NCBI GenBank assembly: GCA_947473475.1
Contig: CANJBZ010000021.1
Coordinates: 1 to 64,000, forward strand
Source of the DNA: Alphaproteobacteria bacterium
Lineage (GTDB): Bacteria > Pseudomonadota > Alphaproteobacteria > Micropepsales > Micropepsaceae
Length of the DNA: 64,000 bases
Direction: 5' to 3'
The translations under genes and the position numbers were made by a program. The notes below the pieces were generated by a model, which saw nothing but the letters and a program-made list of their open reading frames with translations, had not been told where the DNA came from and made no database searches. This document shows positions 1 to 64,000 of the stretch, piece by piece. Every line of letters starts with the position of its first letter. The first letter of the stretch is position 1.

Positions 1-136
1 CATAAAGTTCCACTGTGAACATCCTTCCAGCCCCTCCATGCCCTTCAAGACATAAAGACGGCCTAGCAGGACCGGTACACTTTGCCGCCGCCTTCCAGCA
101 GCCAAATCAAAGCCGGTTCAGTGGTACACTTTGCTC
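1..136. mobile_element. Probable end of an insertion sequence (partial, body off-window)
   Basis: Two direct copies of the 12-mer GGTACACTTTGC lie at 74-85 and 123-134, 49 bp apart, and the octapeptide repeat array of the neighbouring gene stops dead right beside the second copy. Multiple short direct repeats near the terminus, acting as transposase binding sites, are typical of IS21-family elements, and motifs of the GTACACTTTGC type resemble those ends. No transposase reading frame is visible because the rest of the element would lie left of the window. The exact boundary (about 135-140) is inferred from where the repeat coding sequence loses its period. Family assignment is tentative. Confidence 0.4.
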
Positions 137-3100
137 CCGCGATTTATAGCTGAAGGTGCCGATTTGCGTATCGGTGAATTCGCCTACATCGGTGGTGCTC
201 AGCCCACGCAATTCGGTGGTGGTGATGCCGCTGATTTGGGTGGCGTTCAGCGCCCCGACGACCGTCGAGTCAATGGAGGAGAAATTGGTGGCCGAGAGCG
301 CGCCCAATTGCCCCGCCGTAAAGCCGCCGATCTGCGTGTCGGTGAATTCGCCGAAGTCAGTCGTGGACAGACTGCGGAGTTGCGTCGCGGTGACGCCGCC
401 GATCTGCGTGGTGTTCAGGCTGCCAATCTGGGTGGCGTCGAAATTCGACAGGGTCGTACTGGTGAGTGTGCCCAACTGAGCGACGGTCAAGCCGCCGATC
501 TGGGTCGAGCTCAGCGTTCCGAGGTTGGTCGTGGTCAGCGCCGAAAGCTGCGTTGTCGCCAAAGAGCCGATCTGGGTGGACGTGAAGCTCCCGAGCGCGG
601 TCGACGTCAGACCGGCAAGCTGCGTGCTGGTGACGCCGCGAATTTGCGTCGTGGTCAACGCGCCGATGGCTGTGGCGTCCAAGGTCGAGAAGTTGGTCGC
701 CGAGAGGGCGCCAATCTGGGTCGATGTGAAGGCCGCGATCTGGCTATCGGCGAACTCGCCGACATCCGTCGTGCTAAGCCCGCGCAATTCGGTGACCGAG
801 ACGCCGCCGATCTGCGTTGTGCTGAGGGCGCCGACTTGCGTCGCGCTCAGGGCCGAGAAATTGGTCGCACTGAGGGCGGCGATCTGTGTCGTGCTGAAGC
901 TGCCGACCTGTGTGGATGTGAACTCGCCGACATCGGTCGTGCTCAGACCGCTGAGCTGGGTCGCCCCCACGCCGCGGATTTGCGTCGCGCTCAAGCCGCC
1001 TATGGCGGTGGCATCAATGGCCGAGAAGTTGGTCGCGGACAGTGCGCCCACCTGCGTCGAGGTGAAGCCGCCGATCTGGGTATCCGTCAATTCGCCGAAA
1101 TCGGTGGTCGAAAGGCCACGGATCTGGCTGGCCGTTAGCCCGCCAATCTGTGTCGCGCTCAATCCGCCGACTTGCGTGGCGTTCAGAGCCGAGAGACTTG
1201 TGCCCGCCAATGAACCGAGCTGGGTCGAAGTCAGGCCGCCGACCTGTGTGGCGTCAAGCTCACTGAGACGCGTGTTGGACAATGCGGCGAGCTGCGTGGT
1301 TGCCAGCGTGCCGATCTGAGTTGCCGTGAAGGCGCCGACCGCCGTTGAGGTCAGGCCCGAGAGCTGCGTGGACGTGACGCCGCGAAGCTGTGTGGACGTC
1401 AGAGCGCCGAGCGCCGTCGTGCCGATGGTCGAGAAATTGGTCGCGGAGAGAGCGCCAACCTGCGTCGAGCTGAGCGAGCCGATCTGCGTGTCGTTGAGTT
1501 CGCCCACATCGGTTGTGGAAAGACCGGCAAGCTGCGTTGTCGTCACGCCACGGATTTGCGTCGTGGAGAGCTGGCCGACGGCGGTGGCGTCGATGGCCGA
1601 GAAGTTGGTCGCCGAAAGCGCGCCGAGCTGGGTGGAGCTGAGGCTGGCAATCTGCGTATCCGTGAATTCACCGAAATCGGTGGTGGACAGCGCGCGGAAC
1701 TGGCTGGAGGTCAGTCCGGAAATCTGTGTCGAGCTGAGCCCGCTGGTCTGGGTTGCGGTCAGCGCCGAGAGATTGGTGCCGGACAGCGAACCGAACTGGG
1801 TCGAGGTCAGGCCGCCTACCTGAGTGGTGTCAAGGTTGCTGATATTCGTGGCGGTGAGCGCGCCCAGTTGCGCGGTCGACAGCGATCCAACCTGCGTGGC
1901 GGTGAAGGCGCCAAGGGCGGTCGAGGTCAGGCCAGCCACCTGCGTCGTGGTCACGCCGCGAAGCTGCGTGGCGCTGAAGGAGCCCAGTGCGGTGCTATCC
2001 AGCGTGGAGAAGTTAGTCGCTGAGAGCGCGCCGAGCTGCGTCGAACTCAGTGCCCCGACCTGGGTGTCGTTGAACTCACCGATATCGGTTGTGGACAGGC
2101 CGCGCAGTTCGGTCACCGAGATGCCGCTGACCTGCGTCGTGCTGAGCGCACCGATCTGAGTCGAACTGAGCGCCGAGAAATTGGTCGCGCCAAGCGCCGA
2201 CAATTGCGTGTTCGAAAGCGTTCCGATCTGCGTGGATGAGAACTCGCCGACATCCGTGGTGGACAGCGCGGAAAGCTGGGTCGCCGTGACGCCGCGAAGC
2301 TGCGTGGCGTTCAAGCTGCCGATGGCGGTCGCGTCGATGGCCGAGAAATTGGTCGCCGACAGCGCACCGAGCTGCGTGCTTGTAAGCCCGCTGATCTGCG
2401 TATCGTTCAGGTCGCCGAAGTCGGTTGTGGAGAGGCTCCGCAACTGCGTGGAGGTTAAGCCGCCAACCTGTGTCGCATCCAGACGGCCGATCTGTGTGGC
2501 ATCGAGCGTCGAAAGGCTGGTCGCGGAAAGCGAGCCGACCTGCGTCGCCGTCAGCCCACCGATCTGGGTGGTGCTGAGGTTGCCAACGTTTGTTGTCGTC
2601 AGCGCCGTAACCTGCGTGGTCGCGAGCGAGCCGATCTGCGTGGCGGTGAAGCTGCCGAGCGCGGTCGAGGTCAGCCCCGACACCTGCGTCGTCGTCAGCC
2701 CGCGAAGCTGGTTCGTGCTGAGGCCGCCGATGGCTGTGGCGTCAAAGGTGGAGAAATTGGTTGCCGAGAGCGCGCCGATCTGCGTCGAGGTGAAGGCGCC
2801 GATCTGGGTTTGCGAAAATTCTCCAACGTCGGTTGTGGACAGGCCGCGCAGTTCCGTCGTGGAAATGGCTACGACTTGCGTGGTGCTGAGCGCGCCGACC
2901 TGGGTTGCGTCCAAGGCGGAGAAATTGGTCGCGCTGAGGGCCGAAATCTGCGTGGTGGCCAGCGTGCCGATCTGGGTCGAGGTGAATTCGCCGATATCGG
3001 TGGTTGTCAGGCCCGCAAGCTGCGACGCCGTCACGCCGCGGAGCTGTGTCGCGTTCAACGAAGCGACGGCCGTCGTGTCGATGGACGAGAAATTCGTGGC

Positions 3101-4036
3101 GGACAGAGCGCCGATCTGCGTCGAGGTGAAGCCGCCGATCTGCGTATCGGTGAACTCACCAAAGTCGGTGGTGGACAGGCTGCGCAATTGCGTAGCGGTG
3201 ATGCCGCCAATCTGTGTGGAGGACAGTCCGCCGACCTGGGTGGAATCCAGCGCCGACAGGAGGCTTCCGGCCAGCGAGCCGACCTGCGTTGTATTCAGCC
3301 CGCCGATTTGGGTAGCGCTGAGGTTTCCGATGCTCGTGGTTGTGAGCGCGGAAAGCTGCGTGGTCGCAAGCGTCCCCACCTGAGTCGAGGTGAAGCTGCC
3401 GAGGGCGGTTGAGGTGAGACCGGTCACCTGGGTCGACGTGATCCCGCGTATCTGCGTCGCGGTAAGACCGCCGATGGCGGTCGCGTCGAGCGTCGAGAAA
3501 TTGGTGGCGGATAGTGCGCCGATCTGGGTCGAGGTGAAGCTGGAGATCTGGGTGTCGGTGAATTCACCAACATCGGTGGTGGTGAGGCCACGAATTTCAC
3601 TTGTTGTGAGCGCGCCGATTTGGGTCGCGTTCAGAGCCCCGATCTGGGTGGCGTCGAGCGAGGAGAATTTGGTTGCGGTCAGCGCCCCGAGCTGCGTGCC
3701 GGTCAGCACATTGATGTGCGTGGCGTCGAGCGCGCCCAGCTGCGTGTTGGTCAGCGAGGCGAACTGCTGACTGCTGAGGACAAGCAATTGCTGCGTGCCG
3801 AAGACAACCGAGTTTTGGAAGCTCGGTATCTGCGTGGTTGTGAACCCACGAACCTGCGTCGTCGAGAAGGACGAGAGCTGCGTTGCGTCGAGTACCGCGA
3901 TGCCGCTCGTATTGATGGCGGCTAACTGCGTGGAACTCAGCGAGGATATGTCAGTCGCTGTCAATCCTTGAATGACTGTGGTCGACAGCGCGCTGATTTG
4001 AGCTGCTGAGAGCGAGGAAATCGGCACGGTAGGCAT
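107..4036 (-). CDS. Giant octapeptide-repeat protein, probably 3'-truncated
   Basis: The 1309-residue product is built almost entirely from 8-residue units of the form [ST]xTQ[ILV]xxL, for example TSTQIGAL, SATNFSTL and STTDVGEF. It is very rich in Thr, Ser, Ala, Gly, Leu, Gln and Asp, with no Cys or Trp seen and few Lys or His. Unit types recur in fixed order, giving a higher-order repeat of 31 octads (744 bp). The anchor unit with ELRGL followed by STTDVGEF recurs near 3590, 2846, 2102, 782 and 206. About the first 100 residues are less regular. No signal peptide, membrane segment or autotransporter domain is seen. The repeat ends in TDTQIGTF followed by an unrelated tail SYKSREQSVPLNRL encoded by the IS-like end, so the native C-terminus, where a secretion signal or anchor might sit, is probably lost. 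Similar Thr/Gln/Leu octad proteins occur in alphaproteobacteria as presumed surface or secreted proteins. Function is unknown. Confidence 0.75.
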   Translation of the reverse strand: MPTVPISSLSAAQISALSTTVIQGLTATDISSLSSTQLAAINTSGIAVLDATQLSSFSTTQVRGFTTTQIPSFQNSVVFGTQQLLVLSSQQFASLTNTQLGALDATHINVLTGTQLGALTATKFSSLDATQIGALNATQIGALTTSEIRGLTTTDVGEFTDTQISSFTSTQIGALSATNFSTLDATAIGGLTATQIRGITSTQVTGLTSTALGSFTSTQVGTLATTQLSALTTTSIGNLSATQIGGLNTTQVGSLAGSLLSALDSTQVGGLSSTQIGGITATQLRSLSTTDFGEFTDTQIGGFTSTQIGALSATNFSSIDTTAVASLNATQLRGVTASQLAGLTTTDIGEFTSTQIGTLATTQISALSATNFSALDATQVGALSTTQVVAISTTELRGLSTTDVGEFSQTQIGAFTSTQIGALSATNFSTFDATAIGGLSTNQLRGLTTTQVSGLTSTALGSFTATQIGSLATTQVTALTTTNVGNLSTTQIGGLTATQVGSLSATSLSTLDATQIGRLDATQVGGLTSTQLRSLSTTDFGDLNDTQISGLTSTQLGALSATNFSAIDATAIGSLNATQLRGVTATQLSALSTTDVGEFSSTQIGTLSNTQLSALGATNFSALSSTQIGALSTTQVSGISVTELRGLSTTDIGEFNDTQVGALSSTQLGALSATNFSTLDSTALGSFSATQLRGVTTTQVAGLTSTALGAFTATQVGSLSTAQLGALTATNISNLDTTQVGGLTSTQFGSLSGTNLSALTATQTSGLSSTQISGLTSSQFRALSTTDFGEFTDTQIASLSSTQLGALSATNFSAIDATAVGQLSTTQIRGVTTTQLAGLSTTDVGELNDTQIGSLSSTQVGALSATNFSTIGTTALGALTSTQLRGVTSTQLSGLTSTAVGAFTATQIGTLATTQLAALSNTRLSELDATQVGGLTSTQLGSLAGTSLSALNATQVGGLSATQIGGLTASQIRGLSTTDFGELTDTQIGGFTSTQVGALSATNFSAIDATAIGGLSATQIRGVGATQLSGLSTTDVGEFTSTQVGSFSTTQIAALSATNFSALSATQVGALSTTQIGGVSVTELRGLSTTDVGEFADSQIAAFTSTQIGALSATNFSTLDATAIGALTTTQIRGVTSTQLAGLTSTALGSFTSTQIGSLATTQLSALTTTNLGTLSSTQIGGLTVAQLGTLTSTTLSNFDATQIGSLNTTQIGGVTATQLRSLSTTDFGEFTDTQIGGFTAGQLGALSATNFSSIDSTVVGALNATQISGITTTELRGLSTTDVGEFTDTQIGTFSYKSREQSVPLNRL

Positions 4037-4367
4037 CCCTTTCTGAGTCCTTCATTTCGCGGGGTGCGAGAAACCCCAATAGGGTTTCAACGCGCATCCT
4101 ACGGCTGCGCGTCCTTATGAAAGGTTACCGGGGTGTCAGTTTGGGAAGTTTATTTTCTATGAACGGAGGGCCGCGCTGCACACTGTGTTTCGCTTCGCAT
4201 ACGGAGCAATTGGCGATTTTCCACGGTATACAATGGCATAGCGCGACGGACGCTCTTCTGAATGGTGAATGCAACGGCGGGTAATCTAAACCGCTGCCGT
4301 TAAAACAACGTATCGGCGGCGAGCTTTCTATTTACGTTTCGGAAAGGGTTGCCTATAGGGCGCCGCC
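4037..4367 (-). promoter_or_regulatory. Intergenic leader of the repeat protein with two hairpins
   Basis: This 331-bp gap separates the repeat gene from the TPP-enzyme gene, both on the minus strand. It holds two inverted repeats just upstream of the repeat gene start: GAAACCC/GGGTTTC (4070-4088) and ACGCGCA/TGCGCGT (4090-4112). They could be a structured 5' leader or the terminator of the upstream TPP gene; the absence of a clear T-run leaves this open. A purine-rich GAAAGGG abuts the ATG at 4036, closer than a normal Shine-Dalgarno spacing. No convincing promoter or further gene is seen. Confidence 0.35.
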
Positions 4368-6005
4368 TCAGGAAGGCTTGTCTTTCTTCAATACGACACC
4401 GTCATATTCGTGGCTGTCGACTAGGGCCTCCACGATCACGGGGCCTTCCTGGGCGAAAGCCCATGTCAGCGCCTCGCGCAGTGCATCCACGCTTTCAACG
4501 CTTTTCACGGGCGCGCCAAAGATATTGTCGCCGCCGATTTTTCCGCGCGGGCGGACGGGCGTGCCGTAGATCGGATTGCCCTTTTTTTCCTGTTTGATGC
4601 GTATCAGCGCGAGGTCGTTGTCGGTTAGCACCAGGATGACCACGTTCAAATTGCAGCGAACGGCCGTTGCGATTTCACCCGCCGTCATCAGGAACCCGCC
4701 ATCGCCGGCGACGGCGCAGACCTTTTTTTCCGGGTGCATCAGTTTCGCGGCGATAGCGGCGGGAACGCCAAAGCCCATCGTCGACCAGCCGTTCGTCATG
4801 ATTTGCAGACCGGGCGCAGGCGTGCGCCAAAGCTGGCCTATCAGGTGTGTGTGCGCGCCGACATCGCACGTCATAATGCCGTCTGCCGGCAATACTTCGC
4901 GCAAGGTGGTGAGCGCGGCTTTCGGTCCGAAGCTGCCGGGCGAGGGGGCCAGCTTGGCGAACATAGCCGCGCGGCGGGCGGCGAGGGCGTCGAGATCCCA
5001 TTCTTTGCGGCTTGCCGGCAGGGTCAGCAAGCTTTCCAGCGACGCGCGGATGTCGCCAATCGCATCAACGGCCAATGTATAGCTGCTGGTATCGATATCC
5101 GCGGCCATGGTGTCGAAACTGACCAGGGGCGCCGATTTCGGCAGCCAGGATTCGTAATTGAATTCTACCGGGTCATAACCCACGCCAATTACCAGGTCTG
5201 CCTGCCCGTGGGTCTGGCCGACGATGTCGCTGAGGGCGTGGAAGACCACACCGGCGTAGCAAGGGTGATCTTCGGACAGCATTCCCTTGGCCATGGGCGT
5301 CAGGATGACGGGTATCCCGTGCTTCTCCGCGATTTCAAGGACGAGGCCTCCAACACCGGACCGTACCGCACCGAGCCCAAGGGCAAGAATGGGTTTGCGG
5401 GTCTTAGTGAACAGCCCGGCGGCCTCGTCCAGCAGGGTCCTGTGGGCCGGCGGCGTGGCGGCAGGCGCTTCAAACGCAACGTTTTCCGGCACCGCCTCTT
5501 CGGCGGACAGCCCCACGGGCAGGCCGACATGGACCGATCCGGGTCTTTCCTCCAACGCCACGCGCGCCGCATTGAACAGGATCGAACGCACGGCATCGGC
5601 CCGAAGCCGGGTGGTCTTTTTGGTCAGCGGCTGAAACAGGGCCTGATGGTCGATGCCCATCTGTGTCGTTCGCCCCCGCATGGCCGCGGGCATTTCGTCC
5701 GTGAGCGCGATCACCGGAGAGCGGTCGAGCAGGGCTTCCCCCACCCCGGTCGCCAGATTGGTGGCGCCCGGACCGAAGGTGCCGAAGCAGACGCCGGGAG
5801 CCGGGCCGATGCGGCCGCAGACATCGGCCATCATGCCGGCGGCCCCTTCATGCGTGGTGAGGACGAATTCGATGCCCTCTGTCTGGCGCAGGGCCTCCAT
5901 ATAGTCGACCCAGCCGCCGCTCGGGACGCCGAACACATATTTGACGCCAAGCTCGCGTAGGGCGCGCACGACTTCGACGGCGACGGTGGGGTTCTTCTGG
6001 GGCAT
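4368..6005 (-). CDS. Thiamine pyrophosphate-dependent enzyme, acetolactate synthase-like
   Basis: This 545-residue protein has the three-domain architecture of the TPP enzymes: an N-terminal pyrimidine-binding domain with the catalytic Glu in THEGAAG (residue about 53), a central domain, and a C-terminal PP-binding domain with the GDGGF...TDND motif starting near residue 434, which binds Mg-diphosphate. Such enzymes decarboxylate or ligate 2-keto acids (acetolactate synthase, benzoylformate decarboxylase, sulfopyruvate decarboxylase types). The substrate cannot be read from sequence, and no acetolactate synthase small subunit lies nearby, so a catabolic role is likelier than branched-chain amino acid synthesis. 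The start at 6005 (MPQKNPTV) fits the family N-terminus; a longer frame would run into the divergent gene at 6082. The 76-bp gap between the two starts must hold both promoters. Confidence 0.8.
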   Translation of the reverse strand: MPQKNPTVAVEVVRALRELGVKYVFGVPSGGWVDYMEALRQTEGIEFVLTTHEGAAGMMADVCGRIGPAPGVCFGTFGPGATNLATGVGEALLDRSPVIALTDEMPAAMRGRTTQMGIDHQALFQPLTKKTTRLRADAVRSILFNAARVALEERPGSVHVGLPVGLSAEEAVPENVAFEAPAATPPAHRTLLDEAAGLFTKTRKPILALGLGAVRSGVGGLVLEIAEKHGIPVILTPMAKGMLSEDHPCYAGVVFHALSDIVGQTHGQADLVIGVGYDPVEFNYESWLPKSAPLVSFDTMAADIDTSSYTLAVDAIGDIRASLESLLTLPASRKEWDLDALAARRAAMFAKLAPSPGSFGPKAALTTLREVLPADGIMTCDVGAHTHLIGQLWRTPAPGLQIMTNGWSTMGFGVPAAIAAKLMHPEKKVCAVAGDGGFLMTAGEIATAVRCNLNVVILVLTDNDLALIRIKQEKKGNPIYGTPVRPRGKIGGDNIFGAPVKSVESVDALREALTWAFAQEGPVIVEALVDSHEYDGVVLKKDKPS

Positions 6006-6081
6006 AGCGGGTTTTCCGAATTGCTTGTCGAGATCGGCACTATCACTTATCCCATGCGGGAAATCTCGCAACTTAAGTTCG

Positions 6082-7050
6082 ATGTCCAAGCTCCGCCTGT
6101 CCTGCGCTCTCTGGGATTACGACCGTACCCGCCCCCTGATAGACAGCCGGGTGGCGCCTGAGGGGATCGATCTGGACATCCAGATCGTTCGGCCGGGTAA
6201 GACCTTTCAGCGGATGCTGGAAACGGGCGAGTTCGACGTCTGCGAGATGTCGCTCTCGACATTCGCTATCCTCAAAGCGCGCCGCGAGAGCCCGTTTGTG
6301 GGATTGCCGGTCCCCCTGTCGAAGATTTTCCGGCACTCCTGCATCTATGTGCGGACGGGGGCAGGTATCTCGGTTCCTGCCGATCTGAGGGGAAAGCGCG
6401 TCGGCACGCCGCAGTACAGCGCGACCGGAATCGTATTCCTCCGCGGTCTGCTTCAGGACGAATATGGTATCGCTCCCGAGGAGATGCACTGGTTTACCGG
6501 CGGATTGAACAAACCCGGCGAGAAGCCGCGGCTGCCGCTGAGCATGCCGGTGCCGCATCAATCGCTGAACGAGACCCAAACGCTGGAGCAGATGTTCGCC
6601 GCGGGCGAGTTGGATGCGCTGTTTGCCAACCAAATCCCCTCTTTGTTCCTGAACGGGTCGCCGGGGATTGCACGGTTGTTCCCAAACTATCGCGATCTGG
6701 AAAAGGACTATTTCCGCCGCACCGGAATTTTCCCGATTATGCATATCGTCGTTGTCCGCAACGATGTGTTTCGCGCCAATCCCTGGGTGATTAAAAGTCT
6801 CTATGCCGCCTTCTGCGCGGCCCACGATATGGCGGTGGAGGGGCTGTACGATAGCGACGCTTTGCGTCTGTCGCTGCCGTTTCTTCTGGACCATGTCGAG
6901 GAAGCGAAAGCGGTCTTCGGCAAAGACTTCTGGCCCTACGGCATCGACGCCAACCGCCCCACCTGGGATGCCCTCTGCCGCTACGTCCACGAGCAAGGCC
7001 TCGCCCCGCGCAGGCTCACCGCGGATGAGTTGTTCGCAGTGTCACTCTAA
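6082..7050 (+). CDS. 4,5-dihydroxyphthalate decarboxylase-like / substrate-binding-fold protein
   Basis: The 322-residue protein resembles the 4,5-dihydroxyphthalate decarboxylase family, which shares a periplasmic-binding-protein type II fold with ABC transporter substrate-binding proteins. Features include the N-terminal RLSCALWDYDRTRPLID stretch, the FDVCEMSLSTF segment and the LRGKRVGTPQYSATG loop typical of the fold. No signal peptide is present, which favours a cytoplasmic enzyme over a transport protein. It is divergent from the TPP enzyme, suggesting a shared control region and a joint role in breakdown of an aromatic or keto-acid substrate. The start at 6082 is chosen because the family begins with this segment; the in-frame extension upstream overlaps the neighbouring gene. 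A good Shine-Dalgarno is not evident. Confidence 0.75.
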   Translation: MSKLRLSCALWDYDRTRPLIDSRVAPEGIDLDIQIVRPGKTFQRMLETGEFDVCEMSLSTFAILKARRESPFVGLPVPLSKIFRHSCIYVRTGAGISVPADLRGKRVGTPQYSATGIVFLRGLLQDEYGIAPEEMHWFTGGLNKPGEKPRLPLSMPVPHQSLNETQTLEQMFAAGELDALFANQIPSLFLNGSPGIARLFPNYRDLEKDYFRRTGIFPIMHIVVVRNDVFRANPWVIKSLYAAFCAAHDMAVEGLYDSDALRLSLPFLLDHVEEAKAVFGKDFWPYGIDANRPTWDALCRYVHEQGLAPRRLTADELFAVSL

Positions 7051-7055
7051 ACAGC

Positions 7056-7161
7056 TGTCATCCCGGAAGCCGCGTCAGCGGCTATCCGGGACCCACGGTG
7101 CAATCGGCTCGGTGGGTCCCGGCTCTACGCGCTGCTTACGCAGCGCTTGGCCGGGATGACA
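7056..7161. repeat. Dispersed palindromic element, TGTCATCCCGG family, copy 1
   Basis: A 106-bp intergenic element begins TGTCATCCCGG and ends CCGGGATGACA, with an inner GGGACCCA/TGGGTCCC pair, so it can fold into a branched hairpin. A near copy of 93 bp lies at 59076-59168. Palindromic intergenic repeats of this sort are common in alphaproteobacterial genomes. Here it sits between two convergent genes and may help end transcription. Confidence 0.8.
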
Positions 7162-7168
7162 ATCGTTT

Positions 7169-7708
7169 TCAAACCTTGCCGAGTGGCCGGTGCGGCTCCG
7201 GCGGCAATTCGACCGCAATCGCATCGCCCGGCCGCACAATCCCGCTCCTAAGAACGACGCTCATGATCCCGCTTTTGCGCGTGATATTGCCCGCTGCGTC
7301 CCGCCCGAGCAGCGCCGGCATCAGTCCCGGCTGAAATCCATCCAGTTGCTTGCACGGATTACGCAAGCCGGTGACATGCACGACGGCGTCTTTGCCGATA
7401 TGCAGCCGCGTGCCGTCGGGCAGGCCCAGCAGATCGATTCCCCTGGTGGTGATGTTTTCGCCGATCTGGCCGGGTCCAACCGAGAAGCCCGCAGACTTCA
7501 GCTCTTCGAACAGCTCGGAGTGAATCAGATGGACCTGCCGCACATTGGGCTTGGTTGGGTCTTCCCGCTTGCGCACGAGGTGCTGAACGGTGGCGCCAAA
7601 ATGAGAATCGCCCTTCACGCCCAAACCTTCGACGAGCTTGATAGCCTCATCGGCCGGCTTGCTGAAATCGTGGGTGGCGCTGCGGCAGACCGCGATGACA
7701 ACGCCCAT
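7169..7708 (-). CDS. MOSC domain-containing protein
   Basis: This protein of about 179 residues covers one MOSC domain (molybdenum cofactor sulfurase C-terminal type), with the conserved Cys in GLRNPCKQLD (about residue 120) and the HLIHSELFEEL and IGENITT segments of the YiiM-like group. MOSC proteins are thought to carry or transfer sulfur to molybdenum cofactor or detoxify N-hydroxylated compounds; the substrate here is unknown. A TTG at 7714 overlaps the stop of the upstream secreted protein gene, but the ATG at 7708 is the more usual start. The tight spacing indicates co-transcription with the two secreted proteins upstream. Confidence 0.85.
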   Translation of the reverse strand: MGVVIAVCRSATHDFSKPADEAIKLVEGLGVKGDSHFGATVQHLVRKREDPTKPNVRQVHLIHSELFEELKSAGFSVGPGQIGENITTRGIDLLGLPDGTRLHIGKDAVVHVTGLRNPCKQLDGFQPGLMPALLGRDAAGNITRKSGIMSVVLRSGIVRPGDAIAVELPPEPHRPLGKV

Positions 7709-7710
7709 GT

Positions 7711-8580
7711 TCAAAAATCCGGCGTCCTTGCTTCAGGGATGGGAACCTGTCCCGGCTCGTCGAAATAATTGGCGTTGTTGTTTTCGGCACAGACATATTC
7801 GGAATCGGAGATGGGAAGAATCTGTCTGTTAAAATAATGCAGGCCCGACCATTTCGTGGTGAACGTGCCGGGATCCTCGACCGTAATCATGCCCTGCATG
7901 CGCTTGCCGCCTTCGATCAGTTTGTACCGCTCGATGACGTGCATCTTGTCCGTGTGCGGCGTGTGGTACCAATCGACGAAGGTTTTGTCCGACAGCCCGA
8001 TTGTGTCGATAACGAGCTCGTCGCCTTCGTAATGGCCGACCGACTCGCCGAACCAGCTTGGCTCCACATTCTTGCTGTGCGGCACGTTCAAATAGACATG
8101 ACGCTGATAGGGCCCGCGCGAATAAAGAATTGTCACTTCCTTGGGGGACTGCACCCAATAGGCCGGCTGTGCCGTGAACAGCATCATGCCGGGCACGCCG
8201 CCCGGCCAGCAGCGGGACATAGCTTCGAAGGATTCTTTCCCCGAAAGGATTTCATCGTTGGTCCGCTTCAACTGCGCCGCCGCCCACGGCTGCAAGATCG
8301 GATTCTTGGTATCGCCGATTGGCGGCAAAATCTGATTGCCGCATTTAGCCATCCGGCGATTGCCGCAAAACGGATGCGCGGGGTCGTTGGTTACCGGCAC
8401 GAATTTCTCGCCGGGCACGGGAAAGAACTCCACCCCGTCGGACGCGAAGCCCATATTACCCGAGGAAAAATCCGGCAGCCCGTTGGGCAGGTGAGGGACT
8501 GCCTGGTCTGCTGCGCTTGCCATTCCGGCGGTGGCCGCGACAAGAAGCGCGCCGAGGACGTGCGATTTCATACGAGCCAT
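7711..8580 (-). CDS. Secreted protein of unknown function (paralogue 1)
   Basis: This 289-residue protein has a signal peptide ending near ASAADQ (residue about 24), preceded by a good ribosome site (AGGAG, 5-6 bases before the ATG at 8580). The conserved core GHYEGDELVIDTIG, followed by DKTFVDWYHTPHT and ITVEDPGTF, marks a family of exported proteins found in many soil bacteria, without known activity. The next gene upstream (8590-9354) has the same core in related form (GHWEGDTLVV, ITVHDPVYF), so the two are tandem paralogues 9 bp apart. Four Cys residues could form disulfides in the periplasm. Confidence 0.7.
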   Translation of the reverse strand: MARMKSHVLGALLVAATAGMASAADQAVPHLPNGLPDFSSGNMGFASDGVEFFPVPGEKFVPVTNDPAHPFCGNRRMAKCGNQILPPIGDTKNPILQPWAAAQLKRTNDEILSGKESFEAMSRCWPGGVPGMMLFTAQPAYWVQSPKEVTILYSRGPYQRHVYLNVPHSKNVEPSWFGESVGHYEGDELVIDTIGLSDKTFVDWYHTPHTDKMHVIERYKLIEGGKRMQGMITVEDPGTFTTKWSGLHYFNRQILPISDSEYVCAENNNANYFDEPGQVPIPEARTPDF

Positions 8581-8589
8581 GGTGCTCTC

Positions 8590-9354
8590 CTATTTCGCCG
8601 TTGCGCGCGCGGCGTTCTGGGCGCGCGCTTCGTTGATGCCTTCGATTTTCGAGATGTCTCGATGTTTTTCGCCGCAGACGTAATCGGTCAGGCGCAGCCC
8701 GTCATGGTTGTCGTAGGCGAAACGGGCCTGCCAATCGCGCGTGAAATAGACGGGGTCGTGAACCGTGATGACGTCTTCGAGCTGCTTGCCGCCATTCACT
8801 TTGCGAATATGCTCGGTGGTGACGAGTTGATCGCTATGCGGCAAGCCGGTCGCATCTGTGAGGGTGCTTTCGTTAAAGCCCGCGCTTTGAACGACAAGCG
8901 TGTCGCCTTCCCAGTGCCCCGCGGAATGGCCGTTCCAGAACGGTAAGACCGACAGCGTTTCCAGGCTGTCCAGCGGCTTCACCATGGAAATGCCGCGGAT
9001 CATGGCGTTTTGTTCATAGGCCCAGCTCATCTGGCCTTGCGGTCCGTCGATGATTTGGAACGGGTAGGGCGTTGCAAGCGATCGCGGCAGGCCGTCGGGG
9101 GTACAATACCGGCGTGCGCGGTCCATCAGCGAGCCGTCCTTCAGGCCGGCCTGATTTTCGGCATATTTCTTCTTGCCGGCCTCGTTGAGGGGGATGTCGC
9201 CGCCGCCCACGAGATAGGCTTTCATGGAGGGGCTATACGAATTTGCCCACCAGATGCCCGTGATATCAGGCGCCGCCGCCGCATGCGCTGCCCCTGCGGC
9301 GAGAGCCAAAACAGCGCCTCCTGCCAGCGCCATCCGCGCCGCACGAAATCTCAT
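8590..9354 (-). CDS. Secreted protein of unknown function (paralogue 2)
   Basis: The 254-residue product starts at the ATG at 9354, which has a strong GGGAGG ribosome site; longer in-frame starts are not supported. A signal peptide (Ala-rich, cleavage near AHAAAAPD) is followed by DITGIWWANSYSP and the core GHWEGDTLVVQSAGFN, then HSDQLVTTEHIR and ITVHDPVYFTRDW. It is related to the neighbouring downstream gene and probably forms an operon with it and the MOSC gene. It is divergent from the large secreted hydrolase at 9540. Function is unknown. Confidence 0.7.
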   Translation of the reverse strand: MRFRAARMALAGGAVLALAAGAAHAAAAPDITGIWWANSYSPSMKAYLVGGGDIPLNEAGKKKYAENQAGLKDGSLMDRARRYCTPDGLPRSLATPYPFQIIDGPQGQMSWAYEQNAMIRGISMVKPLDSLETLSVLPFWNGHSAGHWEGDTLVVQSAGFNESTLTDATGLPHSDQLVTTEHIRKVNGGKQLEDVITVHDPVYFTRDWQARFAYDNHDGLRLTDYVCGEKHRDISKIEGINEARAQNAARATAK

Positions 9355-9539
9355 TGCATCCTCCCGAGTGTTCTTTGCCTGGGAGAATGTCACGATTGGC
9401 TCCACGCCTGAAGCCCTCCGCCGGGGCCGCGCTGCCCGAAAGGGCGGCGAATGCCTTCCGGGGCGGAGCGAGGTGGCGTAATCTCCCCGCCCAGAAACGG
9501 GAAATTGCCGCCACCAGCGGCGCTTAACGGAGGGATTTG

Positions 9540-11573
9540 ATGAGCGCGAGATCACAGGCGCGGCGGACGCGCGCGATACTGCTGGCTACGGCATCGGCCA
9601 TTGGCTGCGCCGCCGTGCTGGCCGCGGGAGCCGCCGACGCCCGCGTCACCAAAATCGAAATCACCAGCAAGGAAACGCCGACCTTCGACGGCAAGGCGTT
9701 CGGGGCCGCCGGGCAATACGAAAAGCTCTACGGCCGCGCTTACGGTGAAGTCGATCCCAAAGATCCGAAAAATGCCGTCATCGTCGACATCGCCAATGCC
9801 CCCAAAAACGCGCGCGGCATGGTGGAATACAGCACCAACATTCTGATCCTGAAGCCGCTCGATAACGCCAAGGGCAATCACAAGCTTTGGTACGAGGTCA
9901 ACAATCGCGGCAACACGCCGGCCTATTCGCTGATGAACGAATCCGATCCGGACTTCACGGGTAAGCTGTCGGCCGACGATGCGGGCAACGGCTTCCTGAT
10001 GAATCAGGGCTACACGATCCTGGAAGTTGGCTGGGACACGTCCGCCCCCAAAGACACTTTCCAGATTCGTGTGCCTGTCGCGAAGAACCCCGACGGTTCG
10101 CCGATTGTCGGTCCGTCGATGGAAGAGTTCGTCATCGACGACAATAAGACGATGCAGGGGCGGCTGACGTACCCTGCCGCGACGCTCGACAAGGCGAAAG
10201 CCACGCTGACCGTCCGCACGCGTTACGAAGACAAGCCCGAAGCCGTGCCCGCCGATCAATGGCAGTATACGGACGAAAAGGGCGCCGCGATCCGCCTCGC
10301 CGAAGGTAAACCGTTCAAGCAGGGCACGCTGTACACCTTCGTCTATCAGGCGAAGGACCCAACGGTGAATGGGCTCGGCTTTGCAGCTCTGCGCGACGTG
10401 GGCTCGTATTTGCGCAATGCGCAGAAGGATGATGCCGGCAACGCCAATCCGCTCGCGGGCTCGATCCAATATGTCTACACGGCATGCCAATCACAGCCGT
10501 GCCGCACCCTGCACGATTTTGTCTGGCTCGGTTTCAATCAGGATGAGACGGGCAAAAAGGTCGTCGACGGAATGACGAACTGGATCGGCGGTTCGACGGG
10601 AATCTTCACCAACTACCGCTTCAGCCAGGGCAGCCGCACGCAGCGCCAGCACATCGCGCGCTGGTACCCGGAATTCCAGGGGCCGTTCACCAATCAGGTA
10701 ATGCTCGATCCGGTCACAGGAAAGACCGATGGGCGCTTGGCCAAATGCACCGCATCGAACACCTGTCCGAAAATCTTCGAGACCAATTCGGCCAATGAAT
10801 ATTGGTCCAAGAACATGGCCGTCGGTCTGGTGGACGTTAAGGGCAAAGACCTGACCAACATGCCGCCCAACGTGCGCAATTACTTCATTGCCAGCATGTT
10901 CCACGCGGGGGCTTTCGCGCAGGGCGGCAAAGGCGTTTGCCAGCAGACGCGCAGTCCGCTGACGCCGACCGCTGTGTTGCGCGCCTTAACGGTCGCTATG
11001 GACGAGTGGGTGACCAAGGACGTCGCGCCGCCGGCCAGCCGGGTGCCGAGCGCCGATAAGGGCACGCTGGTTTCTCCGCTGCCGCAGGAGAAGCAGGGTT
11101 TCCCGAAGCTGCAAGGCGTCACCTATAACGGCCGTATGCATGATGGCGATTTGTTCGATTTCGGCCCCGATTTCGACAAGGGAATCCTGACCGTCCTGCC
11201 GCCCAAGCATCTTGGCACGCCCTATCCGGCGCTCGTGCCCAAAACGGACGCTGACGGCAACGACATTGCCGGCATTCGCATCCCGGAAGTCGCGGTTCCC
11301 ACCGCCACCTATACGGGCTGGGCGTTGCGCGCCAATTCGGGCGACGACGGCTGTGACGCGGCGGGCCAGATGATTCCCTTCGCCAAGACCAAGGCCGAGC
11401 GGATGGAAAAGAACGACCCGCGCCCCTCGCTTGAGGAACGCTATTCCTCCCACGATGATTACGTCACGAAAGTCTCCGCCGCCGCCAGCGCCCTGAAGGC
11501 CGACCGCCTGATGCTCGACGCCGACGTCCAGCGCATCGTCAAAAAAGCCCAGGACTCCAACGTCGCGAAATAG
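9540..11573 (+). CDS. Secreted alpha/beta hydrolase domain protein (Abhydrolase_10-like)
   Basis: This 677-residue exported protein has an N-terminal signal (about residues 1-36, ending GAADARV) and the features of the large alpha/beta hydrolase domain family typed as Abhydrolase_10: an N-terminal EITSKETPTFDGKAFG segment, a KLWYEVNNRGN block, a central FVWLGFNQDETGKK region and the C-terminal IPEVAVPTATYTGWALR segment. These proteins are presumed esterases; the nucleophile cannot be assigned confidently by eye. Several Cys pairs suggest disulfides. The ATG at 9540 has GGAGGG a few bases upstream; a TTG directly before it is less likely. It is transcribed away from the secreted pair at 7711-9354, with which it may share a degradative role. 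Confidence 0.75.
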   Translation: MSARSQARRTRAILLATASAIGCAAVLAAGAADARVTKIEITSKETPTFDGKAFGAAGQYEKLYGRAYGEVDPKDPKNAVIVDIANAPKNARGMVEYSTNILILKPLDNAKGNHKLWYEVNNRGNTPAYSLMNESDPDFTGKLSADDAGNGFLMNQGYTILEVGWDTSAPKDTFQIRVPVAKNPDGSPIVGPSMEEFVIDDNKTMQGRLTYPAATLDKAKATLTVRTRYEDKPEAVPADQWQYTDEKGAAIRLAEGKPFKQGTLYTFVYQAKDPTVNGLGFAALRDVGSYLRNAQKDDAGNANPLAGSIQYVYTACQSQPCRTLHDFVWLGFNQDETGKKVVDGMTNWIGGSTGIFTNYRFSQGSRTQRQHIARWYPEFQGPFTNQVMLDPVTGKTDGRLAKCTASNTCPKIFETNSANEYWSKNMAVGLVDVKGKDLTNMPPNVRNYFIASMFHAGAFAQGGKGVCQQTRSPLTPTAVLRALTVAMDEWVTKDVAPPASRVPSADKGTLVSPLPQEKQGFPKLQGVTYNGRMHDGDLFDFGPDFDKGILTVLPPKHLGTPYPALVPKTDADGNDIAGIRIPEVAVPTATYTGWALRANSGDDGCDAAGQMIPFAKTKAERMEKNDPRPSLEERYSSHDDYVTKVSAAASALKADRLMLDADVQRIVKKAQDSNVAK

Positions 11574-11598
11574 TCCCTTTCCGAAGTCTGGATGGATC

Positions 11599-11619
11599 GG
11601 CGCAGCCAATGGCTGCGCC
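11599..11619 (+). terminator. Hairpin after the secreted hydrolase gene
   Basis: A perfect 9-bp stem GGCGCAGCC/GGCTGCGCC with a 3-base loop lies 26 bp after the stop codon. It lacks a clean T-run, so it may be a weak terminator or a transcript-stabilising hairpin. Confidence 0.45.
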
Positions 11620-11695
11620 CCTTCAACGTCTTTATTCCTGGTTGCGGCTATATATGATAATGCTCCCGTCACAGGTCATGTGCTAAGAACAAAGC

Positions 11696-11935
11696 GTGGA
11701 CGCCAGCACGCAATTCCGCGACGCACAGCTCTCGACCTTACGCGATTATGCCGCCGGACGCCTTGGCACGCGCCAGGCAATCGAGAGCCTGGGTGTCCAT
11801 GATTACGCCGATCTGGTGATCGCGCTGGCGCAGCAGGACCTCAATCTGGCCAAGCCCGCCGCTACGCCCAAGCATGATGCACACTTGGCGCGGGCGCGCG
11901 CGATCCTCCAACCGTTGCTGCGTCATGTCGATTGA
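11696..11935 (+). CDS. Small antitoxin-like protein upstream of a broken toxin gene
   Basis: A 79-residue protein begins at GTG 11696 and ends with a TGA that overlaps the next start codon (ATGTCGATTGA). Its sequence, MDASTQFRDAQLSTLRDYAAGRLGTR onward in outline, has helical segments with AIESLGVHDYADLVIAL and does not carry an obvious DNA-binding motif. The overlap with a frameshifted PIN-like toxin gene and the small size make it an antitoxin-type partner by context. No family could be named from sequence. It appears intact although its partner is not. Confidence 0.5.
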   Translation: MDASTQFRDAQLSTLRDYAAGRLGTRQAIESLGVHDYADLVIALAQQDLNLAKPAATPKHDAHLARARAILQPLLRHVD

Positions 11936-12355
11936 AGTCGCCATTATCGTCACCGATGCCTGCCGCTGATCACGCTGGCCACCGCCAAGAGCCTCGATTA
12001 CCTTTTCTATCCCGGTCTGCCCGTTATTATCCCCGATGCCGTGTTTCACGAAGCGATGCAGGCGGCGGGTAAATTGGGCGTGCAAGAGATTCTCGATTTG
12101 TACAGGGCGCACACCGGCAAGGTGCGGGCCGAGGCGACGCAGTCTTTTCAAGACGAAATGACGTTACGGAAAACAGCGGGCCATGGATCGGCGCGCGACC
12201 CGTGGGGGCACAGGCGCCTCCCACGGCCGCCACCGCCGGCGCCCTTGATCCGCGCGGCGCCGGCCGCGGGTCCCTTCGTGGATAAGCCCAAACCCGCCAC
12301 CCCGGAGGGGGCATTATTGGAAGTGAAACTGGGGTCGCGGTTGGACGCGATTTGA
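11925..12355 (+). pseudogene. Frameshifted PIN-like toxin remnant
   Basis: Starting at ATG 11925 the frame reads MSIEVAIIVTDACR and stops. Shifting frame by one base at about 11965 restores a continuous reading, PLITLATAKSLDYLFYP, then GLPVIIPDAVFHEAM, which has the look of a PIN-like ribonuclease toxin N-terminus (early Asp, then PLITLA). Restoring one missing C in the run GATGCCTGCCGC would give TDACPLITLA. After about residue 75 the frame runs into low-complexity Pro/Arg-rich sequence that does not look like the family, so the 3' part is also lost or replaced. It overlaps the intact antitoxin-like gene. The toxin is therefore almost certainly inactive. Confidence 0.6.
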
Positions 12356-12508
12356 CAATCTGCCCGCTGAGCGGAGGGAGCGCGCCCCCTCCGTCTCGCT
12401 CGGAAGGCCGGTCCCCCCGCGAAGGCGCGCAGGGAGGGAAAGGAGTGCGATTGGCGCTCGGTCGACGAACCGGATAAAACCGCTTCAGTGCCAATCTGGG
12501 AGGAAATC
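12160..12508. other. Non-coding GC-rich debris downstream of the toxin remnant
   Basis: Apart from the tail of the shifted toxin frame (to 12355) this stretch shows no credible gene. It is Pro/Arg/Ala-rich in every frame and contains simple G/C-rich stretches such as GGCGCCGGCCGCGG, consistent with decay after loss of the toxin 3' end. The last part holds the GGGAGGAAA ribosome site for the gene at 12509. Confidence 0.4.
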
Positions 12509-14068
12509 ATGGCCAATAAATACTGGCTGCCGGCAACGTTCGCGGGCTTGCTCGCGATTCCGGCAGCAACGCTTAACGCGCAGAATGCCCAACCTACTGC
12601 CGCCGCTGTGCTTGCTGCGGCGAATACCGCCATGGGCGGCGATAAGCTGCACACGCTGCAATATTCCGCGACCGGCTATGTCGGTGTGCTGGGGCAAGCC
12701 TATGCCGGCAACATGGACGATACCTGGCCGCGCTTTCAGTTGAAAAGCTACGCCCGCACCATCGATTACGACTCCATGGCGATGAAGCAGGAGCAGGTGC
12801 TTGAGCAAGGTCCGTGGCCCGCAACGCATGGCGGCGGACAGCGCCCCATCATTGGCGAACGGCGTCAGACCCAACTCGTCAGTGGCAAGTTTGCCTGGGA
12901 TCTGAATGGACAAAATGCGGTGCCGCAGCCGACGCAGGCCGAGCTGCGCGTGCTCGACATCATGATGACGCCGCACGGCTTCATCAAAGCGGCGATGGCG
13001 GCGGGCAATGCCTCGGTGACCGTGCAGCAGGAAAATTCCCGCAACATGAAGAAGGTCTCGATCGTCTCTTTTAAGGCGTTCGGCAAGTACCCGATCAATG
13101 GCTGGATCAATGAAGATCACATGATCAACAAGGTCCAGACGTGGCTTCCCAATCCCGTATTCGGCGACATGTTCGTCGAGCTGCGCGCGCAAGGCGGCTA
13201 CAAGGATTACGGCGGCGTGAAATTCCCGGTCGAATTCCACCAGAGCATTGGTGATCCACCGTCGCCGGGGCTGGATATCCAGATCTCCGATGTAAAGCCG
13301 AACATTACCGGCGCCGCGCTACAGGTGCCGGCCAATGTGCAATCGGCAACCGCGCAGCCCCCGCGCGTGCAGACGCGCCAGCTTGCGCCAGGCGTGTGGC
13401 TGCTCGGCGGCGCGTATAACAGCCTGGCCGTTGAGTTCAAGGATTTCGCGCTGGTCGTTGAAGCCCCGCAGGATGGCGAACGTTCGCTGGCCGTCATCGC
13501 GGAAACACACCGCCTGATGCCGACCAAGCCCATCCGCTATGTCGTCAACACGCACCATCATTTCGATCATGCGGGCGGCTTGCGTGAGTTCGCGGCGGAA
13601 GATGCGCTGATCGTCACGCAGGAATCCAACTTCAACTATTATGAAGGCGTGGTCTTCGATTTGCGGCCGCGTCTCGTACAGCCCGATCGGCTTTCGCTGG
13701 CGCCGCGGCAGGTGCATTACACGCTCGTCAAGGACAGGCGCACCATCAGCGATGGCGAACGCACGATCGAACTGATGCACATGGACAATCTTGAGCACGC
13801 CAACGACATGCTGATGGTGTGGATGCCCAAGGAAAAGATTGTCGTGGAAGCCGACATGTACAATCCCGCGCCCGCCGGTCAGCCGCAACCGCCGGTTAAC
13901 GCGCAGAACATGAACTGGCTCTTCAATCTGGAGCGCTGGGGCATTGCCCCGGAGACGATCGTCTCCATCCATACCGGCGTGCATCCCATGAGCGAGTTCC
14001 TGAAATATGTCGGCGTTGACAAGCTCGTCGAGCGGGGCAGGGGCCTGAACGCCGCCCTTAACGAATAG
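12509..14068 (+). CDS. Secreted metallo-beta-lactamase-fold hydrolase
   Basis: The 519-residue protein has a signal peptide (MANKYWLPATFAGLL..., cleavage near LNAQNAQ), an N-terminal domain of about 270 residues without a recognisable family, and a C-terminal metallo-beta-lactamase domain. The zinc motif is NTHHHFDHAGG near residue 350 (HxHxDH), with a further metal-site His expected around HMDNLEHAND (about 425) and a late His in VSIHTGVHP. Such exported enzymes hydrolyse esters, lactones or similar bonds in the periplasm; the substrate is unknown. A strong Shine-Dalgarno (GGGAGGAAA) selects the ATG at 12509 over an upstream GTG at 12488. A clear terminator follows at 14088. Confidence 0.8.
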   Translation: MANKYWLPATFAGLLAIPAATLNAQNAQPTAAAVLAAANTAMGGDKLHTLQYSATGYVGVLGQAYAGNMDDTWPRFQLKSYARTIDYDSMAMKQEQVLEQGPWPATHGGGQRPIIGERRQTQLVSGKFAWDLNGQNAVPQPTQAELRVLDIMMTPHGFIKAAMAAGNASVTVQQENSRNMKKVSIVSFKAFGKYPINGWINEDHMINKVQTWLPNPVFGDMFVELRAQGGYKDYGGVKFPVEFHQSIGDPPSPGLDIQISDVKPNITGAALQVPANVQSATAQPPRVQTRQLAPGVWLLGGAYNSLAVEFKDFALVVEAPQDGERSLAVIAETHRLMPTKPIRYVVNTHHHFDHAGGLREFAAEDALIVTQESNFNYYEGVVFDLRPRLVQPDRLSLAPRQVHYTLVKDRRTISDGERTIELMHMDNLEHANDMLMVWMPKEKIVVEADMYNPAPAGQPQPPVNAQNMNWLFNLERWGIAPETIVSIHTGVHPMSEFLKYVGVDKLVERGRGLNAALNE

Positions 14069-14087
14069 ACGGACGTACATTCACCGG

Positions 14088-14117
14088 AAATGGGCGGCTT
14101 ACATGCCGCCCATTTTT
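14088..14117 (+). terminator. Rho-independent terminator after the metallo-hydrolase gene
   Basis: The stem AAATGGGCGGC/GCCGCCCATTT (14088-14098 with 14105-14115) has a 6-base loop and continues into TTTTT. It lies 20 bp after the stop codon at 14068. Confidence 0.85.
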
Positions 14118-14124
14118 CGTTGCA

Positions 14125-14156
14125 ATGATATCATCTGACATCTACAATGATATCAT
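14125..14156. promoter_or_regulatory. Probable FitAB operator: two ATGATATCAT palindromes
   Basis: The 10-bp palindrome ATGATATCAT occurs twice (14125-14134 and 14147-14156), 22 bp centre to centre, about two helical turns. The second copy ends 12 bp before the fitA start. Ribbon-helix-helix antitoxins of FitA/VapB type bind paired palindromes in their own promoter as a complex with the PIN toxin, so this is very likely the autoregulatory site. Confidence 0.75.
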
Positions 14157-14168
14157 TGGAGTTTGAGA

Positions 14169-14411
14169 ATGGCCCAAATTGTCGTTCGCAATCTTGAAGA
14201 GAGCGTGAAACGCGGCCTCCGTGCGCGGGCCAAGAGCAATGGCCGGAGTATGGAGGAAGAGGCGCGCGAAATCCTGCGGTACGCCGTCAAGGGCGCGCCG
14301 GCGCAAGAAGGTCTTGGTACGCGCTTGGCCAAATTGTTTTCGGATGTACCGGCAGAGTTTGAGATCGAGGAATTGAGGGGAAGGCCGCGCATTCCCAAAT
14401 TCGGGAGATGA
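14169..14411 (+). CDS. fitA: FitA-like ribbon-helix-helix antitoxin
   Basis: The 80-residue protein starts AQIVVRNLEESVKRGLRARA and continues NGRSMEEEAREILRYAV, the pattern of the FitA/VapB ribbon-helix-helix DNA-binding domain, in which the first strand contacts DNA and the two helices dimerise. The C-terminal part (FSDVPAEFEIEELRGRP) is the expected toxin-binding tail that blocks the PIN active site. The ATG at 14169 is chosen; a TTG lies six bases earlier. Its stop overlaps the start of fitB by 4 bp (ATGA), giving translational coupling. Two palindromes just upstream are the likely operator. Confidence 0.85.
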   Translation: MAQIVVRNLEESVKRGLRARAKSNGRSMEEEAREILRYAVKGAPAQEGLGTRLAKLFSDVPAEFEIEELRGRPRIPKFGR

Positions 14412-14827
14412 TCGTTCTTGACACGAATGTTCTTTCGGCAGTGATCTCCGCCGTGAGGTTTCCTGCGGTTCTCGAGTGGCTGAACGGGCAGGACCCTGAT
14501 GAAATCCGGATTACCGCAATTACGGTTTACGAAACGAAACTTGGAATTGAGCGGCTTCCCGAAGGCAAGAAGCGCCGCGATCTGGAGCGCAGCTTCGCTT
14601 ACGCCTTAACCGATTACCTCAGTGAGAGAGTCTTGGCATTCGACACGATTGCGGCTCAGCAGGCAGGCATTTTCCACGCAGCGCGACTGCGCGCAGGGCG
14701 GCCTATTGACTTTCGTGACGCGCAAATCGCGGGCACGGCGAGTGTACATGGAGCGAGGCTCGCCACCCGCAATGTTGACGATTTTGCCGGATTAGGGCTG
14801 GTTCTGCTCAACCCGTGGTCGGCGTGA
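14408..14827 (+). CDS. fitB: FitB-like PIN-domain ribonuclease toxin
   Basis: The 139-residue protein has a PIN domain with the acidic Mg-binding residues in place: Asp in MIVLDTNVLS (residue 5), Glu in VYETKLG (about 42), and Asp in IDFRDAQIAG (about 104-105). PIN toxins cleave RNA when the antitoxin is degraded. Its start overlaps the fitA stop, and its 3' end lies against crcB (2 bp before the ATG used), so the toxin mRNA seems to continue into the fluoride channel gene. Nothing indicates inactivation. Confidence 0.85.
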   Translation: MIVLDTNVLSAVISAVRFPAVLEWLNGQDPDEIRITAITVYETKLGIERLPEGKKRRDLERSFAYALTDYLSERVLAFDTIAAQQAGIFHAARLRAGRPIDFRDAQIAGTASVHGARLATRNVDDFAGLGLVLLNPWSA

Positions 14828-14829
14828 AC

Positions 14830-15213
14830 ATGCAAATGGGTATTCTTCTGGCGATTGCGGTTGGTGGCGGGTTGGGCTCGCTCGGGCGCCATTTTCTGTC
14901 CAGCTCGATTTATCAAGCAACCGGCAACGGGTTCCCGTATGGGATACTCGTCGTCAACATTCTCGGCGGGCTCATCATGGGTATCGTCGTGCAGCTGGGA
15001 GCGCTTAAGCTGAATTATAGTCCTGAAGTTCGCGCGTTCCTCACGACCGGTATCCTGGGTGGCTTCACCACGTTCTCTACGTTTTCGCTGGATTCCGCAC
15101 TGTTGATCGAACGCGGAGATATTTTCGGAGCGGTTCTCTACATGGTCGGATCTGTCCTTCTTTCCGTTGCCGCGCTGTTCGCGGGCCTTTGGCTGGTGCG
15201 GTTCGCAGCATGA
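14830..15213 (+). CDS. crcB: CrcB fluoride ion channel
   Basis: About 127 residues with four membrane segments and the family motifs: GGLGSLGRHFLSS at the N-terminus, FPYGILVVNILGG in helix 2, and GILGGFTTFSTFSLDS in helix 3, which holds the pore Phe and the central Na-binding region. CrcB/Fluc dimers export fluoride. The start is uncertain between ATG 14830, ATG 14836 and GTG 14824. It lies immediately after fitB and its stop overlaps the next gene's ATG (ATGA), so it is part of a coupled chain fitA-fitB-crcB-rlu. No fluoride riboswitch is seen before it. Confidence 0.9.
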   Translation: MQMGILLAIAVGGGLGSLGRHFLSSSIYQATGNGFPYGILVVNILGGLIMGIVVQLGALKLNYSPEVRAFLTTGILGGFTTFSTFSLDSALLIERGDIFGAVLYMVGSVLLSVAALFAGLWLVRFAA

Positions 15214-16208
15214 GTGAAACCGCATACGTCAAGAAGGACGAGTCGGGCCTCAGGCTCGACCGCTGGTTCAAGCGTCATTTCCCCTCGCTGGGTCACGGTC
15301 CGTTGGAAAAGCTGCTGCGCACGGGGCAGGTTCGCATCGACGGCAAACGCTGTGGGGCCGGGGACCGGCTCGAGCCGGGACAGACAATACGGATTCCGCC
15401 GCAGCTGCAGAGCATGCGGGATCAGCCGGCCGCACCGCGTATCCCCTCTTACAACGACGACGACCGGGAATTCATGGAGCGTCTGGTGATCTATGAAGAC
15501 CCGTTCGTCTTTGTACTGAACAAGCCAAGCGGGCTGCCGACCCAAGGCGGCTCGGGTATACACCGCCACATCGACGGCCTTCTCGAAGCGCTGCAAGGCA
15601 CGAAGCGTCAGCGCCCGCGTCTCGTTCACCGGCTCGACCGGGATACGTCCGGCGTTCTGGTCATTGCGCGAACCGTTCCCGCCGCCGCCACGCTGGCGGA
15701 ATCGCTCCGCCGGCGCGACGCGCACAAGGTGTATTGGGCGCTGACCAAGGGCGTTCCGCGGCCGTACCGCGGCGTCGTGAAAGTCGCCTTGGCCAAGGAA
15801 TCAGGTTTTGGCGAACATGGCCGAGACGAAAGAATGACGCCGGCGGATCGCGATACCGCGGGCGCCAAAGCCGCAACGACGCATTACGCCGTCTTGGGAA
15901 CCGCAGCGGATCAATATGCCTGGGTCGCGCTTCAGCCCGTAACCGGCCGCACCCACCAGATTCGCGCGCACATGGCGCATATCGGTACGCCCATCGTCGG
16001 TGATTTCAAATATGGCGGCGAAAAGGCAAAGGGCATGGGCGAGCTTGAGGACCGGCTGCACCTGCACGCGCGTTCCATCGACATCCCGCACCCCGAAGGC
16101 GGGCGGCTGAGCGCGGTTGCGCCTTTGCCGCCGCATATGCTGCACGCGTGGCGTTTGTTCGGTTTCGATCCGAACCATTCAGGCGATCCGTTCGAGAACG
16201 AGCCGTAA
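15210..16208 (+). CDS. RluC/RluD-family ribosomal RNA pseudouridine synthase
   Basis: The 332-residue protein has an N-terminal S4-like RNA-binding domain (LRLDRWFKRHFPSLGHGPLE, about residues 10-60) and a catalytic pseudouridine synthase domain with the HRLDRDTSGVLVIART motif, whose Asp in RDTSG (about residue 142) is the nucleophile. The VTGRTHQIRAHM and HARSIDIPHP segments are also family hallmarks. In alphaproteobacteria this gene commonly precedes an ATP12 chaperone gene, as here, and corresponds to RluC (23S rRNA). The ATG at 15210 overlaps the crcB stop. Confidence 0.88.
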   Translation: MSETAYVKKDESGLRLDRWFKRHFPSLGHGPLEKLLRTGQVRIDGKRCGAGDRLEPGQTIRIPPQLQSMRDQPAAPRIPSYNDDDREFMERLVIYEDPFVFVLNKPSGLPTQGGSGIHRHIDGLLEALQGTKRQRPRLVHRLDRDTSGVLVIARTVPAAATLAESLRRRDAHKVYWALTKGVPRPYRGVVKVALAKESGFGEHGRDERMTPADRDTAGAKAATTHYAVLGTAADQYAWVALQPVTGRTHQIRAHMAHIGTPIVGDFKYGGEKAKGMGELEDRLHLHARSIDIPHPEGGRLSAVAPLPPHMLHAWRLFGFDPNHSGDPFENEP

Positions 16209-16211
16209 GGA

Positions 16212-16925
16212 ATGGTGTCGCCCGCGCGGTTCTATAAAGACGTTTCGGTTTCCCCGCGGGACAACGGCTTTGGCGTGTTGCTGGATGGCAAACCTATCCG
16301 CACGCCCGCAGGCGCTGCGCTGGTCATTCCCGCGCGCGCGCTCGCGGACGCTGTTGCGGAAGAATGGCGCTCCCAGGGCGATAAGCTGCGCCTGGAAACC
16401 ATGATTCTGACCAAGCTTGCCAATACGGCCGCCGACCGCGTCACTGCGGATCGCCTGACGGCAATCGCAGAGATACTCGCCTTCGCCCGAAGCGATTTGC
16501 TGTGCTACCGCGCCGACGCGCCCGCCACACTGGTCGCGCTTCAGGTGAGAACCTGGGACCCGCTCCTGGAGTGGGCGCGCGAGCGCTACGGGGCCGTTCT
16601 CGCCTGCGGCACGGGCATTGGCTTCGTGGAACAGGACACCGAGGCCCTGGCAGTTCTCGAACGCGCCGTTGATGAATATGACAGCTTCCGTCTCTGCGGC
16701 GTGCAATCGGCGGCGACGCTACTGGGTTCCACGGTGATCGCGCTGGCTCTGGCGGATGGAAAACTATCCACGGATGAAGCGCTTGGCGCGGCTCAGCTCG
16801 ACGAAAATTATCAAGCCGCAAAATGGGGCCTGGATTTCGAGGCCGAGAAGCGGCGGGAAAATCTCAAAGCCGAACTCGTGGCGATTACCGGCTTCCTCCA
16901 AGCCCTTGAACCCGCGAAAAATTGA
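16212..16925 (+). CDS. ATP12 family F1-ATPase assembly chaperone
   Basis: The 237-residue protein matches ATP12: an N-terminal RFYKDVSVSP segment with GFGVLLDGKPIRTPAG, the AEEWRSQGDKL and MILTKLANTAADRV blocks, then FARSDLLCYRADAP and WDPLLEWARERYG. In mitochondria ATP12 binds the F1 alpha subunit before hexamer assembly; bacterial homologues are confined largely to Alphaproteobacteria. It starts 3 bp after the pseudouridine synthase stop and is certainly in the same operon. The F0 genes lie in the same window at 60311-62737, but not adjacent. Confidence 0.9.
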   Translation: MVSPARFYKDVSVSPRDNGFGVLLDGKPIRTPAGAALVIPARALADAVAEEWRSQGDKLRLETMILTKLANTAADRVTADRLTAIAEILAFARSDLLCYRADAPATLVALQVRTWDPLLEWARERYGAVLACGTGIGFVEQDTEALAVLERAVDEYDSFRLCGVQSAATLLGSTVIALALADGKLSTDEALGAAQLDENYQAAKWGLDFEAEKRRENLKAELVAITGFLQALEPAKN

Positions 16926-16980
16926 CGGTGCGTCATCTTAGGCTAAGGTTCCTGGATGGAACCGGCTGGCTTTCCGGCCG

Positions 16981-17637
16981 ATGAAAAGGATGACGCTTTT
17001 GGACGATCAGCCCCGCCGGTCTTCAATCCCACGCGCAGGCGGAAAGCGTGCGGCAGTGAAGGAACAGAACCGGCGCATCATCCTCGATGCCGCCCGGCGC
17101 GTGTTCGCCGAACTTGGTTACGCGGCCACGACGGTTCGCGACATTATCCGTGCGACGCCGCTGGCGTCGGGGACGTTCTACAACTACTTCCGTTCCAAGG
17201 AGCAGATATTCGAGGCGCTTCGCGACGAGACGGCGCTGAAGCTGCGGCCCTTGCTGCACGAGGCGCGTCAGAAGGCGCAAACAGCGGAGGCGTTCCTGGA
17301 CGCGACCTTCAGCCCGTGTTTCGCCCATGTGGCAGCTAACCGCGCCGCAGCGCCGATCCGCCGGCCGCAGGCGGTTCATGTCCGTGTCGACACACCGGAG
17401 GTGCTGGCAGGGTTTGAGGAGTTGCATCAGGACGTCGATGCCGCGATTGCGCGGGGTCTCTTTCCGGCGGTCGATGCGGAGTATCTGACGGCGGCCATTG
17501 TCGGGATCGGGTTCGAACTGGCCGAGGTCATGCAAAGCCGTGACGGGGCCACGCCAGAGGAAACCACACGCTTCGCCACCCAGATGCTTCTGGCCGGAAT
17601 CACCGGAGTTGCGCGTTTACGCGAGGATAGCCGTTAG
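16981..17637 (+). CDS. TetR family transcriptional regulator
   Basis: The 218-residue protein has a TetR helix-turn-helix in residues about 25-75 (RRIILDAARRVFAELGYAAT, then TVRDIIRATPLASGTFYNYF), followed by a variable helical ligand and dimerisation domain. The N-terminus is basic and probably disordered; ATG 16981 or the ATG at 16990 may be used. It precedes an MgtC/DUF4010 membrane protein gene by 44 bp in the same direction and may control it, but the ligand is unknown. Confidence 0.85.
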   Translation: MKRMTLLDDQPRRSSIPRAGGKRAAVKEQNRRIILDAARRVFAELGYAATTVRDIIRATPLASGTFYNYFRSKEQIFEALRDETALKLRPLLHEARQKAQTAEAFLDATFSPCFAHVAANRAAAPIRRPQAVHVRVDTPEVLAGFEELHQDVDAAIARGLFPAVDAEYLTAAIVGIGFELAEVMQSRDGATPEETTRFATQMLLAGITGVARLREDSR

Positions 17638-17681
17638 ACGCTGAGGGCCTTTGCAAAGGGCCGCCAAGGAGCAGTCAGGCA

Positions 17682-18944
17682 ATGGAGACGGTCGAACTGT
17701 ATCAGCGTCTCGCGCTTGCGCTTGCTATCGGCTTGCTGGTCGGGCTGGAGCGCGGCTGGCGTGAACGCGATCTGGACGACGGAGCCCGCACGGCCGGCAT
17801 ACGCACGTTTGGCCTGATCGGGATGCTTGGCGGAATTTGGGGGGCGATGGCGCCGGTGCTTGGCCCCATTCCCTTGGCGGCGGCGGGACTGTCGTTCGCG
17901 GCGGCGTTCATTCTGTTTGAGTGGCGCGAAGCGGTCTCTCGCAACACCTATTCCGTGACTAGCACGGTTGCAGGTTTCATCGTTTTCGCCCTCGGCGCTT
18001 TTGCCGTCTTGGGCAATCAAGCGGCTGCTGCGGGAGCGGGCGTCGCAACGCTGATTATTCTGGCCGCCCGCACCAATCTGCACGATTTTCTGCGGCGAAT
18101 GTCGTGGCCGGAACTGCGCTCTGCGATCGTGCTGCTGGCGATGACATTCCTGCTGCTGCCGATTTTGCCGGATCGCACGCTCGATCCCTGGGATGCCGTC
18201 AACCTGCATGAATTGTGGCTGATGGTCGTGCTGATCGGCGCGATATCTTTCGCCGGCTATGTCGCCGTGCGCGTGTTCGGTGAAACGCGCGGGCTTCTCG
18301 TTTCCGCCGCGGCTGGCGCCGTGGTTTCATCGACGACGGTGACGTTGTTTAATGCCAGGGTGGCACGGAAATCGCCCGGTGCGGGTGCGCCGGCGATGGC
18401 GATCTGCATCGCCTGGATCGTCAGTCTGGCGCGCATGACGCTGATTGCGTGCGTGATCAATCCTATGCTCATAGTGCCTCTTGCAGCGCCCATTGGCGCC
18501 GCGATTGCCGTTCTCGCTGCCGCTGCGCTTCTGTTCCGCATGGCGGCGGCGAACAGGGAGGGCGGCGGCGCTGCTTCGATGTTTGAAAATCCACTCGACC
18601 TGTCGTTCGTTCTCGGTTTCGGAGGGCTGCTTGCCGCGGTCAGCGTTGGCGCCCAACTGATGAGCACGCTGTTCGGCGAGGCGGGTGTGCTGGGACTTGC
18701 GGGAATTTCCGGCTTCGTGGACGTCGATCCCATCACGCTGTCGGCATCGCGGCTGGCCGGTGTGTCGCTATCGGTGAACGCTGCGGCGGAAGCCATTCTT
18801 CTGGCCGCTACAGCCAACATGCTGACCAAGACGGCGGTCGCCGTTGGCATCGGCGGGTCTCGCTTCGGATGGAAGCTTGTGCTGGCGGGGCTGCTTGCGC
18901 TTGTATCGGGCGCAGCCGCATTCGTTTTTTTGGGAGTACCATGA
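17682..18944 (+). CDS. MgtC/SapB-type membrane protein with DUF4010 domain
   Basis: The 420-residue protein has an N-terminal MgtC/SapB-type segment (LALALAIGLLVGLERGWRER) and a long C-terminal DUF4010 domain; together they give about 12 hydrophobic segments. The glutamate-arginine pair in GLERGW is typical of this group. The role is uncertain, perhaps ion or envelope homeostasis. Its stop codon overlaps an ATG that begins a short remnant of an acylphosphatase gene, and its last 80 bases are repeated at 20919, so the original downstream neighbour was evidently acyP, now 2 kb away. Confidence 0.8.
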   Translation: METVELYQRLALALAIGLLVGLERGWRERDLDDGARTAGIRTFGLIGMLGGIWGAMAPVLGPIPLAAAGLSFAAAFILFEWREAVSRNTYSVTSTVAGFIVFALGAFAVLGNQAAAAGAGVATLIILAARTNLHDFLRRMSWPELRSAIVLLAMTFLLLPILPDRTLDPWDAVNLHELWLMVVLIGAISFAGYVAVRVFGETRGLLVSAAAGAVVSSTTVTLFNARVARKSPGAGAPAMAICIAWIVSLARMTLIACVINPMLIVPLAAPIGAAIAVLAAAALLFRMAAANREGGGAASMFENPLDLSFVLGFGGLLAAVSVGAQLMSTLFGEAGVLGLAGISGFVDVDPITLSASRLAGVSLSVNAAAEAILLAATANMLTKTAVAVGIGGSRFGWKLVLAGLLALVSGAAAFVFLGVP

Positions 18945-18974
18945 GCGGCGGCATCACGACCATGAACATCCGCA
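18861..18974 (+). repeat. Left copy of a ~113-bp imperfect direct duplication
   Basis: This segment holds the last 28 codons of the DUF4010 gene and the first 11 codons of an acylphosphatase gene. It matches 20919-21030 at about 85% identity with two small gaps. The two copies flank the RTX gene, marking the limits of an insertion. Confidence 0.85.
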
Positions 18975-19018
18975 CGCACGCTCTCGAGTTAACTGTGTCG
19001 AGAAACACATTAAGCTAA
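18941..19018 (+). pseudogene. 5' remnant of acylphosphatase gene
   Basis: The frame MSGGITTMNIR matches the first 11 residues of the intact acylphosphatase at 20997 (MSDDITTMNIR), then diverges into unrelated sequence and stops at 19018. It overlaps the DUF4010 stop codon (ATGA). It looks like the original acyP start stranded when the RTX segment came in. Confidence 0.75.
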
Positions 19019-19184
19019 TTATATATTTATCTAAGCCCTCACAGAAATCTCACACGCACCATTGTTGCGGATGAACACGCTCTCCTTTAAAGCTGAGCGC
19101 CAGGGAAATTAGTTTCCGGCATTTGTGTTTGAGTAACTCTCCGCGCTGGAGGTGTGTTCTTATGCATGCCGTCAGGGGGAACGT
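19019..19184 (+). promoter_or_regulatory. AT-rich leader of the RTX gene
   Basis: This 166-bp stretch begins with an AT-rich run (TTATATATTTATC near 19019-19032), unlike the GC-rich surroundings, and ends with GGGGGA before the ATG at 19185. It probably carries the RTX promoter and came in with the gene. No specific -35/-10 pair can be called. Confidence 0.4.
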
Positions 19185-20912
19185 ATGGCAAATCCATCTC
19201 AGCCGGTTGACACGAACAACTCAAACAACAGAGTTACTGAGAATTCGCCAGGCGGAACTGCCGTCGGCGTCACGGCGTTTGCCACGGATCCCAACGGGCT
19301 AACGATCACCTACTCTCTTCTCGACGATGCCGGCGGCCTGTTTGCGATCGACCCCACAACGGGCGTTGTCACAGTGGTTGGCGGGGCTGCGATCGATTAC
19401 GAGACGCGTACCAGTCATAATATCCTTGTCCAGGCCTCGAATGGCGTCGGCACGAGCTCGCAAAGCTTTACGATCAACGTTGTGAACGTTCTGGGCGTGA
19501 TCATCCAAGGGCTGTCCGACGGCGACATAGTCGATGCAACGCACACCATCGTCCGCAACCCTTTTCCCACAAACGAGGAAGACCTGATCGACGGCCACCA
19601 GTTGAATGACACTCTGTTTGGCTTGGGAGGAAACGACACTCTTATCGGTGGAAACCACCACGACATCCTGGACGGCGGGGTGGGCGCCGATTCGATGGTT
19701 GGCGATACCGGCAACGACACCTTCTTCGTGGACAATGTCGGCGATGTGGTGCTTGAGCTGAGCGGCCGCGGCTCTGGCATAGATACGGTCAACACGACGC
19801 TCAACACATATACACTTCCCGCCAATGTGGAGAATCTGAACTTTATCGGCGTAGGAAATTTCTCCGGGACCGGGAATGGACTGAGCAACCTTCTCACCGG
19901 CGGAACGGGCAACGACACGCTCGACGGCGGCGCCGGCGATGACACGCTGGTTGGAGGCACGGGCGCCGATTCCATGATCGGTGGTTTGGGCAACGATACC
20001 TACATCGTCGATGATGCGGGCGACTCGGTATCGGAAGGCGCGGCCGGGGGGGCCGATACGATCAAGACCACTCTCAACGCCTTTTCGCTCGGACCTCTCG
20101 TCAATGTGGAGAATTTGAAATTCACGGGAGCCGGGGATTTCACGGGAATCGGGAATGGTCTGAACAACGCTTTGACCGGTGGTTCCGGCAACGACACGCT
20201 CGACAGCGGTGCCGGTAAGGATACGCTGGATGGAGGCACAGGCGCCGACTCCATGACCGGTGGTATGGGTAACGATATCTACGTCGTCGATAATGCGGGC
20301 GATACGGTAACAGAAGGCGCCGGCGCAGGTACGGATACCGTCAAAACCACTCTCGCGAATTATACGCTCGCCGACAATTTCGAGATACTCACCTTTACGG
20401 GTGTTGGCAATTTTGCGGGCAACGGCAACACGCTTGCCAACACGATTACGGGCGGAACGGGCAACGACACGATCGACGGGAGTTCCGGCAACGATCAGCT
20501 TCTGGGCGGAGTGGGCGACGATCAACTGCTGGGCGGGATAGGCCTTGACGTACTCATCGGGGGGGCTGGTGCGGATAGCCTGACCGGAGGCGCCGGCGCC
20601 GATAAATTCACCTTCAAGGCAATTTCGGATTTTGCGGCGGGCCCGCTCTTCGACACGATCCTCGATTTCAACCATGCCGAGATCGACAAGATCGACGTCT
20701 CCGCCATCAACGGCAATGCGAGCGTTGCGAAATCCGCTTTCACCTTCATCGGTGCGGCTGCGTTCTCGAATGTTGCGGGCCAGCTTCACTATGTCGTCAA
20801 TGGCGGCGGCGGCGTGAACGTTGAGGGGGACACAAACGCAGACGGCGTCGCGGACTTCCATCTCGTGGTGAATGGTGTCGCTTCATTGGTCGCGACCGAC
20901 TTCGTCCTATAA
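19185..20912 (+). CDS. RTX calcium-binding protein with cadherin-like N-terminus
   Basis: The 575-residue protein begins with a cadherin-like domain (residues about 10-110: VTENSPGG, ITYSLLDDAGGLFAIDPTTG, then YETRTSHNILVQASNGVG). RTX nonapeptide runs such as GGTGNDTLDGGAGDDTLVGG follow; these bind Ca2+ and fold into beta-rolls outside the cell. Blocks of about 100 residues (GNDTxxVDNxGDxVxE...TLxNF) alternate with the RTX runs. The C-terminal 100 residues (DKFTFKAISDF, FDTILDFNHAEIDKIDVSAI) are the usual type I secretion end. There is no signal peptide, as expected. No secretion ATPase or HlyD gene is present in the window. The gene sits between two copies of a DUF4010-acyP junction, indicating arrival as an insert. 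Confidence 0.85.
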   Translation: MANPSQPVDTNNSNNRVTENSPGGTAVGVTAFATDPNGLTITYSLLDDAGGLFAIDPTTGVVTVVGGAAIDYETRTSHNILVQASNGVGTSSQSFTINVVNVLGVIIQGLSDGDIVDATHTIVRNPFPTNEEDLIDGHQLNDTLFGLGGNDTLIGGNHHDILDGGVGADSMVGDTGNDTFFVDNVGDVVLELSGRGSGIDTVNTTLNTYTLPANVENLNFIGVGNFSGTGNGLSNLLTGGTGNDTLDGGAGDDTLVGGTGADSMIGGLGNDTYIVDDAGDSVSEGAAGGADTIKTTLNAFSLGPLVNVENLKFTGAGDFTGIGNGLNNALTGGSGNDTLDSGAGKDTLDGGTGADSMTGGMGNDIYVVDNAGDTVTEGAGAGTDTVKTTLANYTLADNFEILTFTGVGNFAGNGNTLANTITGGTGNDTIDGSSGNDQLLGGVGDDQLLGGIGLDVLIGGAGADSLTGGAGADKFTFKAISDFAAGPLFDTILDFNHAEIDKIDVSAINGNASVAKSAFTFIGAAAFSNVAGQLHYVVNGGGGVNVEGDTNADGVADFHLVVNGVASLVATDFVL

Positions 20913-20918
20913 TCTAGC

Positions 20919-21030
20919 CGCTTTGATGGAAGCTTGTGCTGGCCGGGCTGCTTGCGCTTCTATCGGGCGCAGCAGCATTGGTTCGGCAGGAGTTCGATGA
21001 GCGACGACATCACGACTATGAACATCCGCA
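20919..21030 (+). repeat. Right copy of the ~113-bp imperfect direct duplication
   Basis: This segment repeats the DUF4010 3' end (now non-coding, in the remnant frame WKLVLAGLLALLSGAA) and the acyP start. It pairs with 18861-18974. It begins 7 bp after the RTX stop codon, so the insert boundary on this side is sharp. Confidence 0.85.
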
Positions 21031-21284
21031 TCGAAGGCGAGGTGCAGGGCTGCGGCTTTCGCGATTTCGCGGTGCGCGAAGGCAACGCACGCAAGTTGAA
21101 GGGCTGGGTGCGCAATCGCGCCGACGGTTCGGTGGAGGCCGTGGCTTCCGGCCCCACCAAAATCGTGGAAGAGTTCATCGCCCGGTGCATGCAGGGGCCG
21201 GGCGGCGCGCGCGTGACCGCGGTCAATCTTTCGCCGGTCCCGCCGCCGGAAAGTCTCGGCTTTATTCGGCGGGCGTCGGTCTGA
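20997..21284 (+). CDS. acyP: Acylphosphatase
   Basis: The 95-residue protein has the acylphosphatase fold: IRIEGEVQGCGFRDFAVREG holds the catalytic Arg in GFR, and WVRNRADGSVEAVASG holds the catalytic Asn. The enzyme hydrolyses carboxyl-phosphate bonds such as in carbamoyl phosphate or 1,3-bisphosphoglycerate. GCGFR replaces the more usual GVGFR. The start at 20997 lies within the duplicated segment, so its ribosome site and first 11 codons are shared with the upstream remnant. Its 3' end overlaps the convergent membrane-protein gene by about 23 bp. Confidence 0.88.
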   Translation: MSDDITTMNIRIEGEVQGCGFRDFAVREGNARKLKGWVRNRADGSVEAVASGPTKIVEEFIARCMQGPGGARVTAVNLSPVPPPESLGFIRRASV

Positions 21285-21687
21285 TTGCAGCCGTGGAAGG
21301 CGTGTTCGACGTCTTCAGCAACACGCTCCAAACCGCAAACGCAAAGCACGCCATCGCTCCGAAAGCGACAAATTCGCTCACGATCAGCGGGATCAGAAAC
21401 GGCGAGGACTCGCCTTGCAGGATCACCATCGCGAGCGAGGGAAACATGATCGCTATCGCCACATTGTTCAGCGCAAACACGGTCCAGGCGAGCTTCTTGG
21501 ATGCCTCACGCGCCAGCGCGAAGAATGTGCCGTAAAGCGCCATCGTCACCCAGCCGATCAGGTTGACGTGGGCATGGGCCGGCGCCAGAGCGAAGTTCTG
21601 CTGGGCGCCCATGAAAATGCCGAGGCCCATTCCCATCAGGACATAAAGTGGTGCAACGGCGAAAAACCAAAGCGACACGCGCGGCAT
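21262..21687 (-). CDS. Small membrane protein, haem-copper oxidase subunit I-like
   Basis: The 141-residue protein has about four membrane segments. LAPAHAHVNLIGWVTMALYG resembles the haem-ligand helix of cytochrome oxidase subunit I-like proteins, with His residues in AHAH. It is far too short to be a full oxidase subunit. The ATG at 21687 has GGGAGG five bases upstream. It stands alone on this strand between acyP (convergent) and lipB; function is unknown, possibly haem or gas related. Confidence 0.65.
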   Translation of the reverse strand: MPRVSLWFFAVAPLYVLMGMGLGIFMGAQQNFALAPAHAHVNLIGWVTMALYGTFFALAREASKKLAWTVFALNNVAIAIMFPSLAMVILQGESSPFLIPLIVSEFVAFGAMACFAFAVWSVLLKTSNTPSTAAIRPTPAE

Positions 21688-21766
21688 GAGTGCCTCCCAC
21701 ACGTTTTGTTGCGGCGCGTTTTTATCATGCCTGCGGGCCCGTCGAACAATATTATCGCAGCGGCGT

Positions 21767-22426
21767 CTATGGACCTTTGACTCGTCCGAAGACCTGTTCG
21801 AAGCCGCGCTTCAGCGCCACGTCCACATCTTCTATGCTGACGGGCAGGCCGAGGGCGCAAAGGCTCGTCACGCCGAATTTTTCGCCGCTGATGCCGCAGG
21901 GCACGATGCCGCCGAAATGGTCCAAGGCAGGATCGACGTTCAGGCTCACGCCATGGAACGTCACCCAGTGGCGCACGCGCACGCCAATGGCGGCGATCTT
22001 GTCCTCGCTCCCGTCGCTATGCACGACCCAGATGCCGACCCGTCCGGCGCGGCGCTCGCCTTTGACGTTGAATTCCGCGAGCGCGCGGATCAGCCATTCT
22101 TCAAGGTCGTAGACGAACCGGCGTACATCCTGCTTGCGTTCTTTGAGGTCGAGCATGACGTAGGCCACGCGCTGTCCTGGCCCGTGATAGGTGTATTGCC
22201 CGCCGCGTCCGGTTGGAAAAACGGGGAAACGGGCCTCCAGCAGGTCGGAATCTTTGGCGCTGGTGCCCGCGGTGTAGAGAGGCGGGTGCTCGAGCAGCCA
22301 AACCTGCTGTGCCGCGACCTCGCGCCTGATGTCGTCGACGCGCGCTTCCATGCGCGACACAGCCTCCGGGTACAGAACCGGTTTGTCGTCAATTGTCCAT
22401 TCGATGGCGCCTGAATTCGCGGGCAT
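21767..22426 (-). CDS. lipB: Octanoyl-[acyl carrier protein]:protein N-octanoyltransferase LipB
   Basis: The 219-residue enzyme moves octanoate from acyl carrier protein to the lipoyl domains of 2-oxoacid dehydrogenases and GcvH, the first step of lipoate synthesis. Signature residues are seen: [12 protein letters not shown] (acyl pocket), the lysine in [10 protein letters not shown], and the catalytic Cys in [10 protein letters not shown]. The chosen start (ATG 22426) gives the usual family length; longer frames overlap the divergent fliN gene. lipA is not in the window. Confidence 0.92.
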
Positions 22427-22490
22427 TAACGCGGTAGAAAGCACAATCGCACAAATATCGCTATCGGTGGTTCTACCCCCAAAGGCGGCG

Positions 22491-22745
22491 ATGTCCTCTT
22501 CTCCCTCAGTGAACGAAGTCAAAGTTGAAATTTCCGTTCTTCTCGGACGGTCGGTCATTCCCATGGCCCAATTGCTGCGCATGGGCCGCGGCGCGGTGAT
22601 CGAGTTGGATACGCATCAGGATGACCCTGTCTGGGTGCTCGCCAACAATAAGCCGGTGGCGAAAGGCGAGATCCAGATTGATGGCGATCGCATCTCGGTC
22701 GAGATCACTGAGGTTCTTATGACCTTCGGAACATGTTCCACATAG
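22491..22745 (+). CDS. fliN: Flagellar motor switch protein FliN (lone gene)
   Basis: The 84-residue protein is one SpoA/FliN domain: [40 protein letters not shown] and the end [12 protein letters not shown] match FliN, which forms the C-ring of the flagellar switch with FliM and FliG. It is divergent from lipB with about 64 bp between starts. No other flagellar gene is in the window, so it is either a relocated core fliN or an extra copy. The start at ATG 22491 fits the short family version. Confidence 0.8.
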
Positions 22746-22843
22746 AGATTTTGTAAGAAAAATAATTCCCCATAACATTATTGCAAAATATAGCCGTCGC
22801 GCGTATCTGTCTGTGAAATACCGTCGCAGCATCAGGTACCCGC
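22746..22843 (+). promoter_or_regulatory. AT-rich gap before the sulfate-assimilation genes
   Basis: This 98-bp gap includes an AT-rich run (AGAAAAATAATTCCCCATAACATTATTGC near 22757-22785 in outline, followed by AAAATATAG), out of keeping with the GC-rich neighbours. It likely carries the promoter of the cysG-like/cysH operon. No specific activator site can be named. Confidence 0.35.
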
Positions 22844-23356
22844 ATGTTACCGATCATTCTCGATGGCTCTAAAGTCCGTGTCGGCCTCACGGGCTCAGGG
22901 GAGGCGCTGGAGCGCCGTCTCGCGGTAGCGAAAGCCGGTGGTGTCGACGACCCCATTCTTTACGAGGGCCAGCTGCCGGACGCCTCTGACTTGGCCTCCC
23001 TGCAAATTCTTTTCGTCGCCGGATTGGATGACGACACCTCGCGCGTTTTGGCGGAGGCGGCCCGCCAGGCGGGCGTGATCGTCAATGTGGAGGACGTGCC
23101 GGACCTCTGCGATTTCCACATGCCCGCGCAGGTCAGGCGTGGCGATTTGCTGCTCGCCATCTCGACGGCCGGTAAGTCGCCAGCTCTGTCGCGCGTTCTT
23201 CGCGAGAATCTTGAGAAAAAATTTCCTCCCGAATGGGAGCAACGGCTCGACGAGCTCGCCTCGTTGCGGAGCCAATGGCGAGCGGATGGCGCATCGCCCG
23301 GCGATGTTTCGGCGCGGACTCGTGCACTGCTGACCGAACGTGACTGGCTCGAATGA
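22844..23356 (+). CDS. Precorrin-2 dehydrogenase / sirohydrochlorin ferrochelatase domain (CysG N-terminal type)
   Basis: The 170-residue protein matches the N-terminal NAD-binding part of sirohaem synthase: VRVGLTGSGEALERRL (Rossmann start), VNVEDVPDLCDFHMPAQV and RGDLLLAISTAGKSPALSR. This part oxidises precorrin-2 and inserts iron to make sirohaem, the cofactor of sulfite reductase. The uroporphyrinogen methyltransferase half of CysG is absent, so that step must come from another gene. Its stop overlaps the cysH start (ATGA), giving coupled expression for sulfate assimilation. Confidence 0.85.
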   Translation: MLPIILDGSKVRVGLTGSGEALERRLAVAKAGGVDDPILYEGQLPDASDLASLQILFVAGLDDDTSRVLAEAARQAGVIVNVEDVPDLCDFHMPAQVRRGDLLLAISTAGKSPALSRVLRENLEKKFPPEWEQRLDELASLRSQWRADGASPGDVSARTRALLTERDWLE

Positions 23357-24096
23357 CCGCGATCCGGCTCCACCAACGCGCTGCCCGGCCGGTTGCCGTT
23401 CGCGACGATCTGGCCGTCCTACGGGCAAACGCTGCAGGGCTGGGCGCCCATGAATTCCTCCGCTTTGCTTTGACAGATGCCTTTCCCAGGCGGATTGCCG
23501 TCGTCTCCTCTTTTGCCGCCGAATCTGTCGTTTTGCTGCACCAAGTCGCAAAAGTAGACCCCACGACACCCGTTCTGTTCCTGAACACGGGGAAGCATTT
23601 CGGAGAGACGCTGCGCTACCGCGACCGCCTCCAGGATGTGCTGGGACTAACCGATATTCGCGCCATAGGGCCGCACCCGGACGCGCGTAACGCCTTGGAC
23701 CCGGAAGGCAGCTTGTGGAGCCGCAATCCCGACGCCTGCTGCAATTTCCGCAAAGTCCTGCCGCTCAATCGCGCGCTCACGGGATTTGCCGCCACCATCA
23801 CAGGACGCAAGCGCTTTCAGACGGAAACCCGCACGCATATGGACCGGGTGGAATTCGCCGAGGGGCGGTTCCGCTTTAATCCGCTCATCGCCTGGGATTT
23901 GGACGCTCTCGCCGCCTATATCGAGGAGCACAAATTGCCCAAACACCCGCTGGTGATGGATGGGTATCCTTCCATCGGCTGCATGCCGTGTACGCGCCGG
24001 GTCGCTGCCGGGGAGAACTATCGCGCTGGCCGCTGGGCCGGATTCGACAAGGACGAGTGCGGCATTCACACCGGCATCGACGGCGAGGGGATTTAG
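23353..24096 (+). CDS. cysH: Phosphoadenylyl/adenylyl-sulfate reductase CysH
   Basis: The 247-residue enzyme reduces activated sulfate to sulfite with thioredoxin. SSFAAESVVLLH near residue 53 is the nucleotide loop, and the late ECGIH motif (about residue 234) carries the catalytic Cys. The pair CC (about 128) together with CMPC (about 210) forms the 4Fe-4S site, which points to an APS reductase rather than a PAPS reductase lacking the cluster. It overlaps the CysG-like gene by 4 bp. Sulfite reductase (cysI) does not follow; tRNA-Leu does. Confidence 0.92.
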   Translation: MTAIRLHQRAARPVAVRDDLAVLRANAAGLGAHEFLRFALTDAFPRRIAVVSSFAAESVVLLHQVAKVDPTTPVLFLNTGKHFGETLRYRDRLQDVLGLTDIRAIGPHPDARNALDPEGSLWSRNPDACCNFRKVLPLNRALTGFAATITGRKRFQTETRTHMDRVEFAEGRFRFNPLIAWDLDALAAYIEEHKLPKHPLVMDGYPSIGCMPCTRRVAAGENYRAGRWAGFDKDECGIHTGIDGEGI

Positions 24097-24154
24097 TGCC
24101 CTTCACATTAGGGCGGCGGTTTGTTACACCCCGCGCGCCCTAAAGATTCCATGT

Positions 24155-24238
24155 GCGGTCGTGGCGGAACGGTAGACGCGCTAGCTTGAGGTGCTAGTAG
24201 GGCAACCTGTGGAAGTTCGAGTCTTCTCGACCGCACCA
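24155..24238 (+). tRNA. tRNA-Leu (anticodon GAG)
   Basis: The acceptor stem GCGGTCG/CGACCGC is perfect, the anticodon stem CTAGC/GCTAG encloses loop TTGAGGT (anticodon GAG), a long variable arm is present as expected for a class II tRNA, the T-arm has GTTCGAGTC, and ACCA is encoded at the 3' end. It reads CUC and CUU codons. Confidence 0.95.
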
Positions 24239-24418
24239 CTTTTTTCTACGGCGGGCCAGCGCAACGCAGAGTTGCGTTCCTCTCGCGGCCTCCGGGCCCG
24301 CCTGGCTGTTCAGCTTCACCCTAAGCCCTCCGGACAAAATCTAGAATTTCAGCGTGGCTCTCTGCCGGAAGGCAAGCAGCTTGTTCCACGTGTATTGGGC
24401 TCATATTCTGGCGGGAAC

Positions 24419-24624
24419 TAGAGCGCAATCCGACGAAGTGGACGCCGGTTCGTCGTTAGATTGCGCGCCAAACCAAGGAATCTAGAGCATGATCCGATTC
24501 ATTTTGATCGGATCATGCTCTAGAGCGCAATCCGACGAAGTGGACGCCGGTTCGTCGTTAGATTGCGCGCCAAACCAAGGAATCTAGAGCATGATCCGAT
24601 TCCTATTGATCGGATCATGCTCTA
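24419..24624. repeat. Tandem pair of a ~102-bp double-hairpin element
   Basis: Two nearly identical copies (24421-24522 and 24523-24624) lie head to tail. Each has a left hairpin, GCGCAATC...GATTGCGC with inner CGACGAA/TTCGTCG, and a right hairpin, AGAGCATGATCCGAT/ATCGGATCATGCTCT. The copies differ by one or two bases in the right loop. The ends read TAGAGC...GCTCTA. A reversed copy lies at 58949-59052 and a left-half copy at 46406-46466. The stretch from the tRNA to 24418 holds no gene that I can see. Confidence 0.9.
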
Positions 24625-24649
24625 GTGCGTCGAAGTTGGGAGGAAGCGT

Positions 24650-25600
24650 ATGAAAAAATGGCTTGCTGCGTCGGTTCTGATTCTGGCGCCGCTGATTGCG
24701 ATTGCGGCGGAAGCGCCTCCCGAATGGGCCTATCCGGCCGCGCCTCCCGGCTATCAGCCGCCGCCGGACAATGGGCAACCCAAGAAAGTTCCGGGTAGCA
24801 CGAAGACCTATACCGAGAAGGACATCGGCAATGGCAACGGCCCGCCGGACTGGTTTCCCGACGAACATCCGGCGATGCCCGATATCGTCGCGCACGGCAA
24901 AGCGCCCAATGTGAACGCCTGCGCGCTCTGCCATCTGACCATGGGTTATGGCCATCCTGAATCGGCAAACATCGCGGGATTGCCGGCGGCGTATTTCGAA
25001 GAACAGCTGCACGAGTTTCGCGACGGCAATCGCGCCAGCATGCTGCCGGGCCGCTCGGCCAACATGATCCGCTTTGCGAAGAACATGACCGACGACGAGA
25101 TCAAACAGGCCGCAGCCTATTTCGCGTCGATCAAGCCTGTTGCGTGGACCAAGGTGGTGGAAGCTGCAACCGTCCCGAAAAGCTTCGTTGGCGAGGGCAA
25201 CATGCGGTTCGTGGCCGAAGGCGGGGCCAAGGAGCCAATCGGGCAACGCATTATTGAGCTTCCCCAGGATGAGGAACGCGCCAAACTGCGCGATCCGCAT
25301 TCGCCCTTCGTGGCTTATGTCCCGCCCGGCAGCATCAAGGCCGGCGAGACGCTGGCCACGACCGGCGGCAACGGCAAGACCATCCAGTGCGCTGTTTGCC
25401 ATGGTCCGGACTACAAGGGCCTCGGCAATGTGCCGCCGTTGGCTGGGCGCTCAGCGATCTACCTTTACCGCCAGCTGAACGACTTGCAGCACGGTACACG
25501 TCACGGAAATTCGGTGGCCCTGATGCAGCCGGTGGTCGCCAAGCTGACCTCGGACGACATGATCGCGCTGGCCGCCTTCATGGCCTCAAGAACACCTTAA
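24650..25600 (+). CDS. Dihaem cytochrome c (c4-like), paralogue 1
   Basis: The 316-residue exported protein has a signal peptide (cleavage near IAAEAPP) and two haem c sites, CALCH (about residue 90) and CAVCH (about 246), each followed by Met candidates for the sixth ligand. The order of two class I domains with PPLAGRSAIYLYRQLNDLQHG resembles cytochromes c4/c553-like electron carriers. A GGGAGGAAG ribosome site precedes the ATG. The next gene is a paralogue with the same layout; both probably pass electrons to a periplasmic dehydrogenase or oxidase not in the window. Confidence 0.85.
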   Translation: MKKWLAASVLILAPLIAIAAEAPPEWAYPAAPPGYQPPPDNGQPKKVPGSTKTYTEKDIGNGNGPPDWFPDEHPAMPDIVAHGKAPNVNACALCHLTMGYGHPESANIAGLPAAYFEEQLHEFRDGNRASMLPGRSANMIRFAKNMTDDEIKQAAAYFASIKPVAWTKVVEAATVPKSFVGEGNMRFVAEGGAKEPIGQRIIELPQDEERAKLRDPHSPFVAYVPPGSIKAGETLATTGGNGKTIQCAVCHGPDYKGLGNVPPLAGRSAIYLYRQLNDLQHGTRHGNSVALMQPVVAKLTSDDMIALAAFMASRTP

Positions 25601-25630
25601 CTGGCTGTAATCTTGCGCGCTTCACGTTCT

Positions 25631-25655
25631 TTGCGGAACAATTGATGTTCCGCAA
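25631..25655 (+). promoter_or_regulatory. Hairpin between the two cytochrome genes
   Basis: A 9-bp perfect stem TTGCGGAAC/GTTCCGCAA encloses a 7-base loop in the 94-bp gap between the paralogues. It lacks a T-run, so a role in differential mRNA stability is likelier than termination. Confidence 0.5.
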
Positions 25656-25694
25656 GGAGGCCGATATTGTCGCGCCGAAAACGGGAGGCACCTC

Positions 25695-26651
25695 ATGAAA
25701 AAACTGCTGCTTATTTCTGCCCTGGCGCTGTTGCCGGCTGCCGGCTTTGGCGCCGAATTGGCTCTGCAATGGGCCTATCCGGTGCCGCCGCAGGGCCTTC
25801 CGCCGGCGGACGCCACGGTCAAGAAAACGGTTGAGGGCGCCGAGAACAAGCTCAGTCTGACGCAGCGGGAAATCAACAACGCCTTCGGGCCGCCGGACTG
25901 GTTCCCGAGCCGGCATGCGCCCATGCCGCCGGCCGTGGCGAACGGCAAAATGCCCGACCAGATGGCCTGCATGCTCTGCCACCTGCCAAACGGCGGCGGC
26001 CACCCGGAATCGGCTTCCGTCGGTGGGCTTTCGACAAACTACATCATCGAGCAAATGCGTGAATTCCGCGAAGGCAATCGCAAGAACAATCGCTCGCCGG
26101 CGATGGAACGCATTGCCAAGGCCATCAGCCCGGAAGACGAGAAGCAGGCGGCTGAGTATTTTGCCAATATCAAAGGGCCGCAGCTGAAGTGGATTCGCGT
26201 TGTCGAAGGTGCGACCGCGCCGAAGAACCATGTCGGCGAGGGCGGCATGCGCTTCCATGACAAGGAAGCCGGCACCGTTCCGATCGCGCCGAACATGATC
26301 TACGAACTGCCGGAAAACGATGAAGGCGCGGAAAACCGCGATCAGCGTTATGGCTTCGTCGATTACGTGCCGGCCGGCAGCATCAAGAAGGGCGAAGCGC
26401 TCGCCATGAACGGCGGCAACGGCAAGACCGTGCAATGCGCGATCTGCCATGGCGAAGGCTTCAAGGGCCTGGGCGATGTGCCGCGGCTCGCGGGCCGTTC
26501 GGCGTATTACCTGATCCGCCAGATGAACGACATCAAGATTGGCGCGCGCAAGGGCAACACCGTCGCGCTGATGCAGCCGGTGGTGAAAAATCTGTCCGAT
26601 GAGGACATGGTCAATCTCGCGGCGTATATGGCATCGCGCGATCCGTCCTAA
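25695..26651 (+). CDS. Dihaem cytochrome c (c4-like), paralogue 2
   Basis: The 318-residue exported protein has a signal peptide (cleavage near GFGAELA) and two haem sites, CMLCH (about 95) and CAICH (about 248). It shares with the preceding gene the WAYP N-terminus, GPPDWFP, VGEGGMRF and LMQPVV segments, so it arose by tandem duplication. Its second domain ends PRLAGRSAYYLIRQMNDIKIG. A strong terminator follows at 26667, closing a two-gene unit. Confidence 0.85.
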   Translation: MKKLLLISALALLPAAGFGAELALQWAYPVPPQGLPPADATVKKTVEGAENKLSLTQREINNAFGPPDWFPSRHAPMPPAVANGKMPDQMACMLCHLPNGGGHPESASVGGLSTNYIIEQMREFREGNRKNNRSPAMERIAKAISPEDEKQAAEYFANIKGPQLKWIRVVEGATAPKNHVGEGGMRFHDKEAGTVPIAPNMIYELPENDEGAENRDQRYGFVDYVPAGSIKKGEALAMNGGNGKTVQCAICHGEGFKGLGDVPRLAGRSAYYLIRQMNDIKIGARKGNTVALMQPVVKNLSDEDMVNLAAYMASRDPS

Positions 26652-26666
26652 TCTTTCTGTTGCAAG

Positions 26667-26707
26667 AGCCGCCGCATTCCCAGGAGGATGCGGCGGCTTT
26701 TCTTTTT
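26667..26707 (+). terminator. Rho-independent terminator of the cytochrome operon
   Basis: An 11-bp perfect stem AGCCGCCGCAT/ATGCGGCGGCT with a 10-base loop is followed by TTTCTTTTT, 15 bp after the second cytochrome stop codon. Confidence 0.9.
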
Positions 26708-26719
26708 CTGGTGTGTTGA

Positions 26720-27145
26720 GTGACGTTGCATCTCATCAAACTCTGCGTCGGCGCCGATAGCATCGAGGACTTGGCCCATTGGCAAAAGCAGCGCGCCGCC
26801 GAGCGTAGGAAAAAGGGCGGCAAGGTCGAGGTCATGCACGTTACGCGCATGACGCCGAAACGCGGCGATGAGCTGCTGGCCGGCGGTTCGCTCTACTGGG
26901 TCATCAAGGGACAGATTGCGGTTCGACAGAAACTGGTGGCGCTGAAGCCCGTGGTCTGCGAAGGCGTGCCGCATTGTGCGCTGGTGCTGGACAAGAAACT
27001 GGTGCCGACGATGCGCCGCACGCACCGCGCCTTTCAAGGCTGGCGCTATCTGGACCCAGACGATGCGCCGCGCGATCTGAAAGCCAGCGACAAATCCATC
27101 CCCGACGAACTCCGCGCCCAACTAACGGAATTGGGCTTGCTGTAA
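26720..27145 (+). CDS. DUF1489 family protein
   Basis: The 141-residue protein matches the alphaproteobacterial DUF1489 family: HLIKLCVGADSIEDLAHWQ at the N-terminus, VTRMTPKRGDELLAGGSLYWVIKG in two parts, and the C-terminal FQGWRYLDPDDAPRDL. Its function is unknown; it is near-universal in this class. The GTG at 26720 gives the family N-terminus. It is convergent with panC and shares a terminator hairpin with it. Confidence 0.85.
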   Translation: MTLHLIKLCVGADSIEDLAHWQKQRAAERRKKGGKVEVMHVTRMTPKRGDELLAGGSLYWVIKGQIAVRQKLVALKPVVCEGVPHCALVLDKKLVPTMRRTHRAFQGWRYLDPDDAPRDLKASDKSIPDELRAQLTELGLL

Positions 27146-27178
27146 TGATCCTCCCCCGCTTCGCAGGGGAGGATCATT
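27146..27178. terminator. Bidirectional hairpin between DUF1489 and panC
   Basis: The inverted repeat ATGATCCTCCCC/GGGGAGGATCAT fills the gap between two convergent stop codons, and its stem reads the same from either side, so it can serve both transcripts. T-runs are poor. Confidence 0.65.
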
Positions 27179-28034
27179 ACAGCGCCATATTGTCGATCAG
27201 GCGTACGGCGCCGGTACGGGCAGCGGCCAGTACGCGCGCGGGTCTGTCGAGGCTGTGGAGCGGCGCAAGCGTTTCCGCGTCGCGAATAGCGATGTAATCC
27301 ACGCGGTCGAAGCCGGCGTTCAGCAATGCAGCCGTCGCTTCGGATTCGGCTTGCGGAATGGGCGTTCCGGCTCTCGCTGCGTCGCCGGCCGCGCGCAAGG
27401 CGCGATTGAGACACGCCGCAATCTTTCGCTGCTCCGGCTGCAAATACGCATTGCGCGACGATAGCGCCAAACCGTCGGCTTCCCGGATCGTCGGTACACC
27501 GATGACTTCCAGCGGAATATCCAAGTCGCGCGCCAGCCGCTTCACCACGAGCAATTGCTGGTAGTCCTTCTCTCCGAAGAACGCGAAGTCGGGGGCGCAT
27601 TGCAGAAACAGCTTCGCAACCACGGTCGCCACGCCGGAAAAGAAATGTGGCCGGAAATCGGTTTCCAGCCCCCTTGCGGGGCCATCAACAGACACCCGCG
27701 TCGCAAACCCCTGCGCATACATGTCACGGCCTTCGGGCGCGTAGATGAGATCGGTGACCCCTTGCAGTTCCAGCATGGCGCGGTCCTTGGCGAGGTCGCG
27801 GGGGTAACGCGAAAAATCCTCATGCGGCGCAAACTGGGCCGGATTGACGAAAATGCTGACCACGACACGTTCGGCCTTTACCTTGGCGGCCTTCACCAGG
27901 GCGAGATGGCCTTCGTGCAGCGCGCCCATCGTTGGCACAAGCGCGATGCGGTCGCCCTTGTTGCGCCACAGGCGCACGCGCAGCCGCAGCTCTAGGACGT
28001 TCGACGCCGTTTCCAGTCTTTTTTGAGAGCTCAT
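27177..28034 (-). CDS. panC: Pantoate-beta-alanine ligase
   Basis: The 285-residue enzyme joins pantoate and beta-alanine with ATP, the last step of pantothenate synthesis. It has VPTMGALHEGHLAL (HIGH-like ATP site, near residue 35), FVNPAQFAPHEDFSRYPR, FFGEKDYQQLLV and LSSRNAYL (KMSKS-like region). Length is normal. It stands alone on the minus strand, divergent from putA with about 80 bp between starts; panB and panD are not in the window. Confidence 0.95.
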   Translation of the reverse strand: MSSQKRLETASNVLELRLRVRLWRNKGDRIALVPTMGALHEGHLALVKAAKVKAERVVVSIFVNPAQFAPHEDFSRYPRDLAKDRAMLELQGVTDLIYAPEGRDMYAQGFATRVSVDGPARGLETDFRPHFFSGVATVVAKLFLQCAPDFAFFGEKDYQQLLVVKRLARDLDIPLEVIGVPTIREADGLALSSRNAYLQPEQRKIAACLNRALRAAGDAARAGTPIPQAESEATAALLNAGFDRVDYIAIRDAETLAPLHSLDRPARVLAAARTGAVRLIDNMAL

Positions 28035-28115
28035 TGATCCACATTAACGTGACCTGAGGCGTCTGCGCTATGCTTCCCTATTGCAGCAGGACTGTCCGTA
28101 AATCATGTGAGGCCG

Positions 28116-31100
28116 ATGGAAAATCTTCGCCAGGCAATTTCTGAACGCTACCTTGCCGATGAGGAAAAGCTTCTCGAAACCCTCATTGAAAAAGCCAAAA
28201 TGTCGCCGGGCGAAGCCTCCGCGACGGACGCGCTGGCGCGCGATCTCGTGTCTCACCTCAGGGATTCGCGTCACAAGCGCAGTGGCGTAGACGCCTTCAC
28301 GCAGGAATATGCGCTATCCAGTGAGGAGGGCGTCGTCCTGATGTGCCTCGCCGAGGCGCTGCTCCGCGTCCCCGACGCCGAAACGCAGGACCGGCTGATC
28401 CGCGACAAAATCGCGGGCCACGCCTGGTCCCAGCATCTGGGGCATTCGCAGTCGATGTTCGTAAACGCCTCCACCTGGGCGCTCATACTGTCGGGTCAGG
28501 TCATCGATTCGGTCGATGCGTCCCGTTGGGATTTTCACGCAATCTGGCGCCGCGTCGTGGCGCGGCTGGGTGAGCCCGTTATCCGGCAAGCGGTTATCAG
28601 CGCGGTAAAGCTGCTGGGCCGGCATTTCGTCCTTGGACGCACGATCGAAGAGGCGTTGAAGGAAGCGCGCCCCTATGTCGAGCGGGGCTATCGCTTCTCC
28701 TTCGATATGCTGGGCGAGGCGGCGGTCACGCGCGCCGATGCGGCGCGTTATCTCGAACGCTATCGTGAAGCCGTGCGGGTGATTTGGCGCAACACGCCTG
28801 CGCGCGGCGGTTCGCTGTACGAACGTCCCGGCATTTCCGTCAAGCTGACGGCGCTGCATCCCCGCTTCGAATATGTAAAGCGGCGCGAGGTCATGCTTGA
28901 ACTGATCCCTCCTCTAACGCTGCTTCTGTCGGAAGCGCGCGACGCGCAATTGCCCGTCACCATCGATGCGGAAGAAGCCGAGCGGCTGGATCTGACGCTC
29001 GACGTCTTCGAGGCTCTCGGAGAGGAGGAGGCGCTCAGAGGCTGGGAAGGTCTCGGCCTAGCCGTGCAGGCCTACCAGAAACGTGCGCTGCCTGTCATTC
29101 ACTGGCTGGCCGATTTGGCCAAACGCCAGAAGCGGATCATCCCCGTGCGGCTGGTGAAAGGCGCCTATTGGGATACCGAGATCAAGCGCGCGCAGGAATT
29201 GGGACTGTCCGACTATCCGGTGTTCACGCGCAAAGCAGGGACGGACACGTCTTATCTTGCCTGCGCCCGCGCTCTGCTGGCTTCAAGCGAGAATATCTTT
29301 CCGCAATTTGCAACGCACAACGCCCATACGCTGGCGGCTGTGCAAGCCTTCGCCGGCCGCAACCGCAATTTCGAATTCCAACGCCTGCACGGCATGGGAG
29401 AGGCGCTCTACGAATTGTACGAAGGCGTCATCCGGCCGTCGCGGGTGGGTGCGGCAACGCGCATTTATGCGCCCGTCGGCAGCCACGAGGATTTGCTGGC
29501 CTATCTTGTGCGGCGGCTGCTGGAAAACGGCGCCAACACGTCTTTCGTCAACAGGCTGGCGAATGACCGTGCGCCGGTGGAAGAGATGATCGCCGATCCT
29601 GTGACGCGGCTGACGGCGGTTTCGCCCCGCCGCAATCCGCGTATTCCCAAACCGGAAAATATCTTTCCCGCCCGCGTGAATTCGCGCGGTGTTGTGTTCA
29701 ACGATCCGGTGGCCAGCAGCCGCGTGTTGTCCGCTATGCGCCGCGCTTTCGATGCAGGGCCGCACACGGCCTTTCCGATCGTCGATGGCCGGGAAATTGA
29801 GCGGCCGGAAAAGCCGGTCACCGATCCCGCCAATCGCGCGCGTCAGATCGGCGTTGTTGGCGAAGCGGCCGATGAGGATGCGGGCATCGCGCTGGAAGCC
29901 GCGGCCGCGGCGCAACCCTCCTGGGACCGGCTGGGCGGCGCGCAGCGCGCCACGATTCTGGAGCGAGCGGCGGACCTCTTTGTGGAGAACCGTGCCGCAT
30001 TGATGGCGCTGCTCGTGCGGGAAGGGGGGCGAACCATTCCCAACGCTTTGGGTGAGGTGCGCGAGGCAATCGATTTCCTGCGCTATTACGCCCAGGAAGC
30101 CCGCGCCCATTTCGAAGGGGCGTTGCCATTGCCCGGGGTCACGGGGGAGAGAAACACGCTGAGCCTGCGCGGCCGGGGCGTGTTTGCCTGCATCGCGCCG
30201 TGGAATTTCCCGCTTTCCATCTTCACCGGACAGATTGCAGGCGCGCTGGCTGCCGGCAACGCCGCCATCGCCAAACCGGCGGAACAGACGCCGTTGATCG
30301 GCGCGGCCGCTGTGCGCCTGCTGCATCAGGCCGGTGTACCCGGCGATGTGCTGCACTTCCTGCCGGGCGATGGCGCGCGGCTGGGTAAGATACTGTTGGC
30401 CAGCCCGTCGCTTGCGGGCGTCGCCTTCACGGGCTCAACCGAGACGGCTGTCATCATCAACCGCGCGCTCGCGGCGCGTGACGGCGCCATCCGGGTGCTC
30501 ATCGCGGAGACGGGCGGGCTGAACGCGATGATCGTCGATTCAACGGCCTTGCCGGAGCAGGTCGCACGTGACGCCGTCACGTCGGCCTTCGACAGCGCCG
30601 GGCAACGCTGCTCCTCGTTGCGCGTCTTGTTCGTGCAAGAGGACGTCGCGGACAAAATGATCGAGCAGGTGCTGGGCGCCATGGACGAACTGAAGCTGGG
30701 CGATCCATGGGACCTTGCCACCGACATTGGCCCGGTAATTGATGAAGACGCGCGCAACCAACTCACCGCGCATGCCGAACGCATGACCAAGGAAGCGAAG
30801 CTGCTGAGAAAGCTTCCGCTTGACCCCGCGCTTCAGAACGGCGTGTTCTTTCCGCCGTATGTGTTTCAGATCGAAGCGATGGGACAGCTTATGCGTGAAG
30901 TGTTCGGTCCGATCCTGCACGTGGTGCGCTTTGCCGGCGACCGGCTCGAACAGGTCTGCGATGCCATCAACGCCAGCGGCTATGGCTTAACCCTGGGCGT
31001 TCACTCGCGCATCGATGCGACGGCCGATTTGGTGCGAACGCGCGTTCGTGCGGGCAATGTCTACGTCAATCGCAATCAGATCGGCGCGGTTGTGCAGGCG

Positions 31101-31250
31101 CAGCCTTTCGGAGGCGAGGGGCTTTCGGGCACGGGTCCCAAAGCGGGCGGGCCGCATTATTTGCCGCGCTTTGCCGTCGAGCGGACGTTCACGGTCAATT
31201 CGGCGGCAGCGGGCGGCAATACCACGCTCCTGACGCTCGACGAAGCGTGA
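28116..31250 (+). CDS. putA: Bifunctional proline dehydrogenase / P5C dehydrogenase PutA
   Basis: The 1044-residue enzyme oxidises proline to glutamate in two steps, with FAD proline dehydrogenase in residues about 80-480 (HWLADLAKRQKRIIPVRLVK, GAYWDTEIKRAQ) and aldehyde dehydrogenase in about 520-1020. The latter has AETGGLNAMIVDS (catalytic Glu) and AGQRCSSLRVLF (catalytic Cys, about 832). It lacks the N-terminal ribbon-helix-helix repressor domain of E. coli PutA, so it cannot autoregulate, and it lacks a long C-terminal extension. The ATG at 28116 is used; a GTG lies nine bases earlier. No PutR regulator is beside it. Confidence 0.95.
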   Translation: MENLRQAISERYLADEEKLLETLIEKAKMSPGEASATDALARDLVSHLRDSRHKRSGVDAFTQEYALSSEEGVVLMCLAEALLRVPDAETQDRLIRDKIAGHAWSQHLGHSQSMFVNASTWALILSGQVIDSVDASRWDFHAIWRRVVARLGEPVIRQAVISAVKLLGRHFVLGRTIEEALKEARPYVERGYRFSFDMLGEAAVTRADAARYLERYREAVRVIWRNTPARGGSLYERPGISVKLTALHPRFEYVKRREVMLELIPPLTLLLSEARDAQLPVTIDAEEAERLDLTLDVFEALGEEEALRGWEGLGLAVQAYQKRALPVIHWLADLAKRQKRIIPVRLVKGAYWDTEIKRAQELGLSDYPVFTRKAGTDTSYLACARALLASSENIFPQFATHNAHTLAAVQAFAGRNRNFEFQRLHGMGEALYELYEGVIRPSRVGAATRIYAPVGSHEDLLAYLVRRLLENGANTSFVNRLANDRAPVEEMIADPVTRLTAVSPRRNPRIPKPENIFPARVNSRGVVFNDPVASSRVLSAMRRAFDAGPHTAFPIVDGREIERPEKPVTDPANRARQIGVVGEAADEDAGIALEAAAAAQPSWDRLGGAQRATILERAADLFVENRAALMALLVREGGRTIPNALGEVREAIDFLRYYAQEARAHFEGALPLPGVTGERNTLSLRGRGVFACIAPWNFPLSIFTGQIAGALAAGNAAIAKPAEQTPLIGAAAVRLLHQAGVPGDVLHFLPGDGARLGKILLASPSLAGVAFTGSTETAVIINRALAARDGAIRVLIAETGGLNAMIVDSTALPEQVARDAVTSAFDSAGQRCSSLRVLFVQEDVADKMIEQVLGAMDELKLGDPWDLATDIGPVIDEDARNQLTAHAERMTKEAKLLRKLPLDPALQNGVFFPPYVFQIEAMGQLMREVFGPILHVVRFAGDRLEQVCDAINASGYGLTLGVHSRIDATADLVRTRVRAGNVYVNRNQIGAVVQAQPFGGEGLSGTGPKAGGPHYLPRFAVERTFTVNSAAAGGNTTLLTLDEA

Positions 31251-31299
31251 TGAGTTTCTCCTACAATAAGCGCCGGGGAGCGATTCGCGGGGGCGGCCG

Positions 31300-32178
31300 G
31301 TGGTAGCTGTGAGTACAGAGTTACGAAGGGACAATGGGCTGCAGACCGGACAAGCGCCGGGGCGTCGCGCGCACGTCATTGTCTTCGGCAATGAAAAGGG
31401 CGGCACCGGCAAGACGACAACCGCCATGCATGTCGCGGTCGCCCTGCTGCGCCTGGGCAAAGTTGTCTCGGCCATCGATCTCGACGCACGGCAGCGGACC
31501 TTCGCGCGCTACATCGAAAACCGTCGCGATTACGCGGAGCGTGCCGGACAAAAACTGCCGCTGCCCGAGATCCAAGTCGTCGAACGATCCAAGTCGATGA
31601 CCGACGCCACGACGGACGAAAACACGCGCCTTGCCGATGCGCTGGCGCGGGCCAGAGCGGAAGCCGATTTCGTCATCATCGACACGCCCGGCAATGACAC
31701 CAACCTATCCCGGCAAGGCCACGCGGCCGCAGACACCCTGGTCACGCCGATGAACGATTCGTTCCTGGATTTCGATTTGCTGGCCAAACTCGACCCGGAC
31801 ACCCTGGAGATCAAAAATCCCAGCCTCTATTCGGAATTCGTCTGGGACTGCCGCAAGCGGCGGCTGATCGCCAGCCGGGCGAATCTGGATTGGGTGGTGA
31901 TGCGCAACCGCGTGTCTTCGACGGAAGCCCGCAACAAGAAGAAGGTCGCGACCGCGGTTGAGCGTGTCTCTTCGCGTATCGGCTGCCGCGTGGCGCCGGG
32001 CTTCTCCGAGCGCGTGATCTTCCGCGAACTGTTCCCGCTTGGGCTCACAATGATGGACTTGCCGCTACCTGGGCTTGCCATGCCGCTCACCATGTCCCAT
32101 ATCGCGGCCCGGCAGGAGGTGCGTGAGCTGCTCGCGACGCTTCGTCTGCCTGGCGTGGAAAAGGCGTCCGGCTCCTAA
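31300..32178 (+). CDS. mipZ: MipZ cell-division plane positioning ATPase
   Basis: The 292-residue P-loop ATPase has the deviant Walker A GNEKGGTGKTTTAMHVA (about residues 30-46), followed by VVSAIDLDARQRTFARYIENR and IIDTPGND (Walker B region), with FVWDCRKRRLIASRAN typical of MipZ rather than ParA. In Caulobacter MipZ binds ParB at the cell poles and inhibits FtsZ, so division occurs at midcell. The start codon is uncertain between GTG 31300 and GTG 31309. A J-domain membrane protein gene follows by 18 bp, a common arrangement in the class. Confidence 0.9.
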   Translation: MVAVSTELRRDNGLQTGQAPGRRAHVIVFGNEKGGTGKTTTAMHVAVALLRLGKVVSAIDLDARQRTFARYIENRRDYAERAGQKLPLPEIQVVERSKSMTDATTDENTRLADALARARAEADFVIIDTPGNDTNLSRQGHAAADTLVTPMNDSFLDFDLLAKLDPDTLEIKNPSLYSEFVWDCRKRRLIASRANLDWVVMRNRVSSTEARNKKKVATAVERVSSRIGCRVAPGFSERVIFRELFPLGLTMMDLPLPGLAMPLTMSHIAARQEVRELLATLRLPGVEKASGS

Positions 32179-32196
32179 TCAGCCGGACGGGACCGG

Positions 32197-32694
32197 ATGT
32201 CACCGTTCGTCGCTGGCGCTCTGCTGCTGGTCGTCCTGCTGATTTTGGCGCGCGGTTATACGCGGACCAATGCGCGTGTACTGGCCAAGGGCATGCGTTT
32301 TACCGGCGGAATGGTGCTGGCGTTGCTGACGGTGGCGCTCGGTATCAGCGGCCGGATCGGTTTTGCATTTCTCACCGCGGGCGCCTCCTGGTATCTGCTG
32401 TTCGGCTCTCCGCCGCCCTGGCAGGGACCATACGGGACCTCTGGCGGGCGGGGCCGGCAGGAGCAAGGGCAGGGGCCTCGCCAATCCGGAAGCAGCAGTT
32501 CGCCGGGACGCCTCAGCGGCATGTCCCGCCCGGAGGCGCTGAGCGTGTTAGGGCTGGCGGACGGCGCGAGCGAGGAGCAAATCCGCGCCGCCCACCGGCG
32601 CCTGATCCTGCAAACACACCCCGACAAAGGCGGCACCGACTATCTGGCCGCCAAGATCAATGAAGCAAAAGACGTGCTGCTAGGCCGGCGTTAA
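32197..32694 (+). CDS. Membrane-anchored J-domain protein
   Basis: The 165-residue protein has two N-terminal hydrophobic segments (residues about 3-20 and 35-65), a Gly/Ser/Gln-rich linker, and a C-terminal J domain with the HPD motif in LILQTHPDKGGTDYLAAKIN. The J domain is of the short Tim14/Pam18-like type, which stimulates DnaK at a membrane. It lies just downstream of mipZ; its stop is 4 bp from the convergent carboxypeptidase gene end. Confidence 0.85.
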   Translation: MSPFVAGALLLVVLLILARGYTRTNARVLAKGMRFTGGMVLALLTVALGISGRIGFAFLTAGASWYLLFGSPPPWQGPYGTSGGRGRQEQGQGPRQSGSSSSPGRLSGMSRPEALSVLGLADGASEEQIRAAHRRLILQTHPDKGGTDYLAAKINEAKDVLLGRR

Positions 32695-32698
32695 TCGT

Positions 32699-34294
32699 TC
32701 AGCGCGCGTCGGCGACGGCGGCGAAGCAGGATTGGCCGCGTTTCACCATCAGATTGCAGATGGCGCGGGCTTCGGCTTCGGCGAACATTCCCAGCCGCGC
32801 CCTGTACATGATGCGCTTGCCGTTCTGGAACGGGATCACGAGCGTCTGCGCTTGGCCGATCACATCGACGCCGCGCTGCACGAAAGCGGAGAGTTTCGCC
32901 TTCGCCATTGTCTCGCTTGCGAAAGCGCCAATCTGAACCGCCCACCGCTTCATAGTCGCCGTGCTCGGACCGGACAGCATGTCTGCCGTCGCCAGGGCCG
33001 CTCCGCTCGGAACCGTGCTCCCGCCGCCGTCACCTTGGGAAACGGGTACCGATGCATCGGCAAGGCGAAGAGACGGGCCGGGGCCGAGCTGCAGCGGCGG
33101 CATTTTCGTGGGATCGTGCCGCAGAGCTTCAATCACCGATCCGCGATCGGCCACTTGCATGGCATCGGACGGCTTCAGGATTGGAATCACCGCCGGGCCT
33201 GCAACCGGCGCCAGAATCGTCTCGCTATGCGGCGCCTTGGCATCGGCAACCAGAACTTGCGCTTTATCCTTTGCCTTGCCGCGCGCCTTGGGCTCAAGCG
33301 CGGCCAGCATCAGCCCCTGTTCCTCCGGCGCATTGCCGTTAAAGACAGTGCGCTCCGGTCCTTGGCCACCCTTCCACGGCGCATTGGCGTCCGCCAGGAA
33401 GGTGGGGTTGTCCTTGGCGACGTCGAAGGCGGCGGCCAGCAGACGCATCATCTCGCGATCGCGCACGGCGGCGGTCGGTCCGCCCAGCACAACGCCGATC
33501 AAATGCTTGTTGTCGCGCACGGCGGACGTGACGAGGTTGAAGCCCGAGAGCTGCGTGTAGCCCGTCTTGATTCCGTCGGTGCCCCCGAACGCGGCCAGCA
33601 GATTGTCGTGCGTCCCATAGTTGCGGCCGGCATAGGTGAAACCGGGCACCGAGAAATAATGGAAATATTGCGGGAAATCATAGGCGAGATGGCGGGCCAG
33701 AATCGCCATATCGCGCGCCGTCGTGAGCTGCAGCGGATTGGGCAGGCCGGACGCATTGTGGAAATTGGTATGCGTCATGCCGAGTTCGTGAGCCTTCTCG
33801 GTCATCATCTGACCGAAGGTCTCTTCGCTGCCGCCACCGAGCGTTTCGGCAATCACCACCGCCACGTCGTTGGCGGAAAGAACGGTCAGCGCCTTGATGG
33901 CGAGGTCGACGGGAATTGCGGCGCCCGGACCCATCGCAAGCTTGGTCGGCTCCTGTTCGGCCGCATGCACCGAGGTGATCATCGGCGTGTCGAGCGCAAG
34001 CTTGCCTTTTTCGACAGCCTCGAACAGCAAGTACAGCGTCATCATTTTGGTCAGAGACGCAGGATAGCGAATCGCATCCGGATTGCGTCCGTACAGGACT
34101 TTGCCGGTGGCGCCATCGACGACGATGGCAGCATCTTTTTCCGGTGAGGGGAGAATCGGTTTGATCGACCGCGAAAATTTCTTCTTCGGCGCGGCATCGG
34201 CGGCAGAGCTGGCCACAAGGCTCGGGACCAGCACCATGAGAGCCGTCAGGCATGCTGCCGCGAAGTGGGACCTGAAGCGACTCTTACCCTGCAT
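32699..34294 (-). CDS. D-alanyl-D-alanine carboxypeptidase with C-terminal SPOR domain
   Basis: The 531-residue exported enzyme has a signal peptide ending near SSAADAAPK and a peptidase S11 (DacA-type) domain with its three motifs in order: ASLTKMM (SxxK, about residue 81), LSAND (SxN, about 140) and GIKTGYT (KTG, about 241). It trims D-Ala from peptidoglycan stem peptides. After a long low-complexity linker the C-terminus (about 455-530) is a SPOR domain, KRWAVQIGAFASETMAKAKL, which targets denuded glycan at the septum. ATG 34294 with AAGGGGAAG upstream is preferred over the longer frame. S11-SPOR fusions are common in alphaproteobacteria. Confidence 0.9.
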   Translation of the reverse strand: MQGKSRFRSHFAAACLTALMVLVPSLVASSAADAAPKKKFSRSIKPILPSPEKDAAIVVDGATGKVLYGRNPDAIRYPASLTKMMTLYLLFEAVEKGKLALDTPMITSVHAAEQEPTKLAMGPGAAIPVDLAIKALTVLSANDVAVVIAETLGGGSEETFGQMMTEKAHELGMTHTNFHNASGLPNPLQLTTARDMAILARHLAYDFPQYFHYFSVPGFTYAGRNYGTHDNLLAAFGGTDGIKTGYTQLSGFNLVTSAVRDNKHLIGVVLGGPTAAVRDREMMRLLAAAFDVAKDNPTFLADANAPWKGGQGPERTVFNGNAPEEQGLMLAALEPKARGKAKDKAQVLVADAKAPHSETILAPVAGPAVIPILKPSDAMQVADRGSVIEALRHDPTKMPPLQLGPGPSLRLADASVPVSQGDGGGSTVPSGAALATADMLSGPSTATMKRWAVQIGAFASETMAKAKLSAFVQRGVDVIGQAQTLVIPFQNGKRIMYRARLGMFAEAEARAICNLMVKRGQSCFAAVADAR

Positions 34295-34509
34295 GAGCTT
34301 CCCCTTGGGGCCTTGATCGAATCGCGCTTCGAAATGAGACCAAATTGTGTCGCATCCCGCAAGCTCGAAACCGGTCAAGGCCATTATATTGTAACAAACC
34401 TACCTTAACGAAAGCCCTCCAGCTGAATCACTATAGCGCGATTAGTTCCTGATTCTAATAGCAAATTTTCGGGCAAAGCGGTCAGAATGGTGCAGTGCAA
34501 CATTTTTTC

Positions 34510-34538
34510 TTGACACCGGGCGTTAATCGCCGCATATA
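34510..34538 (+). promoter_or_regulatory. Sigma-70-type promoter of the phasin gene
   Basis: TTGACA (34510-34515) and CATATA (34533-34538) are spaced by 17 bp, close to ideal for a housekeeping sigma factor. The PhaR-type palindrome begins 7 bp past the -10 element, near the expected start of transcription. Confidence 0.75.
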
Positions 34539-34543
34539 AGCGA

Positions 34544-34558
34544 TGCTGCACTGCAGCA
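34544..34558. promoter_or_regulatory. Probable PhaR operator of the phasin gene
   Basis: The palindrome TGCTGCACTGCAGCA contains CTGC-N3-GCAG (34546-34556), which fits the known consensus CTGCN3-4GCAG of the polyhydroxyalkanoate-sensing repressor PhaR. It lies directly after the -10 element, where bound repressor would block initiation. A related half (TGCAGTGCA) lies near 34488. Confidence 0.7.
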
Positions 34559-34582
34559 AGGTGGCAAACCGAGGACACGCAA

Positions 34583-35020
34583 ATGGCTAAGAAAACGATC
34601 CCGACCGGCGCGGAAACTATCGAAACTGCATACGTCTCCGGCACAGAAGCCATGAAAGATGGCTTCGAGAAGGCTGTAAAGAGCTATGATCATATTATCA
34701 CGTTCGGCAAAGACAATGCCGAAGCTGTGTTGAAATCGGCCAACGCGGCCGGCAAAGGCGTTGAGACGTTCAATTCGGAAGTTATGGCGTTTGCCCGCAA
34801 GTCGACCGAAGACAGCGTCGCCGCCGCAAAGGCCGTGTTTTCATCCAAGACCGTGGAAGAAGCCTTTCAGCTGCAAAGCGAATTCAGCAAGCAGATGTTC
34901 GAAACCTATGTCGACCAGCTTGCCAAATTCGGCGACATGGCCCTCGCGATGACGCGCAAGGCCGCTGAACCGATCCAAGCGCGCGTTTCTGCATTCTCGG
35001 AGCTGGTACGCGCCGCCTGA
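34583..35020 (+). CDS. Phasin family protein
   Basis: The 145-residue helical protein matches the phasin_2 type: AMKDGFEKAVKSYDHIITFG, DNAEAVLKSANAAGKGVETF, then VEEAFQLQSEFSKQMFETYV. Phasins coat polyhydroxyalkanoate granules and set their size and number. The 288-bp upstream gap carries a promoter and a PhaR-type operator, and a terminator follows, so the gene is a monocistronic, granule-regulated unit. PHA synthase genes are elsewhere. Confidence 0.88.
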   Translation: MAKKTIPTGAETIETAYVSGTEAMKDGFEKAVKSYDHIITFGKDNAEAVLKSANAAGKGVETFNSEVMAFARKSTEDSVAAAKAVFSSKTVEEAFQLQSEFSKQMFETYVDQLAKFGDMALAMTRKAAEPIQARVSAFSELVRAA

Positions 35021-35046
35021 AGCACTACATACATCAAACGGTAAGC

Positions 35047-35085
35047 AAAGGCCTCGGACCGTGCTCCGGGGCCTTTCGCTTTTTC
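35047..35085 (+). terminator. Rho-independent terminator of the phasin gene
   Basis: The stem AAAGGCC...GGCCTTT, with inner TCGGA/TCCGG pairing, is followed by CGCTTTTTCC. It lies 26 bp after the stop codon. Confidence 0.8.
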
Positions 35086-35162
35086 CGCGGCGCTCGTAAC
35101 CTTGTCTTGGTCGCCTATGTCCTAATTTATGCCACGGGTGTGGCGCAGGCTTTGAAAGATTC

Positions 35163-35552
35163 ATGAGCGAATGCCGCTTGCACGACAGGTTTGAACCGCT
35201 GAGCGCGGGTCCCGCACGTCCTCCCGGACAGGGCGATGGCGATTCGGGGGACCACGGCAGCGGAACGGGCATTGTCACGAAGACTCGTCCGAAGACCAAA
35301 AAGCCTTCGCTGTACAAAGTTCTCATCCTCAACGACGATTACACGCCGATGGAGTTCGTCGTGCATGTGCTGGAGCGCTTCTTCGCCAAGGCGCGTGAAG
35401 AAGCGGTTGAAATCATGTTGCACGTCCACCGGCAAGGTGTCGGCATCTGCGGCGTTTATACCTTCGAAGTGGCCGAGACGAAGGTTGCGCAGGTGATCGA
35501 ATTGGCCAGGCGCCATCAACATCCGCTTCAATGCACGATGGAGAAAGAGTAG
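35163..35552 (+). CDS. clpS: ClpS adaptor
   Basis: The 129-residue protein has the ClpS core from about residue 48: [20 protein letters not shown], the N-degron pocket region with the DD and TPMEFV residues, and [19 protein letters not shown]. ClpS delivers N-end-rule substrates to ClpAP. The N-terminal 45 residues are Gly/Pro-rich and disordered. ATG 35163 may be longer than the native start, but no better one is seen. clpA follows after 9 bp, the usual operon. Confidence 0.95.
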
Positions 35553-35561
35553 TCCCGCTAG

Positions 35562-37883
35562 ATGCCCTCCTTATCCCGCAGTCTCGAACAAGCCCTGCAT
35601 CGCGCGATTAGACTCGCGAGCGAACGCCGGCACGAATACGCGACCCTCGAACATCTGCTGCTGGCCTTGGTGGACGACACCGATGCCGCCCAGGTGATGC
35701 GCGCCTGCAACGTCGATCTCGACGCCTTGCGCGCCGGTCTCACCAAATATGTCGACGAGGATCTTGCGACCCTCAGCATCGATGACGGCGAAGACGCCAA
35801 ACCGACGACCGGATTCCAGCGTGTCGTTCAGCGCGCCGTGCTGCACGTCCAAAATTCCGGCCGCGACGAGGTGACCGGCGCCAACGTGTTGGTGGCGCTG
35901 TTCTCGGAACGCGAAAGCCACGCGGTTTACTTCCTGCAGGAACAGAATATGTCGCGGCTCGACGCCGTGAATTACATGAGTCACGGCATCGCCAAGCGGC
36001 CCGGCATGAGTCAGGCCAAGCCGGTTCGCGGCGCGGACGAAGAAGAAGAGGGCGGTGAGAAAGCGGCCAAGCAAGGCACCGACGCGCTCGAAGCCTATTG
36101 CGTCAATTTGAACGAGAAAGCGCGGAAGGGCCGCATCGATCCGCTGATCGGCCGCGAACCCGAAGTCGAACGCACCATCCAAATTCTCTGCCGCCGCAGC
36201 AAGAATAATCCGCTGTTCGTTGGCGACCCTGGCGTGGGCAAAACCGCCATCGCCGAAGGCTTGGCTCGCAAGATCGTCAAGGGCGAAGTGCCGGAAGTTC
36301 TGACGGGCTGCACGATCTACTCGCTCGATATGGGCTCGTTGATCGCCGGCACGCGCTATCGCGGCGATTTCGAAGAACGCGTGAAATCGGTGGTGAAGGA
36401 ATTGGAGGCGCTGAAAGGCGCAATCCTCTTCATCGACGAGATTCATACCGTAATCGGCGCGGGCGCTACCTCCGGCGGCGCCATGGATGCGTCCAATTTG
36501 CTGAAGCCCGCGTTGCAGGCCGGCACGCTGCGCTGTATGGGTTCGACCACGTATAAGGAATACCGCCAATATTTCGAGAAAGACCGTGCGCTGGTGCGCC
36601 GGTTCCAGAAGATCGACGTGGCGGAGCCGACCATTCCCGACGCCATCAAAATCCTCAAAGGGCTGAAGCCTTATTTCGAGGACTTTCACAAGGTCCGCTA
36701 CACCGCCGAAGCGGTGAAAGCGGCCGTGGAACTGGCGGCGAAATACATCAACGACCGCAAGCTGCCCGACAAGGCGATCGATGTGATCGACGAAGTCGGC
36801 GCCTCGCAGATGCTGTTGCCCGAGAGTAAGCGCAAGAAGGTGATCGGCGTCCGCGAAGTGGAAGAGGTGGTCGCGAAGATTGCGCGTATTCCGCCAAAGT
36901 CCGTGTCGAAGACGGATGCGGAGGCTCTGCGCACGCTGGAAGACGACCTGAAGCGCGTCGTGTATGGCCAGGATAACGCCATTCATGCGTTGACCTCGGC
37001 GATTAAGCTCGCGCGCGCGGGTTTGCGCCAGCCGGAAAAGCCCATCGGCTGTTACCTGTTCTCTGGCCCCACAGGCGTCGGCAAGACCGAGGTCGCCAAG
37101 CAATTGGCCCGCGTGTTGGGTGTCGAGCTCCTGCGCTTCGACATGAGCGAGTATATGGAGCGCCATACGGTGTCGCGTCTGATCGGCGCGCCGCCGGGCT
37201 ATGTTGGCTTCGACCAGGGCGGTTTGCTCACCGATGGAATCGATCAGCATCCGCATTGTGTGCTTCTGCTCGATGAAATCGAAAAGGCCCATGGCGACCT
37301 GTTCAATATTCTGTTGCAGGTGATGGACCACGGGAAGCTGACCGATCACAACGGCAAGAAGATCGATTTCCGCAACGTCGTGCTCATCATGACCACGAAT
37401 GCGGGCGCCTCCGATGCCGCTAAGGAATCGATCGGCTTCGGACGCGGCAAGCGGGAAGGCGAGGACGAAGAGGCCATCAAACGGCTGTTCACGCCGGAAT
37501 TCCGCAACCGCCTGGATGCAACGATTCCATTCGCCTCACTGACGCGCGCGACCATCGACCGCGTGGTCGAGAAGTTCATGCTCGAACTGGAAGCGCAGTT
37601 GATCGACCGCGACGTCACATTCGACCTGACGGAGGAAGCCACGCGCTGGCTCGGCGAAAAGGGCTACGACGATGCGTTCGGCGCGCGGCCTCTCGCACGT
37701 GTGATCCAGGAATACATCAAGAAGCCGTTGGCGGACGAAATCCTGTTCGGCAAGCTTAAGAACGGCGGTACGGTGCGCGTGCTGCTCGATCGCGAGAACG
37801 ATAAGCTCGCTTTCGAGTTCATTACCGATCAGAAGGCCAATCTTGCCGCCCATGGCAGGAAGAAGCCGAAGGAAGAAGTCTAG
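35562..37883 (+). CDS. clpA: ClpA ATP-dependent protease ATP-binding subunit
   Basis: The 773-residue AAA+ unfoldase has an N-domain with Clp repeats (about residues 1-145), a first AAA module with [15 protein letters not shown] (about 222), and a second with [15 protein letters not shown] (about 502) and the arginine-finger region FRNRLDATI. As ClpAP it unfolds proteins for degradation by ClpP, and ClpS steers its choice. Length fits ClpA; the long middle domain of ClpB is absent. It follows clpS closely and is followed by a separate small secreted protein. Confidence 0.95.
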
Positions 37884-37892
37884 GAGGTCAAG

Positions 37893-38279
37893 ATGCGCAG
37901 TTCATTGGGCGTGCTTGTGGGTGTAGCTCTTGTTTTGTCCGCGTTGCCGGCTGCGGCTCATCATGGCTGGGGCGGCAATTCCGACGCGGTCAGCGAAATG
38001 ACCGGCGTTGTGGTTTCACCCGTCAGCCTCTCCGGGCCGCACGGTACGATGAAAATCAAAACCGCCGACGGAAAGACCTGGGACATCACGCTGGCGCCGC
38101 CGTTCCGCACAAGCTCCGCCGGCCTGAAGCAGGATACCCTTAAGGTCGGCAACATGGTCACGGTGCACGGCAACAAGAATCGCGATGCCAACCGCTTTGA
38201 GATGAAGACGGTTCAGGTGGACTACGAAGGCAAGCACTTCATGGTCTATCCGGAACGTGAAGCTACTCTGCACCGTTGA
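37893..38279 (+). CDS. DUF6152-type secreted protein
   Basis: The 128-residue exported protein has a signal peptide ending near PAAAHHGW. The mature N-terminal His-His motif and the GHGT-like beta-rich body (VVVSPVSLSGPHGTMKIK, TLKVGNMVTVHGNKNRD) match the DUF6152 family. N-terminal AHH motifs recall metal-binding periplasmic proteins, but no activity is known. Its stop codon overlaps the TTG start of the next membrane protein gene, which suggests joint function. Confidence 0.75.
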   Translation: MRSSLGVLVGVALVLSALPAAAHHGWGGNSDAVSEMTGVVVSPVSLSGPHGTMKIKTADGKTWDITLAPPFRTSSAGLKQDTLKVGNMVTVHGNKNRDANRFEMKTVQVDYEGKHFMVYPEREATLHR

Positions 38280-38767
38280 GCTTTTATGACGCGATGGCGT
38301 GGCTGGAGGCATCGCCTCTTGGCCACGCCATGCGCGACACCGGTCTTTGGACCTATAGTGTCGTCAATCTCACCCATATTTTAGGCGTGGCGATGTTGTT
38401 CGGATCGATCCTGATCCTGGACTTGCGCCTGCTTGGTCTGTGGAAGCAGGTGCCGTTGTCCGCATTATCGGCGCCCGTCGTGTCGATTGCGGGGATTGGG
38501 CTTGTCGTTGCGCTTATCAGCGGCTCCGGCCTGCTGGCGACCAAGGCGACGGAGTATGTCGGCAACCCGTTTCTCTACATCAAATTCCCCGCCATTGGTT
38601 TGGGGCTTCTGAACATCTGGCTGCTGCACCGCTCATCCGCGTGGCGGGCGCACCGCGTGCGCGCGCTTGAGCCGCGCGAGGAATCGCAATTGCGCCGGAT
38701 GGGCGGCGTGTCGCTCGCATCGTGGCTGACGGCCATCAGCGCCGGCCGCATGATCGGCTATTGGTAA
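38276..38767 (+). CDS. Small polytopic membrane protein (DUF6644-like)
   Basis: The 163-residue protein has about four membrane segments, including YSVVNLTHILGVAMLFGSIL with a conserved His and LRLLGLWKQVPLSALSAPVV. It resembles the DUF6644 family that often pairs with DUF6152 proteins. The His residues could ligate haem or metal. The TTG at 38276 overlaps the previous stop (TTGA) and yields a full first helix; an ATG at 38294 is a shorter alternative. Confidence 0.7.
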   Translation: MSFYDAMAWLEASPLGHAMRDTGLWTYSVVNLTHILGVAMLFGSILILDLRLLGLWKQVPLSALSAPVVSIAGIGLVVALISGSGLLATKATEYVGNPFLYIKFPAIGLGLLNIWLLHRSSAWRAHRVRALEPREESQLRRMGGVSLASWLTAISAGRMIGYW

Positions 38768-38774
38768 TTCCGCC

Positions 38775-39605
38775 GTGACGACGCAGGTCGACGGCGGCAT
38801 TCAGATCCGGCTCGATATGCCGTACGGCGGTGGTGCGCAGGGCGATCTTTGCGTGGACGTCTACCTGCCGGCCGGAGCTGGTCCGCATCCCGCGCTGCTT
38901 TGCCTGCATGGCGGCGCCTGGTTGCGTGGTTCGCAGCGCCAATACAGCAGTTGGAGCCCCTGGCTCGCAGAACGCGGCTACGCCGTCATCGCGGTAGACT
39001 ATCGCCTGTCGAAAGACGGTGAGCCCGCATGGCCGGGCGTGTGGGACGATGTCTGCCGCTCGCTGGAGTGGCTGCTCGCTAACGCTGCGTCGCTGAACAT
39101 CGATGCAGCGCGGATTGTTGCCGTCGGTGACTCCGCGGGCGCGCACATGGCGGCGCTACTCTCACTGGACGAAGGGACCGCGCCGCATATCCGTGCCGTC
39201 GTCGGCGTTTATGGCATTTACGATCTGCCGGATTGGTGGCGCATCACGCAACCACCGCGCCGCAAAGACAATCCGGTCTTGAAACTGATGGGCCGCCCTT
39301 ACACCGAAGCGGAGCAGGAATACGAAAGTTTCTCTCCGCTACATCGGCTGCAGCAGGTCGCGCCCACAGCGAACTATCTCATCGTTCACGGCGACCAAGA
39401 TGCCATCGTCCACCACGATCAATCCGAGAGACTTGTTTCAGCCCTGCGCACCAAAGGCGCGGATGTCGAAACGATTCTGATTCCCGGCGCCGGACATCAT
39501 TGGTTCTCATGGGAAGAAGGCAATCCTACGCGCCGCCGCGTCGATGAAGAACCCAACGCCACATTGGCGCCCCACCTCTTGCAGTTTCTCCGCACGCACG
39601 TATGA
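38775..39605 (+). CDS. Alpha/beta hydrolase (BD-FAE/HSL-like)
   Basis: The 276-residue enzyme has the oxyanion motif CLHGGAWLRGS (about residue 42), nucleophile elbow VGDSAGAHMAALL (Ser about 120), the acid in VHGDQDAIVHH and catalytic His in GAGHHWFSWEEG. These match carboxylesterases of the hormone-sensitive lipase and feruloyl-esterase-like groups. No signal peptide is seen, so it acts in the cytoplasm. GTG 38775 lies 7 bp after the membrane protein stop, suggesting the same operon. Confidence 0.85.
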   Translation: MTTQVDGGIQIRLDMPYGGGAQGDLCVDVYLPAGAGPHPALLCLHGGAWLRGSQRQYSSWSPWLAERGYAVIAVDYRLSKDGEPAWPGVWDDVCRSLEWLLANAASLNIDAARIVAVGDSAGAHMAALLSLDEGTAPHIRAVVGVYGIYDLPDWWRITQPPRRKDNPVLKLMGRPYTEAEQEYESFSPLHRLQQVAPTANYLIVHGDQDAIVHHDQSERLVSALRTKGADVETILIPGAGHHWFSWEEGNPTRRRVDEEPNATLAPHLLQFLRTHV

Positions 39606-39646
39606 GCACGCATTCCCTCCCCCGCTGGGGGAGAGGGGGTGCCGCG

Positions 39647-40066
39647 CTACTCCAAAGCGGCTTTGATTTTCTCGGCGAGCGCTTTGAGTTTGTCGGGATT
39701 TTCCATGTTCCGCGCGTGAAGACCGAAATCGGCGCCGCCGCTGCGGGGGATGATGTGGAAATGGACGTGGAAGACGCTCTGGCCGGCGGGTGCGCCGTTC
39801 AATTGCGCGACCATAATGCCCGGTACACCCAAACCTTTTTTCACGGCCTTGGCGACTTTCTGTGTTGTCGCCATCAAAGCGGCCGCGCCTTCGGGCGACA
39901 GCTCGAAAATGTTCTCGGCCGGCTCTTTGGGAATCACGAGCGTATGGCCATCCGATTGCGGCATCACATCCATGAATGCCAACGTCTTGTCGTCTTCATA
40001 AACTTTGATCGACGGAATTTCGCCGCGCAAAATCCGGGCAAAGATATTGTTGCTGTCGTAGGCCAA
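39647..40066 (-). CDS. HIT family hydrolase
   Basis: The 139-residue protein has the histidine-triad motif HVHFHIIPR (about residue 100) and the N-terminal NIFARILRGEIP typical of HinT-like enzymes that cleave AMP from lysyl or other adenylates. The TTG at 40066 is preceded by GAGGAGAAC, an excellent ribosome site; longer frames run into the upstream gene and lack support. It lies 11 bp after the secreted protein at 40078-40542 and is probably co-transcribed with it. Confidence 0.88.
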   Translation of the reverse strand: MAYDSNNIFARILRGEIPSIKVYEDDKTLAFMDVMPQSDGHTLVIPKEPAENIFELSPEGAAALMATTQKVAKAVKKGLGVPGIMVAQLNGAPAGQSVFHVHFHIIPRSGGADFGLHARNMENPDKLKALAEKIKAALE

Positions 40067-40077
40067 GACCGTTCTCC

Positions 40078-40542
40078 TCAAACCCCGCAACCGCGCGCGA
40101 CGGGAAAGGGGTAAACGGGCGTGACTTTCATCAAGCCCCAATTCAATTTTGTTTCGGTATCGAACAGATTGATGTGCTCGTCATCGACGCGGTCCACGCG
40201 GAAGAGATCGTGCGTATCGGCGGTCGAGCCCGTTACCGGCTTGCCGTCGACGGTTTCGCTGATGGTCGCCAGGTTTCCGCGTTGAAAGGTCCAACTGCCG
40301 GTTTCTTTGGCGTCTCCCGCCACACCGCAATTGCTGTCGATTACCCGGATTTCCTTGAGATACGTCCCGGGCGTCTCAAGGGTGAGGAACACCTGCAAGT
40401 GCGCGCCACCCTCGACGCCTTCCGCGAACCAGCGGCCGGTGAGCGGCGAGTCCGCGGCGCCATAGGCAGGCGCTGCCCCAAGCATCAGGACAGCAAGCAT
40501 CTGCCAAGGGCGAAGCCGGAAAGCGCGGCGAAAGAGTGTCAT
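40078..40542 (-). CDS. Small secreted protein of unknown function
   Basis: The 154-residue exported protein has a basic then hydrophobic N-terminus (MTLFRRAFRLRPWQMLAVLM) with a likely cleavage near AYGAAD, and a beta-rich lipocalin-like body: LTGRWFAEGVEGG, ETGSWTFQRGN and NLFDTETKLNWGLMKV. Two Cys could pair. I do not recognise a family. The ATG at 40542 has GGGGA upstream. The HIT gene follows closely. Confidence 0.6.
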   Translation of the reverse strand: MTLFRRAFRLRPWQMLAVLMLGAAPAYGAADSPLTGRWFAEGVEGGAHLQVFLTLETPGTYLKEIRVIDSNCGVAGDAKETGSWTFQRGNLATISETVDGKPVTGSTADTHDLFRVDRVDDEHINLFDTETKLNWGLMKVTPVYPFPVARGCGV

Positions 40543-40612
40543 CGTTAATCCCCGCATAAATGGTTCGAGCAAAGTACATCAGTGGCCCGCGCGGTACGAG
40601 GGGGCCGCAGTT

Positions 40613-41773
40613 CTAAGTGACATTACGATACGGCGCCTGTTCCGCCAGTTCTTCCATATGCTCGGCAACGGCGGCGCGCTCGTTTTCAAGGTAATCGGCT
40701 ACCGCCTGCCGCAAACCCGCATGCGCGATGTAATGCGCGGAATAGGTGGGCGAGGGCAGATAGCCGCGTAACAGCTTGTGTCCGCCTTGCGCGCCGGCTT
40801 CGACCCGTTTCAGTTTGCGTTCAATCGCAAAATCGATGGCCTGATAATAGCAGGTCTCGAAATGCAGGAACGGCACATAGCCGGTACAGCCCCAATTGCG
40901 GCCGTATAGAGCCTCATCGTCGAAAAAGTTCAGGGCGCCGGCCACGTAACGGCCGTCGAGCTTGGCCATAATCAGCAGGATCTGCTCGCTCATGCTTTCG
41001 CCGATGCGGCTGAAAAACTCCCGCGTCAGGTAAGGCGGATTCCATTTCTGATTCCCGGTCGCCGTGTAGCAATCGAAGAACGCGTCCCATACGCCTTCCG
41101 TCAAATCAGTACCCGTCAGCCACTCAAAGGCGACGCCATCTTGGACAACCGCTGCCCGTTCTTTGCGTAGATTCTTTCGCTTGGAGGACGACAGGGCGCC
41201 CAGAAAACCATCGAAGGAGTCATATCCTTCGTTCTGCCAATGGAACTGCTGGTCGGTTCGCCTAAGGAAGCCTTGGTCTTCGGCACTCCGCCATTCCGGT
41301 TCGGTGATGAAGGTGATGTGCAGCGATGACGCCCCGAAGGTCTCCACAGCCCTCTCGCCCGCTTGCAGCAACAACGCCTCGGTTTGCGCGGCGGGTTCGC
41401 CCGCGGCAATCAGCAAGCGCCGTCCAGACACGGGCGTGAAGGGGACGCTGCCTTGCAATTTCGGGTAGTAGCGTCCGCCCGCGCGCGCAAAGGCTTCTGC
41501 CCAGCCGTGGTCGAAAACATATTCGCCGTAGGAATGATTTTTCAGATACAGCGGCAGCAGCCCAATCGGCGAACCGTCCCGTTCCAGCACCAGATGCACC
41601 GGCCGCCAGCCGGTTTTTGCCGTGGCGGAACCCGATTGCTCAAGCGCGGCGAAGAACGCATGCCGCGTGAACGGGTGGGGCAGAGGCGCGGCCAGCGGGT
41701 TGGCGAGTTTGTCCCAGACCGAAGCGCCAACTACTTGCGCGGATTCTGCAAAGGCGGCGGTTAGTTTCGTCAC
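40613..41773 (-). CDS. FemAB-like acyltransferase (GNAT superfamily, DUF482)
   Basis: The 386-residue protein matches the FemAB-like family formerly DUF482: PFTRHAFFAALEQSGSATAKTG, then PLYLKNHSYGEYVFDHGWAEA, FLGALSSSKRKNLRKERA and the end RVEAGAQGGHKLLRGYLP. These are acyl or aminoacyl transferases of unknown substrate, widespread in alphaproteobacteria. The GTG at 41773 overlaps the stop of the RidA gene, showing translational coupling. Confidence 0.8.
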   Translation of the reverse strand: MTKLTAAFAESAQVVGASVWDKLANPLAAPLPHPFTRHAFFAALEQSGSATAKTGWRPVHLVLERDGSPIGLLPLYLKNHSYGEYVFDHGWAEAFARAGGRYYPKLQGSVPFTPVSGRRLLIAAGEPAAQTEALLLQAGERAVETFGASSLHITFITEPEWRSAEDQGFLRRTDQQFHWQNEGYDSFDGFLGALSSSKRKNLRKERAAVVQDGVAFEWLTGTDLTEGVWDAFFDCYTATGNQKWNPPYLTREFFSRIGESMSEQILLIMAKLDGRYVAGALNFFDDEALYGRNWGCTGYVPFLHFETCYYQAIDFAIERKLKRVEAGAQGGHKLLRGYLPSPTYSAHYIAHAGLRQAVADYLENERAAVAEHMEELAEQAPYRNVT

Positions 41774-42237
41774 GCGACCTCAAAGATCGCTTCGACTTCC
41801 ACCGCGACATTGCGAGGCAGCGAGGCCGCGCCCACAGCGGCGCGCGCATGGCGGCCGGCTTCGCCGAAGACCTGCACAAACAATTCGGACGCGCCGTTGA
41901 TCACTTCGGGATGTTGCGTGAATCCCGGCACAGCGTTGACGAATCCGGTGACTTTCACCACCCGCGTTACGCGATCCAGATCGCCGTCGAGCGCCTGCGA
42001 CGCTTGCGCAATGACATTGATGGCCGCCAATCGTGCGGCCCGCTGGGCATCCTCAAGAGTGATTTCACGGCCGACCGTGCCCACATATTCCAGGCCGTTC
42101 GCACCGGCCGTAATCTGTCCGGAAATGAACAAAAGCGAGCCCGTGCGGACAAAGGGAACATAAGCGCCTTGCGGTGGGGCGGGGTTGGGCAGATCGATGC
42201 CCAATTCCTTCAATCGCGCGGCTATGCGTTCTCTCAT
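41770..42237 (-). CDS. RidA family protein
   Basis: The 155-residue protein has the RidA/YjgF fold: LPNPAPPQGAYVPFVRTGSL, LFISGQITAG, ARLAAINVIAQA, and the closing AVGAASLPRNVAVEVEAIF, with the Arg expected to bind the imine carboxylate (about in HARAAVGAASLPRN). RidA deaminates reactive enamines and imines from amino acid metabolism. This version is of the longer bacterial type with an extra N-terminal helix. ATG 42237 has AAAGGAA upstream at good spacing. Confidence 0.88.
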   Translation of the reverse strand: MRERIAARLKELGIDLPNPAPPQGAYVPFVRTGSLLFISGQITAGANGLEYVGTVGREITLEDAQRAARLAAINVIAQASQALDGDLDRVTRVVKVTGFVNAVPGFTQHPEVINGASELFVQVFGEAGRHARAAVGAASLPRNVAVEVEAIFEVA

Positions 42238-42341
42238 CGGCAGTTCCTTTTGCGCCAAACTAACGCGCCCCGGCGTTTTGCGCGAGGGGCTCTAGACCAT
42301 CCCATAAAAGGGGTTAGGCTTGGCTGCGATAGGGTGAGTGC

Positions 42342-43391
42342 ATGAACGAAATCCTCGGTGCCGCTGCGCCTACGCCGTTGCAGGACGGCTTCCACTTTCC
42401 TGCCGAATGGGAGCAGCATCGCCGCACCTGGATGTGCTGGCCTGCTCGCGGAGAATGCTTTGGCGGCGCGGAGGGGATCCTGCGGGCCAAACAGGCCTAT
42501 GCGCGCGTGGCGCGTGCGATTTCGTCGTTCGAGCCCGTGACGCTGGCGGCCCGCCCGTACGAAGTGGCCGAAGCGCGCTTGGCGACAGGCGGCAAGGTGG
42601 ATGTGGTCGAAATGCCGCTGGACGATTCCTGGGCGCGCGATTTCGGTCCCACCTTCCTGAAGAACGGCATGGGCAGGCTGGCGGGCGTGCAGTGGGAATT
42701 CAACGCCTGGGGCCGTAAATACCATCCGTATGCGAATGATGCCGTTTTTGCGAGTCGCGTGACGGAAGCGATCGGGGCCCGCGTCTACACCGCGCCGTTG
42801 ATTTGCGAAGGCGGCGCTTTGCATAGCGATGGGAAAGGTACGGTGCTGACGACGGAACAATGTCTTCTCAACCCCAATCGCAACCCTGGGCTTTCCAAGC
42901 GCGAAATCGAGGAGCTGCTCGAAGCCTATCTTGGCGCACGCAGCGTGATCTGGCTGGGTGACGGTTTTTCCGACATGGAGACGGACGGTCATATCGACAA
43001 CATCGCCTGCTTCGCGGGTCCCGGCCGCGTGATCCTGGGGGTGCCGCCCGCGCGAAGCCATCCCGATTATATCCCCGTGCAAGATGCCCTGCAGCGGCTG
43101 ACGGCGGTACGCGATGCCGAGGGCCGGCCGCTGGAGATCGTCGAACTGCCGCAGCCCAAGAAGCAACGTCTGTCGTGGGCGGGTCAGCTTCTGTCTGCAA
43201 GCTATGTGAATTTTTACCTCGTCAACGGCGCGCTTATCATGCCGGCCTTCGACGATCCGAACGATGAGGCCGCGCGGACCATTCTGGCCCAATGTTTTCC
43301 GGGGCGTGACATCATGCAGATCGATGCGCTCGACATCGTCCAAGGTGGCGGCGGCATCCATTGCATCACCCAGCAGGAGCCTGCCGTTTGA
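42342..43391 (+). CDS. aguA: Agmatine deiminase
   Basis: The 349-residue enzyme converts agmatine to N-carbamoylputrescine and ammonia. It matches the peptidyl-arginine deiminase/AguA fold: DSWARDFGPTF, CEGGALHSDGKGTVLTTEQC, GDGFSDMETDGHIDNIACF, and the catalytic Cys in GGGGIHCITQQEPA (about residue 341). The C-terminus is the normal family end. The next gene begins inside its stop codon, so both enzymes of the agmatine-to-putrescine route are made together. speA is not in the window. Confidence 0.93.
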   Translation: MNEILGAAAPTPLQDGFHFPAEWEQHRRTWMCWPARGECFGGAEGILRAKQAYARVARAISSFEPVTLAARPYEVAEARLATGGKVDVVEMPLDDSWARDFGPTFLKNGMGRLAGVQWEFNAWGRKYHPYANDAVFASRVTEAIGARVYTAPLICEGGALHSDGKGTVLTTEQCLLNPNRNPGLSKREIEELLEAYLGARSVIWLGDGFSDMETDGHIDNIACFAGPGRVILGVPPARSHPDYIPVQDALQRLTAVRDAEGRPLEIVELPQPKKQRLSWAGQLLSASYVNFYLVNGALIMPAFDDPNDEAARTILAQCFPGRDIMQIDALDIVQGGGGIHCITQQEPAV

Positions 43392-44260
43392 TCACTTTAG
43401 CCGCGGTTCAGTTCGCTTGCAGTTGGGACCTTGCCGCCAATATTGCAAAAGCCAAGGACATGGTCCGCCGCGCCCATGCGATGTCGGCCAATGTCGTGCT
43501 GCTGCCGGAATTTTTTGAAACGCCTTATTTCTGCCAGGACCAATCGGCGGAGCATTTTGCTTTGGCGCGTCCCTTCGAGGGCAATCCCGTCATCGCCGAA
43601 TTTTCCGAGCTTGCCGCTGAATTGGGTGTCGTTCTGCCGCTCAGCTTTTTCGAGGCCGCCAACAACGCGCATTACAATGCGCTGGCGATGATCGATGCGG
43701 ACGGGCGCGTGCTGGGCCGCTACCGCAAGTCCCATATTCCGGACGGACCGGGCTATCAGGAGAAGTTCTATTTCCGTCCCGGCGATTCCGGCTTCAAGGT
43801 CTGGCAGACGCGCTACGGCCGCTTTGGAGCGGCAATCTGCTGGGACCAGTGGTTTCCGGAAGCCGCGCGGGTCATGGCGTTGCAGGGCGCCGAAGTGCTG
43901 TTCTACCCCACCGCGATCGGAACCGAGCCGCCGCCCGCGCCACCTGTGGATTCGCGCGATCATTGGCGTCGCGTGATGCAAGGACATGCGGCCGCCAACT
44001 ACGTGTCCGTGGTTGCGGCCAACCGGATCGGGCGGGAGACTGGCCAAGCCGGCGAACTGAGCTTTTACGGCTCGTCCTTTATCGCCGGGGCCACCGGCGA
44101 AATCCTGTCCGGGCTCGGCCGCGATGAAGAAGGAATCGCTGTCGCTTCGGTCGATCTGCCGGCTATCGCCAAGGCCCGGCTGTCCTGGGGCCTGTTTCGC
44201 GACCGCCGCCCCGATCTCTATGGCCCGTTGTTGACGGCTGACGGAGGGGTGCCGTCTTAA
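43388..44260 (+). CDS. aguB: N-carbamoylputrescine amidase
   Basis: The 290-residue nitrilase-family enzyme hydrolyses N-carbamoylputrescine to putrescine, CO2 and ammonia. The Glu-Lys-Cys triad is in LLPEFFETPYF (Glu about 41), RYRKSHIPDGPGY (Lys about 114) and GAAICWDQWFPEAA (Cys about 151). A TTG start at 43388 overlaps the aguA stop (TTGA) and yields exactly the usual N-terminus ITLAAVQFACSW. Confidence 0.93.
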   Translation: MITLAAVQFACSWDLAANIAKAKDMVRRAHAMSANVVLLPEFFETPYFCQDQSAEHFALARPFEGNPVIAEFSELAAELGVVLPLSFFEAANNAHYNALAMIDADGRVLGRYRKSHIPDGPGYQEKFYFRPGDSGFKVWQTRYGRFGAAICWDQWFPEAARVMALQGAEVLFYPTAIGTEPPPAPPVDSRDHWRRVMQGHAAANYVSVVAANRIGRETGQAGELSFYGSSFIAGATGEILSGLGRDEEGIAVASVDLPAIAKARLSWGLFRDRRPDLYGPLLTADGGVPS

Positions 44261-44530
44261 CTATTCGGGTGCAATTCCCGGCAGTGCCCGCCGCGCCGCA
44301 TGCAACTCTTGCGGGTTTATCTGCTCGGCGTTAACGAATGCCTCGCATAATTTATCGTCGGCCAGCAGGTAATCCATGACCCCCGCCAGAACGTCCGGAT
44401 CGCCTGCGCGCATGCGCAAATCCTCGATTTCCAGCCCGGAAATCCTCAGGAATCGAACCAGAGCTTCGCTGTCGGTCGCGAGGAATCCAAGCGCCTTAAG
44501 GGCGAGCGTTTCGGCGGATGAGGTGCGCAT
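44261..44530 (-). CDS. DUF3572 family protein
   Basis: The 89-residue protein matches DUF3572, a small alphaproteobacterial family: [34 protein letters not shown], and [17 protein letters not shown]. Function is unknown. The ATG at 44530 is used rather than a TTG six bases upstream. It often neighbours divK, as here, in divergent orientation; it ends directly against aguB. Confidence 0.8.
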
Positions 44531-44647
44531 CGTCAATCGGACGTTAAGACATTTCGCCTAAAACTTACCACGGACAGAGCGGATTTAGAGCCGCTTAGAG
44601 GAGCATTGCCGGCGTTATTCATGACGCAGGCGGGTGGAGTTTCAAGA

Positions 44648-45022
44648 ATGGATGCCAGAGCTAAGACAGTTCTCATCGTCGAGGACAATGAGCTGAATAT
44701 GAAGCTCTTTCATGACCTTCTGGATGCCCACGGTTACAATATCCTGCAGACCAAGGATGGCATGGAGGCGCTGGATATCGCGCGCGAACACCACCCGGAT
44801 CTTATCCTGATGGACATTCAGCTGCCTGAAGTTTCCGGTCTGGAAGTGACCAAATGGCTGAAAGAGGACGAGTCGCTGCGGTCCATCCCGGTGGTCGCGG
44901 TTACAGCCTTCGCCATGAAAGGCGACGAAGAGGTCATCCGCCAAGGCGGGTGCGAGGCCTACATCTCCAAGCCGATTTCCGTTACTGGTTTCCTTGAAAC
45001 GGTCCGCCGCTTTCTCGGCTAA
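44648..45022 (+). CDS. divK: DivK single-domain response regulator
   Basis: The 124-residue protein is a lone receiver domain: [18 protein letters not shown] (acidic pocket), phospho-acceptor Asp in [14 protein letters not shown] (about residue 53), [12 protein letters not shown] (Thr switch), and [11 protein letters not shown] (Lys). It matches DivK, which in Caulobacter is controlled by PleC/DivJ and sets polarity and CtrA activity. pleD follows 18 bp later, as in Caulobacter. The gap of about 117 bp to DUF3572 must hold its promoter. Confidence 0.93.
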
Positions 45023-45040
45023 GTTGAGTTTAGAGTTACA

Positions 45041-46408
45041 ATGACCGCTCGCGTTCTTGTTGTTGACGACATCATTTCCAACGTCAAATTGTTGGAAGCC
45101 AAGCTGGCCGCGGAATATTTCGAGGTCATAACCGCCAGCAATGGCGAGCAGGCGCTCGCGCGCGTTGCCGCCGATATGCCCGACATCATTCTGCTTGATG
45201 TGATGATGCCCGGCATGGACGGTTTTGAAGTCTGCCGCCGCATCAAGGCGAACACCAAAACGACTCACATCCCCATCGTTATGGTGACGGCGCTGGATCA
45301 GCCGAGCGATCGCGTGACCGGACTGGATGCGGGCGCCGACGATTTTCTGACCAAGCCGGTGGACGATACGGCGCTGTTTGCGCGCGTTCGCTCGCTTGTC
45401 CGTCTGAAGATGATGACGGACGAACTTCGCATGCGCGAAGAGACCGGGCAGAGCATGGGTCTGTCCGACGCGGGCGAGGTTCTGTTCGAGCCCGATCCGA
45501 CCGGCCATATTCTGATCGTCGAAGACCGGCCTGAATCGTCGGCCTGGTTCCGCGCGGCGCTTGAGCCCAAGAACAAAATGGCCAACGTCGCCACGTTTGA
45601 CGAGGCGCTCGTCCTTGCGCGCGGCGGAGAATTCGACCTGATCGTGGTCAGCCTCGGCGTGCGCAGTTTCGATGGGTTGCGGCTTTGCTCGCACCTGCGT
45701 TCGCTTGCCGAAATCCGCAACACGCCGGTCCTGGTTCTGGTCAATGAAGGCGAAAGCCGCAAGCTCGCCCAGGCGCTCGACATGGGCGTGAACGATTATC
45801 TCATGCGCCCCGTCGACAAGAACGAGTTGATGGCGCGCGTCAAGACGCAGCTCCGCAAGAAGCGTTATGCCGACAAGCTCCGGCACAATATGCAATTGAG
45901 CCTGGAAATGGCGATCACCGATCAGCTGACAGGATTGCACAATCGCCGTTACATGGCGCGCCATTTGGAAACCCAGATGAAGAACGCCAGCCCAGCCAAG
46001 CCGATATCGTTTTTCATCATGGACATCGATTTCTTTAAGTCGGTCAACGATACCCATGGCCATGACGTGGGCGATGAGGTGTTGCGCGAATTCGCCAGCC
46101 GCATTTCGGCCAATGTGCGTGGTATCGATCTGGCGTGCCGCTATGGCGGTGAAGAATTTGTTGTCGTGATGCCGGACACCGATACGGCATTTGCCTATTC
46201 CGTCGCCGAACGCTTGCGTCAAAGCGTCGAGAGTACGCCGTTTCCAATCAGCCGCGCGCCGCATGCCATCAACGTCACGGTGAGTATCGGTATTGCGTCG
46301 TCGAATGGCGGCAGCGATGCGTCCGATAAGCTTCTGCACCGGGCCGATCAGGCGCTCTATCGCGCCAAGCGCGAAGGCCGCAACCGCGTTATCGCCGAAG
46401 CCGCCTAG
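45041..46408 (+). CDS. pleD: PleD diguanylate cyclase response regulator
   Basis: The 455-residue protein has two receiver domains and a GGDEF domain. The first has DIILLDVMMPGMDG (phospho-Asp about 53); the second (about 155-280) lacks the Asp (LIVVSLGV), as expected of the PleD adaptor domain. The cyclase has RYGGEEFVVVMPDT, with the inhibitory I-site RGID nine residues upstream. It makes c-di-GMP at the stalked pole during the swarmer-to-stalked transition. Its TAG stop codon is supplied by the first bases of a double-hairpin repeat. Confidence 0.93.
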   Translation: MTARVLVVDDIISNVKLLEAKLAAEYFEVITASNGEQALARVAADMPDIILLDVMMPGMDGFEVCRRIKANTKTTHIPIVMVTALDQPSDRVTGLDAGADDFLTKPVDDTALFARVRSLVRLKMMTDELRMREETGQSMGLSDAGEVLFEPDPTGHILIVEDRPESSAWFRAALEPKNKMANVATFDEALVLARGGEFDLIVVSLGVRSFDGLRLCSHLRSLAEIRNTPVLVLVNEGESRKLAQALDMGVNDYLMRPVDKNELMARVKTQLRKKRYADKLRHNMQLSLEMAITDQLTGLHNRRYMARHLETQMKNASPAKPISFFIMDIDFFKSVNDTHGHDVGDEVLREFASRISANVRGIDLACRYGGEEFVVVMPDTDTAFAYSVAERLRQSVESTPFPISRAPHAINVTVSIGIASSNGGSDASDKLLHRADQALYRAKREGRNRVIAEAA

Positions 46409-46466
46409 AGCGCAATCCGGCTAAGTGGACGCCGGTTCGCCGTTAGATTGCGCGTCAAATCTCTAG
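46406..46466. repeat. Left half of the double-hairpin element, at the pleD stop
   Basis: The TAGAGCGCAATCCGG...GATTGCGC hairpin matches the left half of the tandem element at 24419. The right hairpin is lost; only a CTCTAG end remains. The element's first three bases are the pleD stop codon. Confidence 0.8.
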
Positions 46467-46473
46467 CCGTCTT

Positions 46474-46956
46474 TCACTGCGCTACCGGTGCGGAGATTTC
46501 GTTCGTTGCCGAGAGGATGCGGATCGTGGTCATTGTGGCCGGCAGCGCATCGACGCGAAGTTCCGCTTCTAAAACTTCTGGCGCGCGGTTCGCATCGGGC
46601 ATAGCAGGCGATGTCGCGACCAACTTATAGCGCGCCACACCGGCGGTGGCGTTCTCCGCATCTTCGACCAGCTTGACGCCAGTCCATCCGGGCGAGATGG
46701 CGGTGCCGGTAACCCGGATAATGACCGCCATGGGTGCATCCTGCGGGCGGGTCAGCATCACGCTGTCCACTGTGTTCAACGGCAACTCAGTCGCTGCAGG
46801 AATCGGCGGTGCTGAAGGTGGCTGCGGCGCTGCGGGCGCTTCAGCCGGGGCAGGGGCCTCCTCCGGTGTTGGCGCCGGCGTCTGTGCGCCACGGTTACAG
46901 CTTGCCACCGCAACGGCTGCCAGCAGGACTATAACTCTAAGTAAGTTCCGAGCCAT
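46474..46956 (-). CDS. Pro/Ala-rich lipoprotein of unknown function
   Basis: The 160-residue product has a lipoprotein signal with lipobox AVASC (Cys about residue 19). A Pro/Ala/Glu-rich linker (APAPTPEEAPAPAEAPAAP) is followed by a compact C-terminal domain of about 100 residues (TELPLNTVDSVMLTRPQD onward) without recognisable family. The linker would hold the domain away from the outer membrane. ATG 46956 is preferred over an ATG nine bases upstream. Confidence 0.6.
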   Translation of the reverse strand: MARNLLRVIVLLAAVAVASCNRGAQTPAPTPEEAPAPAEAPAAPQPPSAPPIPAATELPLNTVDSVMLTRPQDAPMAVIIRVTGTAISPGWTGVKLVEDAENATAGVARYKLVATSPAMPDANRAPEVLEAELRVDALPATMTTIRILSATNEISAPVAQ

Positions 46957-47211
46957 GGGACGCATATACCCTCAGGGCAAAGATACCCTCTGATCGCGTC
47001 CATAGATACGAAGGCGTTCCAGCAGGATCAACAGACCCTGCTGGATCCGCCAAAACGCTAAGCTAAAGCTAATCTTGCGGAGCCGGTGCGCCGGGAGTAC
47101 CCGGCGGGCCGGGCACTTAGCGGTGTATGGCCACGGCAAATCTTTAGACAGCAGAAAACACCCCGGCCGAAAAACGACCGGGGTGTTGCAAGCAAAAACG
47201 CGAGCCGCTGA
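46957..47211. other. Gap between two lipoprotein genes with a hairpin
   Basis: An 8-bp stem CCAGCAGG/CCTGCTGG (47019-47044) sits in this gap. Otherwise there is only GC-rich sequence and the terminator at 47157. Frames that cross it are low-complexity shadows of the Pro/Ala-rich genes. Confidence 0.4.
47157..47187 (-). terminator. Rho-independent terminator of the small lipoprotein gene
   Basis: A 10-bp perfect stem AACACCCCGG/CCGGGGTGTT (minus-strand reading) with loop TCGTTTTTCGG is followed by TTCTG. It lies 25 bp downstream of the lipoprotein stop at 47212. Confidence 0.8.
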
Positions 47212-47412
47212 TTACGGAGCGGGCGCGGGCGCCGGGGCAGCCGCATCCGCCGGAGCGGCTTCTGCGGGCGGGGCTTCTGCCGGAGGCGCGGCCTCTGCCG
47301 GAGCTGCGGCGGGCGCTTCCGCAGCGGGAGCCGGCGCCGGAGCGCTATTCTGGTTACAGGCGACCAGCAAGGTGAGCGTCGCAAGCGCAGCAAGAACTTT
47401 TAGAGACTTCAT
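47212..47412 (-). CDS. Small Ala/Pro-rich lipoprotein
   Basis: The 66-residue product has a lipoprotein signal (MKSLKVLAALATLTLLVACN, lipobox LVAC) and a mature part of about 45 residues made of Ala, Pro and Glu only. It has a good AGGAG ribosome site and its own terminator, so it is a true expressed gene despite low complexity. Such short lipoproteins may line the outer membrane; no partner is evident. Confidence 0.7.
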   Translation of the reverse strand: MKSLKVLAALATLTLLVACNQNSAPAPAPAAEAPAAAPAEAAPPAEAPPAEAAPADAAAPAPAPAP

Positions 47413-47502
47413 TTTTTTAACTCCTATTCAGGCAGAAAAATTAATTCGAGGATTCGGGACGGAGACCTATTGAGTAATGGAGACTTTGTCCAAACTCAAC
47501 GA

Positions 47503-48288
47503 TCAAATAGACAATTCGCACACAACAGGGACATGGTCCGAAGGTTTTTCCCACCCTCTTACCTTGCGCTCTATGTAACTGCCCACCAACCGATCGGCAG
47601 CCTGGGCCGACAATAAGATATGATCGATGCGAATGCCATGGTCTTTAACCCATGCACCGGCTTGATAATCCCAAAATGTATAGCGATGCGGGTCGGCATG
47701 GCAGGCGCGGAACGCATCGGTAAAGCCGAGATTGAGGATGCGACGGAAAGCCGCGCGGGTTTCCGGCTGAAATAGCGCGTCCGAGGTCCAGGCCGTGGGA
47801 TCGTAGCAATCGTCCGGGGTCGGAATGACGTTGAAATCGCCGGTAAGAACCAACGGCTCTTCAAAGCTTAACAGCCGCCGCGCGTGGGCGTTAAGCCGCT
47901 CCAGCCAGGCCAGCTTGTAGGCGAATCGCTCTGTACCCGGCGGATTGCCATTGGGCGCGTAGATCGATGCGACACGCACCACGCCGCCATTTTCTCCGGG
48001 CACCACGGCCTCCAAATAGCGCGCGTGGTCGTCGCCTTCGACCGCGGGGAGGCCCCGTGTGATGTCCTCGGGGGGGCGTTTGGAGAGGATGGCGACGCCG
48101 TTGTAGCTCTTCTGTCCGTGCACGGTGCAATTATAGCCCATGCTCTCGAAGGCTTCGGCGGGGAAGCCCTCGTCCGTCGTCTTGATCTCCTGCATGCAGA
48201 CGACATCGGGCGCCGCCTCGGCGATCCAGGCTTTCACCGTGTCGAGCCGCGCCCTGACGGAGTTGACGTTCCAGGTAGCAATTTTCAT
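47503..48288 (-). CDS. xth: Exodeoxyribonuclease III
   Basis: The 261-residue DNA repair enzyme has the Exo III/AP endonuclease motifs: KIATWNVNSVRARL, CMQEIKTTDEGFP (metal Glu), YNGVAILSK, LTGDFNVIPTPDD, and the C-terminal SDHVPVVCEL with the catalytic Asp-His pair. It cuts at abasic sites and trims 3' ends. Length fits. The Fe-S carrier gene lies 13 bp upstream on the same strand. Confidence 0.93.
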   Translation of the reverse strand: MKIATWNVNSVRARLDTVKAWIAEAAPDVVCMQEIKTTDEGFPAEAFESMGYNCTVHGQKSYNGVAILSKRPPEDITRGLPAVEGDDHARYLEAVVPGENGGVVRVASIYAPNGNPPGTERFAYKLAWLERLNAHARRLLSFEEPLVLTGDFNVIPTPDDCYDPTAWTSDALFQPETRAAFRRILNLGFTDAFRACHADPHRYTFWDYQAGAWVKDHGIRIDHILLSAQAADRLVGSYIERKVRGWEKPSDHVPVVCELSI

Positions 48289-48301
48289 GAGCGCAAGGCG
48301 G

Positions 48302-48652
48302 TCAAACCGAGAAGCTGGTGCCGCAGCCGCAGGATGAGGTCGCGTTCGGATTGTTGATTCGGAATGCCGCTCCGATCATCTCCTCGACGAAGTCGATCTC
48401 GGCGCCTTTCAGGAAATCCAGCGATACCGGATCGATCAGAACCTTTGCCGCGCCGCGCGCGATAAGAAGATCGTCGTCAGCGCGCGCCTCATCGAAGCAG
48501 AAATCGTACTGGAAACCGGAGCAGCCGCCGCCGGTGACCGCGACGCGCAGCATCGCCGCTCCCGCTTCGGCCTGAAGGATTTCTCCGATTCGTTTGGCCG
48601 CACGCTCGGTCAAGCGCACCGGCCCGGCGTCTATGATCGTTTCATCGTGCAT
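48302..48652 (-). CDS. A-type iron-sulfur cluster carrier (HesB/IscA/ErpA)
   Basis: The 116-residue protein has the HesB fold with three conserved Cys: GGGCSGFQYDF (first), and SSCGCGTSF at the C-terminus (second and third). It takes Fe-S clusters from the scaffold to target enzymes. It resembles ErpA. The longer in-frame start overlaps divergent dgt, so ATG 48652 is chosen, leaving 47 bp between the starts. This gene back to back with dgt is a common alphaproteobacterial arrangement. Confidence 0.88.
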   Translation of the reverse strand: MHDETIIDAGPVRLTERAAKRIGEILQAEAGAAMLRVAVTGGGCSGFQYDFCFDEARADDDLLIARGAAKVLIDPVSLDFLKGAEIDFVEEMIGAAFRINNPNATSSCGCGTSFSV

Positions 48653-48699
48653 CGAGAACAGCCTATCATGTGTACCGCTATGTAATAGCTGCAGGGCCA

Positions 48700-49914
48700 A
48701 TGTCCAAGCATGAGCCGCCAGGGAGACTTTTGGGGCCGCAATTCACTCCGCCGCAGCGGGCGCCTTACGCCACGCGCCCCGAAACCAGCCGGGGCCGCTT
48801 CTGGCCGGAAGAAGAGAGCACTACCCGGAGCTGCTATCAGCGCGACCGTGACCGCATTATTCATTCGACGGCGTTCCGGCGTTTGAAGCATAAGACTCAG
48901 GTCTTCGTTCAGCATGAAGGCGATTATTACCGCACCCGGCTGACGCATTCGCTGGAGGTCGCACAGATAGCGCGGTCCATCGCCCGTGTGCTCGGGTTGG
49001 ACGAAGACCTGTCCGAGGCTTTGGCGCTGTCGCATGACCTTGGCCATCCGCCCTTCGGACATGCCGGTGAGGCGGCGCTCGATGCCTGCATGGCCGGCCA
49101 TGGCGGCTTTGACCATAATGCCCAGGCGCTGGTGCTGGTCACACGGCTGGAGCACCGTTATGCCGGCTTCGATGGGCTGAACCTGACCTGGGAATCGCTG
49201 GAAGGGCTCGTCAAGCACAACGGTCCTCTGTTCGCACCGGACGGCGCCCCCGACGAGATCCCCGAAGCGATCACAGACTTTGCCTGGAACCTGGAGCTGG
49301 AAACCCATGCCGGGCTTGAGGCCCAGGTCGCAGCCCTATCCGACGACATCGCCTATCTCAATCATGACATCGATGACGGGCTCCGGGCCGGGTTGTTCGA
49401 AACCGAGGCGCTGTTCGAGGCTCCGCTTGCCGGGCCGGTGTTCCGAGCGGTCGATGCCGCCCATCCTAACCTGGAGCGAGGCCGCTTGATCGGCGAGGCG
49501 GTGCGCCGGCTGATCAGCGCCATGGTCGCCGATGTTGTCACCGAAACAGGCAGGCGGCTGGCCAAGGCCCGGCCCCAAAGCGTTGCCGGCGTTCGGGCGC
49601 AAAAAGCGCCGCTCGCTTCCTTTTCACCCGTCTTGAAAGACGAACTCGTGGCTCTGAAGGCATTCCTGTTCGAGCGCATGTACCGCCACCCGAGGGTCAT
49701 GCAAGTGATGCAAAAAGCCCAGGTCGCGCTGACGGAGCTGTTTGCCGCCCTGACCGCCGAACCCGCGCTTTTGCCGCCCGATTGGATCGAGCAGTGCGGT
49801 ATGGCGCACGATCGGGCCACCGCGCGGGCGGTCTGCGACTATATTGCGGGGATGACCGACCGCTATGCCTTGCAAGAATACCGAAGAATCTTCCACATGG
49901 AATTTCAGCTTTGA
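48700..49914 (+). CDS. dgt: dGTPase-like HD-domain triphosphohydrolase
   Basis: The 404-residue protein has an HD domain with HSLEVAQIARSIARVLG, ALSHDLGHPPFGHAGE (metal His/Asp) and FDHNAQALVLVT. The N-terminal RDRDRIIHSTAFRRLKHKTQ is the Dgt substrate-binding region. It hydrolyses dNTPs to nucleoside and triphosphate. This is the type 2 dgt typical of alphaproteobacteria, usually next to argS; argS is absent here and a SPOR protein gene follows. Confidence 0.9.
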   Translation: MSKHEPPGRLLGPQFTPPQRAPYATRPETSRGRFWPEEESTTRSCYQRDRDRIIHSTAFRRLKHKTQVFVQHEGDYYRTRLTHSLEVAQIARSIARVLGLDEDLSEALALSHDLGHPPFGHAGEAALDACMAGHGGFDHNAQALVLVTRLEHRYAGFDGLNLTWESLEGLVKHNGPLFAPDGAPDEIPEAITDFAWNLELETHAGLEAQVAALSDDIAYLNHDIDDGLRAGLFETEALFEAPLAGPVFRAVDAAHPNLERGRLIGEAVRRLISAMVADVVTETGRRLAKARPQSVAGVRAQKAPLASFSPVLKDELVALKAFLFERMYRHPRVMQVMQKAQVALTELFAALTAEPALLPPDWIEQCGMAHDRATARAVCDYIAGMTDRYALQEYRRIFHMEFQL

Positions 49915-49998
49915 GGCCCCGGAAGGGTATGCGCAGCGATGCTTCGGACCCGCACGGGTGGTAAAAATGTCGAACTTGCGATTCGGCGGAGGCCGGCC

Positions 49999-50802
49999 AT
50001 GAACAACCAGCAGCGCGGCGTTTATCAGCCATCGATGGACAATATCCCGATCTACGATCTCTCAGACGATGAGGTCGAAGAGGAAGAACACTCACGGCTG
50101 CCGCTGTTGATCGTCATTGCACTTCTGGTTCTGGCGGCGTTCGCTGGGGTCGTCTGGCTCGCCTACAACCAAGGCGTGGCGCGCGGCCGGGCAGGGGCAA
50201 CGGTCATTATCGCGGCTCCCGATGGACCTGTGCGGACGGCCCCCGCCGATGGCGGTGGTGCCGAGACGCCCTACGAGGGGTTGAAAGTCTACCAGCAACC
50301 CGCTTCCCCGGCGCAGGAAGCGGCAGGGTCCTCTTTGGCACAGCAGCCGCAGGTCGAAATTCCGGCGGTTGTGGCCCCGCCTGCTCAGCAGCCCGCGCAG
50401 ATTGTGGAAGCTCCGCCCGTCCGGCTGACTCCGCCCCCGGCGCAGGTAGCGCCGGCAACGATAGCGCCTCCTCCTGCCGCCGCTGTAGCGGCCCCTGCGA
50501 AACCTGCTGCCGTTGCCCAAATTGCCCCAGCGGCGACAGAAGCCGCTGTCGCAGGCAAGGCCGTGCTGCAAATCGGGTCGTATGAGACCGCGGAAATCGC
50601 GAATAAAGAGTTTGCTTCGATAAAAACGCGGCATGCAGCCGTCGTCGGACAATTGGCGGCGGATATTCAGAAGGCCGATCTCGGCGCCAAAGGGATCTGG
50701 TATCGCCTGCGGGTAGGCCCGTTCGCGGACAAAGCCACCGCGGCAACGGCATGTGAAAAACTCAGGGCTGAAGGCGGAAATTGTTTCGTGACGGCGCCTT
50801 GA
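49999..50802 (+). CDS. SPOR-domain inner-membrane protein
   Basis: The 267-residue protein has a short acidic cytoplasmic part (DLSDDEVEEEEHSR), one membrane helix (LPLLIVIALLVLAAFAGVVW, about residues 34-53), a long Pro/Ala/Gln-rich periplasmic linker, and a C-terminal SPOR domain (VLQIGSYETAEIANKEFASI to CFVTAP). SPOR binds denuded peptidoglycan at the septum. In alphaproteobacteria this gene stands between dgt/argS and nagZ, as here. Confidence 0.85.
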   Translation: MNNQQRGVYQPSMDNIPIYDLSDDEVEEEEHSRLPLLIVIALLVLAAFAGVVWLAYNQGVARGRAGATVIIAAPDGPVRTAPADGGGAETPYEGLKVYQQPASPAQEAAGSSLAQQPQVEIPAVVAPPAQQPAQIVEAPPVRLTPPPAQVAPATIAPPPAAAVAAPAKPAAVAQIAPAATEAAVAGKAVLQIGSYETAEIANKEFASIKTRHAAVVGQLAADIQKADLGAKGIWYRLRVGPFADKATAATACEKLRAEGGNCFVTAP

Positions 50803-50830
50803 GGGATGGAATCGACCCAGTGAGGCTGCA

Positions 50831-51844
50831 ATGCCGGCAAGCGCCGCGATCTATGGCTGCCAAGGGTTGGTTCTTGCACCCGAGGAGCGTGACTTCTTCC
50901 GTGAGGTGCGTCCTTTCGGTTTCATCCTGTTTGCGCGCAACTGCGACAATCCGGAGCAAATGCGCGTGCTCTGCCGCGAGCTGCGGGCGTGCGTTGGCAG
51001 CGATGCCCCGATCCTCATCGATCAGGAAGGGGGCCGCGTTGCGCGCCTCAAGCCGCCGCATTGGCGCACGCGGCCTGCCGCACGGCGCTTTGGCGAACTC
51101 TTTGCCATTGACGCGGACATGGGACGGCAAGCCGCCTATCTCTGTGCGCGACTCATTGCCTGCGAACTTCGGGATGCCGGCGTGAACGTCAATTGCGCGC
51201 CCGTTCTCGACGTGCCCGTGCCGGGCGCCCACGACATTATCGGCGATCGTGCTTACGCGATGGACCCGGCGGTCGTTATCGAACTCGCCCGTGCGACCAT
51301 GGAAGGCTATCTCGACGGCGGTGTGCTTCCCATCGTCAAGCACATTCCCGGCCACGGACGGGCGCTCGCGGACAGCCACCTCGCTTTGCCGCGGGTGACG
51401 GCCACGGCCGATGAACTCTCGGCGCATGATTTCGTCATTTTTCGCAGTCTCAGCCATGCGCCGATGGCGATGACGGCTCATGTCGTCTATGAGGCCATCG
51501 ATCCGCAGCGCCCCGCGACGACAAGCCCTCGCGTCGTTCAAAAAATCATTCGCGGCGAGATCGGTTTCAATGGTTTGCTCATGAGCGATGATCTCTCCAT
51601 GGCCGCATTGGACGGGCCGTTGGGCGCGCGCGCGAAGCATGCATTCCTGGCCGGCTGCGATGTCGTGCTTCACTGCAATGGCAAGCGCGATGAAATGACC
51701 GCCATTGCCGAAGAAACCGGGGCGCTGAACGGCAAGGCGCTGCACCGGGCCGAGAGCGCACTGAACCAATTGCACCCGCCCGCCGAAATCGATGTCGAAG
51801 CAGGCGAAGCGCGGCTCAACCAAATGCTGGGACTGCCCGCATGA
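50831..51844 (+). CDS. nagZ: Beta-N-acetylhexosaminidase NagZ
   Basis: The 337-residue glycoside hydrolase family 3 enzyme cuts GlcNAc from recycled peptidoglycan fragments in the cytoplasm. It has ILIDQEGGRVARLKPP, the loop His/Asp in KHIPGHGRALADSHL, and the nucleophile Asp in LMSDDLSMAAL. No signal peptide is present. scpA starts inside its stop codon (ATGA). Confidence 0.92.
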   Translation: MPASAAIYGCQGLVLAPEERDFFREVRPFGFILFARNCDNPEQMRVLCRELRACVGSDAPILIDQEGGRVARLKPPHWRTRPAARRFGELFAIDADMGRQAAYLCARLIACELRDAGVNVNCAPVLDVPVPGAHDIIGDRAYAMDPAVVIELARATMEGYLDGGVLPIVKHIPGHGRALADSHLALPRVTATADELSAHDFVIFRSLSHAPMAMTAHVVYEAIDPQRPATTSPRVVQKIIRGEIGFNGLLMSDDLSMAALDGPLGARAKHAFLAGCDVVLHCNGKRDEMTAIAEETGALNGKALHRAESALNQLHPPAEIDVEAGEARLNQMLGLPA

Positions 51845-52665
51845 GAGAGCCTGAATTTATCGAGGGCGACACCTTCCAAGCGCCGCAGATCCCGGTGGAA
51901 GAGGCGCTGATTATCGAGGTCGACGGCTTTGAAGGGCCGCTCGATGTGCTGCTCGCTTTGGCGCGCAGCCAGAAGGTCGATCTTGCAAAAATCTCGGTGT
52001 TGAAGCTGGCCGAGCAATATCTGGTCTTCATGGAGAAGGCGCGGCATCACCGGCTTGAACTTGCCGCCGACTATCTCGTCATGGCGGCTTGGCTCACCTA
52101 TCTGAAATCGCGGCTCGTTCTTCCACATGCGACCGGGCCGGAAGCAGTGGACGCCGAAGAAATGGCGCAGCAATTGCGCTGGCGTCTGGCCCGGCTTCAG
52201 GTGATGCGCGAGGCTGCGACGCGGCTCTTGGCCCGCGACCGGCTGGACCGCGACGTGTTTGCGCGCGGCGCGCCCGAACCTATTGTGGTTGTGCGTACGC
52301 GCAAGCATTCCGATACCATGTACGATCTGTTGACCGCCTATTCGCAGCAGCGGGTGCGCACGCTCGGTCACCGTGTCTACGAAATGGCGCGGGCGCCGGT
52401 TTATCTGATCGAGGAGGCCCGTCATCGCATCGAGCGCATGCTCGGCCGCATTCCCGATTGGAGCGCGATGGCACGCTTTCTGCCGCTGGACTGGAGCCGC
52501 GGCGTGCGCCGCCGCAGCGCGATGGCAAGCACCTTTCTCGCCGCGCTGGAACTCACGCGCGATGGGCGGCTGGAAATGCGCCAGACAGCTGCGTTCGGAG
52601 AAATTTTGTTGAAGGACCGCGTGGTGCCGATGTCCGAGGCCGCGGCTGGGGAGGGCAATTCGTGA
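51841..52665 (+). CDS. scpA: Segregation and condensation protein A
   Basis: The 274-residue kleisin links the two SMC heads. It has the N-terminal VDGFEGPLDVLLALARSQKV, then DLAKISVLKLAEQYLVFMEK and YLVMAAWLTYLKSRLVLP, and a C-terminal winged-helix part. It overlaps nagZ by 4 bp and scpB by 4 bp, so the three are one translation-coupled unit. Confidence 0.92.
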   Translation: MREPEFIEGDTFQAPQIPVEEALIIEVDGFEGPLDVLLALARSQKVDLAKISVLKLAEQYLVFMEKARHHRLELAADYLVMAAWLTYLKSRLVLPHATGPEAVDAEEMAQQLRWRLARLQVMREAATRLLARDRLDRDVFARGAPEPIVVVRTRKHSDTMYDLLTAYSQQRVRTLGHRVYEMARAPVYLIEEARHRIERMLGRIPDWSAMARFLPLDWSRGVRRRSAMASTFLAALELTRDGRLEMRQTAAFGEILLKDRVVPMSEAAAGEGNS

Positions 52666-53447
52666 ATCGCATCATTCGCCACAGCGAGGCTGCAATGGCC
52701 GAACCAGCCGAAATCGAAATCGAAGCGGCAATTGAAGCCGCGGAGCTGCACCCCGAGTCCACGCCCGAACCGTCCGTGCCGGAGGAACCGTCCGCGCCAG
52801 TCATCGATCCTATGCATTTGCGCATCGTCGAGGCTCTGCTGTTTGCCGCCAAAGACCCCATCGATGAAGGCACACTTGCCAAGGCACTGCCGCCGCAGAC
52901 CGCCGTCAAGGCGCTGCTGGAAGAGCTGCAAAGCCAATATCAGGCGCGCGGTGTCAACCTCGTGAAGGTGGCCGGAAAATGGCAATTCCGTACGGCGAAC
53001 GACCTTGCCTTTTTGCTGCGTAAGCAGGCGGTCGAAGAACGCAAATTGTCGCGTGCGGCCATCGAGACGCTGGCGATCATCGCCTATCATCAGCCTGTGA
53101 CGCGCGCGGAAATCGAAGACATTCGCGGCGTCATGGTAAGCAAGGGCACCATCGACGCGCTGATGGAAGCAGGCTGGATTCGCATACGCGGCCGCCGCCG
53201 CACGCCGGGACGCCCTGTGACATACGGCAGCACCGAACAATTCCTTTCTCACTTCGGGCTGGAAGCGATTGGCGACCTGCCGGGCATGGACGAGCTGAAG
53301 GCCGCGGGCTTCCTGGATGCGGTGCCGCCGTCCAGCTTCAGCGTTCCCAATCCGTCTGACGATCTCGCTCCGGATGAAGATCCGTATGAAGGCGAGGAAA
53401 CGCAAGATTTCACGGCCGCGCCGGAGGAACTTCCGGCTGTCGAATAG
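52662..53447 (+). CDS. scpB: Segregation and condensation protein B
   Basis: The 261-residue protein has two winged-helix domains (about residues 50-200: LRIVEALLFAAKDPIDEGTL, IETLAIIAYHQPVTRAEIED, RGVMVSKGTIDALMEAGWIR) with acidic, Glu/Pro-rich tails at both ends. ScpB dimers bind ScpA in the SMC complex. The GTG at 52662 overlaps the scpA stop; an ATG at 52695 is an alternative that would drop 11 residues. tatA does not follow directly; an MFS exporter does. Confidence 0.9.
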   Translation: MNRIIRHSEAAMAEPAEIEIEAAIEAAELHPESTPEPSVPEEPSAPVIDPMHLRIVEALLFAAKDPIDEGTLAKALPPQTAVKALLEELQSQYQARGVNLVKVAGKWQFRTANDLAFLLRKQAVEERKLSRAAIETLAIIAYHQPVTRAEIEDIRGVMVSKGTIDALMEAGWIRIRGRRRTPGRPVTYGSTEQFLSHFGLEAIGDLPGMDELKAAGFLDAVPPSSFSVPNPSDDLAPDEDPYEGEETQDFTAAPEELPAVE

Positions 53448-53462
53448 GTTCCGCACCGTCTC

Positions 53463-54704
53463 ATGACCCGCACCGATCCGCCGTCATCAGCCACACAGCG
53501 CGGCAGCGTGTGGTTCGTGCTGATTGCCGTCTTCATCGACATGGTGGGAATCGGGATCGCCATCCCTGTGCTTCCGGTCTTGATCGGCGCCTACACGGAA
53601 TCACGCGAGATGCAGGCCTATTGGGCCATGGCGTTGATGGCCGCGTACGGCCTCATGCAGTTCCTCTGCGCGCCGATGCTGGGGGCGATCAGCGATCGCT
53701 TCGGACGGCGGCCGGTATTGATCGCCGCTATCATCGGGCTGGGAATTCATTATTTCCTGATCGCCATAGCGCCATCTCTCACTGTTATGTTGATCGCGCG
53801 GTTGATGGGCGGTCTCACGGGCGCAAGTTTTTCGGTGGCGAACGCCTATCTTGCAGACATTACACCGCCGGAACAACGCGCCCGCAATTTTGGGTTTATC
53901 GGCGCGGCGTTCGGCCTGGGGTTCATTGTGGGGCCGATGCTTGGCGGCCTGCTGGGCGGCATCGACCTGCATCTTCCGTTCTATGTGGCGGCGGCGATTT
54001 CGCTGGTGAACGCGGTGTATGGGTTCCTCGCGGTGCCGGAGTCGTTGCCGCCCGAACGCCGCAGCGCGTTTTCACTGTCCCGAGCCAATCCGTTCCGCGC
54101 TCTGTGGGCTCTCGTTCGCAATCACGCGGTCGGCAGTTTGGTCGTCGTGTACGCGATCTATTTTATCGCCCACATGACCATGATCCAAAGCTGGGTTCTG
54201 GCGACGCATTTCCGCTTCAACTGGGGACCGTTCGAGAACGGCGTGTTGTTGTTTTGCGTGGGGTTGCTTTCGACGATTGTGCAGGGCGGCCTGATAGGAC
54301 GGCTGGTAAAGCGCTTCGGTGAGGAACGATTGGTCCTCATGGCCGTTGGAAGCAATGTGCTTATTCAAACCCTCTACGGGCTGGTCCCACAGGGCTGGAT
54401 GATGTTTCCGGTGCTGTTCGCGGGGTTCCTTACCTTTACGGCCGGGCCCTCCATTCAGGCGCTGGTGTCCAAAACCGCCGACCCAAGTACGCAAGGCATC
54501 ACCATGGGCGCGCTTCAGTCAATCAGCAGTCTGGCGGCCGTTATTGGGCCGCTGCTCGGCAACGTTCTGTTGGCTCAGGTGGCGAATTTGCCGCCGGGTG
54601 ACGTGCGTCTCGGTATCAATTTCTTCGCCTGCGCGGCGTTGAACTTTCTCGCGTTCACGATCGCGTTTCGGCGGTTGGCACGGCCCGTCGCGGGGATGGC
54701 ATAG
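53463..54704 (+). CDS. MFS transporter, TCR/Tet-like
   Basis: The 413-residue protein has 12 membrane segments and the TetA-type motif A GAISDRFGRRPVLIAA between helices 2 and 3, with FIDMVGIGIAIPVLPV in helix 1 and motif C-like GLGFIVGPMLGGLLGG in helix 5. Such antiporters export tetracycline or other small molecules; the substrate here cannot be inferred and resistance is not implied. Its TAG overlaps the GTG start of the next gene. Confidence 0.85.
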   Translation: MTRTDPPSSATQRGSVWFVLIAVFIDMVGIGIAIPVLPVLIGAYTESREMQAYWAMALMAAYGLMQFLCAPMLGAISDRFGRRPVLIAAIIGLGIHYFLIAIAPSLTVMLIARLMGGLTGASFSVANAYLADITPPEQRARNFGFIGAAFGLGFIVGPMLGGLLGGIDLHLPFYVAAAISLVNAVYGFLAVPESLPPERRSAFSLSRANPFRALWALVRNHAVGSLVVVYAIYFIAHMTMIQSWVLATHFRFNWGPFENGVLLFCVGLLSTIVQGGLIGRLVKRFGEERLVLMAVGSNVLIQTLYGLVPQGWMMFPVLFAGFLTFTAGPSIQALVSKTADPSTQGITMGALQSISSLAAVIGPLLGNVLLAQVANLPPGDVRLGINFFACAALNFLAFTIAFRRLARPVAGMA

Positions 54705-55285
54705 TGGACTTCCAGGCACTTTTCGTTTCGACCGGGGTCGTCGCATTCGCCGAACTTGGCGATAAGACGCAGCTTCTGGCCATCGTGCTGGCCGCGCGCT
54801 TCCGCGCTCCGGTGGCGGTCATTCTGGGCATTCTCGCAGCGACCGCCGTCAATCATACGCTTGCCGCCTGGATCGGAACCTATATCGGCGAATGGCTGGG
54901 CGAAAATCTAACCTGGATTCTCGGCGTCTCGTTTATCGCCATGGGCCTTTGGACGCTGATACCCGATAAGCTCGGTGGCGAACCCAAGCTGACCGAGAAG
55001 TGGGGCGCCTTCGGCGCCACGCTCGTGTCGTTCTTTTTGATTGAGATGGGCGACAAGACGCAACTCGCGACGATGGCGCTGGCGGCGCGGTTCGACTCGG
55101 TTCTCACCGTTGCGCTGGGAACAACGCTGGGCATGATGATCGCCGACGTGCCCGCGGTTTATCTGGGCGAAATCGCCGCCAATCGTCTTCCGCTGAAACT
55201 GATGCGCACCATCGCGGCAATCATTTTCCTGATATTGGGCGTCGTCGCGCTGCTGGATTGGGGCCGCCGCTTCGTGTTTGCCTGA
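54704..55285 (+). CDS. TMEM165/GDT1 family cation transporter
   Basis: The 193-residue protein has six to seven membrane helices and the twice-repeated signature E-x-G-D-K-[TS]: AELGDKTQLLAIVLAA near residue 16 and IEMGDKTQLATMALAA near 113. The family moves Mn2+ or Ca2+ against H+; bacterial members such as MneA export manganese. GTG 54704 shares one base with the preceding stop. It ends 7 bp from the convergent rnd gene. Confidence 0.88.
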   Translation: MDFQALFVSTGVVAFAELGDKTQLLAIVLAARFRAPVAVILGILAATAVNHTLAAWIGTYIGEWLGENLTWILGVSFIAMGLWTLIPDKLGGEPKLTEKWGAFGATLVSFFLIEMGDKTQLATMALAARFDSVLTVALGTTLGMMIADVPAVYLGEIAANRLPLKLMRTIAAIIFLILGVVALLDWGRRFVFA

Positions 55286-55292
55286 GGGCCGT

Positions 55293-56477
55293 TTACCGCC
55301 CTTTGGCGGCGCGCTTTTTCTCGACGCTGAGCTCGATCACCACGGCCTCGCCGTCTTCCAGTCCGATAGCGAGACGCCCTTCGCGCAAGGCGACAGCATC
55401 GCGGCCGAACACTTCGGCCCGCCAGCCGTGCAGCGCCTGGACGCCCTCGTCATCGCCGGCGGCAAGGCGTTCAAGATCGTCCGATACCGCGACCAATTTT
55501 GGGGCGACTTGAAACTGCGTGGCGCGCAGGCGCAGAAGTGTCTTTAGCAGATCCAGGGCCGCAGCTGACGGCTCCCGCCCGCGCACCCGGCGTTCGGGCC
55601 CAGGCATGCCCTCCGGTGGCGGGTTGGCAAGCGCCTCCTGCACCGCGCCGATGAGTGCCTTTCCGGCGCGTGAATTGGCGTAGCCGTTTGGAATGGCGCG
55701 AATCTGGCTCAGAAGCTCGGCATCGGCCGGGGGATGGGCGGCGATCTCCAGCAGCGCTTCGTCCTTCAGGACGCGGTTGCGCGGCACGTCCCGAGTCTGC
55801 GCCTCCCGTTCCCGCCAAGCCGCCAGGCCCGCCAGAACGGACAGAAACCGCTTGTTGCCCGAACGGGGCTTGAGCCGCCGCCAGGCCTCGGCCGGGTCCA
55901 GCCTGTAGGTGGCAGGGTCGGTAAGGGTGGCTTCTTCTTCCTCGACCCAGCTTGCCCGTCCGGACTTGTCCAATTCCTTGGCCAGAAGCTCATAGACCAA
56001 CCGCAGATAGGTGACATCGGCGAGGGCGTATTCGAGCTGACGCTTGGACAGGGGGCGGCGGCTCCAATCCGTAAAGCGGGCGGATTTGTCGATTTCCGCC
56101 TTGGCGAGCTTGCGGACCAGCGTCTCGTAGGAGGCGGACTCGCCGAAACCGCACACCATGGCGGCAATTTGCGTGTCGAACAGCGGGTTCGGGATGACGC
56201 CGCCCTGATGGTGGAAGATTTCAACATCCTGGCGTGCCGCGTGGAAAACCTTAACGACCGATTTGGCCGCCAAAAGCTTGTAAAACGGCGTCAGGTCTAT
56301 GCCTTCCGCCAGGGGATCGATGATGGCCTCAACCCCGGCCCCGGCCGCCTGAATCAGGCACAGCTTGGGCCAATAGGTCTGATCGCGCATGAACTCCGTA
56401 TCGATGGCCACATAGGGGCCTTCTTGAAGCTCAGCACAAAGGCCCTCTAACGCTTCCGTGTCGGTGATAATGCGCAT
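55293..56477 (-). CDS. rnd: Ribonuclease D
   Basis: The 394-residue 3'-5' exoribonuclease has the DEDD motifs: AIDTEFMRDQTYWP (Asp-x-Glu), FHAARQDVEIFHH (Asp) and LEYALADVTYLRLVYELL (Asp), followed by an HRDC domain (LAAWREREAQTRDVPRNRVL). It trims tRNA 3' ends. ATG 56477 gives the normal N-terminus; longer frames cross into sequence upstream of divergent aspS. Confidence 0.92.
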   Translation of the reverse strand: MRIITDTEALEGLCAELQEGPYVAIDTEFMRDQTYWPKLCLIQAAGAGVEAIIDPLAEGIDLTPFYKLLAAKSVVKVFHAARQDVEIFHHQGGVIPNPLFDTQIAAMVCGFGESASYETLVRKLAKAEIDKSARFTDWSRRPLSKRQLEYALADVTYLRLVYELLAKELDKSGRASWVEEEEATLTDPATYRLDPAEAWRRLKPRSGNKRFLSVLAGLAAWREREAQTRDVPRNRVLKDEALLEIAAHPPADAELLSQIRAIPNGYANSRAGKALIGAVQEALANPPPEGMPGPERRVRGREPSAAALDLLKTLLRLRATQFQVAPKLVAVSDDLERLAAGDDEGVQALHGWRAEVFGRDAVALREGRLAIGLEDGEAVVIELSVEKKRAAKGR

Positions 56478-56648
56478 AGGGGGGGTATTAGCGGATTCGG
56501 CAGGCCCATGTCGCCGTTTACTTGCGGAAACTTGCCTGCAAAAGCCGATCTTGGGGCGATCCGGCGCAGGGGGGCGTCCTAAAGCCCCGATACCCTTGAC
56601 TTCGTCCGTGCCGCTTTCCACAAACGCCGGCCCGTACCAGGAGCCTCT

Positions 56649-58448
56649 ATGCACGCCTATCGCACCCATACCTGCGGCGAACTTCGCAAATCCGACGTCG
56701 GCAAGATCGTCCGCCTCTCAGGATGGGTCCATCGCGCGCGTGACCATGGCGGGCTGCTGTTCATCGACTTGCGGGACCATTATGGCCTGACCCAGTGCGT
56801 CATCGAGCCGGACAGCCCGGCCTTTGCCGCTGCGTCCGAGGCACGCTCCGAATGGGTGCTGACCCTGACCGGCCCGGTCGTCGCCCGCACCGGCGACACG
56901 GTGAACGCGGATCTGCCGACGGGCGAGATCGAGATTCGCATCGATCAGGTCGAGATCCAGAACCGTGCGGCCGAACTGCCGCTGCCGATCTTTGGCGATC
57001 TGGAATATCCGGAAGAGACGCGCCTGCGCTATCGCTTCCTGGATCTGCGCCGCGAGCGGCTGCACCGCAACATCATGCTGCGCGCGAAGGTGGTTCAGTC
57101 CGTCCGCCGCCGTATGGTCGATCAGGGCTTCACCGAATTTCAGACGCCTATTCTGACCGCATCCAGCCCCGAAGGCGCGCGCGACTTCCTGGTGCCCTCG
57201 CGCATTCATCCAGGCAAGTTCTATGCGCTGCCGCAGGCGCCGCAGCAGTTCAAGCAGCTCATCATGGTGGCGGGCTTTGACCGCTACTTCCAGATCGCGC
57301 CGTGTTTCCGTGATGAAGACGGGCGCGCGGACCGCAGCCCAGGTGAATTCTATCAGCTCGACTTCGAGATGAGCTTCGTCACCCAGGACGATGTGTTCAA
57401 TGCCATCGAACCTGTGCTGCACGGATTGTTCACAGAGTTCGCCGGCAACCGCAAAGTGTCCGCGCTGCCGTTCCCACGCATTCCCTATTCGGAATCGATG
57501 CTGCTCTACGGTTCGGACAAGCCCGATCTGCGCAATCCCATTCTGATTGCGGAAGTGAAGGACATCTTCAACCGTGAAGACGTGTCGTTCAAAGCCTTCA
57601 AGGGCAAGGACGCCGTGCGCGCGATTCCGGCGCCGGGGGCCGCTGGGCAGCCGCGCTCCTGGTTCGACAAGATGAACGAATGGGCGCGCGGCGAAGGCGC
57701 GGCCGGCCTGGGCTACATCGTCTTTGAAGAAGAAAACGGCGCCCTCACCGGCAAAGGCCCGATTGCGAAATTCCTTTCGAGCGAAGCCTTGCAACAGCTT
57801 GCGACCCGTACCGCGGCGAAAGCGGGCGATGCGGTGTTCTTCGCGGCGGACAAGGAAGCGCGGGCGGCAACGCTGGCCGGGCAGGCGCGGCTGAAGATCG
57901 GCAACGAACTGAACCTGACCAGGAAGGACGTGTTCGAGTTCTGCTGGATCGTCGATTTTCCGATGTACGAATGGAACGAAGACGACAAGAAGATCGACTT
58001 CTCGCACAACCCGTTCTCCATGCCGAATTTCGACCACGAGAAGTTCCTGGCGCTCGAAGGCAGCGACAAGGACACGATCCTCGGCATCAAGGCGTTCCAG
58101 TATGACATCGTCTGCAACGGCGTTGAGCTGTCCTCGGGCGCCATTCGTAATCACAAGCCGGACATCATGCTCAAGGCGTTCGAGATCGCGGGCTACGCGC
58201 GCGAGGAGACCGAGCGGCGCTTCGGCGGCATGCTGAACGCGTTCCGCTATGGCGCGCCGCCGCATGGCGGTTCGGCGCCAGGCATCGACCGCATGGTGAT
58301 GTTGCTCGCCGACGAGCCGAACATCCGCGAAGTCACGATGTTCCCGATGAATCAGAAGGCGGAAGACCTGCTGATGGGGGCGCCCTCGGAAGTATCGGCG
58401 AAGCAATTGAAAGAGCTTAATATCCGCATCGTCGCGCCGGAAAAATAA
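56649..58448 (+). CDS. aspS: Aspartyl-tRNA synthetase
   Basis: The 599-residue class II synthetase has an N-terminal OB-fold anticodon domain ([20 protein letters not shown]), class II motif 2 ([20 protein letters not shown]), a GAD insertion domain around residues 300-420, and motif 3 ([18 protein letters not shown]). The bacterial type charges tRNA-Asp, and in organisms lacking AsnRS also tRNA-Asn. It has AGGAG a few bases before the ATG. Its gene is divergent from rnd. Confidence 0.96.
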
Positions 58449-58510
58449 CTCCCGGCGGTGCTGGGAGATTTGCTGCCTGAAGCTGGATGAACAGGCGGGG
58501 AGGGGGCAAG

Positions 58511-58951
58511 GTGGAGACTTTAGCGCAGGAAACGCCACAGCGGCGCGGGCCTTACCTCAGCCTGGGCCTGTTCCTCTTTGTCCTGACGACGGTCAGCATG
58601 GCCCAGTTCGGCCTGTGGCGGTACATGGACATTGCACTGCATCAACAGACCGCTACCGGGAAGCTACTGACGGTCAACTGCCGAAGCAACAACGCCATCA
58701 CCTATTCATTCTCCGTGGGCGGACAAGCGCTTCAGGGCAGCGCAAGCTGGCCCGATTGCCGGAATCTGACGACAAGCGATCCGCTGCAGATTTCCTATTC
58801 GTCTCAAGACCCGGCGCAGAATGTTCCAGGGGACGCCTATGCCCGCTTCATCAGCGAAGTGATCTCCATCCTGATCGCTTCGGTGCTGAGCTCGTTCCTC
58901 GTTGTCTACGTGCTCATGCGCCGGGGATCGTCACGGCGGCTGCGGAGCTAG
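58511..58951 (+). CDS. Small membrane protein (DUF3592-like)
   Basis: About 146 residues, with one membrane helix near the start (YLSLGLFLFVLTTVSMAQFG) and one near the end (VISILIASVLSSFLVVYVLM), enclosing an outer domain of about 80 residues with two Cys (VNCRSNNAITYSFSVGG, WPDCRN). This layout resembles DUF3592 proteins. GTG 58511 follows an excellent GGGGAGGGGG site; ATG 58487 is possible. Its TAG stop is the first three bases of a double-hairpin repeat. Confidence 0.6.
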   Translation: METLAQETPQRRGPYLSLGLFLFVLTTVSMAQFGLWRYMDIALHQQTATGKLLTVNCRSNNAITYSFSVGGQALQGSASWPDCRNLTTSDPLQISYSSQDPAQNVPGDAYARFISEVISILIASVLSSFLVVYVLMRRGSSRRLRS

Positions 58952-59052
58952 AGCATGATCCGATCAAAAGGAATCGGATCATGCTCTAGATTCCTTAGTT
59001 TGCCGCGCAATCTAACGACGAACCGGCGTCCACTTCGTCGGATTGCGCTCTA
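58949..59052. repeat. Double-hairpin element, reversed full copy
   Basis: This 104-bp copy is in the opposite direction to the tandem pair at 24419. It starts TAGAGCATGATCCGAT, with the hairpin closed by ATCGGATCATGCTCTA, and ends with the GCGCAATC hairpin reversed (GATTGCGCTCTA). Its first three bases end the preceding gene. Confidence 0.9.
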
Positions 59053-59075
59053 ATTTCTGCGGAGACACCATTTCT

Positions 59076-59168
59076 TGTCATCCCGGAAGCCGCGCAGCGG
59101 CTATCCGGGACCCACCGCGCAATCGGCTCCGTGGGTCCCGGCTCACGCTTCGCATGGCCGGGATGACA
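59076..59168. repeat. Dispersed palindromic element, TGTCATCCCGG family, copy 2
   Basis: This 93-bp element matches the copy at 7056-7161, with the same outer TGTCATCCCGG/CCGGGATGACA and inner GGGACCCA/TGGGTCCC pairs. It is shorter by a small loop deletion. It lies 24 bp from the double-hairpin element. Confidence 0.85.
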
Positions 59169-59181
59169 ATCAGAGCTTGGC

Positions 59182-60309
59182 TTATGAGGCCGCGCTACCC
59201 CAGACTTCGGTGGCGACTTCCACGAGCAGCGCCAGTTTGCGCTTTTCCACGTCTTCGGTGATGCGGTTGCCGTGGTGCGTGCTGGCGAAGCCGCATTGCG
59301 GTGACAGGCAGAGCTGCGACAGCGGGAAATACTGGGAGGCTTCCTCGATCCGCCGTTTCAGCACGTCCTTGGATTCGAGCTCAGGCCTCTTTGAGCTGGC
59401 CAAGCCGAGCACCACTTTTTTGTCCTTGGGCACATAGCGCAGCGGTTCGAAACCGCCGGCCCGGTCGCTGTCATATTCGAGGAAATAGCCGTCCACGTCG
59501 GGCTGCGCGAAAACTTCAGACGCAACGCGGTCGTAACTTCCTTCGGCCATCCACATGCTCTGGAAATTGCCGCGGCAGGTATGCACAGTCACCGTCATGG
59601 ATGGCGGTGCGCCCGCTGCGATCGCATTGACCACAGCGGCGTAGCGGCGGGCTTCCGCGTCGGGATTGAGCCCATCGCCGCGCATGCGTTCGCGGATGGT
59701 CGCATCGCACAGGAACGCGAAACTGATCTCGTCGAGCTGCAAATAGGTGCAGCCTGCGGCGGCAAGGTCGGCAATCTCTTCGTGGAAGGCGCGAACGATG
59801 TCGGCCCAGAATTCTTCAATATCGGGATAGACGCCCTGGTCCACGGTCTTGCGGCCGCCGCGCATGTGAATCCAAGTGGGCGAGGGCAGACACAGCTTGG
59901 GGGTACGTTTCGTGCGTTCCTTCAGGAATCGAAACGCCTCAACCATAACCGGGCGCGTGCGGCGTACCTTTTCTGTCACCGTCAACATCGAACGGGTCTC
60001 GCCGCTCTCGCCGTGCTCACCCTTAAAGGCGAGCGCGTAGCTGGTGTTGGTCGGGACAATGCCCTCAAAGCCGGTCAGGAAGTCGACGAGATAGTGGCTG
60101 CGGCGGAATTCGCCATCGGTAATCGCCTGAAGGCCAGCGTCTTCCTGCAGGCGCACGGCATCGGCAATGGCGGCGTCTTCCACGGCGCGCAGTTCGGCTG
60201 GGCCGATTTCGCCTTTTTGGGCTTTGGCGCGTGCTTCATGGAGCGCGGCGGGGCGCAAGAGGCTGCCGACATGATCGGCGCGGAAGGGCGGCTTTGGTGC
60301 TTCACCCAT
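59182..60309 (-). CDS. MetE-like methyltransferase (single C-terminal domain type)
   Basis: The 375-residue protein matches the C-terminal catalytic domain of cobalamin-independent methionine synthase: FRADHVGSLLRPAAL at the start, LQLDEISFAFL, zinc ligands in VTVHTCRGNFQSM (His and Cys) and LSPQCGFAST (Cys), and ITDGEFRRSHY. The N-terminal MetE half is absent, as in the YxjG-type group, whose methyl donor is uncertain (methylcobalamin protein or methylated substrates). It ends an ATP-synthase-directed strand and is only 1 bp from atpF. Confidence 0.85.
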   Translation of the reverse strand: MGEAPKPPFRADHVGSLLRPAALHEARAKAQKGEIGPAELRAVEDAAIADAVRLQEDAGLQAITDGEFRRSHYLVDFLTGFEGIVPTNTSYALAFKGEHGESGETRSMLTVTEKVRRTRPVMVEAFRFLKERTKRTPKLCLPSPTWIHMRGGRKTVDQGVYPDIEEFWADIVRAFHEEIADLAAAGCTYLQLDEISFAFLCDATIRERMRGDGLNPDAEARRYAAVVNAIAAGAPPSMTVTVHTCRGNFQSMWMAEGSYDRVASEVFAQPDVDGYFLEYDSDRAGGFEPLRYVPKDKKVVLGLASSKRPELESKDVLKRRIEEASQYFPLSQLCLSPQCGFASTHHGNRITEDVEKRKLALLVEVATEVWGSAAS

Positions 60310-60310
60310 C

Positions 60311-60802
60311 TCAGTTCAACTTGGACGGAATTTCCCCAAGCGAACGCTTTATCAGATCGGCGGACCGGTTGTCATCCAAGCGGGCCGCGATCAGCCGTTC
60401 GGCGGCAGCAATAGCGGCATCGGCAGCCAGGCCGCGCACTTCGGCAATGGCCTGCGCTTCGGCTTGGGCGATTTTCTCTTCGGCCTGCCGGCCGCGGCGT
60501 TCGATCTGCGCCTTGATGCTGGCGCGGGCTTCGGCGGCGTAACGTTCCGCTTCCACTTTCGCCTCGGAAACAATGCTGCTGGCTTCTTGCTCGGCGCCGT
60601 CGCGCTTTCTTTTATATTCGGCGAGCAGGGTTTCGGCTTCAGCGCGCAGGCGCTGCGCGTCTTCCAGTTCCTTGGCAATGGCGGCGGCGCGCGCATCGAG
60701 CGAATTGGCCACCAGCTTCGGCACGCCCTGCCACAGCAGGATGCCCACAAACACCAGCGTGCCAAGGCTGACCCAGAACTCGGGATCGCTAAAGAGCTCC
60801 AT
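60311..60802 (-). CDS. atpF: ATP synthase F0 subunit b
   Basis: The 163-residue subunit has one N-terminal membrane helix (FWVSLGTLVFVGILLWQGVP) and a long charged coiled coil that forms the peripheral stalk with subunit b'. It is the last gene of the F0 operon and lies 2 bp after atpF'. Its end touches the MetE-like gene start. Confidence 0.93.
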   Translation of the reverse strand: MELFSDPEFWVSLGTLVFVGILLWQGVPKLVANSLDARAAAIAKELEDAQRLRAEAETLLAEYKRKRDGAEQEASSIVSEAKVEAERYAAEARASIKAQIERRGRQAEEKIAQAEAQAIAEVRGLAADAAIAAAERLIAARLDDNRSADLIKRSLGEIPSKLN

Positions 60803-60804
60803 AC

Positions 60805-61353
60805 TCAGGCGCCTTTCGTCTCGACGGCTGCAACGGCGCGGTCGGCTTCGTCCGCACTGACGGGCATCCCAAGGAGCCGCTCGACAATGTCGGCGGCAGC
60901 GCTGGACGCAGCCGCTCTCACGCCGACCACGGCCTTTGCGCGTTCCGCGGCAATGCGCCGTTCCGCTTCGGCGGCGCTTGCCTGTGCGGTTGCATCGGCA
61001 GCGGCCTTCATCTGGTCGATCTCGGTCTGGATGCCCTTGCGGTTGTCGTTGGCGAGTTGAACCGCACCCTTGCGCGCCGAGGCCAGTGCGCTTTCGTAAC
61101 CGGCCAGAGCACCGGCCGCATCTTTGCGCAACGTCTCGGCCGTCCCGAGATCGCCTTCGATTTGCTCCCGCCGCGCGCCGATGGCGCCGGCGATCATGGG
61201 CAGCGTCTTACGCCACAGCACAAAGAACAGCAGACCGAACGTAATCGCGAGCCAGAAGACCTGACTCGGAAACGTTCCGACGTCCATCTGCGGCAGGCCG
61301 GCGTGTTCGGCCGGTTCCGCAGTACTCTCGACTGTTCCTTCCGCCGCAGCCAT
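60805..61353 (-). CDS. atpF': ATP synthase F0 subunit b'
   Basis: The 182-residue subunit has an Ala/Glu-rich N-terminal tail, one membrane helix (FPSQVFWLAITFGLLFFVLW) and a long coiled coil. Presence of both b and b' is typical of phototrophs and most alphaproteobacteria, where they form a heterodimeric stalk. It lies between atpE (7 bp) and atpF. Confidence 0.93.
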   Translation of the reverse strand: MAAAEGTVESTAEPAEHAGLPQMDVGTFPSQVFWLAITFGLLFFVLWRKTLPMIAGAIGARREQIEGDLGTAETLRKDAAGALAGYESALASARKGAVQLANDNRKGIQTEIDQMKAAADATAQASAAEAERRIAAERAKAVVGVRAAASSAAADIVERLLGMPVSADEADRAVAAVETKGA

Positions 61354-61360
61354 GGACGGA

Positions 61361-61585
61361 TCAGGTGAACAGAATGATGAAGGCCATCACGACGCCGAGC
61401 AGGCCGGTGAATTCGCAAAGCGCGAAGCCGACGAGCAGGTTGGTGAACTGACCGGCAGCGGCGCCCGGGTTACGGAGCGCGCCCGCCAGATAGTTGCCGA
61501 AGATGATGCCGATGCCGACGCCCGCGCCGATAAGCGCGATCGAGGCAAGGCCGGCGCCAATCATTTTTGCCGATGCAAGATCCAT
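61361..61585 (-). CDS. atpE: ATP synthase F0 subunit c
   Basis: The 74-residue proteolipid has two membrane helices joined by a polar loop (ALRNPGAAAG). The proton-carrying Glu is in FALCEFTGLLG. Rings of this subunit rotate as protons pass. The gene is preceded by AGGAG and lies 52 bp after atpB. Confidence 0.97.
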   Translation of the reverse strand: MDLASAKMIGAGLASIALIGAGVGIGIIFGNYLAGALRNPGAAAGQFTNLLVGFALCEFTGLLGVVMAFIILFT

Positions 61586-61637
61586 TTCGAACTCCTTTGT
61601 TGTGCGGACGCGCCCGTACGATGGTGAGCGCGGATGA

Positions 61638-62396
61638 CTAGTGGTGACCGTGCAGATTGAGAGCGTCGTTCAGATAGATGCAGGTGAGAATGGCAAACAC
61701 ATAGGCTTGCAGGAATGCAATCAGGAATTCGAGCGCGACCACTGCGACGATCGCCAGGAACGGCATGATCGAGATGACCGAAAGCGCGCCGCCGGCGGTC
61801 GCCAGACCGATCACGAATGTGCCGAACACATACAGCATCGTATGACCGGCAAGCATGTTCGCAAAAAGACGGACGGCAAGGCTGATCGGCCGCGACAAGA
61901 ACGAGACGACCTCGATCGGCACCAGCACGAGCAGCATCACGACCGGTACTTTGGGCGCGAACAGAGAGAAGAAGTGCAACCCGTGGCGCGCCAAGCCCAC
62001 CACGATCACCATCAGAAAGACGAAGAACGCCAGCGCGAAGGTGACGATGATGTGGCTGGTGACGGTGAAGGGATGAATGAGCGGAAACAGGCCGATCACG
62101 TTGGAGAACAGCACGAACATGAACAGCGTGAACACGAAGGGGAAGAATTTCAGCCCCTCGGTTCCGGCCGCCGAACGGATCATGTCCGAGACGAACATGT
62201 AGCTGAGTTCGGTAATGGACTGCATGCGCGTCGGCACCAGCTTACGCGGGGACGCCGCCATCGTCAGGAAGATCGCGCAGACAGCGGTAACGATGCACAT
62301 CCACAGGGATGCGTTGGTGAAGGAAAGGTCGAGCCCGCCGATGTGCAGCGGCAGCAACGGCCTGACCTCAAACTGCTCCATAGGACTGGCGGCCAC
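61638..62396 (-). CDS. atpB: ATP synthase F0 subunit a
   Basis: The 252-residue subunit has five or six membrane helices, with the essential Arg in SLAVRLFANMLAGHTML and the ELSYMFVSDMIRSAAG segment. It forms the proton half-channels against the c-ring. The GTG at 62396 follows AGGGG at good spacing; ATG 62381 is an alternative five codons in. It lies between atpI and atpE. Confidence 0.95.
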   Translation of the reverse strand: MAASPMEQFEVRPLLPLHIGGLDLSFTNASLWMCIVTAVCAIFLTMAASPRKLVPTRMQSITELSYMFVSDMIRSAAGTEGLKFFPFVFTLFMFVLFSNVIGLFPLIHPFTVTSHIIVTFALAFFVFLMVIVVGLARHGLHFFSLFAPKVPVVMLLVLVPIEVVSFLSRPISLAVRLFANMLAGHTMLYVFGTFVIGLATAGGALSVISIMPFLAIVAVVALEFLIAFLQAYVFAILTCIYLNDALNLHGHH

Positions 62397-62425
62397 GCGA
62401 ACCCCTTTTGCCTATCCGCCGCCTC

Positions 62426-62737
62426 CTATCCGGGAGGGCGGTTCTGGCGCTCATCCATCTCGCGTGCGGCGCGCAGGACGTTGCGCATACCGGCAGCGAC
62501 TCCAAGCAAAAACATCACAATCAGGAGGAACGGCGACGTGCCAAGAACCCTGTCGAGCGCCCAGCCAACTCCCCCCCCAACAATTACCCCCGCAAGCAAC
62601 TCAATAACCAAACGGAACGCGATTCCCATTTTCGACTGGGACGTATCCTGCTCGATGACTTTCGCCGGCCCACGTGCCTTCTTCAGGCGTTCTTCGAGTT
62701 CCGCCAGACGCCGCACATCGGGATCGTCATGGGCCAT
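62426..62737 (-). CDS. atpI: AtpI/AtpZ family protein
   Basis: The 103-residue protein has a charged N-terminal part and two membrane helices (FRLVIELLAGVIVGGGVGWA and SPFLLIVMFLLGVAAGMR), matching AtpI/AtpZ, which aids c-ring assembly or Mg2+ uptake at the head of F0 operons. It is the first gene of the operon; the promoter should lie between 62738 and 62894, where the sequence is AT-rich near 62860. Confidence 0.9.
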   Translation of the reverse strand: MAHDDPDVRRLAELEERLKKARGPAKVIEQDTSQSKMGIAFRLVIELLAGVIVGGGVGWALDRVLGTSPFLLIVMFLLGVAAGMRNVLRAAREMDERQNRPPG

Positions 62738-62894
62738 GCGGCTCCGCTTAAAGCGCGTGTGTCGCGAAAGATGAAGAACAATTCAAAAAGGCGCGCGGAC
62801 CATAGTTGTGGGTCCAATTTGTGTCAAGCAGCGCAATTTCGGCTTAAGTCTTTGCTTTCATTTATAAAACTAAGATGTCGCAGGGCTGGGGACC
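62738..62894 (-). promoter_or_regulatory. Likely promoter region of the F0 operon
   Basis: This 157-bp gap lies upstream of atpI and downstream of the L,D-transpeptidase gene on the same strand. It holds an AT-rich run near 62845-62875 (CTTTCATTTATAAAACTAAG). No exact promoter or terminator can be fixed. Confidence 0.35.
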
Positions 62895-63401
62895 TCATTC
62901 TCTTACAATCAGGCAATCTCCCGGCCTAAGTTGTTCGACGGCTTCATAAAGATCGCCACGCGCCGTCGCGACGCAGCCGGCGGTGGGGCTGAAATCCGGC
63001 CGGGCGAGATGAAGGAAGATAGCGCTGCCCTTGCCCGAAATGGGCGGCGAATCATTGTAGCCGACCACGACGATCAGATCGTACAGCGAATCATCCCGCC
63101 ACAGGCGCTCGTCGATACTGGGGTAGGGCAGGCGCACCATCCGGTTGTAGTTCGGGTCGCCGGGCACATCGCACCACGCTTGGTCCGGCTCGATAGGATC
63201 CAGCTGCAAAGTCGTCCGGGGCGCACTGATACGGTCGGCCCGGAACAGAACCTGTCGCAGCGGCCAGCGCCCGAGCGGGGTTACCCCATCGCCTTCGCGC
63301 TGCTTCTCGGCGATCCCGGCACGCCCGACGGCGCAGCGGCGGGCGCCTGCGCCCCAATCGGCGGCATAGCCATCACCGGCGCGGCTGACGACAATATCCA
63401 T
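62895..63401 (-). CDS. L,D-transpeptidase catalytic-domain protein (YkuD-like)
   Basis: The 168-residue protein has the YkuD-type signature: GYNDSPPISGKGSAIFLHLA (His) and SPTAGCVATARGDL (catalytic Cys in the S-x-x-x-G-C pattern). Such enzymes cross-link peptidoglycan 3-3 or attach lipoprotein. There is no clear signal peptide, as in the cytoplasm-predicted short alphaproteobacterial members, so its site of action is open. ATG 63401 overlaps the ribA stop by one base (TGATG). A longer frame antisense to nothing but overlapping ribA is rejected. Confidence 0.85.
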   Translation of the reverse strand: MDIVVSRAGDGYAADWGAGARRCAVGRAGIAEKQREGDGVTPLGRWPLRQVLFRADRISAPRTTLQLDPIEPDQAWCDVPGDPNYNRMVRLPYPSIDERLWRDDSLYDLIVVVGYNDSPPISGKGSAIFLHLARPDFSPTAGCVATARGDLYEAVEQLRPGDCLIVRE

Positions 63402-64000
63402 CAGAGCAAGTGACCGCCCTTTTCCGCCTTGACCCGTAGATAGGCGCGGTTGTGCGCGTTGTCCGGAAATGCATGCGGGACCCGTTCGACGACTTCGATC
63501 CCGGCGGTTTCCAGCGCCCGAACCTTCTCCGGATTGTTGGTGAGCAGGCGGACCTTGCTGTAGCCCAGCAGCTTCAACATGCGCGCGGCGGCATCGTAGA
63601 GGCGTTCGTCGTCCTCGAAGCCCAGCCGCTGATTGGCTTCCATGGTGTCGAAGCCTTCGTCCTGCAAACGGTAGGCGCGGAGCTTGTTCATCAGCCCGAT
63701 GCCGCGGCCTTCCTGCGCCAGATACAGCAGGACGCCGCCGCCCGCCTTGGCGATGGCCTGCACCGCGCCACGAAGCTGATCGCCGCAATCGCATTTCAGC
63801 GACCCCAAAAGGTCGCCGGTGAAGCATTCGGAGTGAAGCCGCGTCAGAACCGGCCCCGGCGGCGCCAGCGCGGGCGCGCTCTTGGGGCCGATGATGACGG
63901 CGTAATGTTCCGGCCCGCCGTCGCGCGGGCGAAAGGCGGCCAGTTCCGTATTTTCCGCGCCTTCGAGCGGAACGGAAGCGCGCACCGTAAGCTGGAGCGT
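63401..64000 (-). CDS. ribA: GTP cyclohydrolase II, N-terminus beyond the window
   Basis: At least 199 residues are visible. Zinc-binding Cys are in HSECFTGDLLGSLKCDCGDQ, with QEGRGIGLMNKLRAY, DTMEANQRLGF and RLLTNNPEKVRALE as further RibA signatures. The enzyme opens GTP as the first step of riboflavin synthesis. The frame stays open to the window edge with no convincing start, and alphaproteobacterial RibA proteins often have a longer N-terminal part, so the gene is cut by the edge. The L,D-transpeptidase gene is coupled to its stop. Confidence 0.9.
   Translation of the reverse strand, partial: TLQLTVRASVPLEGAENTELAAFRPRDGGPEHYAVIIGPKSAPALAPPGPVLTRLHSECFTGDLLGSLKCDCGDQLRGAVQAIAKAGGGVLLYLAQEGRGIGLMNKLRAYRLQDEGFDTMEANQRLGFEDDERLYDAAARMLKLLGYSKVRLLTNNPEKVRALETAGIEVVERVPHAFPDNAHNRAYLRVKAEKGGHLL

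Follow-up and report, generated by a model that had tools for sequence, protein, structure and literature searches.

Gene Content and Interruption of the Locus

The window, that is, the whole 64,000-nucleotide stretch of DNA analysed, carries at the terminus of contig C21 a reverse-strand open reading frame of 1,309 aa (107-4036), which belongs to the ALTTAQ repeat family PF20080 (E 8.5e-140; 454.6 bits vs. a curated cut-off of 26.4; 49 stretches in the Pfam search). An earlier note had delimited the gene by this frame; the frame is present, but its 3' end is an IS21-type insertion, and the native sequence continues on contig C26. The features of the locus are as follows.

149-4036, reverse strand: ALTTAQ repeat gene, native part, comprising the N-terminal 1,296 codons (PF20080 match; N-terminus aligned with 20 relatives)
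3707-4036, reverse strand: N-terminal cap region, conserved in the family of long proteins (aligned without gaps except for 3 residues preceding the likely start)
107-148, reverse strand: tail of the frame inside the transposon, ending at an IS-borne stop (148 bp identical at about 15 other contig ends)
1-148, reverse strand: end of a multi-copy IS21-family element and terminus of contig C21 (match to istA loci)
149-153, reverse strand: 5-bp target-site duplication TCAGC (second copy on contig C26, next to the opposite end of the IS)
L037 1165-3264, same strand as the repeat gene: TPR-GT41 glycosyltransferase gene, the next gene

Positions 1-148 match Methylocystis plasmid loci, annotated as istA of the IS21 family, at 82-85%, and the element was assigned to its family on this basis, as IstB models gave no hit close to the ends of the IS. 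The final 13 codons of the open reading frame are transposon sequence, while the native frame resumes on contig C26 (L037, reverse strand) in unbroken register and reaches its stop at 3560. With the IS excluded, the two halves form a gene of about 2,244 codons and about 280 eight-residue units, so that the window carries the N-terminal 58% of a giant ALTTAQ-repeat protein of about 2,244 residues. Given that the insertion divides the gene in this strain, with C21 and C26 representing its two halves, the strain probably makes no full-length product. The likely start is the GTG at 4027 rather than the ATG at 4036, as it gives the family N-terminus M[PSA]IS and AGAAAGGG sits 9 nt upstream.

PF20080 itself is a repeat profile only, and a literature search on ALTTAQ, PF20080 and HeliScrew revealed no earlier description of a turn, of a partner enzyme or of an export route. 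Further matches to Gp5_trimer_C and DUF5865 (Pfam) and to RpoE, Csp1 and LanM (NCBIfam) were rejected as biologically senseless cross-matches of repetitive sequence; with the exception of Gp5_trimer_C, their scores were far below the cut-offs.

Octads and Blocks

The repeat unit is an octad of the pattern [S/T/D/N]-x-T-Q-[ILVF]-x-x-[LF], with 124 of the 129 matches to the strict motif in the window frame falling in a single phase. Position 1 is an N-cap residue (S/T/D/N) in 145 of 162 octads and position 4 is usually Gln, forming a capping box; Ser and Thr make up about one third of all residues. The octads are arranged in larger blocks, each on the reverse strand.

3777-3822, reverse strand: the only register shift, near residues 72-87, separating the first 8-9 octads from the main array (phase 1 before, phase 7 after)
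2840-3583, reverse strand: block 1, 31 octads (7+10+7+7; unit analysis)
2096-2839, reverse strand: block 2, 31 octads (unit analysis)
1520-2095, reverse strand: block 3, 24 octads, without the fourth 7-octad cassette (unit analysis)
776-1519, reverse strand: block 4, 31 octads (unit analysis)
200-775, reverse strand: block 5, 24 octads, with a final cassette 3/cassette 4 hybrid (unit list)
149-199, reverse strand: beginning of block 6, interrupted by the IS and resumed on contig C26 (unbroken register)

Anchor octads reading TDVGEF or TDIGEF after [EI][LI]RGL occur at units 18, 49, 80, 135 and 159, and a recount of their spacings (744, 744, 1320 and 576 bp) gave exactly 31, 31, 55 and 24 octads, as the earlier note had it. 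Its further proposals, that the 55-unit stretch is a 24-unit and a 31-unit block and that a single 7-unit cassette makes the difference between the two block lengths, also held, the division lying at unit 104. Growth by duplication of whole blocks in fixed register is borne out by unit identity, which is high at the block lags (means of 0.67, 0.62 and 0.56 for lags of 31, 55 and 24 units, whereas 300 random reorderings of the units never exceeded 0.46 at any lag), and by the block position of nearest neighbours, which is shared for 45% of units (null mean 2.6%, maximum 7.5%). The three 31-unit blocks differ from one another at 24-28% of bases (dN 0.17-0.20, dS 0.78-1.06), a divergence that rules out the array as an assembly artefact. 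The hybrid cassette of block 5 (units 152-158) resembles cassette 3 at its start (STTDFGEF TDTQIGGF) and cassette 4 at its end (ISGI, ELRGL), the pattern that loss of one cassette by unequal crossing-over would leave. Blocks of 24 units are found in the C26 half too, together with one block of 30.

A Probable GT41 Glycosyltransferase Partner

Of 65 loci, 50 (the present one among them) have a TPR-GT41 glycosyltransferase gene as the next gene on the strand of the repeat gene; several of the 15 loci with no such gene directly downstream hold shorter, solitary paralogs. These counts were made by tblastn, since the mechanical ORF caller sometimes picked antisense ORFs over the GT41 genes. Of the 12 genomes that carry the repeat, 11 have an ortholog of the enzyme (at least 51% identity), compared with none of 84 others (Fisher p 1.4e-13). 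The enzyme can be aligned with solved bacterial and human OGT, the best match being XcOGT, with which it shares an aligned His and Lys that we take to be catalytic. We suggest that this dedicated cytoplasmic enzyme probably O-glycosylates Ser and Thr residues of the repeat protein, and that an FkbM methyltransferase may act on the sugar.

A Shared Period of 3.43 Octads

Octad composition oscillates along the arrays at a mean frequency of 0.2912 per octad (SD 0.0008), corresponding to 3.43 octads per inferred turn. A spectral peak at 0.289-0.294 per octad was evident in 55 of 56 arrays from Alphaproteobacteria and Magnetococcales, with a power of 10.2 for the window array vs. a shuffle maximum of 2.7; aliased harmonics were found where expected, and the signal persists in arrays without recent block copies. 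In all 56 arrays the strongest autocorrelation lag lies no more than 0.11 turn from an integer, against an expected 20% of lags. These observations point to a putative turn of 3.43 octads (27.5 residues), or about 105 degrees per octad, and blocks of 7, 24, 31, 48 and 55 octads would then recur because they approximate integer numbers of turns. The selection for register that had been proposed from the block order can be refined: each octad would be one layer, and blocks would be near-integer multiples of the 3.43-octad period, as seen in 55 of 56 arrays. Projected onto this turn (55 proteins, 11,216 octads), Asp and Glu form a face at 0 degrees, opposite the Lys/Arg face at about 185 degrees, with Asn at 309 degrees, while Ser and Thr are distributed all round the rod.

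The period could partly have been inherited from a single ancestral 24-octad block instead of being maintained by selection. Alternatively, the array would be a simple expanding repeat without fixed superstructure, its block lengths reflecting recombination sites only and the GT41 neighbor being unrelated. Unequal crossing-over between 7-octad cassettes would by itself keep the register and yield both 24 and 31 octads, as the hybrid cassette illustrates; nevertheless, we consider this explanation unlikely, given that distant lineages with differing block lengths have the period in common, that arrays lacking recent block copies show it too, that dN between blocks is well below dS, and that the GT41 enzyme co-occurs with the repeat (11 of 12 genomes vs. 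none of 84).

Predicted Fold

AlphaFold2 models of 413 aa (21 sequences; pLDDT 92, pTM 0.79) and of the C-terminal 249 aa (28 sequences; pLDDT 95, pTM 0.85) both consist of one five-residue helix per octad and contain no strands. The octads are thus predicted to form a capped one-turn helix followed by a short loop, stacked as an alpha solenoid. AlphaFold2 can generate spurious regular solenoids from repeats. Helix length per octad in the model follows the 0.2912 frequency (p 0.004), although 19% of shuffles equal that power at some frequency. Searches against the PDB and viral models returned only weak solenoid matches, the best of them being the alpha solenoids of mesothelin and armadillo proteins, which are likewise superhelices of short helices. 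These matches are weak (TM up to 0.44, Z up to 8.9, rmsd mostly 4-14 A), and the repeat units concerned are several times longer than the ALTTAQ octad.

Probable Export and Surface Location

Genes for an HlyB-type ABC transporter and HlyD lie directly upstream of the repeat gene in two loci (L145 and L135), from relatives in the Acetobacteraceae and Magnetococcales, and further ABC genes are found in loci L112, L116, L125, L136, L142 and L144. The present genome has an ABC and HlyD pair as well, but here, and in most of the nearest relatives, the repeat gene has no type I genes beside it. The C-terminus of the repeat protein, the candidate site of an export signal, is conserved across the family. 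A type I secretion system is the probable export route of the protein. It resembles the giant type I-secreted adhesins and RTX proteins in being very long, lacking an evident N-terminal signal and having HlyB/HlyD beside some family members, while the Pfam search found neither RTX calcium-binding repeats (GGxGxD nonapeptides) nor Ig-like domains in it.

The absence of an evident N-terminal signal and of adjacent type I genes would also fit a protein that stays in the cell as a scaffold or structural filament, with or without sugars, and that could pack there through its charged faces. Type I substrates do not require an N-terminal signal. The ABC and HlyD genes that immediately precede the repeat gene in the Acetobacteraceae and Magnetococcales relatives, the composition of the protein (no Cys and few Lys) and the position of dedicated GT41-like enzymes next to exported adhesins (HMW1C; PMC3983070) all argue against this, and we regard an intracellular role as improbable. 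In Haemophilus and Actinobacillus, the large exported adhesin HMW1 has its own cytoplasmic GT41-like glycosyltransferase, HMW1C (PMC3983070, PMC3012730), and the ALTTAQ loci likewise place a dedicated GT41 gene beside that of a large repeat protein. The two systems differ in that HMW1 is two-partner-secreted and N-glycosylated, whereas the ALTTAQ enzyme is OGT-type, the repeat is Ser/Thr-rich and predicted to be helical, and the export genes are type I. A beta-helical, two-partner-secreted passenger of the HMW1 type was not matched in the Pfam search, and both models are all helical.

Interpretation and Related Repeats

We favor, with somewhat better than even confidence, the following scenario for the ALTTAQ protein, whose gene is split by an IS in this strain. 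Its octads would stack as an alpha solenoid in which a turn takes about 3.43 octads (27.5 residues), and duplication or loss of blocks of near-whole turns (7, 24, 31, 48 or 55 octads) would leave the faces of the rod in line. The GT41 enzyme would glycosylate Ser and Thr in the cytoplasm, the FkbM methyltransferase may alter the sugar, and export through a type I system would result in a long surface rod serving as an adhesin or coat. A bolder extension, which is possible and which we put forward only tentatively, is that the twist of the solenoid is encoded in the sequence and quantises its evolution: these sugar-coated alpha screws would keep only whole-turn duplications (24 octads for 7 turns, 31 for 9, 48 for 14), and their aligned acidic and basic ridges would let rods pack laterally into a surface coat or fiber.

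Many large repeat adhesins that are secreted have a beta-solenoid fold, the inferred 27.5 residues per turn fall in the range of an LRR coil, and LRR chains are also matched by the family profile (E 1e-10 to 1e-3); a beta-solenoid or LRR-like adhesin of about 27 residues per coil, with beta strands replacing the mini-helices, is nonetheless very unlikely, since both high-confidence models contain helices only, every octad has a helix-capping box, the LRR matches track Leu/Ile spacing, and a 24-residue LRR, with a coil of exactly 3 octads, would place the peak at 0.333 per octad when it is at 0.291. Where an LRR is a repeat of 20-29 residues with a strand per coil, we found an octad period and no strands.

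If the helical-rod scenario is true, an unstudied Pfam repeat becomes a defined system, in which a natural alpha solenoid of very short units has its own protein glycosyltransferase and export route. The value of about 105 degrees per octad is a sharp, testable number obtained from a sequence signal, with no structure required, and the period would account for the recurrence of super-repeat lengths of 7, 24, 31 and 48 across lineages. Intact copies in Caulobacter relatives, which are culturable, open the glycosylation and surface hypotheses to direct testing.

The closest solved structure by sequence is a chain of PDB entry 9zem, named HeliScrew4 by its depositors (profile E 9.6e-22), which was absent from the matches of either fold search. 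Its consecutive octads, [T/S]-P-[E/D]-Q-I-A-A-L, have the same register as in ALTTAQ, a likeness seen at the level of sequence; at 120 residues HeliScrew4 is Pro/Glu-rich, whereas the ALTTAQ protein is Ser/Thr-rich. The 12 readable octads of HeliScrew4 gave a spectral peak near the ALTTAQ turn (p 0.018 at 0.2912).

Repeat Anatomy and IS Split of the Gene

The features concerned lie in the window (contig C21) and on two further contigs of the host genome, C25 and C26; octad denotes the 8-residue repeat unit.

Window 1-148: end of a multi-copy element, also present at about 15 other contig ends
Window 107-4036, (-) strand: octad-array ORF, consensus [S/T/D/N]-x-T-Q-[ILV]-[G/S]-[G/A]-L
Window 24155-24238, (+) strand: tRNA-Leu (gag), the sole RNA gene found in the window
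C26, downstream of the second half of the repeat gene, same strand: TPR protein with a GT41 glycosyltransferase domain, 699 residues
C26, after the TPR-GT41 gene: FkbM methyltransferase
C25 (locus L038), 4989-8039, (+) strand: solitary paralogue of 1016 residues, flanked by ychF and dcd-like genes

Both the anatomy of the repeat and the splitting of its gene by an insertion sequence (IS) are near certain. The anchor octads (TDVGEF/TDIGEF preceded by [EI][LI]RGL) are spaced by 31, 31, 55 and 24 octads, and the 55-octad stretch divides into 24 + 31, both as stated in the earlier note; units that lie 31 octads apart have an identity of 0.67, and the highest value reached in 300 shuffles was 0.46. 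Blocks are built as 7+10+7+7 (31 octads) or 7+10+7 (24 octads), and the final seven-octad cassette of the last block resembles cassette 3 at its start and cassette 4 at its end, a hybrid that fits cassette loss through unequal crossing-over. The blocks are old: 24-28% of bases differ between them (dS 0.8-1.1, dN <0.2). Serine and threonine make up 34% of the native N-terminal part, which has neither cysteine nor tryptophan.

The start of the window is the end of contig C21, and window 1-148 resembles IS21-family istA loci of Methylocystis plasmids. The remainder of the gene lies on C26 (locus L037), which ends in the opposite IS terminus; TCAGC is present at both junctions, the octad register is unbroken across the insertion site, and the C26 half contributes 948 residues and the true C-terminus. 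Each half was analysed by itself. The more likely start codon is the GTG at 4027 and not the ATG at 4036, since it agrees with the N-terminus of the family and AGAAAGGG stands nine bases upstream of it. IS21-type sequence occurs at the ends of about 16 contigs (among them C9, C11, C14, C20, C34, C39, C42, C57, C62), and since this multi-copy element breaks the assembly in many places, other genes at contig ends may be interrupted too.

Distribution of the Family

The repeat family was already known to Pfam (PF20080, ALTTAQ repeat), where the protein scores 454.6 bits (cut-off 26.4). When genome contigs were scanned for it, 74 loci came to light in several lineages, including Caulobacter, Phenylobacterium, Hyphomonadaceae, Acetobacteraceae, Telmatospirillum, Rhodoplanes, Hyphomicrobium and Magnetococcales, and 21 proteins align nearly gap-free over 400 N-terminal residues. 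The C25 paralogue, with no GT41 gene beside it, has the 7-octad lag, and its period is 3.46 octads. The repeat may extend to phages as well, since a protein of an uncultured Caudovirales phage (BFVD A0A6J7X2V1) is 43% identical to it over a stretch of 104 residues.

Sequence-encoded Turn and Predicted Fold

When octads were encoded by their residues and a power spectrum was taken along the array, the smoothed spectrum peaked at 0.289-0.294 per octad in 55 of 56 arrays, far above shuffles (mean 0.2912, SD 0.0008, or 3.43 octads per period), with harmonics near the aliased positions. The signal persists in arrays with little recent block copying. In every array the strongest lag falls within 0.11 period of an integer, a range into which 20% of lags would fall: 7, 17, 24, 31, 48 and 55 octads correspond to 2.04, 4.95, 6.99, 9.03, 13.98 and 16.02 periods. 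From these sequence data we infer that the period would represent one solenoid turn. On such a turn, Asp and Glu cluster at one angle with Lys and Arg opposite and Asn at 309 degrees, and Ser/Thr number 1.9-2.8 per octad at all angles. Five loci (L121, L124, L128, L136, L139) display, besides this period, a strong two-octad alternation (peak at 0.5).

A helical fold is very probable. AlphaFold2 models of the N-terminal 413 residues (pLDDT 92) and the C-terminal 249 residues (pLDDT 95) predict one short helix per octad, mostly of four to six residues, with no strands in either, and the octad contains a helix-capping box. Helix lengths in the first model track the 3.43-octad frequency (p 0.004), weakly if the frequency is left free. 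Fold-library searches returned only weak matches (mesothelin, armadillo); the best PDB chain for the family sequence profile is HeliScrew4 (9zem, E 9.6e-22), a 120-residue octad-repeat chain, which from its name and regularity we infer to be a designed protein.

Partner Glycosyltransferase and Export

The 699-residue enzyme can be aligned to Xanthomonas and human OGT. Of the 65 loci with enough sequence, 50 have a GT41 gene immediately downstream of the repeat gene in the same orientation, and in three Acetobacteraceae loci a GT41 gene lies divergently upstream. Within the host family, orthologues of the partner, with identity of 51% or more, are present in 11 of 12 repeat-carrying genomes versus 0 of 84 others (Fisher p 1.4e-13). 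The genome that lacks one is 64% complete, and one of the eleven orthologues is a fragment. Given that other GT41 genes are common in this family, the link is specific to the partner subfamily. Modification of the repeat protein by GT41 is graded as probable. The host genome (G000) holds at least 12 GT41 matches, with about five such genes in tandem on C15 (23330-33738) and more on C2 and C30.

In Roseomonas sp. CECT 9278 (L145) and in a Magnetococcales genome (L135), the repeat gene is immediately preceded by genes for an HlyB-type ABC protein and HlyD, and ABC genes are close to it in six further loci. In the host such genes do not adjoin it, but an ABC and HlyD pair is encoded on C33. Export and a surface role appear rather likely. 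The likeliest reading, moderately likely as a whole, would be an alpha solenoid with a very short unit, O-glycosylated in the cytoplasm and exported by the type I route to serve as a surface rod or adhesin, with an IS dividing the gene in this strain; the gradings for fold, modification and export are not independent of one another. The open-licence papers searched yielded no report of the turn or of how block lengths fit it, nor of the partner enzyme or the export link.

Other Features of the Window

The region 4368-7050, upstream of the repeat gene, encodes a thiamine-pyrophosphate enzyme and, divergently, a phosphonate/NMT1-like binding protein, neither with an evident link to the repeat gene. 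Adjacent ORFs at 7711-8580 and 8590-9555, (-) strand, encode putative secreted proteins that seem related, as judged by eye.
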